Below, in pieces: positions 1-39,667 of a DNA stretch of 39,667 bases (positions are counted from its first letter, which is position 1; every line of letters starts with the position of its first letter). This stretch comes from an uncultured Bacteroidota bacterium (GTDB lineage Bacteria > Bacteroidota > Bacteroidia > Flavobacteriales > Flavobacteriaceae): positions 1 to 39,667 of the forward strand of contig CACJHI010000013.1 in assembly GCA_902593165.1 (NCBI GenBank). Reading direction: 5' to 3'. A program made the position numbers and the translations under genes. Under the pieces are notes generated by a model. The model did not search any database, was not told the origin of the DNA, and saw only the letters and a list, made by a program, of their open reading frames with translations.

Positions 1-35
1 TATTTAAATTAATAATATATTTATAATTATATATG

Positions 36-43
36 TATATTTG
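36..43 (+). promoter_or_regulatory. -7 promoter box of the resolvase-like gene
   Basis: TATATTTG matches the Bacteroidota sigma-A -7 consensus TAnnTTTG. It lies 19 bases before the ATG at 63, which predicts a short leader. No clear -33 TTG box is visible before it, and the window starts only 35 bases upstream. Confidence 0.45.
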
Positions 44-62
44 TTACACGTAATATTATAAC

Positions 63-668
63 ATGATTATAACATATCTGCAAACCACTAGTAATTCCGA
101 AGCTGAAATGTTTTTAAATAAGGATAATACTTATGTTGATCTATGCTCTAGTGTAATTCCATTTGATAAAAGGGATAAAGGTTCTCTCGTTCTCGCCCTA
201 ATAAGTCAAAAGAAAATTTCAAAATTAATTGTTCAAAATATTTCTATGCTGGGAAGAAATCAAATAAATGTTTTAAATACCATTGACCATCTTATCAATA
301 ATAACGTTTGTTTAGTTTCAAAATTAGAAAGATTAGAGACTATGGATGAATATGGTAGAGTTAAACAGGATACTATTTTGTTCTTAAACATATTTAGATC
401 CCTAGCAAACATGGAGTATAAAAACAGAAAAGAATCTCATAGATACGGTATACAACAAGCAAAAGATCTTGGAAGGTATAAGGGTGTGGGTGGAAGACAA
501 CTTGAATCAATTGAGGAGTTCTTTGAAAAACCTAAAAACGTAAATATTTTAAGACATTTAAAAAGGGGAGAAAGTATTAGACGAGCAGCTAAACTAGTTG
601 GTGCCTCACCTGGATTAGTTCAAAAAGTAAAAAGGTGGGCTCAAGATCATGATAGATTGAATACATAA
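63..668 (+). CDS. Serine-recombinase-like protein with degenerate active site and C-terminal HTH
   Basis: The 201-residue protein follows the layout of small serine resolvases. It has a short N-terminal beta strand, a central dimer-helix region with LGRN in place of the usual DRLGRS, a DEYGRVKQD segment like the family's t.tGrl stretch, and an AK.LGRYKG linker. A C-terminal helix-turn-helix sits at about residues 165-195 (ESIRRAAKLVGASPGLVQKV). The usual YARVST catalytic start reads YLQTTS, so the nucleophilic serine position holds threonine and the nearby arginine is glutamine. The first arginine of the DRLGR pair is also replaced, by methionine. Family knowledge says these residues are required for strand exchange. 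I infer a DNA-binding protein, perhaps a regulator, rather than an active recombinase. No phage or transposon genes adjoin it. Family call fairly sure; function unknown. Confidence 0.7.
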   Translation: MIITYLQTTSNSEAEMFLNKDNTYVDLCSSVIPFDKRDKGSLVLALISQKKISKLIVQNISMLGRNQINVLNTIDHLINNNVCLVSKLERLETMDEYGRVKQDTILFLNIFRSLANMEYKNRKESHRYGIQQAKDLGRYKGVGGRQLESIEEFFEKPKNVNILRHLKRGESIRRAAKLVGASPGLVQKVKRWAQDHDRLNT

Positions 669-689
669 AATTTATCTTATTAAATAAGT

Positions 690-719
690 CTTTTCATAAA
701 AATGTGGAAAGGTTTTTTT
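690..719 (+). terminator. Rho-independent terminator after the resolvase-like gene
   Basis: Bases 690-697 pair with 704-711 as an 8-bp stem with two G-U pairs and a 6-base loop. Seven or more Ts follow from 713. A GTG at 704 that could open the next reading frame lies inside this stem, which argues against it as a start codon. Confidence 0.6.
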
Positions 720-751
720 ATCTTCATGTTTCATTTAAATCAATTTACATT

Positions 752-1237
752 ATGAAAAAAATACTATTATTACTAACATTAGGCCTGTTTATATCTTGTT
801 CTAATGTTCAAAATCCTGAATATGAAAAAAATCTTGAAATTGCAAAAGAGTGGTTTGAAGTATTTGTAACTGAGGATTTTGACGCTATAACAGATTTCTT
901 TGCTGATGAAGTAGAGTATCAAAGTGCATTCTATGGAGGTCCTTTAATGAATAGAGAGGAAACTCTTAACTATTTAAAAGGATGGCAAGATGCTATGGAA
1001 GATATATCCTGGGAAGCTCAAAACTATCTGCCTGGTGCGGATCCTGATACTGGAGAGCCCAATGGAAGCGTGAGAATGTATGGCCATTGGTCTGGAACTA
1101 ATACTGCTTCTGGTAAAAGTTTTAGAGGACTTTGGTATCATTATTTCACATTTGACGAAAATGGAAAAATCATAAATGGTGGTGACTTTGGTGATGCAAC
1201 TGGTCTAGTTATGGCTGTTGCACCTGATCAGGAATAA
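752..1237 (+). CDS. NTF2-like (SnoaL-type) lipoprotein 1
   Basis: A 161-residue protein begins with a lipoprotein signal, MKKILLLLTLGLFISC, with the lipidated Cys at residue 16. The mature part looks like the NTF2/SnoaL fold: an N-terminal helix (EIAKEWFEVFVTEDFDAITDFFADEVEY) and later beta strands ending in GLWYHYFTFDENGKIINGGDFGD. No catalytic signature is evident, so the role (small-molecule binding or an isomerase-like activity) is unknown. I chose ATG 752. An in-frame GTG at 704 lies in the preceding terminator stem, and its extension would precede the signal peptide. It is followed by its own terminator, so it is probably separate from the two similar genes downstream. Confidence 0.75.
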   Translation: MKKILLLLTLGLFISCSNVQNPEYEKNLEIAKEWFEVFVTEDFDAITDFFADEVEYQSAFYGGPLMNREETLNYLKGWQDAMEDISWEAQNYLPGADPDTGEPNGSVRMYGHWSGTNTASGKSFRGLWYHYFTFDENGKIINGGDFGDATGLVMAVAPDQE

Positions 1238-1258
1238 TCTAAATTTCCAAAATAAATA

Positions 1259-1291
1259 AACCTTTTCATTGAAAAATGAAGAGGTTTTTTT
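1259..1291 (+). terminator. Rho-independent terminator after lipoprotein 1
   Basis: Bases 1259-1270 pair with 1275-1286: 12 bp with one G-U pair and a GAAA loop. A T run follows from 1285 to 1291. Confidence 0.75.
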
Positions 1292-1325
1292 ATATTAATT
1301 TATAAATCAATTTAAAATTCAAAAA

Positions 1326-1862
1326 ATGAAAAAATTTATTTTATTATTTGCAACGATTTTATTTGTTGCATGTCAACAACCTACTGATTCAATAGCAGTA
1401 GTTAAATCTGATGATGACAAAACAATGGCAATTGAAAAAATGCTAAAAAATTATCTGTCATACGGAACAGATTCATATGATGCTGATTATGATCAATCAA
1501 TAGTCTCAATGGATCTTGCTGGTAATAACTCAATACCTGGGTTTGAGGTTAACGCGGAATCATTCTTTGCAACAGATGCTGAGCACCATGCTTTATTTGA
1601 TAATATAAAAATGTCATTACCGGGAGATGAAGCAGGATGGGGTGGACTTCATACAAATTATTATGAAGATTCTGGGATATGGACTCACTATTGGGGCACT
1701 TGGTCTGCTACTGGAAGGTTTACTGGAAACGAAGTATCACAATTTATTCATTTAAATTGGGGATGGGGTGAAGATGGTAAGATTGTCTTTCACAATATCC
1801 ATGTTGATGGAAAAGATATTTGGGCTGAAGCTAATGCAGCAGAAGCTGCTGGTTCAGAATAA
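1326..1862 (+). CDS. NTF2-like lipoprotein 2
   Basis: A 178-residue protein with lipoprotein signal MKKFILLFATILFVAC (Cys 16). The mature domain has aromatic-rich beta strands typical of NTF2-like sheets (IWTHYWGTWSATGRFTG, then SQFIHLNWGWGEDGKIVFHNIHVDG). The C-terminus is Ala/Glu-rich. It lies 20 bases before lipoprotein 3 with no terminator between, so the two are likely cotranscribed. Similar length, signal and fold to its neighbours suggest an old tandem duplication, although primary similarity is low. The ligand or substrate cannot be read from the sequence. Confidence 0.72.
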   Translation: MKKFILLFATILFVACQQPTDSIAVVKSDDDKTMAIEKMLKNYLSYGTDSYDADYDQSIVSMDLAGNNSIPGFEVNAESFFATDAEHHALFDNIKMSLPGDEAGWGGLHTNYYEDSGIWTHYWGTWSATGRFTGNEVSQFIHLNWGWGEDGKIVFHNIHVDGKDIWAEANAAEAAGSE

Positions 1863-1882
1863 TTTAACTTAAAATTATAATT

Positions 1883-2374
1883 ATGAAAAAATATATATTA
1901 TTATTTACTGTAATATTCTTCATTGGTTGTGAACCAACAGTTGTAGAGAAATCAGCTGGTGTAGCTAATAGCGATGGGGATAAATACATTTTAGGCTCTG
2001 ATGAAGACAGTCAATTAGCTGTTGACCTTGTCAAAGCATATGCTGAAAAAAATACAGATTTAATGTATGAGATGATGACTGATACTGTAAGGTATTGGCC
2101 TTCTCAAGGTGGAGAAATGTTGGTGCTAAGTCGTGATGCTGTTCATGATGTGGTTAATCAGCTTCACTCACCTTATGACTCTATAACTAGAAGAGTATGG
2201 AATTCCGTACCGTTAAAAACTGAAGGATCTGATTATTCACGTGTAACAGTAGCTTTTTCAGAAAATCGATTTTTAAAGGATGGAACTCAAGAAAATGTTA
2301 GGCTTATTGATAGAATATTTATTAGAGATGGTAAAATTTTTAGAATTCATCAATGGGATGCTGAGATGGAATAA
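1883..2374 (+). CDS. NTF2-like lipoprotein 3
   Basis: A 163-residue protein with lipoprotein signal MKKYILLFTVIFFIGC (Cys 16). An NTF2-like body follows: an AVDLVKAYAEKNTDLMYEMMTDTVRYWP helix-strand start, and a C-terminal strand pair NVRLIDRIFIRDGKIFRIHQWD. It is the last gene of the lipoprotein set and ends at a perfect hairpin terminator shared with the convergent SDR gene. It is probably anchored to the inner or outer membrane and faces the periplasm or the outside. No catalytic motif was recognised. Confidence 0.72.
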   Translation: MKKYILLFTVIFFIGCEPTVVEKSAGVANSDGDKYILGSDEDSQLAVDLVKAYAEKNTDLMYEMMTDTVRYWPSQGGEMLVLSRDAVHDVVNQLHSPYDSITRRVWNSVPLKTEGSDYSRVTVAFSENRFLKDGTQENVRLIDRIFIRDGKIFRIHQWDAEME

Positions 2375-2395
2375 AAGTTTAGATTAAACTAAATT

Positions 2396-2423
2396 AAACC
2401 CACTATTTATAGTGGGTTTTTTT
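2396..2423. terminator. Bidirectional terminator between lipoprotein 3 and SDR
   Basis: Bases 2396-2406 and 2409-2419 form a perfect 11-bp inverted repeat with core CCCACTAT/ATAGTGGG. It ends in seven Ts on the plus strand and AT-rich sequence on the minus strand. It sits exactly between two convergent genes and overlaps the SDR stop codon. Confidence 0.8.
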
Positions 2424-3207
2424 ATATAATAGACCCCATACTACCACCATCAACTCTTACTGAAGCTCCATTTGTAGCAGATGCAACTGTACTGCATAAG
2501 TAGACAATTGTTGATGCGACCTCCTCGACTCTAGCAAATCTTCCCAATAGGGATGAGCTCCTAACATCTTTAAAAAAGTTTTTCTCTACTTCTTCTACAG
2601 TTTTATTTTCTCTTTTAGCAGTTTCCTCAAGAAATTTAACTGAACCTTCAGAGAGTGTGGAGCCAGGAATAACTGTATTTATAGTTACATTAGTGCCTTT
2701 CGTGAGCTTAGCTAAACCACTTGAAAACACATTGATCGAAGCTTTAGAAACACTATAGCTGAGAAGGTCACTTGGGACAAGGGTAGCACATTCAGAAGAA
2801 ATAAAAATGATTCTACCCCAATTCCTCTTTATCATTTCTGGCAAAAAATGTTTAGACAGTTGGACACCACTCATTAGATTTACTTTGAAATGATCATTCC
2901 AGTCATCAATAGTCTCGTCTTTAAATTCTTTACCTCTAAAAATACCAACATTGTTTACCAGTATATCAATATCATTAGGGATATGGTCAATTAAAGTTTC
3001 TACTTGAGAATCTTTTAAAAAGTCAGCTACTAGTCCGGATACATTATCACTATTTAGTGAACTTAATGCAGATTCAACACTTTTCTTAGTTCTCCCATTT
3101 ATTATCACTGTAGCTCCCTCTTCTAAGAAGAGTCTTGCTGTCTCAAAACCAATTCCTTTGGTAGATCCAGATATAAAAACCTTTTTACCTTTTAAATGTA
3201 AATTCAT
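2422..3207 (-). CDS. SDR family NAD(P)-dependent oxidoreductase
   Basis: A classical short-chain dehydrogenase/reductase of 261 residues. It has the nucleotide-binding motif SGSTKGIG at about residues 13-20 (Ser replaces the usual Thr), NNVG in the central strand near residue 87, a catalytic Ser in FISSEC, and YSVSK carrying the catalytic Tyr/Lys. The C-terminal VRVDGGS is typical of FabG-like reductases. The substrate is unknown. The start lies 19 bases after the PhyH stop on the same strand, so the two are probably one operon and may act on the same hydroxylated or keto substrate; that link is inference. Confidence 0.88.
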   Translation of the reverse strand: MNLHLKGKKVFISGSTKGIGFETARLFLEEGATVIINGRTKKSVESALSSLNSDNVSGLVADFLKDSQVETLIDHIPNDIDILVNNVGIFRGKEFKDETIDDWNDHFKVNLMSGVQLSKHFLPEMIKRNWGRIIFISSECATLVPSDLLSYSVSKASINVFSSGLAKLTKGTNVTINTVIPGSTLSEGSVKFLEETAKRENKTVEEVEKNFFKDVRSSSLLGRFARVEEVASTIVYLCSTVASATNGASVRVDGGSMGSII

Positions 3208-3226
3208 TTTGAATTATTGATTGAGT

Positions 3227-4177
3227 CTACCACTTCTCTAGACCTAAAATTTTCTCACCAAGTTTTGAAAGCTTTGCTGTTCCATACTTTTCTTGTTCCC
3301 AATTTCTTGGATCCCCAGGGAAAGCATATCCTTCAGGTGCTATTCTATTTTTCCATGAATTAATTCTCCAATTTACTAAATCAGTATCATCTTCCTGAGC
3401 TGGCATCATTGATATATATTGGGCAATTCTTACTTTATCTTTTGAATTATTAGGCCTGATACCATGTGGTTGAGTACTGTTAAAAATTAGGAGATCTCCA
3501 GCCTCAAGTGAAACCTTGACTATTTTGTCCTCTAGACCAGAAATATCAGGTTGGAATTTATTTCTCTCTTCGGGTTGAGATAATCTCCAAGTATCATAAT
3601 TCTTATAGAGCCATGGAATACATTGGAACCCTCCCATTTCATGATCAGTCTGATCAGCTAAAGCCAAAACTCCTTGTACATTTTGAGGTTTTGTATCAGG
3701 GTCATAGTCCCAGTGAATGAAACCCTTATACTCGAAACCAGGTCTAATAGGAAAATTTAAATTAGCTCTATCGATTGTGGTCCAGAGCTTTTCTGTTCCC
3801 CATATATCTACAAAAGAGTCGTAAACCCTTTGAGTTTGTCTATTGTTCCATAAGAATTGATTATTATATACCTCCACCATTCCAGTACCTGCTAGTTCTT
3901 TCATCTCCATTTCAGCTCTTGCTTCAGTATACCATGTTGAAGGGTCATTAGGATCTTTATCATCAAATTCCCAAATAAATTCGGCAGTTTTCATTGCTTG
4001 TTCTCTTGAAACTGCATTTTTGATAACTATATAACCATTCTCCATCCAAAAATTCCATTGACCTATTGTTAAAACCCTTAAAGTATCAGCAGATGCAGAA
4101 CTTCTTAACTTTTGTATACTGCTTTTAGCTGTTGATGGATTCCCTGGAATCTCTTTGTGATTATTATCAGTGATCAT
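3227..4177 (-). CDS. Phytanoyl-CoA dioxygenase (PhyH) family protein
   Basis: A 316-residue Fe(II)/2-oxoglutarate-dependent oxygenase. With ATG 4177 as start, the metal triad is H155 and D157 (FIHWDYDP) and H238 (STQPHGIRP). The Arg a few residues later, or the one in KVRIAQY, is the likely 2-oxoglutarate anchor. Family members hydroxylate lipids, amino acids or small natural products; the substrate here is not readable. An in-frame upstream ATG at 4222 would add 15 residues, but a near-consensus -7 box lies inside that extension, so I prefer 4177. Divergent from the GH109-like gene, upstream of the SDR. Confidence 0.85.
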   Translation of the reverse strand: MITDNNHKEIPGNPSTAKSSIQKLRSSASADTLRVLTIGQWNFWMENGYIVIKNAVSREQAMKTAEFIWEFDDKDPNDPSTWYTEARAEMEMKELAGTGMVEVYNNQFLWNNRQTQRVYDSFVDIWGTEKLWTTIDRANLNFPIRPGFEYKGFIHWDYDPDTKPQNVQGVLALADQTDHEMGGFQCIPWLYKNYDTWRLSQPEERNKFQPDISGLEDKIVKVSLEAGDLLIFNSTQPHGIRPNNSKDKVRIAQYISMMPAQEDDTDLVNWRINSWKNRIAPEGYAFPGDPRNWEQEKYGTAKLSKLGEKILGLEKW

Positions 4178-4204
4178 AATTATTTTATAAAACCCGTTAT
4201 ACTT

Positions 4205-4212
4205 TAAAGATA
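4205..4212 (-). promoter_or_regulatory. Possible -7 box of the PhyH-SDR operon
   Basis: Read on the minus strand this is TATCTTTA, one base from TAnnTTTG. It lies 27 bases upstream of the ATG at 4177 and supports that start over the one at 4222. No good -33 box was found. Confidence 0.35.
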
Positions 4213-4248
4213 AAAAAATCATGTAAATTAATAGTCTAATTGTGATAT

Positions 4249-5631
4249 ATGAAAAACTTTGATAGAAGGAAATTTATTAAAACAACTTCACTTTCAGCAG
4301 CATTTGCATCTTCTTCAAATTTATTCTCTAATAAACCAAGATCATCTGGTCAAAAATATATGGGAGACTTTGCAGCGCCAAAGCTTGATAAAATTAAAAT
4401 AGCATTAATTGGTGTTGGCTATAGAGGTCAAGGACATATTAAGAGATTTGGTTCCTTTCCAAATACCCAAATAGTTGCAATAAGTGATCTTCATGAAACT
4501 AATATTTCAAAGAGTTTATCTATAATTGATAATTTAAAAACATCAAATTCACACATTAATCTTAAAACTTACTCAGGTAACAAAGATAAATGGAGAATAA
4601 TGTTAAAAGAAACTGATGCAGATATAGTTGTTATATCGACTGATTGGGATACCCATGGAATCATGGCTATTGAATCTATGAAAAACAATATGCATGCATT
4701 TGTTGAGGTACCTCTAGCGAATACGATTAAAGATCTTTGGGAGATTGTGGATACTTCTGAAAAATATCAAAAACATTGTATGATGATGGAAAATGTCAAC
4801 TATGGTAGGGAAGAGTTGATGTTTTTAAATATATGTAGGAAAGGATTATTGGGTGAGTTATACCATGGTGAAGCAGCATATATACATGATTTAAGATATC
4901 AGATGTATGAAGAGGAAATAGGGACAGGCTCATGGAGAACATTACAATATGAAAAGAAAAAAGGAAATCTATATCCAACCCACGGATTAGGTCCAGTTTC
5001 TCAATACATGAATCTCCTTAGATCTGAGGATACTTTTAAAACATTGGTATCTTTCTCATCTCCAGCTTTAGGTAGAGAAAAATTTGCCAGAGAAAATTTT
5101 AATGAGAATCATAAATGGAATAAATTAAATTATCAAAACGGTGATATAAATTCCACTATTATCAAAACACATTTAGGTAGAACAATTATGGTTCAGTGGG
5201 ATGAGACAAGCCCTAGACCTTATACCAGATTAAACTTAATTCAGGGAACAAAGGGGATTCTAGCGGGAGGCCCAACTAGAGCTGCCTTTGATAATGGATT
5301 TGAAGGATACACTAAAGATTCAAAAGAATGGATCAAAGGTAAAGGCATAGAAGCTCTTTATGAAAAATTTGATCATCCTATGTATAAAAGACTTAATAAA
5401 ATTACTAAAGATTCAGGCCATGGTGGTATGGATGGAATGATGGTATATAGAATAATTGAGTGTTTGAGAAATGGTGAACCTCTTGATCAAAATGTTTATG
5501 AGGGATGTGCCTGGAGCTCTTTGATAGAATTGACTTCCAACTCTGTAAATAATAATGGCCAACCTCAGGATTTTCCAGATTTTACAAGAGGAAATTGGGT
5601 AAATACTAACACTTTTGATATCATCCCTTAA
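4249..5631 (+). CDS. Tat-exported Gfo/Idh/MocA protein of the GH109 type
   Basis: A 460-residue protein with a twin-arginine signal (DRRKFIKTT near residue 5, followed by an Ala/Ser-rich stretch), so probably exported folded with its nucleotide bound. A Rossmann motif GVGYRG lies at about residues 55-60. Segments MMENVNYGREE, LYPTHGLGPVSQYM and SFSSPALG resemble glycoside hydrolase family 109, enzymes that use bound NAD for redox-assisted cleavage of alpha-GalNAc linkages. The GH109 call comes from remembered family patterns; a related NAD(P)-dependent sugar dehydrogenase is the alternative. Its stop overlaps the kinase start as TAATG, which points to coupled expression with sugar phosphorylation. 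Confidence 0.8.
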   Translation: MKNFDRRKFIKTTSLSAAFASSSNLFSNKPRSSGQKYMGDFAAPKLDKIKIALIGVGYRGQGHIKRFGSFPNTQIVAISDLHETNISKSLSIIDNLKTSNSHINLKTYSGNKDKWRIMLKETDADIVVISTDWDTHGIMAIESMKNNMHAFVEVPLANTIKDLWEIVDTSEKYQKHCMMMENVNYGREELMFLNICRKGLLGELYHGEAAYIHDLRYQMYEEEIGTGSWRTLQYEKKKGNLYPTHGLGPVSQYMNLLRSEDTFKTLVSFSSPALGREKFARENFNENHKWNKLNYQNGDINSTIIKTHLGRTIMVQWDETSPRPYTRLNLIQGTKGILAGGPTRAAFDNGFEGYTKDSKEWIKGKGIEALYEKFDHPMYKRLNKITKDSGHGGMDGMMVYRIIECLRNGEPLDQNVYEGCAWSSLIELTSNSVNNNGQPQDFPDFTRGNWVNTNTFDIIP

Positions 5632-6710
5632 TGCTAAATAAAATAATTTCAAAGGCGCCTGGGAGGGTATGTCTATTTGGAGATCATCAGGATTACCTAG
5701 GCCTTCCTATAATTGCCACTACAATAAATAAGGAAATTACAATTGAAGCAAATAAAAATAGTACGGAAGAATTTAAAATTTTTAAAAAAGATCTAAATAT
5801 ATATGACAGTATTGATCTTAAACAAGATATAAGATCAGATGAAAAGGATTTTTTGAGAATAGCATTAAGAGTTCTAAAAAAATATAATTGTATACCAAAC
5901 CATGGATATGATATAGAAATAAAGAGTGAAATACCAATAAATTCAGGTCTATCAAGCTCGTCTGCTTTAATTGTAGCCTGGGTAAATTTTCTATTAACTT
6001 CATTTTCAGATAGATCTATATCATCAGAACTTCTTGCTGAACTGTCATATGAAATAGAGGTCCTAGAGATGGGTGGTTCAGGAGGTAAAATGGATCAATA
6101 CACAATTGCTAACGGAAAAACAATTTTCTTAGACACTAGAACAAATGAAATTAATTCATTTGATCATGGTCTATGTGATATGATAATTGGAGTTTCAAAT
6201 AAACCAAAAGATACTCAAGGTTTATTAAGGAAATTAAAAGAAAATGCTCAAAAATCAATTGATATAGTTAAGGATAAAGTGCCTACTTTCAATTTATATG
6301 ATAAAGAAAATATTAATAAAAGATCATACCTGGATATTTTAGATGATGATCTAAAGCCCTACTTTAAAGCGGCGGTTGGAAACTTTAGAGTTACTGAAGA
6401 TGCAAAAAAAGAATTTTCAAAATTAAAGCTAGACATTAAGGAGATCTCTAACCTTATGAACACTCATCATAATTATCTAAAGAATGAATTGAAAATTACT
6501 ACACCTGAGATAGATAAGATGATAGATGTATCAAAAGAAAATGGAGCAATTGGTTCAAAAATTGTAGGATCAGGGGGAGGAGGTTCAGTTGTTTGTTTAT
6601 CAACTGACGCAGATACATCAAATAAAATTGTATCAGAATTGAGAAGAGTAGGAGTTAAAGATGCATTTATTGCAAAAAGAGGTGGAGGTCCCACAATCCA
6701 TTATGAATAA
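5631..6710 (+). CDS. GHMP kinase, galactokinase-like
   Basis: A 359-residue GHMP-superfamily small-molecule kinase. Motif 1 APGRVCLFGDHQDYLG (residues 9-24) is a variant of the galactokinase GRVNLIGEHTDY signature. Motif 2 is the ATP-binding PINSGLSSSSA near residue 103, MGGSGGKMDQ follows, and motif 3 GSGGGGSV is near the C-terminus. It likely makes a sugar 1-phosphate in the cytoplasm. Substitutions in motif 1 and the neighbours suggest a substrate other than plain galactose. The start overlaps the GH109-like stop by one base, and the 3' end overlaps the nucleotidyltransferase by eight. Confidence 0.85.
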   Translation: MLNKIISKAPGRVCLFGDHQDYLGLPIIATTINKEITIEANKNSTEEFKIFKKDLNIYDSIDLKQDIRSDEKDFLRIALRVLKKYNCIPNHGYDIEIKSEIPINSGLSSSSALIVAWVNFLLTSFSDRSISSELLAELSYEIEVLEMGGSGGKMDQYTIANGKTIFLDTRTNEINSFDHGLCDMIIGVSNKPKDTQGLLRKLKENAQKSIDIVKDKVPTFNLYDKENINKRSYLDILDDDLKPYFKAAVGNFRVTEDAKKEFSKLKLDIKEISNLMNTHHNYLKNELKITTPEIDKMIDVSKENGAIGSKIVGSGGGGSVVCLSTDADTSNKIVSELRRVGVKDAFIAKRGGGPTIHYE

Positions 6711-7524
6711 AATACCAATAGTAATAATGGCTGCAGGTGTCTCATCTAGAATGAGAAGTTCTTCAGTTCCATCAAACATTTCTCAAAAATTAATTAATCA
6801 ATCTAATCAAAGAGTAAAGGGTTTTATTCAAGCTGGAGATGGAAATGAACCAATTATTTTTTACATTATTAAAAATTCATTAAAAGCAGGCATAAAAGAT
6901 TTCTATATTATCTTATCTGATAATTCAGATCAATTTCAGAAGTATCTAAAAAAATTAGAGAAACAATTATCAATTCAAATAAAGTTTGGTTTTCAGGACT
7001 TTTATGGCAAATCCAAGCCATTGGGTACAGCCGATGCTTTATTTCAATTAATGAATCAGCGCCAGGAACTAAAGAAAAAAAGATTTATAGTATGTAATTC
7101 TGATAATTTGTATTCTTCTAGAGCAATTAAGATATTGTTGAATGAGAATAATTACAACTCCATGATTGCATATGATTATAGTTGTTTAAAGTACTCAGAG
7201 AAAAGATTGTTATCATTCTCTATTTTAAAAATCAAAAAAAATTTTTTGGAAAGTATCATTGAAAAACCAGACATGGATACCATAAAAAGCTATTCAAAGA
7301 GATATGTTAGTATGAATATATTCTCTTTTATTGGAGACCAAGTCTATAAATACTTCAAAGATTGTCCTGTAAATATTAAAAGAGGAGAAAAAGAAATTGC
7401 AACAGCCATACAGAACATGATAGGCGATAATAAAAGATCAATGATTGTTTATCCTCTATGTGAGCATGTACCTGATCTAACATTCAAGGAAGACATTGAT
7501 AAAATCAGTCAATTTTTAAATTAA
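6703..7524 (+). CDS. Sugar nucleotidyltransferase (NTP transferase family)
   Basis: A 273-residue protein. The N-terminal IVIMAAGVSSRM is the nucleotide-binding loop of sugar-phosphate nucleotidyltransferases and MobA-like enzymes. KPLGTADAL and VCNSDNLYS (metal-binding Asp) follow, and FLESIIEKPD matches the family's viEKP motif. It should join NTP and a sugar 1-phosphate to make an NDP-sugar plus pyrophosphate. ATG 6703 is chosen because it matches the start of the conserved fold; an earlier ATG at 6661 would only extend it into the kinase gene. The 8-base overlap with the kinase supports a consecutive kinase/pyrophosphorylase pair. Confidence 0.8.
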   Translation: MNKIPIVIMAAGVSSRMRSSSVPSNISQKLINQSNQRVKGFIQAGDGNEPIIFYIIKNSLKAGIKDFYIILSDNSDQFQKYLKKLEKQLSIQIKFGFQDFYGKSKPLGTADALFQLMNQRQELKKKRFIVCNSDNLYSSRAIKILLNENNYNSMIAYDYSCLKYSEKRLLSFSILKIKKNFLESIIEKPDMDTIKSYSKRYVSMNIFSFIGDQVYKYFKDCPVNIKRGEKEIATAIQNMIGDNKRSMIVYPLCEHVPDLTFKEDIDKISQFLN

Positions 7525-7540
7525 TATTAACTTTTTGGAC

Positions 7541-7560
7541 TTAGCCAACAAATTGGTTAA
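7541..7560 (+). terminator. Hairpin after the sugar operon
   Basis: Bases 7541-7548 pair with 7553-7560 as 8 bp with one G-U and a CAAA loop. Only a weak T-rich tract follows, so it is a modest terminator. It also lies just before the msrA -7 box and could act as an operator. Confidence 0.4.
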
Positions 7561-7563
7561 TCT

Positions 7564-7571
7564 TATATTTG
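7564..7571 (+). promoter_or_regulatory. -7 promoter box of msrA
   Basis: TATATTTG is a full match to TAnnTTTG and ends 14 bases before ATG 7586. It lies inside the longer reading frame that begins at 7535, which supports the later start. The nearest TTG boxes are not at ideal spacing. Confidence 0.5.
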
Positions 7572-7585
7572 TTGAAATAGTTGTT

Positions 7586-8245
7586 ATGAAAAGAATTCTA
7601 TTATCATTATTAATATTCTGTTTATCATGTGACATAAGCTCTTCCAAACCTATTGATAATATTAATCCAGTTAATCCAGTTGATATTCAAAATTTTGATG
7701 ACATGAGTAGGGCATATTTTGCATCAGGATGTTTTTGGTGCGTAGAGACTATTTATGAAAGTCTAGAGGGAGTTGAAGAAGTTTATTCTGGTTATGCAGG
7801 TGGTACAACGATTAATCCAAATTATTATCAAGTTATGTCTGGTAAAACTGGTCATGCAGAAGCTATTGAAATTATATATGATAGCAGTAAAGTCTCATTT
7901 GATATGCTTTTGAAAGTATTTTTTGATTCACATAACCCTACAACTCCAAATAGACAAGGACCTGATTATGGGACACAGTATCGATCAATTGCATTCTTCA
8001 ATAATCAAGAAGAAAAAGAGAAAATTAATAATTATATCAACTTTCTTTCAACAAGTTCAATCTTTGGTAAAAATATTATAACTGAGGTAAAAAAAATTGA
8101 TAAATTCTATTATGCTGAGGAATATCATCAGGATTATGAAAAGAAAAATCCATATAACCCTTATGTTCAAAATGTTTCTATACCAAGATTTAATAGATTT
8201 AAACAAAAAGCTGCTAGTTATATTAAAATAAAAGATGATCATTAA
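7586..8245 (+). CDS. msrA: Peptide-methionine (S)-S-oxide reductase, lipoprotein form
   Basis: A 219-residue MsrA with the catalytic GCFWC motif at residues 48-52. Conserved YSGYAGG, GHAEAI and the C-terminal YYAEEYHQDY segment follow. It reduces methionine-S-sulfoxide in proteins. The N-terminus MKRILLSLLIFCLSC is a lipoprotein signal (Cys 15), so this copy works in the periplasm or on the outer membrane and not in the cytosol. The catalytic Cys and the Cys three residues later are the only cysteines in the enzyme domain, so recycling would use this pair or an outside thiol. I chose ATG 7586 because a promoter box precedes it; the upstream frame from 7535 adds no signal-like sequence. Confidence 0.92.
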   Translation: MKRILLSLLIFCLSCDISSSKPIDNINPVNPVDIQNFDDMSRAYFASGCFWCVETIYESLEGVEEVYSGYAGGTTINPNYYQVMSGKTGHAEAIEIIYDSSKVSFDMLLKVFFDSHNPTTPNRQGPDYGTQYRSIAFFNNQEEKEKINNYINFLSTSSIFGKNIITEVKKIDKFYYAEEYHQDYEKKNPYNPYVQNVSIPRFNRFKQKAASYIKIKDDH

Positions 8246-8280
8246 ATATTTGTTAAATTGTAAATACTAAATTTTGATCA

Positions 8281-8787
8281 ATGATTAGAGTTAATTTTGA
8301 TAAGAACTATAAAGATTGGCAAATCATTGATGATGATGAGACAATTATCAAAGCGACAAAACCAAAATGGTATTCTTCAGAGGTTAGGTTTTTTTATAAT
8401 GGTAAGACTTACCAGTTAAAAAAGAAGAGTTTTTGGAAATCAACGATTGAAATACTTCAAGGAGGACAAATTATCGGGTCTATTACCAATTCTTATATGA
8501 CTGGTTATAAGGTAAACATTGTTAATACTCAAAAGACTTATTCTTTATCCCAGGTAAACAAGGGTGGAATGTGGAAAACCGAAAAAGAATATACATTTAA
8601 TGAAATAGGTCCAAAACCAATATTTATTATAAAATATTCAAAGAAAAACTTCTCGAAAGAAAACATTGAGATAGAAAAGATTAATCTTGATAATTCTAGC
8701 TATGACCTTATTATGTATGGTTTAAGTTTGATGCGATTAACTCAAATGGCTGAATCTGCAGCAGCAACTCCAACTTTTTATGGTTAA
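8281..8787 (+). CDS. Conserved-looking unknown protein, 168 aa
   Basis: A soluble, beta-rich protein without a signal peptide. It opens MIRVNFDKNYKDWQIID and has repeated short strand patterns such as VRFFYNGKTYQLKKKSFW and IEILQGGQIIGSITNSYMTGYKVNI. This loosely recalls tubby/LURP-one-like barrels, but I cannot confirm that. The C-terminus is Ala-rich. Its last eight bases overlap the next small gene, and three small genes follow in tight series, so it is probably the first gene of a short operon after msrA. Function unknown. Confidence 0.65.
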   Translation: MIRVNFDKNYKDWQIIDDDETIIKATKPKWYSSEVRFFYNGKTYQLKKKSFWKSTIEILQGGQIIGSITNSYMTGYKVNIVNTQKTYSLSQVNKGGMWKTEKEYTFNEIGPKPIFIIKYSKKNFSKENIEIEKINLDNSSYDLIMYGLSLMRLTQMAESAAATPTFYG

Positions 8788-8962
8788 AATTCAAGACATA
8801 TATGGGAAAGACTATGATATTCCTGATCTAGAGTCATTTGTTTCACATATTAAAAAATATCATACAATTAATGGAATTCCTGATGACAGTGTTCATGAAG
8901 AAAATGGATATTACTTTATAGTAAACCAAGAGTTTCTGAAAGTTTTAAATAATATCAGTTAA
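8780..8962 (+). CDS. Small acidic unknown protein, 60 aa
   Basis: A 60-residue protein (MVKIQDIYGKDYDIPDLESFV...) with many Asp/Glu and no membrane segment. The start overlaps the previous gene by eight bases and the stop lies eight bases before the next lipoprotein. That coupling is the best evidence it is real. HIKKYHTINGIPDDSVHEENGYYFIVNQEFL looks like a compact alpha/beta unit. No family recognised. Confidence 0.6.
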   Translation: MVKIQDIYGKDYDIPDLESFVSHIKKYHTINGIPDDSVHEENGYYFIVNQEFLKVLNNIS

Positions 8963-8970
8963 ATTTAATT

Positions 8971-9354
8971 ATGAAATTTATTAAATACATATTCTTATTA
9001 ACTTTTATTTTTTCATGTTCAAACATCCTCTATAATCATAATGATGCAATGTCAATGTTGAACTCTAAAAATCTTGTTATTGAAAGATTTGGAGCACCAA
9101 CAAGTTTAATTGAAGGAGAAGAATATGATGAGTATTATTATGATTTTGGAGTTTTTAGGGAAACACTTAATTTTTTTTCTCCACAGATTTCTACAGTTTC
9201 TACAAGTGACTCTGTCTATAATCTAATAGCAAATGAAGGTCAGACCCAACATAGAATAAAAACTACAAAAAGGTACATAAAATTTCATATTGATGGAGAA
9301 AAAGTAATTTATTGGGAAAGTCAAGCAGTTAATTTCCCGGTTAAAAAAGATTAA
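8971..9354 (+). CDS. Small lipoprotein of unknown function
   Basis: A 127-residue protein with lipoprotein signal MKFIKYIFLLTFIFSC (Cys 16). The mature part begins with an NLVIERFGAPTSLIEGEEYDEYYYDFG segment. The V.ERFG.Pt pattern resembles the small-lipoprotein fold seen in SmpA/BamE-like and related envelope proteins, where a helix hairpin packs on a short sheet. This is only a resemblance. Follows two unknown genes by eight bases and precedes pirin by 16. Confidence 0.65.
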   Translation: MKFIKYIFLLTFIFSCSNILYNHNDAMSMLNSKNLVIERFGAPTSLIEGEEYDEYYYDFGVFRETLNFFSPQISTVSTSDSVYNLIANEGQTQHRIKTTKRYIKFHIDGEKVIYWESQAVNFPVKKD

Positions 9355-9370
9355 TTATAAAAATTTATAG

Positions 9371-10129
9371 ATGTCAATAAATGTATTTAAAAAGGATACT
9401 CAAGCGAATGGGAACTTTAATAATGGAGAGATCCTTGAAAAAAAACCTATTGGTTTTCCTCAAGATGGAGGAAATTTAAAGCCCTATTCAAATTTATTCT
9501 ATTGGGCCCATGCATGGGCACCTACTGAAGATAGTATTATTGGTCTTCACCCTCATAGGGGTTTTGAAATATGTAGCTTTGTCCTAAACGGTGAAATTGA
9601 GCATTATGATACTCTTCTCGATAAATGGATTACCCTAAAAAAAGGTGACGTACAGGTTATAAAAGCTGGTAGAGGTATTTCACACTCAGAGAAATTAAAA
9701 GAGGGCTCTGAAATTTTTCAAATATGGTTTGATCCAAACATTATTGAATCACTTTATGTAGATCCCAGTTATAGTGACTTTAAATCAGAGATTTTTCATA
9801 AGGAAAATACTAATGGGGTAGAAGTTAAGACAATCTCAAATAAAGAAAACCAAATTGGATTAGAATCCTACGGTATACAAATATTTGAATATGAAATTAC
9901 TGATAAAAGATACACACACAAAATTGAGAAAGGCTCATATCATTCTTTATTCATAATGACAGGTAACTTAATAATAGATAGTCAAGAAGTAAATGAAGGA
10001 GACTTTATAATAATTAACAATGAGAAAGATCTTGAATTATTAATCTCAAAAAAGTGTAAATTTTTTGAAATTGTTTCTCCAGTAATGCCTCCATATAAAA
10101 CATATGCAGAGATTCACAAAGTCAATTGA
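9371..10129 (+). CDS. Pirin family bicupin protein
   Basis: A 252-residue two-cupin protein. The N-terminal cupin has the pirin signature: YWAHAWAP, then LHPHRGFEI (two metal His), NGEIEHYDT (third His) and QVIKAGRGISHSE (His plus Glu). The C-terminal half is a second cupin without the full metal set. Bacterial pirins bind iron; some act as quercetin dioxygenases and others bind partner enzymes, so the activity here is open. It closes the short rightward run 8281-10129. Confidence 0.85.
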   Translation: MSINVFKKDTQANGNFNNGEILEKKPIGFPQDGGNLKPYSNLFYWAHAWAPTEDSIIGLHPHRGFEICSFVLNGEIEHYDTLLDKWITLKKGDVQVIKAGRGISHSEKLKEGSEIFQIWFDPNIIESLYVDPSYSDFKSEIFHKENTNGVEVKTISNKENQIGLESYGIQIFEYEITDKRYTHKIEKGSYHSLFIMTGNLIIDSQEVNEGDFIIINNEKDLELLISKKCKFFEIVSPVMPPYKTYAEIHKVN

Positions 10130-10170
10130 CTAAAACAAGTTTTATAATTTAATAAAGTATTTAAAATTCG

Positions 10171-10200
10171 AAAGCCCGACTCACGAATGAACCGGGCTTT
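10171..10200. terminator. Strong GC-rich hairpin after pirin
   Basis: AAAGCCCG at 10171-10178 pairs perfectly with CGGGCTTT at 10193-10200. A small inner TCA/TGA stem closes a CGAA loop. T tracts on both sides are poor, so it may terminate pirin on the plus strand and the repeat-region transcript on the minus strand. It is the most GC-rich structure in this gap. Confidence 0.55.
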
Positions 10201-10243
10201 CTAATTCTCTTCAAGTGATTCTTAAATTGCTTTAAGTCCTAGA

Positions 10244-10340
10244 TAATCTTTCTGATCATCACTTAAAATTTCACAAGTTATATCTCTGCTTACGCTTTGA
10301 TGTGCTGATTGATTATTTCTGCACTTCTGCTTGATCTTTT
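10244..10340 (-). repeat. Diverged direct repeat, copy B
   Basis: Read on the minus strand this copy starts AAAAGATCAAGC, carries the core CAGAGATATAACTT (10275-10288) and ends AGATTA. It aligns with copy A at a period of about 133 bases. One frame on the minus strand stays open for 43 residues from a GTG (10350) to a stop at 10221, but that frame is closed by stops in copy A. It could be part of a noncoding RNA or a decayed gene. Confidence 0.5.
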
Positions 10341-10375
10341 TTCCTTTAAACACTATTGGGTTTCCAAATTACAGT

Positions 10376-10475
10376 TAATCTTACTGATTTTGTATGTTTA
10401 AAGTTAAATAAGCTATATCTCTGTTTTCACTTTGAATATTATGGCGGATTTTTCCATAATTTCCGCTTATCTTTT
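10376..10475 (-). repeat. Diverged direct repeat, copy A
   Basis: On the minus strand it starts AAAAGATAAGCGG, has the core CAGAGATATAGCTT (10410-10423; 13 of 14 bases as in copy B) and ends AGATTA. Near its 5' end GCGGA can pair with TCCGC, while the overlapping ATTATGG can pair with CCATAAT. The two stems interleave, so they form either alternatives or a pseudoknot. With copy B it fills nearly all of the otherwise gene-free stretch 10201-10559. Confidence 0.5.
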
Positions 10476-10503
10476 ATAAATGTATTAATCTAAATAGAAA
10501 AAA

Positions 10504-10511
10504 CAAATATA
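10504..10511 (-). promoter_or_regulatory. Possible -7 box driving the repeat region
   Basis: On the minus strand this reads TATATTTG, a full TAnnTTTG match, placed about 30 bases before copy A. It would start a transcript near 10497 running through both copies to the hairpin at 10171-10200. No -33 TTG is seen. Confidence 0.35.
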
Positions 10512-10559
10512 AAACGGAAATTGTTAATAACTTTTAGTAAAGATTTTAAAATCAGTTAC

Positions 10560-10625
10560 TTAGCAATCACAGCAATTGCATTCACATGATTTATCACAAC
10601 TACATTGGTTACAGTTACAATCCAT
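10560..10625 (-). CDS. 21-residue cysteine-rich peptide, metallothionein-like
   Basis: An ATG at 10625 opens 21 codons ending in TAA at 10562-10560. Nine of the 21 residues are Cys, at positions 3, 5, 8, 10, 14, 16, 18, 19 and 21. They form C-x-C, C-x-x-C and C-C patterns, and the remainder is Asp, Asn, Gln, Ser, Lys and Glu with no hydrophobic residue after the initiator Met. Such composition is typical of metal-binding metallothionein-like peptides, and chance runs of this kind are very unlikely in such AT-rich DNA. It starts 25 bases after the stop of the unknown 119-residue gene on the same strand, so they may be cotranscribed. The metal and the function are inference; it resembles no exact family I can name. 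Confidence 0.65.
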   Translation of the reverse strand: MDCNCNQCSCDKSCECNCCDC

Positions 10626-10650
10626 AATTTTTATTTTCAATTTACGAAAA

Positions 10651-11010
10651 TTAACTCACAATAATTTTCTTATAATAATTTTCTAACCCTTTTTTATAAG
10701 CCACAACAAATTGGTAAAATCTAAATTCAGTTAAATTTCCATATCTATTAAATTCACTATAAGTATTAGATTGATATTTTTTAAGTCTGTTGTCTAATAT
10801 ATTTTGAACTTTTTGAACCTTTTCAAACTTTAATTTCTTAGTCTTGTTTTGATGTAATTCGGATTCATACTTGTTAATTATTAATCTGACTTCTTTTGGA
10901 GTGAGCTCAGAATATTTTAAAGGATTATTCCAGCTTTTATTATACTCATTAAGTAACCATCTATATTCTGTGAAAAGTCCATTAATAAAACAAATCAGAA
11001 ATACATTCAT
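10651..11010 (-). CDS. Unknown protein, 119 aa
   Basis: Starting at ATG 11010 the protein begins MNVFLICFINGLFTEY, a short hydrophobic stretch that may be a weak signal or anchor. A Lys/Asn-rich, mostly helical body follows with LTPKEVRLIINKYESEL and a Tyr-rich C-terminus (FRFYQFVVAYKKGLENYYKK). A TTG at 11019 in the same frame lies inside the -7 box, so 11010 is the better start and the mRNA would be almost leaderless. It lies directly upstream of the Cys-rich peptide and divergent from tRNA-Arg. No family recognised; a real gene seems likely but not certain. Confidence 0.55.
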   Translation of the reverse strand: MNVFLICFINGLFTEYRWLLNEYNKSWNNPLKYSELTPKEVRLIINKYESELHQNKTKKLKFEKVQKVQNILDNRLKKYQSNTYSEFNRYGNLTEFRFYQFVVAYKKGLENYYKKIIVS

Positions 11011-11016
11011 TAATAT

Positions 11017-11024
11017 CAAAATTA
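11017..11024 (-). promoter_or_regulatory. -7 box of the unknown 119-aa gene
   Basis: Minus-strand TAATTTTG is a full match to TAnnTTTG and lies 6 bases before ATG 11010. It is only 13 bases from the oppositely oriented tRNA box, so the two promoters are packed together. Confidence 0.45.
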
Positions 11025-11037
11025 TAAATTATATACA

Positions 11038-11045
11038 TATTTTTG
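11038..11045 (+). promoter_or_regulatory. -7 box of tRNA-Arg
   Basis: TATTTTTG matches TAnnTTTG and ends 9 bases before the first base of the tRNA, the right distance for a transcript starting a few bases upstream of the mature 5' end. Confidence 0.55.
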
Positions 11046-11054
11046 CAGTAACTC

Positions 11055-11127
11055 GGGCAATTAGTTCAACTGAATAGAACAGAAGATTACGGCTCTTCAG
11101 ATGGGGGTTTGAGTCCTCCATTGCCCT
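11055..11127 (+). tRNA. tRNA-Arg (anticodon ACG), unusual tertiary bases
   Basis: A full cloverleaf can be drawn. The acceptor stem is GGGCAAT/ATTGCCC (11055-11061 with 11120-11126). The D stem is GTTC/GAAC with a nine-base loop, and the anticodon stem is GAAGA/TCTTC with loop TTACGGC. The T stem is GGGGG/CCTCC with loop TTTGAGT. Anticodon ACG decodes CGN arginine codons after A34 deamination, and A20 in the D loop agrees with arginine identity. Odd points: G19 is A and C56 is T, which still pair; position 15 is A and 48 is T, which also pair; and the discriminator base is T. CCA is not encoded. The paired changes argue for a working tRNA and not a pseudogene. Confidence 0.85.
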
Positions 11128-11140
11128 CAAAATTATTTAT

Positions 11141-12079
11141 TTGGATTTTTTAGGAATTTTATTTGGTATAATACTTCTCTCCCAAGGAGGAGACTTGTTA
11201 ACTAAGTCTTCAGTTGAGATTTCATTAAAATTATCTATTCCTAAAATTATTATAGGTATGACTGTTGTATCCTTTGCTACATCTGCACCAGAACTAATAG
11301 TAAGTCTTAATGCAACACTCGATGGTCTTCCAAATTTTGCAATTGGGAATGTACTTGGATCTAATATTGCAAATATTGGTTTAGTCCTAGGAATAATTAC
11401 TATAATATATCCAATAACATTAAAACAAAGATTTTATAATACTGATTTTCCTTTACTAATGATTTCAACTGGTTTATTTTATTATATAATTTATACTGGA
11501 AATCAAATATCACGATTTGAGGGTTTTATTTTAGTGATAGCAATAATATCAATATTACTATATCTATTTCTATACCAGAGAAATAATTCAAATGAATTCG
11601 CTGAGGATCTTAATAATAAAGATGTTTCAATTTACAGGTCATTCTTATACATAATTTTTAGTGGATCACTATTATGGTTAGGATCAGAGACCCTAATAAA
11701 ATCTGCTGTATCAGTAGCAAATAAGTTTGAAATTTCTGAAAGAATAATAAGTATTACAATGGTTGCAATTGGAACAAGTATTCCAGAGCTAGCAGCTTCA
11801 ATTGTAGCTTCTCTTAAGAGACAGAATGATTTATCAATTGGTAATTTAATAGGTTCAAATATTTTTAACTTACTTGTAGTAATAGGAATCACATCTTCAA
11901 TTATGCCTATAAATGGTATTGAAGAAAGTACAATCTTTAATGATATGCTTTGGGTTATTTTGTTCTCAGCAATTATTTTACCGCTTGCTTATATTGGAAA
12001 GAAAAATATACTTACAAGAAAAAAAGGGATCATATTATTAGTTTTATATCTAATATTTATAATCCCTCTTTTGAGTTAA
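11141..12079 (+). CDS. Calcium/sodium antiporter, CaCA family
   Basis: A 312-residue membrane protein of the YrbG type. It has the two inverted alpha repeats: SAPELIVSL plus GNVLGSNIANI in the first half, and SIPELAASIVA plus GNLIGSNIFNL in the second. These hold the ion-binding Glu and Asn residues. About ten hydrophobic segments span the inner membrane. It exchanges Na+ (or H+) for Ca2+. No ATG fits: the frame opens with TTG at 11141 (MDFLGILFG), and the next Met comes after the first helix. The start is 13 bases after the tRNA, so both may share one transcript. Confidence 0.9.
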   Translation: MDFLGILFGIILLSQGGDLLTKSSVEISLKLSIPKIIIGMTVVSFATSAPELIVSLNATLDGLPNFAIGNVLGSNIANIGLVLGIITIIYPITLKQRFYNTDFPLLMISTGLFYYIIYTGNQISRFEGFILVIAIISILLYLFLYQRNNSNEFAEDLNNKDVSIYRSFLYIIFSGSLLWLGSETLIKSAVSVANKFEISERIISITMVAIGTSIPELAASIVASLKRQNDLSIGNLIGSNIFNLLVVIGITSSIMPINGIEESTIFNDMLWVILFSAIILPLAYIGKKNILTRKKGIILLVLYLIFIIPLLS

Positions 12080-12087
12080 AAAGTCTG

Positions 12088-13092
12088 TTAAGCGCTTTTT
12101 ACTGTTTTGACAATTCTAGCAGCAACCTTGTATGGATCAGCATTAGATGCAGGTCTTCTATCCTCTAACCAGCCTTTCCAGCCACTTTCAACAGTTCCGA
12201 TGGGAATCCTAATTGAAGCACCTCTATCAGATATTCCATAACTAAATTCATGGATTGATTGAGTCTCATGAAGACCAGTTAGTCTTTGATCATTGAACTC
12301 TCCGTAAACTTCAATATGTTCCTTAGTAACAGGTCTAAATGCTTCACAAATCTTTTCATATGTAGCTTTATCTCCACATGTTCTAAGTGTTGTATTTGAA
12401 AAGTTTGCATGCATACCAGACCCATTCCAGTCTCCTTTGATTGGCTTTGGATGATACTCAATGTAGTAACCATAATCTTCTGTTAATCTATCAAGTAAAT
12501 ATCTAGCTACCCAGATTTGATCACCAGCTGTTTTAGCACCTTTTGCAAAAATTTGAAATTCCCACTGCCCAGATGCAACTTCCTGATTGATCCCTTCAAA
12601 ATTAAGACCTGCTTCAAGACATAAATCAGAATGTATCTCAACAAGTTCTCTTCCATGTGTATTTTTACCACCTACAGAACAATAGTACATACCTTGAGGA
12701 CCAGGATATCCTCCCATTGGGAATCCTAATGGTAACTGAGTCTCAGTATCCATGATAAAATATTCTTGTTCAAAACCAAACCAAAAATCATCATCGTCAT
12801 CGTCAATTGTTGATCTTGAATTTGAAACATGCGGTGTTCCATCTGGGTTAAGTACTTCTGTCATGACTAAATATCCACTTTCCCTAGTTGGATCAGGATA
12901 AATAGAAACAGGTTTAAGTATACAATCAGAAGAATTTCCTTCTGCTTGTAATGTAGAAGATCCATCAAAGCTCCACTCTGGGCAGTCTTCGACTTTTCCA
13001 CTAAAATCACTGACAATTTTGGTTTTACTTCTCATATTTGCAGTAGGAGTATAACCATCAAGCCATATATATTCTAATTTAGATTTGCTCAT
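12088..13092 (-). CDS. glnA: Glutamine synthetase, GSII (eukaryote-like) type
   Basis: A 334-residue enzyme, much shorter than GSI (about 470) and like GSII. It shows the GSII pattern EYIWLDGYT, WSFDGSST (beta-grasp), FGFEQEYFI with metal Glu, NFEGINQEVASGQWEFQI, HPKPIKGDWNGSGMHANFS (ATP/metal site) and the C-terminal DRGASIRIP substrate loop. It makes glutamine from glutamate, ammonium and ATP in the cytosol and pairs with the GOGAT enzymes at 29141-35098. A run of six Asp (DDDDDD) precedes the FGFEQEY motif. Convergent with the antiporter with an eight-base gap. The 276-base upstream gap holds AT-rich palindromes but no clear -7 box. Confidence 0.93.
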   Translation of the reverse strand: MSKSKLEYIWLDGYTPTANMRSKTKIVSDFSGKVEDCPEWSFDGSSTLQAEGNSSDCILKPVSIYPDPTRESGYLVMTEVLNPDGTPHVSNSRSTIDDDDDDFWFGFEQEYFIMDTETQLPLGFPMGGYPGPQGMYYCSVGGKNTHGRELVEIHSDLCLEAGLNFEGINQEVASGQWEFQIFAKGAKTAGDQIWVARYLLDRLTEDYGYYIEYHPKPIKGDWNGSGMHANFSNTTLRTCGDKATYEKICEAFRPVTKEHIEVYGEFNDQRLTGLHETQSIHEFSYGISDRGASIRIPIGTVESGWKGWLEDRRPASNADPYKVAARIVKTVKSA

Positions 13093-13243
13093 AATTTGTT
13101 TGTTATAATTGTATTCAATTTAATTTTTTTTTAAAATTTTAATATTCAAAAAAAATGATTTTAATTAACTTTTATTGATCTAATATTTAAACATTGAAAA
13201 AATATCAATATTGCATATAATCATCAAAATCTTTGAAAAATTC

Positions 13244-13284
13244 TCAATCTAATTGAACTAAAAATTCTTAAATCTAAATTAGAT
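13244..13284. promoter_or_regulatory. AT-rich palindromes between glnA and purM
   Basis: Two inverted repeats lie close together: TCAAT-CTA-ATTGA (13244-13256) and ATCTAA-A-TTAGAT (13272-13284). They sit between divergent glnA and purM and could be operators for a dimeric regulator of nitrogen or purine genes. AT-rich DNA makes such palindromes fairly common, so support is weak. Confidence 0.3.
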
Positions 13285-13351
13285 TAAATTGAAAATTTAG
13301 ATCCAAAATACATATGATTTTTATTAAAAACTTATTAAGATTTTTTTTTGA

Positions 13352-13359
13352 TAACTTTG
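13352..13359 (+). promoter_or_regulatory. -7 box of purM
   Basis: TAACTTTG is a full TAnnTTTG match and ends 9 bases before ATG 13369, giving an almost leaderless mRNA. It overlaps a TTG (13348) that would otherwise extend the reading frame, so it decides the start. Confidence 0.55.
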
Positions 13360-13368
13360 CTTCGAATA

Positions 13369-14529
13369 ATGGCCAATAGATATAATTTAAGAGGAGTGTC
13401 GTCTGATAAAGAAGATGTTCACAATGCGATTAAAAATCAAGATAAAGGTCTATTCCCAAAAGCTTTTTGTAAAATACTCCCTGACTATATTTCAGACTCA
13501 GACGATCATGCTTTAATTATACATTCTGATGGTGCAGGGACTAAATCATCTTTAGCATATATATACTGGAAAGAAACATCTGACTTATCGGTCTGGAAAG
13601 GTATTGCTCAGGACTCAATAGTGATGAATTTAGATGATGTTGCATGTGTTGGAGCAATTGATAACATTGTTCTTTCATCAACTATTGGAAGAAATAAAAA
13701 TAAAATTCCAGGAGAAGTAATTTCAAAAATTATTTCAGGAACTAATGAAATCTTATCCTATTATAGAAGTCATGGTATAAATATATACAGTGGTGGAGGG
13801 GAGACTGCAGATGTTGGAGATCTAGTAAGAACCATAATTGTCGATTCTTGTTTAACTGTTAGGATTAAAAAAGATGATATAATTGATAATTCTAATATTA
13901 AACCAGGAAATGTAATTATAGGTTTATCCTCAACAGGAACTTCAATATATGACTTAGAGTACAATTCAGGTATTGGAAGTAATGGTTTAACATCAGCTAG
14001 ACATGATGTCTTGTCAAGTTATATTAAAAATCTTTACCCTGAATCATATGATAATGAAGTCCCAGATGAATTGACATATTGTGGAACAAAAAAACTAACT
14101 GATAAAATAGAACAAACCGATATTGGTAAAATGCTTTTGTCTCCAACAAGATCATACGCACCATTACTAAAGAAAATATTTGATCAAGTTGGAAGGGATA
14201 AAATCAATGGTATAATCCACTGTACTGGTGGTGGTCAAACAAAAGTTCTTCACTTTATTGATAATTTACACATCATAAAGAATAATTTATTTGAAACACC
14301 TCCAATCTTTGAACTTATAATGAGTGAATCTAAAACAGATCCCAAAGAGATGTATAAAGTCTTTAATATGGGACATAGAATGGAAGTATATGTTGATGAA
14401 AAATATGCATCAAATATAATCGGAATAGCAAAAAATGATGGAATTGACGCCAAGATTATAGGTGAAGTTTCTAAATCAGATAAAAAGAAGTTATCTATTC
14501 AATCAGAATTAGGTAATTTTGAATATTAA
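13369..14529 (+). CDS. purM: Phosphoribosylformylglycinamidine cyclo-ligase (AIR synthetase)
   Basis: A 386-residue PurM of the Bacteroidota type. It makes AIR from FGAM and ATP in purine synthesis. Visible markers: [19 protein letters not shown] at the start, [31 protein letters not shown], the ATP-binding [12 protein letters not shown], and [13 protein letters not shown]. The C-terminal PurM domain includes [12 protein letters not shown] and [11 protein letters not shown]. It is longer than E. coli PurM (345). The stop lies eight bases before prfA, placing it first in a purM-prfA-pyrF-hydrolase operon. Confidence 0.93.
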
Positions 14530-14537
14530 ACTTTATA

Positions 14538-15614
14538 ATGCTTATAGAGAAAATAGATATCGTTGAAAAAAGATATGATGAAATATATCAACTAATTGGT
14601 AATCCTGAAGTTATAGCCGATCAGAAAAAATATATTGAATTAAATAAAGAGTTAAAGGATCTTGGTAAACTGGTTAATAAAGGTAGACTTTATAGAGACG
14701 CAATTGATCAGAAAAAAGAAGCTGAGGAATACTTAAATTCATCTGATGATAAAGATATGATTGAAATGGCAAAGGAACAACTTGAGGTCTCAAAAGAGTC
14801 TATTAATAGTCTCGAGGAAGAGATAAAAATTATGTTAATTCCAAAAGACCCTGACGATTCTAAAAATGTTGTTGTTGAAATCAGAGCAGGTACTGGGGGT
14901 GATGAAGCAAGTATATTTGCTGGTGATCTATACAGAATGTATACCAAATTTGCTCAAGATAAAAAATGGAAAATTAGTGTAGTTGATACTAGTGAGGGAA
15001 CTGCTGGAGGATTTAAGGAAGTTATTTTTGAAATTGCTGGAGAGGATGTATATGGTGTTTTAAAATATGAATCTGGAGTTCATAGGGTCCAAAGAGTTCC
15101 TCAAACTGAGACTCAGGGTAGGGTTCATACATCTGCTGCAACAGTTATGGTTCTTCCTGAGGCAGAAGAATTTGATGTAGAAATAAATATGAGTGAAGTA
15201 AGAGTTGATTATTTCTGTTCATCGGGACCAGGAGGTCAATCTGTTAATACTACTTATTCAGCTGTTAGATTAACTCATGAACCAACTGGAGTTGTAGCTC
15301 AATGTCAAGATCAAAAGTCACAACATAAAAATAAAGAAAAGGCAATGAAAGTTCTTAGGTCAAGATTATATGAGATTGAACTTAATAAGAGGATGGAGTC
15401 TGATTCTCAAAAAAGGAACGAACTTGTTAAATCAGGAGATAGGTCAGCTAAAATTAGAACCTATAATTATCCCCAAGGAAGAGTTACTGATCATAGGATA
15501 GGATTAACACTCTATGATCTTCCAAAGATTTTAGATGGTGATGTTTCAAAATTAATTGATGAAATTCAACTCTTTATAAATACGGAAAGATTAAAAGAGG
15601 CAGGAGAGGTATAA
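14538..15614 (+). CDS. prfA: Peptide chain release factor 1
   Basis: A 358-residue class I release factor. GPGGQ near residue 233 is the peptidyl-tRNA hydrolysis motif. The stop-codon-reading tripeptide is PQT inside [18 protein letters not shown], as in RF1 (PxT) and unlike RF2 (SPF). So it reads UAA and UAG in the ribosome. The N-terminal coiled-coil domain 1 covers about residues 1-100. Its last base is shared with the ATG of pyrF (TAATG). Length is normal for the family. Confidence 0.96.
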
Positions 15615-16435
15615 TGTTAAATAATAAAATTCAAAGTCAAATAATTAAAAAGAAGTCTTTTTTATGTGTAGGCTTGGATATTGATATTAATAAAATTCCT
15701 AAATCACTACTTACTTTTGATGATCCAATTTTTGAATTTGCAAAACAAATTATAGATTCAACAAATGAGTATGCTATTGCATATAAACCAAATATTGCCT
15801 TTTTTGAAGCACATGGATTACAAGGTTATAAATCTCTTGAAAAAATTTCAAAATATTTAAATAGTTCTTTTCCTGAAATTTTTACAATTGCTGATGCAAA
15901 AAGAGGAGACATTGGAAATACTTCCCAAATGTATGCTAATGCTTTTTTAAAAGACTTAGACTTTGATTCTATTACAGTATCTCCTTATATGGGGTCTGAT
16001 TCAGTTGAACCTTTTTTGTCTTTTAAAAATAAATATGTTTTTCTTTTAGCTTTAACATCAAATAAGGGGTCAGAAGACTTCCAGGAGTTAACTATGAATA
16101 ACTCTACTAAACTCTTTGAAACAGTAATTAAGAAATCAAGGAAATGGAAAAACAGTGATAGAATAATGTATGTTGTAGGAGCTAAAAATACAGAGGAAAT
16201 TGGAAAGATTAGAACAATTGTGCCAGATTCATATCTTCTTGTGCCAGGCATTGGAGCTCAGGGAGGAAATCTTGAAGAAATCTGCAAATATGGATTAGAT
16301 AAAGACTTTAAACTAATTGTTAATTCATCAAGATCAATAATATATGCTTCTGATACTCCTGACTTTGCTAGAATGGCTAGAAACGAAGCAAAAAAAATTC
16401 AGATGGAGATGGAGAAGTATTTAAATAAAATATAA
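15614..16435 (+). CDS. pyrF: Orotidine 5'-phosphate decarboxylase
   Basis: A 273-residue OMP decarboxylase of the longer PyrF subfamily. It begins FLCVGLDIDINKIP, and the catalytic segment is ADAKRGDIGNTS (Asp-x-Lys-x-x-Asp). The VSPYMG strand and the phosphate-binding LLVPGIGAQGG follow, and NSSRSIIYA is near the end. It converts OMP to UMP, the last step of pyrimidine synthesis. It overlaps prfA and the hydrolase by a single base each (TAATG junctions). Confidence 0.95.
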   Translation: MLNNKIQSQIIKKKSFLCVGLDIDINKIPKSLLTFDDPIFEFAKQIIDSTNEYAIAYKPNIAFFEAHGLQGYKSLEKISKYLNSSFPEIFTIADAKRGDIGNTSQMYANAFLKDLDFDSITVSPYMGSDSVEPFLSFKNKYVFLLALTSNKGSEDFQELTMNNSTKLFETVIKKSRKWKNSDRIMYVVGAKNTEEIGKIRTIVPDSYLLVPGIGAQGGNLEEICKYGLDKDFKLIVNSSRSIIYASDTPDFARMARNEAKKIQMEMEKYLNKI

Positions 16436-17220
16436 TGATTCATTACACAAAGTTTATATCTAAAAATAAAAATGCAGAATGGATTACATTTGTTCATGGT
16501 GCCGGAGGTAGCTCAACAATTTGGTATAAGCAAATTAAATATTTTTCAAAAAAATATAATCTTTTATTACTTGACTTAAGAGGTCACGGAAAATCTAAAT
16601 CAATTCCTATTAATCCATTTAAGAAAAAATATACTTTCAATTATATTACTAATGACATTCTAGAAGTGATTGATGCAGAAAAAATTAAAAAAACTCATTT
16701 TGTTGGAATTTCACTAGGTACTATTTTAATTAGAAATTTCGCAGAAAAATATCCTGAAAGAGTTAAGAGCCTCATTATGGGAGGAGCTATAATGAAATTG
16801 AACCTTAGGTCTAAGATATTGATGTTTCTTGGTAATTCAACAAAGTCAATTCTTCCATATATGTGGATATATAAACTGCTTGCATTTATAATCATGCCTA
16901 ACAAAAATCATAAAGAGTCCAGGTCACTATTCGTAAATGAAGCAAAAAAATTATATCAAAAAGAATTTAAAAAATGGTTTCAGTTAACAACAGAGTTAGT
17001 TCCATTATTAAAGTTTTTCAGACAAATTGAAATACAAATTCCTACTTACTATATTATGGGTGATCAAGATTATATGTTCTTACCATCTGTAAAAAATCTT
17101 GTAAAGATTCATAGAAAGTCAAAGTTGTGTATAATCCCAAACTGTGGTCATGTTGTAAACGTTGATAAACCTGAGATTTTTAACTCAAAGATGTTAAGTT
17201 TTCTTGACAATTCTCTTTAG
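16435..17220 (+). CDS. Alpha/beta hydrolase
   Basis: A 261-residue cytosolic alpha/beta hydrolase. It has the oxyanion-hole motif HGAGG (residues 21-25), a DLRGHGKS strand end, nucleophile elbow GISLG with Ser 93, a later Asp in MGDQDYMF and catalytic His in NCGHVVNVDKPE. A cap domain with basic and hydrophobic helices lies between. The substrate is unknown; esterase or lipase-like are options. It follows pyrF with a TAATG overlap, and its last four bases overlap the convergent amidohydrolase gene. Confidence 0.87.
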   Translation: MIHYTKFISKNKNAEWITFVHGAGGSSTIWYKQIKYFSKKYNLLLLDLRGHGKSKSIPINPFKKKYTFNYITNDILEVIDAEKIKKTHFVGISLGTILIRNFAEKYPERVKSLIMGGAIMKLNLRSKILMFLGNSTKSILPYMWIYKLLAFIIMPNKNHKESRSLFVNEAKKLYQKEFKKWFQLTTELVPLLKFFRQIEIQIPTYYIMGDQDYMFLPSVKNLVKIHRKSKLCIIPNCGHVVNVDKPEIFNSKMLSFLDNSL

Positions 17221-18815
17221 TCTATTTTCTTACTGTTTTCTTTTATGAATTCTTTTTTTTGTCCAGGTTGGTATATCTCATATTTCATATCGTCTTTACT
17301 TTTCCTAACCATATCCTTTACATCTTCAAGTAAAAGCTTTGAGTCAAATACAATCCCATCTTTTATGGTATACTTTACTCCTCCAACACGAATTACTTCA
17401 TTTTCTTCGTTTAGCTTTATTGCTCCAGTTCCATATAGTACCTTGAGATTCTCAAGAGGATTTTCTTCAACAATTAAAATATCAGCTTTTTTACCAATCT
17501 CAATTGAACCAATTTGATCATCCATTCCCAAAGCCTCAGCACCTTTAATTGTTGCAGCCATTATCACCTCAATTGGATGGAAACCAGCTTCTCTAAGTAA
17601 TTCAAGTTCCCTTATGTATGCGAATCCATATAATTGAAAAATAAAACCTGAGTCTGATCCTGCAGTCACTCTTCCGCCTCTATTCTTGTATTCATTAATA
17701 AAGGTCATCCATAGATTGTAGTTCTGTTTCCATTCTACTTCCTGCTCAGTTCCCCAGAAATGCCAGTATGATCCGTGAGAAATTTTACTTGGTTGATAAA
17801 ATTCCCATAGACTGGGTAGAGTATATTCCTCATGCCATTCCGCTCTTCTAGCTCTATGGAGATCTCTACTAGCCTCATATATATTAAAAGTTGGATCTAA
17901 GGTAAAGTCTAGCTCAATTAACTCATTCATTACGTCATTCCAATGCTCTGAATATGGTTCTGCCGCTTGTCTCCATAATTTACCTGCCTCTTCAAACCTA
18001 TGTTGTTCATTTGAATAATTATAGTTTGATGGATAGTCCTGAACAGTCCTATCATCAAAAAGTGCTTCAGGCAAACCATACCAATGTTCCATAGATGTAA
18101 GTCCTGCTCTGGCAGAATTTAGGACATTCCATCTTGCAACATTTAATTGAGCATGATGCATTGCAGATCCAAGTCCTAATTGATTATTTTCATCAAGAGC
18201 TGCCTCCATAATACTAGGCTTTGAACCAAAAAACTTAATTCCATCAGCTCCTTTTTTTGCATTATATCTAACCCACTCTCTTGCCTCTTCAGGGGAACTA
18301 ATTTCTTTTTTAAACCCAGATCCAAAACTTGAATATATAATTAGTCTAGGTGCTATTATCTCATTATTATTACTCTTATTTTTTAGATCAATACTATAGT
18401 CAATTCCTCGTCCACCAGGTTCCCTGACTGTTGTTATCCCATGTGCTAACCATAATTTAAAAACATAGTCATGGTCAGCACCTTGTGAGCCCCCTCCAAT
18501 ATGTCCATGCATATCAATAAAACCTGGAAGAACATACATGCCTTCTGCATTTATTTCTTTTCCATTTTTACTTAATTTAGGTCTTCTACTTTCAATAATA
18601 TCAACACCAGGATATCCTACATTTTTAATGGACTTAATAATATTTTTTTCAATTACAATGTCAACTGGTCCGATGGGTGGACTACCGTTACCATTAACTA
18701 ATGTTGCACCTCTTATTATAAGTTGATCAAAAGGACCAGTAGAAAAATTTTTTTCTTGAGCACCAAGACTAATTAAAAAAAATAGGGTAATTAATATTGT
18801 AAGATTTTTTTTCAT
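17217..18815 (-). CDS. Exported amidohydrolase family protein
   Basis: A 532-residue metal-dependent hydrolase with a Sec signal (MKKNLTILITLFFLISLGAQ). The metal site is typical: DMHGH (H103, H105), a Lys in GADGIKFFG that may be carboxylated, a His in TSMEHWYG, and the final Asp in TAGSDSGF. The C-terminal strand IEIGKKADILIVEENP is the amidohydrolase tail. Relatives include imidazolonepropionase-like and prolidase-like periplasmic enzymes; the substrate is unknown. The start is one base after the crcB stop on the same strand. Confidence 0.88.
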   Translation of the reverse strand: MKKNLTILITLFFLISLGAQEKNFSTGPFDQLIIRGATLVNGNGSPPIGPVDIVIEKNIIKSIKNVGYPGVDIIESRRPKLSKNGKEINAEGMYVLPGFIDMHGHIGGGSQGADHDYVFKLWLAHGITTVREPGGRGIDYSIDLKNKSNNNEIIAPRLIIYSSFGSGFKKEISSPEEAREWVRYNAKKGADGIKFFGSKPSIMEAALDENNQLGLGSAMHHAQLNVARWNVLNSARAGLTSMEHWYGLPEALFDDRTVQDYPSNYNYSNEQHRFEEAGKLWRQAAEPYSEHWNDVMNELIELDFTLDPTFNIYEASRDLHRARRAEWHEEYTLPSLWEFYQPSKISHGSYWHFWGTEQEVEWKQNYNLWMTFINEYKNRGGRVTAGSDSGFIFQLYGFAYIRELELLREAGFHPIEVIMAATIKGAEALGMDDQIGSIEIGKKADILIVEENPLENLKVLYGTGAIKLNEENEVIRVGGVKYTIKDGIVFDSKLLLEDVKDMVRKSKDDMKYEIYQPGQKKEFIKENSKKID

Positions 18816-18816
18816 T

Positions 18817-19191
18817 TTAATTTAAAATTTTATTTATCAATGTAAACCCTGCATAAGCCAAAACTATACAAAAAGACACACTAATTAAAATATATAAGAT
18901 TGAGTTTAATAGATCATTAGATTTTATTAAGTTAAGATTCTCAAGAGAAAAAGCAGAAAAAGTAGTAAGCCCACCACAAATACCAATTACTAGAAAATAA
19001 TAATAGTCTGATTTTAGCATATTGTTACTTATTAGATATCCTATAATCATTCCAATAAGGAAACTCCCAAGCATATTAACAGTCAGTGTTGAGTAGGGAA
19101 ATGTTCCTTGAGGAATAAGTCTATTAAACAAAAATCTTATTGCAGAGCCTAATCCACCGCCGATAAAAACTAATAGAAACTCTCTCATCAT
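18817..19191 (-). CDS. crcB: Fluoride channel CrcB/Fluc
   Basis: A 124-residue four-helix protein with the family motifs IGGGLGSAIRF, TVNMLGSFLIG and GGLTTFSAFSLEN. Two antiparallel copies form a fluoride-specific channel in the inner membrane that removes F- from the cell. No fluoride riboswitch is evident upstream, because its start overlaps the small membrane gene by four bases (ATGA-type). So fluoride control, if any, would act further upstream. Confidence 0.94.
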   Translation of the reverse strand: MMREFLLVFIGGGLGSAIRFLFNRLIPQGTFPYSTLTVNMLGSFLIGMIIGYLISNNMLKSDYYYFLVIGICGGLTTFSAFSLENLNLIKSNDLLNSILYILISVSFCIVLAYAGFTLINKILN

Positions 19192-19373
19192 CTAAATAAA
19201 TTACTATAAGCAGCAATGATTGATATAAAGACAATAAATATTATCAGGATCACATAAGAATTCTTGTAGTAAACTCTATTGAGATTCGAATCCTTGATAT
19301 ATGAATATCCTATAATTAAAGAGAATAGGATTACAAATATTATGGCAAAAATAAGCTGTCCTTTAGTAAACAT
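19188..19373 (-). CDS. Small two-helix membrane protein
   Basis: A 61-residue protein with two hydrophobic segments (about residues 7-22 and 41-58) joined by a charged loop KDSNLNRVYYKNS. Its stop overlaps the crcB start by four bases, strong evidence that it is a real coupled gene. No family name is known to me. It could be an accessory of the channel or only a neighbour. Confidence 0.7.
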   Translation of the reverse strand: MFTKGQLIFAIIFVILFSLIIGYSYIKDSNLNRVYYKNSYVILIIFIVFISIIAAYSNLFR

Positions 19374-19415
19374 TAACTAATTTTATTAAACTTTTCTAAT
19401 GTAAATTTAATAATT

Positions 19416-19805
19416 ATGATAACTAATGCTATTGATGCTGTAAAGGAATTTAACAAAGCTTTTAAAATAGAATACTCTGAGACTCAAGAGGCCGATCTTG
19501 ATGAATCAATTATTGATTTAAGATATAGACTTATGCAAGAGGAGAACAATGAATATCTCGAGGCTGCTAAGAAAAAAGACTTAGTAGAAATAGCAGATGC
19601 TCTTGGAGATAAATTATATATCCTCTGTGGGACTATACTGGCTCATGGACTACAACATAAAATTGTTGAGGTATTTAATGAGATTCAAAGAAGTAACATG
19701 AGTAAACTTAGCCTTGATGGAACCCCTGTTATCAGAGAAGATGGAAAAATTTTAAAAGGTCCAAATTATTTTAAGCCTAACATTAAGGATATACTAGACA
19801 GATAG
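19416..19805 (+). CDS. MazG/PRA-PH-like nucleoside triphosphate pyrophosphohydrolase
   Basis: A 129-residue all-alpha NTP pyrophosphohydrolase-like protein. LRYRLMQEENNEYLEAAKKKDLVEIADALGDKLYILCGT matches the E-x-x-E plus E-x-x-D Mg-binding pattern of the MazG/phosphoribosyl-ATP pyrophosphatase superfamily. Such enzymes cleave an NTP to NMP and PPi for house-cleaning. A C-terminal strand-like tail GTPVIREDGKILKGPNYFKP follows. The exact nucleotide is unknown. It is divergent from the crcB operon, and the ilvE stop is one base away. Confidence 0.8.
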   Translation: MITNAIDAVKEFNKAFKIEYSETQEADLDESIIDLRYRLMQEENNEYLEAAKKKDLVEIADALGDKLYILCGTILAHGLQHKIVEVFNEIQRSNMSKLSLDGTPVIREDGKILKGPNYFKPNIKDILDR

Positions 19806-19806
19806 A

Positions 19807-20856
19807 TTAGTCCTCTACCTTATATCTCCAGCCATGAGGGTCATCGGATAGGTTTTGTTGAATACTCACAATAGATTCTTTGATTTTATCTGCATAACTA
19901 TCAACCACACTTTCAATCTCGTATTTATCCTCTTTGTATCCAAATGATGAAATTTTTGCAATTACAGCCGCAGTTCCACAACCAAATACCTCTTTCAGGT
20001 TACCATTATCATATTCTCTGATTAGTTCCTTGACAGTTATATCTCTTTCTTCAACATTAATTCCAAGGTCCTTAGCAACTTGAATTACTGTTTTTCTTGA
20101 GACACCATCTAAAATAGTATCACTAGTTAATGGAGTTACAAGCTTATCATTTATTCTAAAAGCTATACTCATAGTACCTACCTCTTCAATCTTTTGATGA
20201 TTTGTTGAATCTGTCCATACAACTTGATCAAAACCTTTAGCTATAGCTAAAGATGTAGGATAGAATGCAGCACCATAATTTCCAGCAGCCTTAGCATATC
20301 CAGCACCACCAGGTGCAGCCCTACTATATTTATCTTCGATGTAAACACTTAAAGACTTAGAATAATATGCAGCACCAGGGGAACAAATTATTAAAAACTT
20401 ATAATCAAGTGATGGGCTAGCTGCTAGCATTTCAGATGAAGAAAAAATGAAAGGTCTTATATATAGCGATGAGCCTTGTTCATTTGAGACCCAATCTTTT
20501 TCAACCTTCATTATATTATTTAATCCATCAAAAAAATATTTTTTTGGAAGTACTGGAATATTCATTCTAATACATGATTTCTCGAGTCTATTATAGTTCT
20601 CTTCTGGTCTAAAAAGCCAAAGTTGATTATCCTTATCTTTATAACCTTTCATACCCTCAAAAATAGCTTGTCCATAATGGAAAACATGAGTTGAAGGGTC
20701 AAGAGTTAATGATTCATATGGTTTTATTATTGGAGAGCCCCATGTGCCATTTTTAAAATTACATTCAAACATGTGGTCAGTAAAAATTTCTCCAAATTTG
20801 ATAGAATTGAAGTCAACATCATTTATTTTTGTGCTGTTAGATCTATTGATTTCCAT
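19807..20856 (-). CDS. ilvE: Branched-chain amino acid aminotransferase
   Basis: A 349-residue PLP fold-type IV transaminase of the longer, eukaryote-like group. HVFHYGQAIFEGMKGYK is the substrate-loop start, LYIRPFIFSS the central strand, and GYAKAAGNYG holds the PLP lysine (K189). The EEVGTMSIAFRINDKLVTPLTSDTILDGVSR segment is the family signature around the second strand. It interconverts Leu, Ile and Val with their keto acids using glutamate. Divergent from the TIGR01777 gene, 29 bases apart. Confidence 0.95.
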   Translation of the reverse strand: MEINRSNSTKINDVDFNSIKFGEIFTDHMFECNFKNGTWGSPIIKPYESLTLDPSTHVFHYGQAIFEGMKGYKDKDNQLWLFRPEENYNRLEKSCIRMNIPVLPKKYFFDGLNNIMKVEKDWVSNEQGSSLYIRPFIFSSSEMLAASPSLDYKFLIICSPGAAYYSKSLSVYIEDKYSRAAPGGAGYAKAAGNYGAAFYPTSLAIAKGFDQVVWTDSTNHQKIEEVGTMSIAFRINDKLVTPLTSDTILDGVSRKTVIQVAKDLGINVEERDITVKELIREYDNGNLKEVFGCGTAAVIAKISSFGYKEDKYEIESVVDSYADKIKESIVSIQQNLSDDPHGWRYKVED

Positions 20857-20863
20857 ATAATGC

Positions 20864-20871
20864 GAAAGATA
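20864..20871 (-). promoter_or_regulatory. Possible -7 box of ilvE
   Basis: Minus-strand TATCTTTC differs at one base from TAnnTTTG and ends 7 bases before the ilvE ATG at 20856. The very short spacing would mean a nearly leaderless transcript. Confidence 0.25.
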
Positions 20872-20885
20872 AATAAAAAAATAAT

Positions 20886-21794
20886 ATGAAGCTATTAATA
20901 GCAGGTGGTTCAGGAGCTTTAGGTCAAAAAATAACTAAACTTGCCCTGTCAAAAAACTATAAGGTTAATATTCTAACAAGAAATAAGAAGCTTAGCTCTA
21001 ATGATAGTGGACTAGAATATTTTTATTGGGATCCAAATTTAAGTATAATTGATGATAATTGTTTTGTTGGTGTTGACTCAATAATTAATCTATCAGGTTT
21101 TAATGTTTTTTGTTATTGGTCAAATAAAAATAAATCTAAAATTTTAAAAAGTAGAATTGAATCTACCTCATTCATATTAAGTCAAATAAAAGAGAGAAAT
21201 ATTAAAATTAAGTCTTTTGTCAGCGCTTCAGGAATTGCAGCTTACAAAGATTCTTTAACAGATATTTCATTTGAGAATCATGGAGTTAATATACCTAATT
21301 CATTTATCAACCAAGTTGTAATTAAATGGGAATCTGTAGTTAGGGATTATGAAAATGTACTTCCAGAAGTTTCATTCTCTATTTTAAGAGTTGGATTAGT
21401 TCTTTCAAATTCTGGAGGTCTTTTCAAAATTTCAAAAAATCTTTCTAAGCTTTTCTTATTATCTCCACTAGGAATTGGAAATCAATGGCAATCATGGATT
21501 CATATAGATGATGTCTCGATAATTTTTTTAAGATCTATTGAAAATGATGCAAAGGGTATTTTTAATTTAGTCTCACCAAATCCAGTAATTCAAGAAGATC
21601 TACTTAAAAAAATTACTCTGTTCAATAATTCAAAAGTTATTTTTCCTAATATTCCAACTTTTTTAGTAAAAGCTATTTTTGGAGAAATGTCTGAATTAGT
21701 TCTATCAAGTCAAAAAGTAAAATCGAATAGATTAAATGACTATGTCTTTAAATTCTCTGAAATTAATGATGCTATAAGAGATTTATCAAATTAA
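20886..21794 (+). CDS. TIGR01777-type epimerase, YfcH-like SDR
   Basis: A 302-residue atypical SDR. Rossmann motif AGGSGALGQ lies at residues 6-14, the NLSG strand follows, and SRIESTSFIL helix precedes SASGIAAYKD. RVGLVLSNSGGLF and the signature GNQWQSWIHIDDVS match the TIGR01777/YfcH family of sugar-epimerase-like proteins, whose reaction is not known. The usual SAxGYYG motif reads SASGIAAYK, so the active-site Tyr position is shifted or lost. Divergent from ilvE; its stop is followed by the grpE promoter region. Confidence 0.85.
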   Translation: MKLLIAGGSGALGQKITKLALSKNYKVNILTRNKKLSSNDSGLEYFYWDPNLSIIDDNCFVGVDSIINLSGFNVFCYWSNKNKSKILKSRIESTSFILSQIKERNIKIKSFVSASGIAAYKDSLTDISFENHGVNIPNSFINQVVIKWESVVRDYENVLPEVSFSILRVGLVLSNSGGLFKISKNLSKLFLLSPLGIGNQWQSWIHIDDVSIIFLRSIENDAKGIFNLVSPNPVIQEDLLKKITLFNNSKVIFPNIPTFLVKAIFGEMSELVLSSQKVKSNRLNDYVFKFSEINDAIRDLSN

Positions 21795-21810
21795 ATATGA
21801 CATTCTGGCA

Positions 21811-21818
21811 TAATTTTG
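21811..21818 (+). promoter_or_regulatory. Possible sigma-A -7 box before grpE
   Basis: TAATTTTG is a full TAnnTTTG match 37 bases before the grpE ATG, just upstream of the sigma-54 box. No TTG lies at the right place for a -33 box. Confidence 0.3.
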
Positions 21819-21821
21819 ATG

Positions 21822-21837
21822 TGGCAGTAAAATTGCA
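21822..21837 (+). promoter_or_regulatory. Sigma-54 (-24/-12) promoter for grpE-dnaJ
   Basis: TGGCA at 21822-21826 and TTGCA at 21833-21837 have the exact spacing of the sigma-54 consensus TGGCACG-N4-TTGCW: GG and GC are 12 bases apart. The predicted start is near 21848, eight bases before the grpE ATG. The gene after dnaJ encodes a sigma-54-activator-type regulator. No upstream enhancer site was identified. Confidence 0.6.
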
Positions 21838-21855
21838 GTTAATAATTAAAAATAT

Positions 21856-22356
21856 ATGACAAAAAAGAATTCTGGTAATAAAAAAAATTCCAAAGCACCC
21901 CCAAAGAAAAAATCACCTTCTATAAAAGAGCTGAATGAAAGTCTGAATCTTGAGAAGGAAAAATATGTTAGGTTGTTTGCGGAATTTGAGAACTATAAAA
22001 GAAGGACAGCAAAAGAAAGAATTGAGTTGTTTAAAACTGCCGGAAAAGATGTGCTTTCTAGTTTAGTCCCCGTTCTTGAAGATTTTAAAAGAGCGATCTC
22101 ACTTGAGGGGTCAGATTCTGATGATGAGGGGATCAAACTTATTTATAACAAATTCAATGAAACTCTTAAAAATCAAGGACTAGTTGAGGTTGAAGTTAAT
22201 ATTGGAGATATATTTGATGCTGAAATTCATGAAGCAATTAGTCAAATTCCTGCTCAGGAGGACAATCAAAAAGGAAAAATTATTGATATAATACAAGGTG
22301 GCTACAAAATTGGTGATAATGTAATTACATATCCAAAAGTAGTAGTTGCACAATAA
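21856..22356 (+). CDS. grpE: Nucleotide exchange factor GrpE
   Basis: A 166-residue GrpE, the exchange factor that releases ADP from DnaK. A Lys/Asn/Pro-rich tail is followed by a long helix with the family signature [27 protein letters not shown]. The C-terminal beta domain ends in [22 protein letters not shown], matching the usual GY...vlRpA.V.V pattern. The stop is seven bases before dnaJ. Confidence 0.95.
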
Positions 22357-22363
22357 AAAAATA

Positions 22364-23476
22364 ATGAAAGAAGATTATTATGAAATATTAGGAGTATCTA
22401 AGTCAGCTTCTGCATCTGAAATAAAAAAAGCATACAGAAAAAAAGCAATACAATATCATCCTGACAAAAATCCTGGGGATAAAACTGCTGAAGCTAATTT
22501 TAAAAAAGCAGCAGAAGCATACGAGGTACTAAGCGATCCAAATAAAAAATCTAAATATGACCAATTCGGCCACAGTGCATTTGATGGCGCTGGAGGTTTT
22601 GGTGGTGGAGGTATGAATATGGATGATATATTTAGTCAGTTTGGTGATATATTCGGTAGTGCTTTTGGGTCATCGTTTGGAGGTTTTGGTGGAGGAGGTC
22701 AAAGAGTCTCTAAAGGATCAAATCTTAGAATAAGAGTCAAATTAACCTTGGAAGAGATAATAAACGGAGTTGACAAAAAAATAAAAGTTAAACGTAAAAT
22801 ATTATCTCCTGATTCTAAATTTTCAAAATGTACTTCATGTAATGGAACTGGTCAAGTAACAAGAGTAACAAATACAATCCTGGGAAGAATGCAGTCATCA
22901 TCTGTTTGCCCAACATGTGGAGGTTCTGGTCAAAGTATACTCTCAAGAGGTCCAGGTACTGACTCTAACGGGATGCTTAACTCTGAAGAAACAGTTTCTA
23001 TTAATATACCCGCTGGTGTAGAAGAAGGTATGCAGCTCAAGGTCTCTGGGAAAGGTAATGATTCAAATAATCCTAATGGTATATCAGGTGATCTTTTGGT
23101 TTTGATTGAAGAGTCATCAGATAATAATTTTACCAGAGAAGGAAAACATCTTCATTATGACCTATATATTAGTATATCTGAGGCTGCGCTAGGTGTTTCA
23201 AAAGATATTCACCTTATAGATGGAAAAGTTAGAATTAAACTTGAATCAGGTATTCAATCAGGTAAGACTCTTAGGCTCAGAAATAAAGGTATTCCTGATT
23301 TAAATGGTTATTCTAAGGGTGATCTTCTTGTACATGTAAATATTTGGACACCTAAAACTTTGAATAAAAAACAAAAAGATTTTTTCAAAGAAATGTTGGA
23401 CGATGATAATTTTAAACCAAACCCTAATAAAACTGATAAGTCCTTTTTTGAAAAAGTACGGGATATGTTTGCATAA
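22364..23476 (+). CDS. dnaJ: Chaperone DnaJ with a single pair of zinc motifs
   Basis: A 370-residue DnaJ. The J domain has HPD at 32-34, and a Gly/Phe-rich stretch (about residues 73-115) follows. The central region has only two CxxCxGxG motifs (CTSCNGTG and CPTCGGSG), where classical DnaJ has four; I recall this as usual for Flavobacteriia. Two C-terminal beta domains bind clients. It stimulates the DnaK ATPase. ATG 22364 is chosen because it starts the conserved [10 protein letters not shown]; a TTG at 22346 lies inside grpE. Confidence 0.94.
23464..23471 (+). promoter_or_regulatory. Possible -7 box for the response regulator
   Basis: TATGTTTG matches TAnnTTTG and lies across the last codons of dnaJ, 40 bases before ATG 23511. 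It may be a chance match created by coding sequence; no -33 box is at normal spacing. Confidence 0.25.
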
Positions 23477-23510
23477 ATAATTTTATCTTAGGGTTTCTAA
23501 TTAACTATAA

Positions 23511-24677
23511 ATGAGTAAAATCCTTATAATTGAAGATGAGGAGCCGATAAGAAGGGTGCTGGTAAGAATATTATCAGATGAAGACTCCAGCTTTGAAATT
23601 CAAGAAGCTTCAGATGGCAAAAAAGGTATTGACCTAATCAAAAAAGAATCTTTTGATCTAGTTCTATGTGATATAAAAATGCCTAAAATTGACGGAATAG
23701 AGTTACTTCAAAGAACAAGAAAGACTAATACCTCATTACCTTTCATTATGCTTACTGGTCATGGTAATATTGAGACTGCAGTAGAATCAATGAAACTTGG
23801 TGCTTATGATTTTATATCCAAACCTCCTGATTTAAACCGACTTATTAATTCAGTTAGAAATGCACTTGAGAAGAAAGAATTAGTAACTGAAAATAAAATA
23901 CTAAGACAAAAAGTTGCTAAAAAATATGAGATTATAGGAAAATCTAAGCCTATTATGGAAATTCATTCAATGATAGATAAAGTTGCTAAAACAGAGGCAA
24001 GAGTTTTAATTACTGGTGAAAGTGGAACGGGTAAAGAGCTTGTTGCTCATAACATTCATGAAAGAAGTGAAAGAAATAAATCACCATTTATAGAAGTAAA
24101 TTGTGCTGCGATTCCATCCGAGCTTATTGAAAGTGAGCTATTTGGTCATTTAAAAGGATCATTTACATCTGCTGTAAAAGATAGACAAGGTAAATTTGAA
24201 GCTGCCAATAATGGTACCCTATTTCTAGATGAAATCGGTGATATGAGTCTAGCTGCACAAGCAAAAGTTTTAAGGGCATTAGAAGAAAATAAAATACAGA
24301 GAGTAGGAAGTCAAAAAGATATTTCAGTCGACGTAAGAGTAATAGCAGCTACAAACAAGGATCTAAAAAAAGAAATTGATAATGGTAATTTTAGAGAAGA
24401 CTTGTATCATAGGCTAGCTGTTATTCTAATTGAAGTTCCTGAACTTAGTAAAAGAAAATCAGACATTCCAATTTTAATCTCTCATTTTTCTGAGTTAATT
24501 TCAAAAGAACAAGGAATAGAAACAAAAGTATTCAATAAAGATTCATTAAAACTATTAGAAGAATATGATTGGTCTGGAAATATAAGAGAACTTAGAAATG
24601 TGATAGAAAGACTAATTATTCTAGGGGGGAATCCAATAACAAAAGACGATATAAATCTTTTTGCTTTAAAAAAATAA
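23511..24677 (+). CDS. Sigma-54-activator-type response regulator without DNA-binding domain
   Basis: A 388-residue protein. An N-terminal receiver domain has acidic D9, phospho-acceptor D54 (LCDIKMPK), Thr in MLTGHG and Lys in SKPP. An AAA+ domain of the NtrC type follows: Walker A GESGTGKE, Walker B FLDEIGD, and arginine-containing FREDLYHRL. The sigma-54-contact loop GAFTGA reads GSFTSA. The chain ends soon after NIRELRNVIERLIILGG, so the Fis-type HTH of NtrC/AtoC is missing. Similar proteins of this size are, as I recall, usual in Flavobacteriia. It may act from solution or through a partner. It follows dnaJ by 34 bases, and a peptidase gene starts six bases after it. Confidence 0.9.
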   Translation: MSKILIIEDEEPIRRVLVRILSDEDSSFEIQEASDGKKGIDLIKKESFDLVLCDIKMPKIDGIELLQRTRKTNTSLPFIMLTGHGNIETAVESMKLGAYDFISKPPDLNRLINSVRNALEKKELVTENKILRQKVAKKYEIIGKSKPIMEIHSMIDKVAKTEARVLITGESGTGKELVAHNIHERSERNKSPFIEVNCAAIPSELIESELFGHLKGSFTSAVKDRQGKFEAANNGTLFLDEIGDMSLAAQAKVLRALEENKIQRVGSQKDISVDVRVIAATNKDLKKEIDNGNFREDLYHRLAVILIEVPELSKRKSDIPILISHFSELISKEQGIETKVFNKDSLKLLEEYDWSGNIRELRNVIERLIILGGNPITKDDINLFALKK

Positions 24678-24683
24678 ATTTTA

Positions 24684-26063
24684 ATGAAATATTTATTCTA
24701 TTTTTTAATAGTAACATTTTCATGCTCATTATATTCTCAAGATCTTAATGACCACAAAGTATTTTTAGATAAAATATACAATGAAGCTCTTTCTAATGGC
24801 CAATCTTATGAATGGCTTGATTATCTTTCAAATGAAATTGGAGGTCGACTTTCAGGTTCAATAAATTATGATAGATCTGTTAAATGGGGAAAGGATGAAC
24901 TTGACTTAATAGGCATCGATTCTGTTTGGCTTCAGCCAGTTATGATTCCTAAATGGGTTAGGGGTGCACCAGAATACGCCCATATTGAATCAAGCCCTGG
25001 TAATACAATTTCAGTTCCAGTAGCTGCATTAGGTGGTTCAATATCAACACCATCAATTGGAATTTCTGCTAATGTAATAGAAGTAAAATCTTTTGATGAG
25101 TTAAGTAACATAGGTAAGGACTCCATAACTGGAAAGATTATCTTTTTTAATCGAAAAATGGATCCTACTTTAATAAACACATTCCAATCATATGGTGGAA
25201 GTGTAAATCAAAGAACTCAAGGTGCAGCTATAGCTGCGAAACTTGGTGCTATAGGAGTTATTGTTAGGTCAATGACAACTACATTAGATGATTATCCTCA
25301 TACTGGGTCAATGTATTATGATGGTTTGACATTAAATGAAAGAATACCTGCAGCTGCTATTAGTACAAATGGAGCTGAGCTTTTAAGTTCAATGTTATCA
25401 CTGAACCCTAACATCAAATTCTTTTTTAGACAAAATTCAAAAAATTTTCCAGATGTACTTTCTTACAATGTAATTGGCCAAATAGATGGTTCTGAAAGAT
25501 CAGATGAGATCATTATTGTTGGGGGTCATCTAGATTCTTGGGACTTAGGTGATGGAAGCCATGATGATGGAGCGGGTATAGTACAGTCAATGGAAGTCAT
25601 AAGGATATTAAAAAATCTTAATTATAAACCTAAACGAACTATTAGAGTTGTATTATTTGCAAACGAAGAAAATGGCTTAAGAGGTGGAAATAAATATGCA
25701 GAGCTTGCAAAAAAAAATAATGAATCTCACTTCTTCGCATTAGAGTCTGATGCTGGTGGATTTACCCCAAGAGGTTTTAGTTTTGATACATCAGAAAGCG
25801 AATTTAATGCTCTAAAAGAATTTAAAGATTTATTCAAAGAATATGGAGCTGATAACTTTATAATTGGAGGGAGTGGTGCCGATATTGGTCCATTAAAAGA
25901 TGATAAAATCATTCTGGCTGGATTAAGACCTGACTCACAAAGATATTTTGATTATCATCATGCTGCATCTGACACATTTGATAAAATTAATAAGCGAGAG
26001 TTAGAGCTAGGTGCTGCAGCAATGACAGCATTAGTATATCTATTAGACAATTATAAACTTTAA
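24684..26063 (+). CDS. Exported M28 family metallopeptidase
   Basis: A 459-residue aminopeptidase/carboxypeptidase Q-like protein with an N-terminal signal (MKYLFYFLIVTFSCSLYSQ). A PA insertion domain lies at about residues 110-240. The two-zinc site is complete: GGHLDSWD (His and the following Asp), HDDGAG (bridging Asp), FANEENG (catalytic Glu and metal Glu), ESDAGG (Asp) and YHHAASDTF (His). It hydrolyses peptides outside the cytoplasm. Gaps of six and two bases on either side place it in the regulator-MATE-PAP2 operon. Confidence 0.9.
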   Translation: MKYLFYFLIVTFSCSLYSQDLNDHKVFLDKIYNEALSNGQSYEWLDYLSNEIGGRLSGSINYDRSVKWGKDELDLIGIDSVWLQPVMIPKWVRGAPEYAHIESSPGNTISVPVAALGGSISTPSIGISANVIEVKSFDELSNIGKDSITGKIIFFNRKMDPTLINTFQSYGGSVNQRTQGAAIAAKLGAIGVIVRSMTTTLDDYPHTGSMYYDGLTLNERIPAAAISTNGAELLSSMLSLNPNIKFFFRQNSKNFPDVLSYNVIGQIDGSERSDEIIIVGGHLDSWDLGDGSHDDGAGIVQSMEVIRILKNLNYKPKRTIRVVLFANEENGLRGGNKYAELAKKNNESHFFALESDAGGFTPRGFSFDTSESEFNALKEFKDLFKEYGADNFIIGGSGADIGPLKDDKIILAGLRPDSQRYFDYHHAASDTFDKINKRELELGAAAMTALVYLLDNYKL

Positions 26064-26065
26064 TA

Positions 26066-27457
26066 ATGAATAAAGTACTTAATGGATTCTCTAGGTATAC
26101 TAGGGAGTTTAAGTATAATCTAAAGTTGGCCTATCCTGTTATGATAGGTATGTTAGGACATACTTTTGTTCAATTTATTGACAATGTAATGGTAGGTCAA
26201 TTAGGTACAGCCGAATTAGCAGCCATTTCTTTAGGAAATAGTTTTGTCTTTATTGCTATGTCTATTGGAATTGGATTTTCTCAAGCAATTACACCTTTAA
26301 TTGCTGAAGCTGACGGTGCAAAAAAAGATAATGACATATCTAGAATTTTTGAACATAGTTTTTTGATTTGCTTGATACTTGGATTAATTCTTTTTACAAT
26401 AGTATTTCTAAACAGGAACCTTCTTTACTCAATGAATCAACCAATTGAAGTGGTTAAATTAGCTTCTCCATATTTATTTTGGGTGTCATTTTCATTAATA
26501 TCAATTGTAACTTTTCAATCATTTAGACAATTCGCTGATGGATTATCATTTACTAAAGCTGCTATGTATTCAACTCTTTTAGGTAATGTTATTAATGTAA
26601 TTCTAAATTTCTTATTAATTTTTGGGCTTTGGATATTTCCAAAGCTTGGAGTTGAAGGTGCAGCCATTGGAACACTTATTTCAAGATTATGTATGCTAAC
26701 ATTTATAATCATATACTTAAAATTACATAAAAAGCTGTCTCTATATATTAAAAGATTCCTTCCTACTAAAGTTCAAATTGATAGAGTCAAAAAAATTTTA
26801 TATCTGGGCTTGCCTTCTGCACTACATAGTTTCTTCGAGGTTGCTTTTTTTATTTCTGCAGTTTGGATGGCGGGTATAATTGGTAAAAATTCTCAAGCAG
26901 CAAATCAAATAGCTCTTAATCTTTCCTCTATGACATATATGGTAGCTCTTGGAGTTGGTGTAGCAGCTATGATAAGAGTAGGTAATCAAAGAGGAATGAT
27001 GAACTTTATTAAATTGAGAGAAGTAGCCCTATCAACATTACTTTTAATAATAATTGTTGATGTATTTTTTTGTTTAATATTTTTAATATTTAATGATTAC
27101 TTGCCATTACTTTACTTAGACCCAAGCGATTCAAATAATATCACAGATGTAAATGAAGTACTTCAAATTGCATCAAAACTTCTAATTATTGCAGGAATCT
27201 TTCAATTATTTGATGGTATTCAAGCCGTAGTGTTAGGTGCTTTAAGGGGTATGCAGGATGTAAATAAACCTGCGCTAATTATATTTTTATCATATGGTTT
27301 AATTGGATTTCCAACCTCTTATTTTTTAGGTTTTTACACTAGTCTTTCAGTAGTTGGAATTTGGATAGGGTTGATGGTAGGTCTTTTCTCCTCGTCACTT
27401 TTCCTTTTTCTTAGATTTAATTACCTTTCAAAAAAAATAATAAGATTGAATGATTGA
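26066..27457 (+). CDS. MATE family efflux transporter
   Basis: A 463-residue inner-membrane protein with about twelve hydrophobic segments in two related halves. MIGMLGHTFVQFIDNVMVGQLGTAELAAISLGNS at the start is typical of NorM-type MATE proteins, and GLPSALHSFFEVAFF opens the second half. GALRGMQDVNKPALI near the end is the conserved G.lrG.gd...p motif. It probably exports cationic compounds in exchange for Na+ or H+. The start is two bases after the peptidase stop, and its end overlaps PAP2 by eight bases. Confidence 0.92.
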   Translation: MNKVLNGFSRYTREFKYNLKLAYPVMIGMLGHTFVQFIDNVMVGQLGTAELAAISLGNSFVFIAMSIGIGFSQAITPLIAEADGAKKDNDISRIFEHSFLICLILGLILFTIVFLNRNLLYSMNQPIEVVKLASPYLFWVSFSLISIVTFQSFRQFADGLSFTKAAMYSTLLGNVINVILNFLLIFGLWIFPKLGVEGAAIGTLISRLCMLTFIIIYLKLHKKLSLYIKRFLPTKVQIDRVKKILYLGLPSALHSFFEVAFFISAVWMAGIIGKNSQAANQIALNLSSMTYMVALGVGVAAMIRVGNQRGMMNFIKLREVALSTLLLIIIVDVFFCLIFLIFNDYLPLLYLDPSDSNNITDVNEVLQIASKLLIIAGIFQLFDGIQAVVLGALRGMQDVNKPALIIFLSYGLIGFPTSYFLGFYTSLSVVGIWIGLMVGLFSSSLFLFLRFNYLSKKIIRLND

Positions 27458-28037
27458 AGAGATATTAAAGCTAGACTCTAAATTGTTAATTTTTCTAAAT
27501 AATCTAGGGGTTCCAAGATTTGATACTTTTTGGATAAGTCTATCAAAGATTGAGGCAAATATTTTGATGTATTTATTTTTAATTTGTTTATTCTTTTACA
27601 TTCAAAAGCCTCGTCCTAAATTTTCAAATATTCTATATCTAATTTTTATTATAGCGATCATGATAACGATTACTGATCAAGGAGCAAATCTTTTCAAAGA
27701 TTCTTTTCAACGTCTAAGACCATGTTATGATGAAACTATAAAAGATTCAATTAGACTAGTAAAAGATAATTGTGGAGGAAAGTATGGTTTCTTTTCAGCA
27801 CATGCCTCGAATTCTTTTTCTTTAGCTACATTCTTTGGCCTTTTATTCATGAACAGAATTAGATATATAATTTTAATAACTCTAGTTTATGCTTCATTTA
27901 TTTCTTATAGTAGAATATATTTAGGTGTCCATTTTCCTCTCGATATTATTTGTGGTAGTTTATTTGGACTATTTATAGGATTTTCTATCTACAAATTTGT
28001 ATATCTAAAGTTTTTCAAGTTTTTCAACAAAGCTTGA
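27450..28037 (+). CDS. PAP2-type membrane phosphatase
   Basis: A 195-residue membrane phosphatase with the three PAP2 motifs: KDSFQRLRP (KxxxxxxRP), FFSAHASNS (a variant of PSGH, His present) and SRIYLGVHFPLDI (SRxxxxxHxxxD). Five to six helices. Family members dephosphorylate undecaprenyl pyrophosphate, phosphatidate or lipid A at the outer face of the inner membrane; the specific substrate cannot be read. The C-terminus overlaps the convergent glycosyltransferase gene by 33 bases. Confidence 0.88.
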   Translation: MIEEILKLDSKLLIFLNNLGVPRFDTFWISLSKIEANILMYLFLICLFFYIQKPRPKFSNILYLIFIIAIMITITDQGANLFKDSFQRLRPCYDETIKDSIRLVKDNCGGKYGFFSAHASNSFSLATFFGLLFMNRIRYIILITLVYASFISYSRIYLGVHFPLDIICGSLFGLFIGFSIYKFVYLKFFKFFNKA

Positions 28038-29126
28038 CCAAGTGTACTTCTTCTTAAATCTTTTGATGTTTATTATGTAGTTATTATTTTTCTGTTTATC
28101 CAAAGATTCTAATATTGCAGTTGATAGATTCTTAGGTGTCTTTTCAAAAGTTGTGCCAGTTTTATCTTTAAGAATAATTTCTTTTAGACCATTAATGTTT
28201 GAAACGACGGATGGTGTTTCATAAAAATAACATAATGGTGTTATACCACTTTGACTTGCCTTAATATAGGGCTGTATGATTAAATCACTTGCGCATATAA
28301 AATCTCTAATCATTTTAGAGTCTAAGAACTCATTTTTAATAATGATTTTATCATTTAATCCAAGATTATTAATAATGTTTATATATTTTTCTAGTGGCTC
28401 ATAAAATTCTCCAGCAATTATTAGTTTTATATTTTTATTTTCAATGAATTTCATACTCTTTATAAGAGTTTCTAACCCTTTATACCCCCTTATAAGACCA
28501 ACAAAAGAAATGTAAGTGATATCACTAAGTCCTAAGCTAATTTTTGCAGTTTTTTTGTCTTTTATTTCAGGTAGTTTAGAATTTATTGGGTGGAATAGAG
28601 TTATAACTTTTTTATTAGTAGATTTTCTAACCTGATTTCCAACATTGTCTGACATTGTAATAAATCTATCACATGTATACAGAAAAAGTCTACGAAGTAA
28701 TCTTTCAAATATAATTTTTTCATGATTATCCCAATTATCAATAAGTCCAATAATTGAAATTCTTTTGTTTAAAAATAATCTAATAAAAAAATAAGGAAAA
28801 ATTAGAATAGGGGACCAGTATCTAAGAATTATCGAGTATGGCAAAACATTATTTGCTATTTTGGATACTCTAATCCAGTTAAATGGATTTATGGTATTTA
28901 TCAGTCTTCTTATTTTAAAATTCTGTTCGTATTGTTCGCTACTATATTGTGATTTTCCAGGAAATAAAAAGCTAGGATATAAAAGGGAGAAAGTCCAAAC
29001 CTCAGTATTAATTCCTGAACTTATTAGCTCATTACAAAGTGAGTGAGTCGAATCGGAAATACCACCTCTATAAGGGAAAGCCGCAGAAAATACTAAGAAC
29101 TTAATCTTTTCTTCCTTTATAGTCAT
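28005..29126 (-). CDS. Glycosyltransferase family 4 protein
   Basis: A 373-residue GT-B fold glycosyltransferase. The N-terminal domain begins FLVFSAAFPYRGGISDSTHSL, where GG is the usual nucleotide-facing loop. The C-terminal domain has SFVGLIRGYKGLETLIKS and QPYIKASQSGITPLCYFYETPSVVSNINGLKEII, the GT4 pattern (the usual EPFG.t.lEAma shifted to a SGITPL form). It transfers a sugar from NDP-sugar to a lipid or polysaccharide acceptor, possibly in surface glycan synthesis. It lies downstream of gltD with a 14-base gap on the same strand. Confidence 0.85.
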   Translation of the reverse strand: MTIKEEKIKFLVFSAAFPYRGGISDSTHSLCNELISSGINTEVWTFSLLYPSFLFPGKSQYSSEQYEQNFKIRRLINTINPFNWIRVSKIANNVLPYSIILRYWSPILIFPYFFIRLFLNKRISIIGLIDNWDNHEKIIFERLLRRLFLYTCDRFITMSDNVGNQVRKSTNKKVITLFHPINSKLPEIKDKKTAKISLGLSDITYISFVGLIRGYKGLETLIKSMKFIENKNIKLIIAGEFYEPLEKYINIINNLGLNDKIIIKNEFLDSKMIRDFICASDLIIQPYIKASQSGITPLCYFYETPSVVSNINGLKEIILKDKTGTTFEKTPKNLSTAILESLDKQKNNNYIINIKRFKKKYTWSSFVEKLEKL

Positions 29127-29140
29127 TTTTTATATAATCT

Positions 29141-30592
29141 TTATAAATCTCCGTATGAGTTCTTTCTTGGAAGATTTGATTTACCCATAAGATATTTATC
29201 TATATGATAAGAAGCTTCTCTTCCTTCTGAAATTGCCCAAACAATTAGTGATTGACCTCTTCGGCAGTCACCTGCAGTAAAAATATTATTTTTTTTGGTT
29301 TGATAATCAGAATTTGAAGATATATTGCCTATACTATTTAGATCAATATTGAGTTGATTTGGGAGATCTTCTTCAGGTCCAGTAAATCCAAGTGCTAAAA
29401 TTGCCATATCACAATCCCAGACTTTTTCAGTATTAGGAATCTCAGAAAGTTTCCCTGAAGTCTTGTCTATTTCAACATTTACTGTTTGAAGACCTACAAG
29501 ATTGTTATGTTTATCACCAATAAACTTTTTTGTTAAAATGCTCCATTCCCTACTAACACCTTCTTGATGAGAAGAGGTTGTTTTGAGGGTAAACGGCCAA
29601 TATGGCCAAGGATTTGAAGAGTCTCTTTTTTTACCGGGTTTATTAGATAGCTCAAAGTTTATTACACTTTCAGCACCATGTCTATTAGAAGTTCCAATAC
29701 AATCTGAACCAGTATCTCCACCACCAATAACTATAATGTTTTTATCTTTAGCATTATACCTATCCATATGAGCCTTTATTTGCCCATCTACAAACTTATT
29801 ATTATGGGTCAAAAAGTCCATAGCTTGTTCAATTCCATGTAAATCACTTCCTGGAATATCTAATGATCGTTTTTTTGTAGAACCTGTTGAAATTAAAACT
29901 GCATCAAAATCTTCTTGTAATTTTTCAATTGTTATGTCTTTACCAACATTGATGCAGCATTTAAATTTAATCCCCTCCTCTTTTAGAATATTTACTCTTC
30001 TATCAATTATATTTTTTTCAAGCTTAAAATCAGGTATACCATATCTCAGTAATCCACCTATTTTGTTATCTCTTTCAAATACAGTAACATTATGACCCAC
30101 TGAATTTAACTGCTGAGATGCTGCTAGACCTGCAGGCCCAGAACCAATAATAGCAATCTTTTTGTTTGTTCTAGATTTTGGGATAACAGGTTTTATCCAC
30201 CCATTTTTGAAACCTTCTTCAATAATATTTTTTTCAATTAATTCAATTGAGACAGGAGGGTCTATAATTCCTAAGACACATGAAGCTTCGCATGGAGCAG
30301 GACATAATCTCCCTGTAAATTCAGGAAAATTATTAGTTGAATGAAGAACTTCAAGTGCATCTTTCCACTTCTTGTTGTAGACTAAGTCATTGAAATCAGG
30401 AATTAAATTACCAAGTGGACATCCACTATGGCAAAAAGGAACACCACAATCCATACACCTAGCTGACTGACTTTCTAGTTCAGACTTTTTAACCTCTATA
30501 GTAAACTCATTATAGTTTTTGAGTCTACTCCTTACTGGGAGGTACTTTTCATCAATCCTATTAAATTCTTTAAATCCTTTAACCTTACCCAT
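29141..30592 (-). CDS. gltD: Glutamate synthase small subunit
   Basis: A 483-residue NAD(P)H-dependent GOGAT beta chain. The N-terminal Fe-S motifs are CMDCGVPFCHSGCPLGN and RLCPAPCEASCVLG. An FAD-binding GSGPAGLAA near residue 150 and an NAD(P)H-binding GGGDTGSDCIG near residue 290 follow, and the C-terminal FTAGDCRRGQSLIVWAI is the FAD site. It passes electrons to GltB for glutamate formation. Its ATG begins directly after the gltB stop, with no gap. Confidence 0.96.
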   Translation of the reverse strand: MGKVKGFKEFNRIDEKYLPVRSRLKNYNEFTIEVKKSELESQSARCMDCGVPFCHSGCPLGNLIPDFNDLVYNKKWKDALEVLHSTNNFPEFTGRLCPAPCEASCVLGIIDPPVSIELIEKNIIEEGFKNGWIKPVIPKSRTNKKIAIIGSGPAGLAASQQLNSVGHNVTVFERDNKIGGLLRYGIPDFKLEKNIIDRRVNILKEEGIKFKCCINVGKDITIEKLQEDFDAVLISTGSTKKRSLDIPGSDLHGIEQAMDFLTHNNKFVDGQIKAHMDRYNAKDKNIIVIGGGDTGSDCIGTSNRHGAESVINFELSNKPGKKRDSSNPWPYWPFTLKTTSSHQEGVSREWSILTKKFIGDKHNNLVGLQTVNVEIDKTSGKLSEIPNTEKVWDCDMAILALGFTGPEEDLPNQLNIDLNSIGNISSNSDYQTKKNNIFTAGDCRRGQSLIVWAISEGREASYHIDKYLMGKSNLPRKNSYGDL

Positions 30593-33500
30593 CTAGTTAA
30601 TAAGTTGATTAATTTTATCTTCCTTAAGTTTTTCTAATGCAGCTTTATATTCAATAGGCATAATTTTGATAAAACTCTCTTTTTTTGAACTCCAATTAGA
30701 TAACATCTCTTCAGCTAATTTACTTGCTGTATTTGAATAATGATTTTTAAGTAAGCTATATATAATATCTATATCTTGACTATCAATTTCTTCAAAATTT
30801 ATCATTTCCATATTGAAGTTTTTTTCAGAGAAATCAGGAGTTTTAAGAAGATATGCAATACCCCCACTCATTCCTGCTCCAAAGTTTCTACCAATTTCTC
30901 CTAATATTAACACGTTTCCACCTGTCATATATTCACAGCCATGATCTCCAACTCCTTCTACAACTGCATTGGCACCTGAATTTCTTACACAAAATCTCTC
31001 TCCAGCTATACCATTAATGTAGGCTTCTCCTGAAGTTGCACCGTATAATGCGACGTTACCAGTAATTATATTCTTGTCAGATTCAAAAGTAGAGTCTTCA
31101 GGTACTCTTACTGATAAAATTCCACCTGAGAGGCTTTTTCCAAAATAATCATTTGTGTTACCAATTACTGTCATTTTAAGTCCTTTAACTGCAAATGCTC
31201 CAAAACTTTGACCAGCAGAACCTCTAAAGTTAATTTTAAGAGTATCCTTTGGTAGTCCATTGATTCCATGAATGTTAGAAATTTCATTACTAATTAACGC
31301 TCCTACAGATCTATCAGTATTTTTAATCTTAAATTCAAAAGAAGATTTTACCTTTTTATTAATTGACAAATTAGCAGACTTTAGTATTTCAAAATCTAGG
31401 ACGTTATCCAGCTTATGATCTTGTTTTTTTGTGTTTCTTATTGGAAATTCATCTTTATTTAAAGGTTTGTATAGAACCTTATCTAAATTAATTCCTTTAA
31501 CTTTAAAATCTTCAAAACCTTCTTTAGGTTTCAATTTTTGTGTTTGGCCAATCATTTCGTCCATTGTTCTGTATCCAAGATTTGCCATTATTTCTCTCAA
31601 TTCTTGTGCAACAAAGTACATGTAATTAATTACATGTTCAGGTTTACCTTTAAAGTTCTTCCTTAAGTCTGGATCTTGAGTTGCAATTCCAACAGGACAT
31701 GTATTTAAGTGACATGCTCGCATCATTATACATCCTGATGCAACAAGTGGAGCTGTAGAAAAACCAAATTCTTCTGCACCTAAAAGACATGCAATAGCTA
31801 CATCTTTTCCTGTTTTAAGTTGACCATCACATTCAAGTACGACTCTACTACGTAAGTTATTTATAACTAGAGTTTGTTGTGCTTCAGCAATTCCTAGCTC
31901 CCATGGTAATCCTGCATGTCTAAGTGAGGTTAAAGGTGAAGCTCCAGTTCCACCATCATAACCTGATATTAAAATAACATCAGCTTTAGCTTTTGCAACA
32001 CCAGCAGCAATAGTACCAACTCCTACTTCAGAGACAAGTTTAACATTAATCCTAGCTTTTCTATTAGCATTTTTAAGATCAAAAATTAATTGTGCTAAAT
32101 CTTCAATTGAATAAATATCATGATGTGGAGGAGGGGAAATTAATCCAACATATGGTGTAGAATTTCTGACTTTAGCAATTAAGGGATTAACCTTCGGACC
32201 TGGTAGTTGTCCTCCCTCACCAGGTTTTGCTCCCTGAGCCATCTTAATCTGTATTTCATTAGCGCTTGATAAATAGTATGAGCTTACACCAAATCTTCCT
32301 GAAGCAACTTGTTTAATTGCGCTATTTCGAAGATCTCCATTCTTATCTCTTTTGAATCGCTTACTATCTTCACCACCTTCACCGGAATTACTTTTTCCTC
32401 CAATACGATTCATAGCAATTGCAAGATTTTCGTGAGCTTCTTTACTTATAGAACCGTATGACATTGCACCAGTCTTGAATCTCTTAACTATTTCAGTCCA
32501 TGGTTCCACTTCCTCAATAGGGATAGGATTATAATCAACAAATTTTAATAGACCTCGGATAGTCATTAACTGCTCTTCTTGATCATTTACAAGCTTAGAA
32601 AATTCCTTATAAGAAGTATAACTCTCTTGTCTAACTGATTTTTGAAGTTTTGAAATAGTGTTTGGATTCAACATATGGCTCTCGCCATCTCTTCTCCACC
32701 TGTAGTCGCCACCTGTTTTTATCGAGATAAAGTCTGAAGAAGAAGTAAATGCATGCTTAATTCTTTGACTAATCTCTTTTTCAATTACATAAAGACCAAC
32801 ACCCTCAATCCTAGTAGGCGTATTTTTGAAATATTTGTTTATAAAGTTTGTTTTTAGCCCAAGCGCTTCAAATATTTGAGATCCTCTATAAGAATTAAGA
32901 GTAGAGATACCTATTTTATTCATGACTTTCAATATACCTTTAGCTGTAGCATCATTAAAATTTGAAATAGCTTTTTCTTTTGAAATGTTCTTTATAAATC
33001 CTAATTCATGGTGGTAGTTAATTATCTCATTCACTACATATGGATTTATTGCACTTGCTCCAAAGCCAAATAGCATTGAAAAATGATGAGGTTCTCTTGG
33101 CTCAGCAGATTCAATTATAATTCCAAATTTTGATCTTTTTTTCTTTTTGATCATAGTTTGGTGAACATATGAACATGCAAGCAACATAGGTATAGGAGAC
33201 ATTTTCTTAGAGACACCCCTATCACTGAGAATAATTATGTTTGTTCCATCATCAACACGCCTTTCAATATCAACAACTATATTTTCAAGGGCCTCTTCAA
33301 TGCCGTTATGCCCCATTTTAGATTTGTAGAGACAATTAATTGATTTAGTCTTAAAATTTTCATGATTTATATATTTAATTTTATCTAAATCTTCATTAGA
33401 TATTATAGGGTTATTAATGTTTAGATTAATACAATGTTCTTCAGTAATTTCAAAAATGTTGTAACTATTTCCAATAGATAAGCTTGTATCTGTAATAATT

Positions 33501-35098
33501 TCCTCTCTTATTCCATCTAATGGAGGGTTTGTCACTTGAGCAAAAAGTTGTTTAAAATAATTATATAAAAGTTGAGGCTTTTTAGATAATACAGCTAAAG
33601 GAGTATCTATTCCCATAGAACCAATAGATTCCTTGCCAGTAATACTCATAGGAATAATAATTTTCTTAAAGTCTTCCTTTGTATATCCAAAAATTTTTAA
33701 TCTTGTTTCAAACTTAATTTTTTCATCAGGGGTTCTATTTCCTGTATATGGAACATCCTTTAACTGGAGTATGTTCTTATTGACCCATTTCTTGTATGGT
33801 TGTTTTGAGACTATTTTAGATTTAATTTCTTCATCATTTATTATTCTTCCTTCTTCCATGTCAACAAGAAATATTTTTCCTGGCTCAAGTCTTCCATGTG
33901 ATAAAACATTTTTAGGTTCAATCTCTACAACACCTGTTTCTGAAGACATAATGACATATCCATCTTTTGTTACAGTATACCTTGAAGGTCTAAGACCATT
34001 TCGGTCTAACAGGGCACCTATATACTTACCATCAGTAAAAGGAATTGAAGCAGGCCCATCCCAAGGCTCCATAATACAACTGTTAAATTCATAAAATGCT
34101 TTTTTCTTATCATCCATTGAGTTGTGTTTTTCCCATGCTTCTGGTACTAACATCATCATGACTTCAGGTAGTGATCTTCCAGTCATAAGTAAAAGCTCAA
34201 CAACCATATCCATTGACGCTGAATCTGATTTTTTTGGTACGATTATTGGAAGAATTTTTGACATTTCATGATCAGATATGTTATCTGATTTAAAAAGTTC
34301 TTCTCTGGTTCTCATCCTACTTATGTTCCCCTTGAATGTATTAATCTCTCCATTGTGACACATATACCTGAAAGGTTGTGCTAGATCCCAGGTAGGAAAA
34401 GTATTTGTTGAAAATCTCTGGTGAACAAGTGCAAGCTTAGTGACCAAAGAAGAGTCTTTTAAATCTACATAGAATCTTTCAATATCTTCTGGCACTAATA
34501 ATCCTTTGTAAATAATTGTCTTTGTGCTTAAACTTGAAAAATAAAAATATTCCTTCTCAGATAGTTCAGAGGAGGATATTGAGTTTTCAGCAATTTTTCT
34601 TGCTTTAAATAACTTAATATTTAAATTAATTTCATCAGTTTCTGAATCGTTTGTAGTTATAAATACCTGTTTTATCTTAGGCTGGGATTTACTAGCAATA
34701 GAACCAACAACTTTTGAGTTAACCGGCACATCTCTCCATCCAATAATTTTTAAATTCTGATTTTTGATTTCATCCTCAAAAACTTTAATGCAATGTTTTG
34801 ACTGGTTTACACTTTTTGGTAAGAAAACCATACCAACTGCATAATTGTTAGGTTCTGGCAGGGAAAATTTACATTTTTTAGTAAAAAAGTCATGAGGTAT
34901 TTCAATTAAAATTCCAGCTCCATCTCCAGTCCTTCCATCTGAACTAACTGCACCTCTGTGTTCAAGACATGAGAGAATATTAAGCGCTTTACTAATAATA
35001 TTATTAGTTCTTTCACCGTTTAGACTACAAATAAAGCCTGCTCCACAATTATCATGCTCAAATTCAGATAGATATAGTCCTTGGTCTTTTAATTTCAT
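30593..35098 (-). CDS. gltB: Glutamate synthase large subunit
   Basis: A 1,501-residue GOGAT alpha chain. After a 17-residue propeptide the catalytic Cys lies in EFEHDNCGAGF and becomes the N-terminal residue for glutamine hydrolysis. The central FMN domain includes GEGGEDSKRFKR, QGAKPGEGGQLPG and ISGYDGGTGASP. The 3Fe-4S ligands are C-x5-C-x4-C in CIMMRACHLNTCPVG. A GXGXG beta-helix with GGNVLILG lies at the end. It converts 2-oxoglutarate plus glutamine to two glutamates. ATG 35098 is chosen because a TTG at 35131 lies upstream of the promoter -7 box. Confidence 0.96.
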   Translation of the reverse strand: MKLKDQGLYLSEFEHDNCGAGFICSLNGERTNNIISKALNILSCLEHRGAVSSDGRTGDGAGILIEIPHDFFTKKCKFSLPEPNNYAVGMVFLPKSVNQSKHCIKVFEDEIKNQNLKIIGWRDVPVNSKVVGSIASKSQPKIKQVFITTNDSETDEINLNIKLFKARKIAENSISSSELSEKEYFYFSSLSTKTIIYKGLLVPEDIERFYVDLKDSSLVTKLALVHQRFSTNTFPTWDLAQPFRYMCHNGEINTFKGNISRMRTREELFKSDNISDHEMSKILPIIVPKKSDSASMDMVVELLLMTGRSLPEVMMMLVPEAWEKHNSMDDKKKAFYEFNSCIMEPWDGPASIPFTDGKYIGALLDRNGLRPSRYTVTKDGYVIMSSETGVVEIEPKNVLSHGRLEPGKIFLVDMEEGRIINDEEIKSKIVSKQPYKKWVNKNILQLKDVPYTGNRTPDEKIKFETRLKIFGYTKEDFKKIIIPMSITGKESIGSMGIDTPLAVLSKKPQLLYNYFKQLFAQVTNPPLDGIREEIITDTSLSIGNSYNIFEITEEHCINLNINNPIISNEDLDKIKYINHENFKTKSINCLYKSKMGHNGIEEALENIVVDIERRVDDGTNIIILSDRGVSKKMSPIPMLLACSYVHQTMIKKKKRSKFGIIIESAEPREPHHFSMLFGFGASAINPYVVNEIINYHHELGFIKNISKEKAISNFNDATAKGILKVMNKIGISTLNSYRGSQIFEALGLKTNFINKYFKNTPTRIEGVGLYVIEKEISQRIKHAFTSSSDFISIKTGGDYRWRRDGESHMLNPNTISKLQKSVRQESYTSYKEFSKLVNDQEEQLMTIRGLLKFVDYNPIPIEEVEPWTEIVKRFKTGAMSYGSISKEAHENLAIAMNRIGGKSNSGEGGEDSKRFKRDKNGDLRNSAIKQVASGRFGVSSYYLSSANEIQIKMAQGAKPGEGGQLPGPKVNPLIAKVRNSTPYVGLISPPPHHDIYSIEDLAQLIFDLKNANRKARINVKLVSEVGVGTIAAGVAKAKADVILISGYDGGTGASPLTSLRHAGLPWELGIAEAQQTLVINNLRSRVVLECDGQLKTGKDVAIACLLGAEEFGFSTAPLVASGCIMMRACHLNTCPVGIATQDPDLRKNFKGKPEHVINYMYFVAQELREIMANLGYRTMDEMIGQTQKLKPKEGFEDFKVKGINLDKVLYKPLNKDEFPIRNTKKQDHKLDNVLDFEILKSANLSINKKVKSSFEFKIKNTDRSVGALISNEISNIHGINGLPKDTLKINFRGSAGQSFGAFAVKGLKMTVIGNTNDYFGKSLSGGILSVRVPEDSTFESDKNIITGNVALYGATSGEAYINGIAGERFCVRNSGANAVVEGVGDHGCEYMTGGNVLILGEIGRNFGAGMSGGIAYLLKTPDFSEKNFNMEMINFEEIDSQDIDIIYSLLKNHYSNTASKLAEEMLSNWSSKKESFIKIMPIEYKAALEKLKEDKINQLIN

Positions 35099-35109
35099 AT
35101 TAAGATTAA

Positions 35110-35140
35110 CAAATTTATGATTAAGGTCCAATGATCAAAA
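35110..35140 (-). promoter_or_regulatory. Promoter of gltB-gltD
   Basis: On the minus strand: TTTTG (35140-35136), an 18-base spacer, then TAAATTTG (35117-35110). Both boxes fit the Bacteroidota consensus. The expected start is about five bases before ATG 35098. Confidence 0.6.
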
Positions 35141-35200
35141 TCATACATAACCTAATCAAATATTAAAAAATAATATTTATCATATTTATAATAAAAGGTT

Positions 35201-35226
35201 AAAAAAAATATCATATTGATATTTTT
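35201..35226 (-). terminator. Terminator after secA
   Basis: A perfect 10-bp inverted repeat (35204-35213 with 35217-35226) with a three-base loop. On the minus strand it is followed by a run of eight Ts. It lies 33 bases after the secA stop and before the gltB promoter. Confidence 0.65.
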
Positions 35227-35258
35227 CAAATAATTAACTGAAAATTTATTAGAAAGAA

Positions 35259-38200
35259 TTAACTATTAATTGACCACTCACCAGTTACGAGTAACTTCTC
35301 TGCTTGTTTGAATTTTAAAGTTTTAATTTCACCAGTGTCATTATTTCTAATCTCAACTTTTTCGTTTCTACCTATTTTGGGAACCTCTCTTGTTATGGTC
35401 TCCACTCTCTGGCTTTGTTGGCTTGCACTAGCACCTACTCTTCTTGCTCTTTCAGCTAGTTCATCACTATTAAGACTTTCTTCTTTTGAAGTTTGATAAT
35501 TGTTATTTTTTGAAGAATCTGTTGAAGCATCTTTAATATTACCTTGATTATTTGGAAGATTAGACTTAAATAAAAATGATAATAGTTCTTTATTAAGAAT
35601 ATGAATCATTGACTTAAATAACTCATATGCTTCAAATTTATATATCAATAAAGGATCTTTTTGCTCGTGAACTGCTAATTGAACAGATTGTTTTAATTCA
35701 TCCATTTTTCTTAGATGATTTTTCCACTTTTCATCAATTATTGCGAGAGAAATGTTCTTTTCAAAATCATCAATTAGATTTTCTCCATTAGTCTCAAAAG
35801 ATTTCTTTAAATCAGTTACAATATTTATAACCTTTTTACCATCTGTAAATGGAACTACAATTCTTTTAAAGGAGTTTGCCTTATTCTCATAAACGTTTTT
35901 AATAACAGGAAGCGCAAGGGCTCTATTTAACTCTTTTTTGTTTATGTAAAACTTATTTAGTTCCTCATAAAGAGAATTAATTAAGTCTTCTTCATTTGAT
36001 TCAATGAATTCATCCTCATTAATTGGTGAAGTCATCGAAAAAGTTGTTATAAGTTCAAATTCAAAGTTTTTAAAATTATTAGTACCCTTATTGTCTATAA
36101 CTATCTCTTCAATTGTGTCAAACATTATATTAGAAATATCGATTTGTAGTCTATCGCCTTCTAATGCGTTTTTTCTTAGAGTATAAATAATATTTCTCTG
36201 TGAGTTCATAACATCATCATACTCTAGTAATCTCTTTCTAATCCCAAAGTTATTTTCCTCTACCTTCTTCTGAGCTCTTTCGATTGATTTTGTTACCATA
36301 GGATGCTGTATATTTTCTCCATCTTTTAAACCCATACGATCCATTATATTAGATACCCTATCTTGGCCAAATAACCTCATTAAATTATCTTCAAAAGAAA
36401 CATAAAATTGAGAACTACCAGGATCGCCTTGTCTCCCAGATCTACCTCTAAGCTGTCTGTCTACTCTTCGTGAATCATGTCTTTCTGTACCAATAATTGC
36501 AAGTCCTCCAGCATCAATAACATCTTTGCTTAACTTAATATCAGTTCCCCTACCAGCCATATTAGTAGCAATTGTGACTACACCAGGATTTCCAGCCTCA
36601 GCAACTATATCAGCTTCTTTTTTATGAAGCTTGGCATTTAGTACATTATGGTTTACACTTGCTCGGTTTAACATTTTACTTAATAACTCTGATATCTCAA
36701 CAGATGTTGTTCCAATCAATACAGGTCTTTTATTGTTCCTGAGATCAATTACTTCCTCAATAATTGCATTATATTTTTCACGTTTTGATTTATAAATTAA
36801 ATCATCTTCATCTTTTCTTGCTATCGGTTTATTCGTTGGAATTTCTGTTACATCAAGTTTATAGATTTCCCAAAATTCACCTGCCTCAGTAACAGCAGTA
36901 CCTGTCATCCCAGAAAGCTTAGAGTATAATCTAAAATAATTTTGGAGAGTAATTGTAGCAAAAGTCTGAGTAGCAGCCTCAATTTTCACATTTTCTTTAG
37001 CTTCTATTGCTTGATGAAGTCCATCTGAGTATCTTCTACCATCCATAATCCTTCCAGTTTGCTCATCAACAATCATTACCTTATTCTCAACAACAACATA
37101 TTCAACATCTTTCTCGAATAAAGTAAAAGCTTTTAGTAACTGATTCATACTGTGAATCCTTTCGCTTTTGATGTTAAAATCATTGAATAAATCATTTTTT
37201 TCTTTTGCTTCATCTTCTGCAGATAGTCCTTTACCCTCTATTGAAGCAATTTCAGTTGAAATATTTGGCATGATAAAAAAATCTTTATCATCTAGATCCT
37301 CGGATAGTGTATTTATACCCTTATCTGTAAGTTCAATCTGATTATTTTTCTCATCTATTGTAAAATAGAGCTCTTCATCAATTTGATGCATTTCTCTATT
37401 GTTATCTTGCATATAAAAGTTCTCAGTTTTTTGAAGTGTTTGCTTTACACCTTCCTCACTTAAAAATTTAATTAACGCTTTATTTTTTGGAAGTCCTCTA
37501 TATACTCTGTAAAGAAGGAAACCACCTTTATCATTGTCGGAATTTTGAATAAGACCCTTAGCTTCTGAAAGAATACTTGTGAGGTATGTCTTTTGAAGGG
37601 AGACTAGTCTCTGGATCTTAGGCTTTAAATTATCAAATTCATGCCTTTCTCCATCTTTTGTTGGTCCAGAAATAATTAACGGTGTTCTAGCATCATCAAT
37701 TAGAACTGAGTCTACCTCATCAATTATAGCATAATTATGCTTTCTTTGAACAATATCATCCAGTGAGTGAGACATATTGTCTCTTAAATAATCAAAGCCA
37801 AATTCATTATTTGTTCCATAGGTTATATCTGCCTCGTATGCTTTTTTTCTTTCAGGAGAATTTGGTTTATGATAATCAATACAATCGATCTTTAAACCAT
37901 GAAATTCAAGTATTGGCCCCATCCATGCACTATCACGTTTTGCCAAGTAATCATTAACCGTAACCAAATGAACTCCATCACCTGTAAGAGCATTTAGATA
38001 AATTGGTAATGTTGAAACTAAGGTTTTTCCCTCACCAGTTTGCATTTCTCCAATTTTTCCTTGATGAAGAACAATTCCTCCAATTAATTGAACATCATAG
38101 TGAATCATATCCCAGACAACATTTTTTCCGGCTGCATCCCAATTATTTTTCCATATTGCATTATCACTATCAATCTTTGTATAAGATTTTTTTGATGCAA

Positions 38201-38618
38201 TTTCTTTATCAAAATCTGAAGCAGTTACTTTAATTTCTTCATTTTCAAAAAATCTTTTTGCAGTCTCCTTCACAACTGCGAATGCCTCAGGTAATAATCT
38301 GTCCAAAACTTCAGACTTCTTTTCTATTAGATCATTTTCTAAAGACTCAATTTGCTTAAATATTTCTTCCTTTTCAGTATTAGACAGTTCATTAGAAAGC
38401 TTATCATTTAGATCTGAAACTGAAGAATTAAGAACTTCTGTCTCATCTGAAATCAATTTTTTAAATTCAATTGTTTTATCTCTAAGTTGATCATTAGTAA
38501 TTGAGGAGAGTCTATTGAAATGATTATTGATTTCATCAACTATGGGGGTCAGCTTTTTAAGATCTTTCCCAGACTTATCCCCAAGAAATACCTTCAAAAG
38601 GGAGTTAACAATAGACAT
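35259..38618 (-). CDS. secA: Preprotein translocase ATPase SecA
   Basis: A 1,119-residue SecA, longer than E. coli (901) but near the usual Bacteroidota length because of insertions in the N-terminal half. Walker A is GEMQTGEGKT and Walker B IIDEVDSVLIDD. Motifs TIATNMAGRGTDI and GRSGRQGDPGSS of the second helicase domain are intact. A long acidic, coiled N-terminal insert is rich in Glu/Lys/Ser. The C-terminus ends GEWSINS with no zinc-binding Cys motif. It drives Sec export. A -7 box lies just before ATG 38618. Confidence 0.97.
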   Translation of the reverse strand: MSIVNSLLKVFLGDKSGKDLKKLTPIVDEINNHFNRLSSITNDQLRDKTIEFKKLISDETEVLNSSVSDLNDKLSNELSNTEKEEIFKQIESLENDLIEKKSEVLDRLLPEAFAVVKETAKRFFENEEIKVTASDFDKEIASKKSYTKIDSDNAIWKNNWDAAGKNVVWDMIHYDVQLIGGIVLHQGKIGEMQTGEGKTLVSTLPIYLNALTGDGVHLVTVNDYLAKRDSAWMGPILEFHGLKIDCIDYHKPNSPERKKAYEADITYGTNNEFGFDYLRDNMSHSLDDIVQRKHNYAIIDEVDSVLIDDARTPLIISGPTKDGERHEFDNLKPKIQRLVSLQKTYLTSILSEAKGLIQNSDNDKGGFLLYRVYRGLPKNKALIKFLSEEGVKQTLQKTENFYMQDNNREMHQIDEELYFTIDEKNNQIELTDKGINTLSEDLDDKDFFIMPNISTEIASIEGKGLSAEDEAKEKNDLFNDFNIKSERIHSMNQLLKAFTLFEKDVEYVVVENKVMIVDEQTGRIMDGRRYSDGLHQAIEAKENVKIEAATQTFATITLQNYFRLYSKLSGMTGTAVTEAGEFWEIYKLDVTEIPTNKPIARKDEDDLIYKSKREKYNAIIEEVIDLRNNKRPVLIGTTSVEISELLSKMLNRASVNHNVLNAKLHKKEADIVAEAGNPGVVTIATNMAGRGTDIKLSKDVIDAGGLAIIGTERHDSRRVDRQLRGRSGRQGDPGSSQFYVSFEDNLMRLFGQDRVSNIMDRMGLKDGENIQHPMVTKSIERAQKKVEENNFGIRKRLLEYDDVMNSQRNIIYTLRKNALEGDRLQIDISNIMFDTIEEIVIDNKGTNNFKNFEFELITTFSMTSPINEDEFIESNEEDLINSLYEELNKFYINKKELNRALALPVIKNVYENKANSFKRIVVPFTDGKKVINIVTDLKKSFETNGENLIDDFEKNISLAIIDEKWKNHLRKMDELKQSVQLAVHEQKDPLLIYKFEAYELFKSMIHILNKELLSFLFKSNLPNNQGNIKDASTDSSKNNNYQTSKEESLNSDELAERARRVGASASQQSQRVETITREVPKIGRNEKVEIRNNDTGEIKTLKFKQAEKLLVTGEWSINS

Positions 38619-38631
38619 ACTGTTTTTTTTT

Positions 38632-38639
38632 CAAATTTA
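38632..38639 (-). promoter_or_regulatory. -7 box of secA
   Basis: Minus-strand TAAATTTG is a full match, 13 bases before ATG 38618. No -33 TTG is at the ideal distance, but it suggests secA has its own promoter apart from the DUF2795-type gene. Confidence 0.45.
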
Positions 38640-38674
38640 TTTAAAAATTACCAATTAATATTAATCATACTAGA

Positions 38675-38896
38675 TTAATACTCATCCTCATTCCAAAGGT
38701 AATCTTCTTCTGTTGGAAAGTCAGGCCAAATTTCTTCAATTGATTCGTAAACATCACCTTCATCTTCAAGAGATTGAAGATTCTCTACTACTTCAAGAGG
38801 TGCACCAGTTCTAATTGAGAAGTCAATTAGCTCATCTTTGGAAGCTGGCCAAGGAGCATCACTTAGGTAAGAAGCTAATTCTAATGTCCAATACAT
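38675..38896 (-). CDS. DUF2795-type small acidic protein
   Basis: From ATG 38896 the 73-residue protein begins MYWTLELASYLSDAPWPASKDELIDFSIRTGAPLEV and ends in an acidic tail (PTEEDYLWNEDEY). This is a pattern I recall from Bacteroidota proteins labelled DUF2795, a helical domain of unknown role. A TTG at 38914 would add six residues, but it forms part of the promoter -7 box, so the ATG is chosen. It lies between lnt and secA on the same strand, a setting that links it only loosely to envelope genes. Confidence 0.8.
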   Translation of the reverse strand: MYWTLELASYLSDAPWPASKDELIDFSIRTGAPLEVVENLQSLEDEGDVYESIEEIWPDFPTEEDYLWNEDEY

Positions 38897-38911
38897 ACGA
38901 CTTGTTTTCTG

Positions 38912-38943
38912 CAAAAATATATTATATGTTCAAAAAACCAAAA
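38912..38943 (-). promoter_or_regulatory. Promoter of the DUF2795-type gene
   Basis: On the minus strand: TTTTG (38943-38939), a 19-base spacer, then TATTTTTG (38919-38912). The predicted start is near 38905, nine bases before ATG 38896. This is the best match in the window to the full Bacteroidota promoter consensus. Confidence 0.65.
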
Positions 38944-38948
38944 GTTTT

Positions 38949-39667
38949 TTATTCTTTTACCTTTGAAAATGAAAGAAGCAATAATAGAATAGATATAAGT
39001 ATACATAATCTAGCAATATAATCTCCATTTTTACTGTAGAATGTCCTGTAATCAATGGCATAGGCTTTCCCACTTAAAGTTCCTTTTTTATTAAATGGCA
39101 ATGTTGTATTATACTCTCCAAGTTCATTTATAATTGCAGAAACACCAGAATTTGCACTTCTAACAATATATCTTCTGTTTTCAATTGCTCTTAATCTTGC
39201 ATAACTTAATAGATGCCTATGGCCTGGTGTATCTCCCCACCATGAATCATTTGTAATAATTGAAATAAAATTAGCTCCTAGATCAACATAATTGGCAACA
39301 TATTCTCCATCAATTGTCTCATAACATACAATTGGAATAGTTTTTAGATCTTTTAAAGAGTGTTTAAATACTTTTCTTTCGGATTCATGCTGTGTACCCA
39401 TAGAACGAATTGTTCCTCCTAGATCAATCATTACAGTCCCAATTATAGGTTCAAGGAAAGACTTAAATGGCATATATTCACTTCCAACTACAAGTTTAGA
39501 CTTATGATTATACTCAAAACCTTTATTTGCAGACATATTTATTGAAGAATTAAAATAATCAACCCAAATATTGTCTCTAACTGGATTCGCTGATTTTGAA
39601 GGTTTTTCTTTCTGATTTTGATACAACTTATAAAATTGAATTCCAGAAATTAGATTTGTACTATTGA
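38949..39667 (-). CDS. lnt: Apolipoprotein N-acyltransferase, C-terminal part
   Basis: The reading frame stays open to the window edge at 39667, so the N-terminal membrane helices and first catalytic Glu are outside. What is visible is the nitrilase-like domain. HKSKLVVGSEYMPF holds the Lys and second Glu of the catalytic set, and PIVCYETIDG holds the nucleophile Cys. ITNDSWWGDTPGHRHLLSYARLRAIENRRYIVRSANSGVSAI is the family's conserved stretch. One hydrophobic segment closes the protein. It N-acylates lipoproteins in the inner membrane, consistent with the many lipoproteins in this window. Confidence 0.92.
   Translation of the reverse strand, partial: NSTNLISGIQFYKLYQNQKEKPSKSANPVRDNIWVDYFNSSINMSANKGFEYNHKSKLVVGSEYMPFKSFLEPIIGTVMIDLGGTIRSMGTQHESERKVFKHSLKDLKTIPIVCYETIDGEYVANYVDLGANFISIITNDSWWGDTPGHRHLLSYARLRAIENRRYIVRSANSGVSAIINELGEYNTTLPFNKKGTLSGKAYAIDYRTFYSKNGDYIARLCILISILLLLLSFSKVKE

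Follow-up and report, generated by a model that had tools for sequence, protein, structure and literature searches.

A gene of 21 codons for a peptide with nine cysteines lies on the minus strand of a flavobacterial contig, at positions 10560..10625 of the 39,667 nucleotides analyzed here (the window). It is conserved within its genus, its cysteines are under selection, and it is also present in viral contigs. Judged by its sequence, the peptide is probably a stand-alone micro-metallothionein that would bind metal through its thiolates. On balance we also favor, with less assurance, the broader proposal that it represents a new metallothionein family of 20 to 22 residues, possibly among the shortest known, which T4-like marine phages share with a small-genome, marine flavobacterial genus and whose gene would have passed between phage and host.

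Translation of positions 10625-10560 confirmed the complete minus-strand frame of a preliminary description, running from ATG to TAA and encoding 21 residues with nine cysteines (MDCNCNQCSCDKSCECNCCDC). The residue pattern is MxCxCxxCxCxxxCxCxCCxC. Cys accounts for 43% of the residues and, the initiator Met aside, the remainder are Asp, Asn, Gln, Ser, Lys, and Glu, exactly as had been described; the window copy contains no His and no aromatic residue. As a yardstick, the Cys share in seven long ORFs of the window is 0.9%. The peptide is the sole window ORF of at least 15 aa with 35% Cys or more, and no such ORF arose in 300 windows simulated with a first-order Markov model.

Relatives were searched for at the DNA level in 60 related genomes, using 1,001 bases around the peptide as the query and placing no requirement on cysteine. 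Nineteen bacterial copies were readable; the genus accounts for 18 of them, and the other, in G028, represents a different genus of the same family. All 19 contain C.C..C.C...C.C.CC.C followed immediately by a stop codon, the spacing being identical across 18 distinct peptide sequences, and 18 of them start with ATG (ATA in G004). TGT and TGC both occur in all nine Cys columns, to the exclusion of any other codon, and pN is 0 at Cys codons versus 0.35 at the remaining codons. On a tree inferred from the flanking sequence of 16 copies, the Cys codons changed 0, 0, and 26 times at positions 1, 2, and 3, compared with 29, 20, and 37 times for the other codons. Changes confined to third positions, together with a pN of 0, indicate selection on cysteine in this frame; purifying selection acts on the cysteines of the peptide. 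The preliminary description had made its case depend on homologues with conserved Cys spacing and on substitutions that preserve the frame, and both are borne out: the spacing is kept in the 19 copies, the frame is intact, and every change in a Cys codon is synonymous. The non-Cys positions vary mostly among Asp, Asn, Lys, Thr, Ser, Glu, and Gln. His is absent from all 19 copies, a single Tyr is the only aromatic residue, and hydrophobic residues are hardly present.

Within the genus, the peptide was found in 18 of 25 genomes. The seven genomes in which it was not seen have a listed completeness of 54-87%, at which an assembly gap and a loss are indistinguishable. None of the seven matches the putative exchanger gene that flanks the locus (11141-12079), so that among these no genome of the genus was seen with the flank and without the peptide. 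In G016, the contig ends beside the expected peptide site. In wider samples, the peptide occurred in 3 of 299 genomes of the family (the window's genome, G022, and G028) and in 1 of 395 of the order, the window's own. The class sample gave matches in 2 of 395, the second of which (G960), covering 13 positions at E 0.05, was too weak and partial to be kept. A pattern scan of genome contigs returned at least 119 stretches, almost all of them poly-Cys repeats. Three passed our filter, and one short frame of this kind among the filtered matches listed, L148, belongs to the metagenome-assembled genome Cryomorphaceae bacterium isolate SI034_bin14.

The ORF directly upstream of the peptide (10651..11010, minus strand) encodes 119 aa from the ATG at 11010, or 122 aa if started at TTG, and lacks a confident family match: its two Pfam matches both fall under their cut-offs, and none of the NCBIfam models matched. 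Its stop ends at 10651, leaving 25 bases before the peptide ATG. This spacing had been given in the preliminary description and holds in the window, where the two are perhaps co-transcribed, but the link is incidental and the ORF is not a conserved partner of the peptide. In six relatives (G004, G007, G011, G015, G018, and G019), the gap between tRNA-Arg and the peptide measures 49 to about 95 bases, too small to hold the ORF; stretches resembling it sit on other contigs in G011, G015, and G018, and also occur in G009, where no peptide was seen. What marks the locus in the relatives scanned is a tRNA-Arg(ACG) gene (11055..11128, plus strand in the window), to which the peptide lies close in the genus with or without the 119-aa ORF. 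Beyond the tRNA lies a gene read by eye as a putative cation exchanger (11141-12079). The setting in G028 differs, the peptide being followed there by an ORF that resembles, by eye, a Kazal-like lipoprotein, and the relative of the exchanger gene is found on another contig. Ahead of the 119-aa ORF and the peptide, TAATTTTG (11017..11024, minus strand) matches TAnnTTTG, which we take to be the Bacteroidota -7 element. It is a putative driver of both genes, the match being weak evidence when taken alone, as locus L001 contains 9 matches against 6.6 expected by chance.

On its 3' side, the window peptide is followed by a conserved noncoding stretch and then by a convergent gene. This stretch contains a candidate structured noncoding RNA (about 10160-10511, minus strand) of 200-330 nt, with a promoter-like element by motif match (TATATTTG, 10511-10504, minus strand) and, by eye, a terminal hairpin near 10201-10170 that is rich in GC and accompanied by a short T-run; the terminator scan gave this hairpin no score. 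In eight aligned relatives (L010-L012, L023, L025-L027, and L029), 19 of 47 predicted pairs still pair although both partners have changed; the form in the window's clade is longer, and the fold prediction covers the eight relatives. No Rfam family came near its gathering score for the candidate, and none exceeded it at the peptide site. Of the 60 genomes, only those of the genus gave matches longer than 45 bases. In the interval that separates the peptide from the candidate, AAAGTTATTAACAATTT (10518-10534, minus strand) is nearly invariant in 16 aligned copies and is perhaps an upstream promoter element of the candidate.

The occurrence of the peptide in viruses is new relative to the preliminary description. 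A first pattern scan of IMG/VR returned mostly poly-Cys repeats along with at least 27 loci encoding clean peptides of 20-22 aa, for example MKCNCKVCNCGTSCDCSCCNC, and a 36-aa form in L221. With an ATG and a stop codon required, at least 120 stretches were found for the 21-aa form (77 distinct sequences) and 54 for the 22-aa pattern (38 distinct sequences). All 120 listed 21-aa stretches and all 54 of the longer ones are clean short frames; three of the latter start with MM and may be 21-aa forms. A scan for a doubled form gave at least 120 stretches, and L221 was the sole clean case among the filtered matches listed.

In these viral pattern sets the Cys spacing was a search condition and is by itself no evidence for conservation. 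As a control set, viral loci were collected through a neighboring dehydrogenase gene, taking the best 80 of 592 matches; the anchor was a peptide-bearing locus, itself among the 80, and the set is not an estimate of prevalence. Where at least 600 bases lay upstream, the canonical peptide was present in 23 of 62 loci, plus a 24th, L403, whose listed short ORF starts at an internal Met of a canonical peptide (L403 and L339 share one contig). The remaining 18 loci contained it in three cases. None of these 80 best-matching loci showed a short Cys-rich ORF with different spacing; either the peptide is there with its exact spacing, or it was not seen in the sample.

Outside the cysteines, viral and bacterial copies have the same preferences. 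Ser precedes the fifth Cys in 107 of 121 viral rows and 15 of 19 bacterial copies, Asn or Asp stands between the first two Cys residues in 111/121 and 16/19, and Asn or Asp precedes the last Cys in 105/121 and 16/19 (the 121 rows include one artefact, L577). Viral non-Cys positions are mostly polar, charged, or small, with Val and Ile also found at one position; a single Phe occurs in the 121 rows, and the Trp comes from the artefact row. The closest host-virus pairs are identical at 17 of 21 residues. These shared preferences speak for a common origin over convergence.

Where tested, the peptide-bearing viral contigs look like T4-like phages. L181 encodes a terminase of the T4 type (PF03237; PHROG terminases), 32 of 133 viral loci have an ORF that clusters with this terminase no more than 6 kb from the peptide, and L190 carries a tail sheath (PHROGs). 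By terminase, L181 comes closest among named phages to the immuto group of Flavobacterium phages (59.7%), which makes vB_FspM_immuto (Immutovirus) its nearest named phage; the 160-kb record of the latter differs in that the peptide was not found there by a profile that finds it in ten viral records. A tblastn search of named phages with two peptide forms gave no match, a result that the low-complexity filter renders uninformative. The ten large viral records, chosen for holding the peptide, contain one gene each. Eight of them are 155-165 kb in size and the others 137 and 211 kb, and three share an identical peptide. In G1066, a repeated unit within the 36-aa form accounts for two overlapping matches. 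The hosts of these phages are presumably marine Bacteroidota.

The ORFs surrounding the peptide were clustered for 133 viral loci, L156 having been removed from the 134 rows as an unrelated Cys-rich ORF. No fixed partner gene emerged, nor was a metal-related gene recognized as a fixed neighbor. The peptide gene shares its strand with the preceding ORF in 124 of 127 loci and with the following ORF in 120 of 128. The next gene belongs to a dehydrogenase cluster in 32 of 128 loci and to a cluster of unknown kind in 29, the rest being various; in 24 of 133, a putative primase ORF, judged by eye (cluster 11), lies close downstream. No neighbor is common to the phage groups, or to the phage and bacterial loci read, which suggests that the peptide acts alone and is probably not the leader of one operon. 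The dehydrogenase of L181 (941-2233) is FAD/NAD-dependent, with a Pyr_redox_2 N terminus and a PHROG "dehydrogenase" assignment. Its cluster is present in 43 of 133 viral loci, and among the matches listed its identity to proteins from Campylobacter phages and fragments of gut phages is about 24-31%. In L207, L224, and L248, larger phage ORFs upstream of the peptide start with a Cys cluster of their own (MCNCGCNTC or MCDCGCNTCE), perhaps a second metal-binding tag.

The product would be a 21-residue microprotein, probably cytosolic, that works as a minimal metallothionein. Its nine Cys thiolates, arranged as CxC, CxxC, and CC, could wrap one metal-thiolate cluster with about three Zn(II) or Cd(II) ions (M3Cys9) or several Cu(I) ions, and the outcome would be metal buffering or detoxification. 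The beta domain of animal metallothionein is an M(II)3Cys9 cluster, for which nine cysteines are a match. With nine thiols in 21 residues, no His, few hydrophobic residues, and fixed spacing, the peptide is expected to fold only around metal. It also has the broad features of metallothioneins, being very small and Cys-rich with CxC motifs; aromatic residues are almost absent from metallothioneins, as they are from the bacterial and viral copies. The 36-aa form of L221, with its added CxC-rich stretch, suggests a modular chelator. T4-like phages would carry the same gene as an auxiliary gene, which may act as a buffer against metal or thiol stress during infection. The metallothionein-like chelator of the preliminary description thus stands as the best-supported function, metal binding being the part we infer, but proved too narrow, for the family is large and extends to viral contigs.

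Other readings account for part of these data. A Cys-rich peptide could act on protein or redox state instead, as a thiol buffer, a metal donor to one protein, or a phage factor that either blocks a host protein or strips it of metal. Near-fixed length and absolutely fixed spacing, seen in the bacteria and in the neighbor-anchored viral sample, are tighter than a loose metal sponge needs, and the dehydrogenase and primase genes that follow some viral copies would suit such a role; against it, no neighbor is common to all phage groups or to the bacterial loci read, and an odd number of cysteines speaks against a fully disulfide-bonded monomer. We regard this alternative as unlikely.

The remaining readings were rejected on the points counted against each. 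A cysteine-sensing leader peptide, whose translation would control the downstream gene, might be short and Cys-dense in just this way, and in the genus the conserved stretch 3' of the peptide is predicted to fold into a structured RNA ending in a hairpin. Such a leader requires Cys codons and not exact spacing, however, no sulfur or cysteine gene was recognized downstream in the window, in G028, or in the viral contigs (mostly by eye or clustering), and among 60 genomes the RNA stretch has its matches of more than 45 bases in the genus only; we consider such a leader very improbable. Equally little speaks for a precursor role, whether for a modified peptide (RiPP) or for a cofactor: size and Cys content would fit, but there is no leader segment, Cys beginning at residue 3, and no candidate modifying enzyme is conserved across all 133 viral loci. 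An ORF of just 66 bases could also be a chance frame, or a conserved DNA or RNA element in place of a protein. The empty simulations, Cys codons that change at the third position only, and flanks that differ among the viral contigs make this hardly credible.

For the micro-metallothionein reading, copper handling in the bacterial hosts is of interest. The copper-exporting ATPase model TIGR01511 matched none of six peptide-bearing genomes (G000, G011, G017, G021, G022, and G028), some with and some without assembly gaps. In the family sample it matched 249 of 299 genomes, and G000, G022, and G028 are among the 50 without a match. Twenty of these 50 were listed; 16 are 2.2 Mb or smaller, and 17 do not bear the peptide. 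An HMA-domain match in five of the six peptide-bearing genomes indicates that other copper handling may exist. Since genome size and ancestry confound the missing ATPase, its link to the peptide is a hint only and no more than suggestive.

If the proposal is true, it adds a viral branch to metal homeostasis, with phages bringing their own metal-thiolate buffer, and makes phage management of copper or zinc in the infected cell testable. Many viral contigs preserve the exact Cys spacing in a gene of 66-69 bases, under the usual length for gene callers, which shows that conserved protein families can exist beneath annotation length limits. As a scaffold for a nine-thiolate cluster, the peptide would be both natural and minimal.

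Neither a phage metallothionein nor the nine-Cys peptide is reported in the open-access literature searched, outside which most subscription journals lie, nor in the accessible parts of PMC7387436, PMC7558416, PMC11118758, and PMC12713726; in that of PMC10607169, the word metallothionein occurs in a reference title. Searches of Pfam, NCBIfam, and PHROGs with three peptide forms gave no family at E up to 1, and PDB sequences gave no match at E up to 10; composition correction may weaken the Pfam, NCBIfam, and PDB tests. The SmtA/BmtA family model did not match, and at 21 aa without His the peptide has neither the length nor the His ligands of that family. The peptide probably works like a metallothionein yet fell outside the described bacterial families in the tests run.

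SmtA/BmtA metallothioneins have about 50-60 aa, more than twice the length of the nine-Cys peptide, and SmtA starts with a CxCxxCxC stretch that resembles it. Nearest in size and in CxC pairs is the copper metallothionein of Neurospora crassa, a eukaryotic protein of about 25 aa with 7 Cys, fewer than here and differently spaced. SmtA and the Pseudomonas metallothionein (BmtA type) are small and Cys-rich like the nine-Cys peptide, but PMC7558416 describes a zinc-finger fold for this type, which also uses His ligands, while His is lacking in all 19 bacterial copies; the Pseudomonas protein is reported to hold a Zn3Cys9His cluster (PMC7387436). Metallothioneins gain tertiary structure after copper binding, according to PMC7558416. 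MymT of Mycobacterium tuberculosis, also described there, is a small Cys-rich protein that is needed for copper resistance and is predicted to take up as many as six Cu(I) ions. Compared by description, MymT is like the nine-Cys peptide in being small, Cys-rich, and encoded by a nonannotated frame, and differs in its mass of 4.9 kDa (PMC7558416), about twice the size of the peptide.
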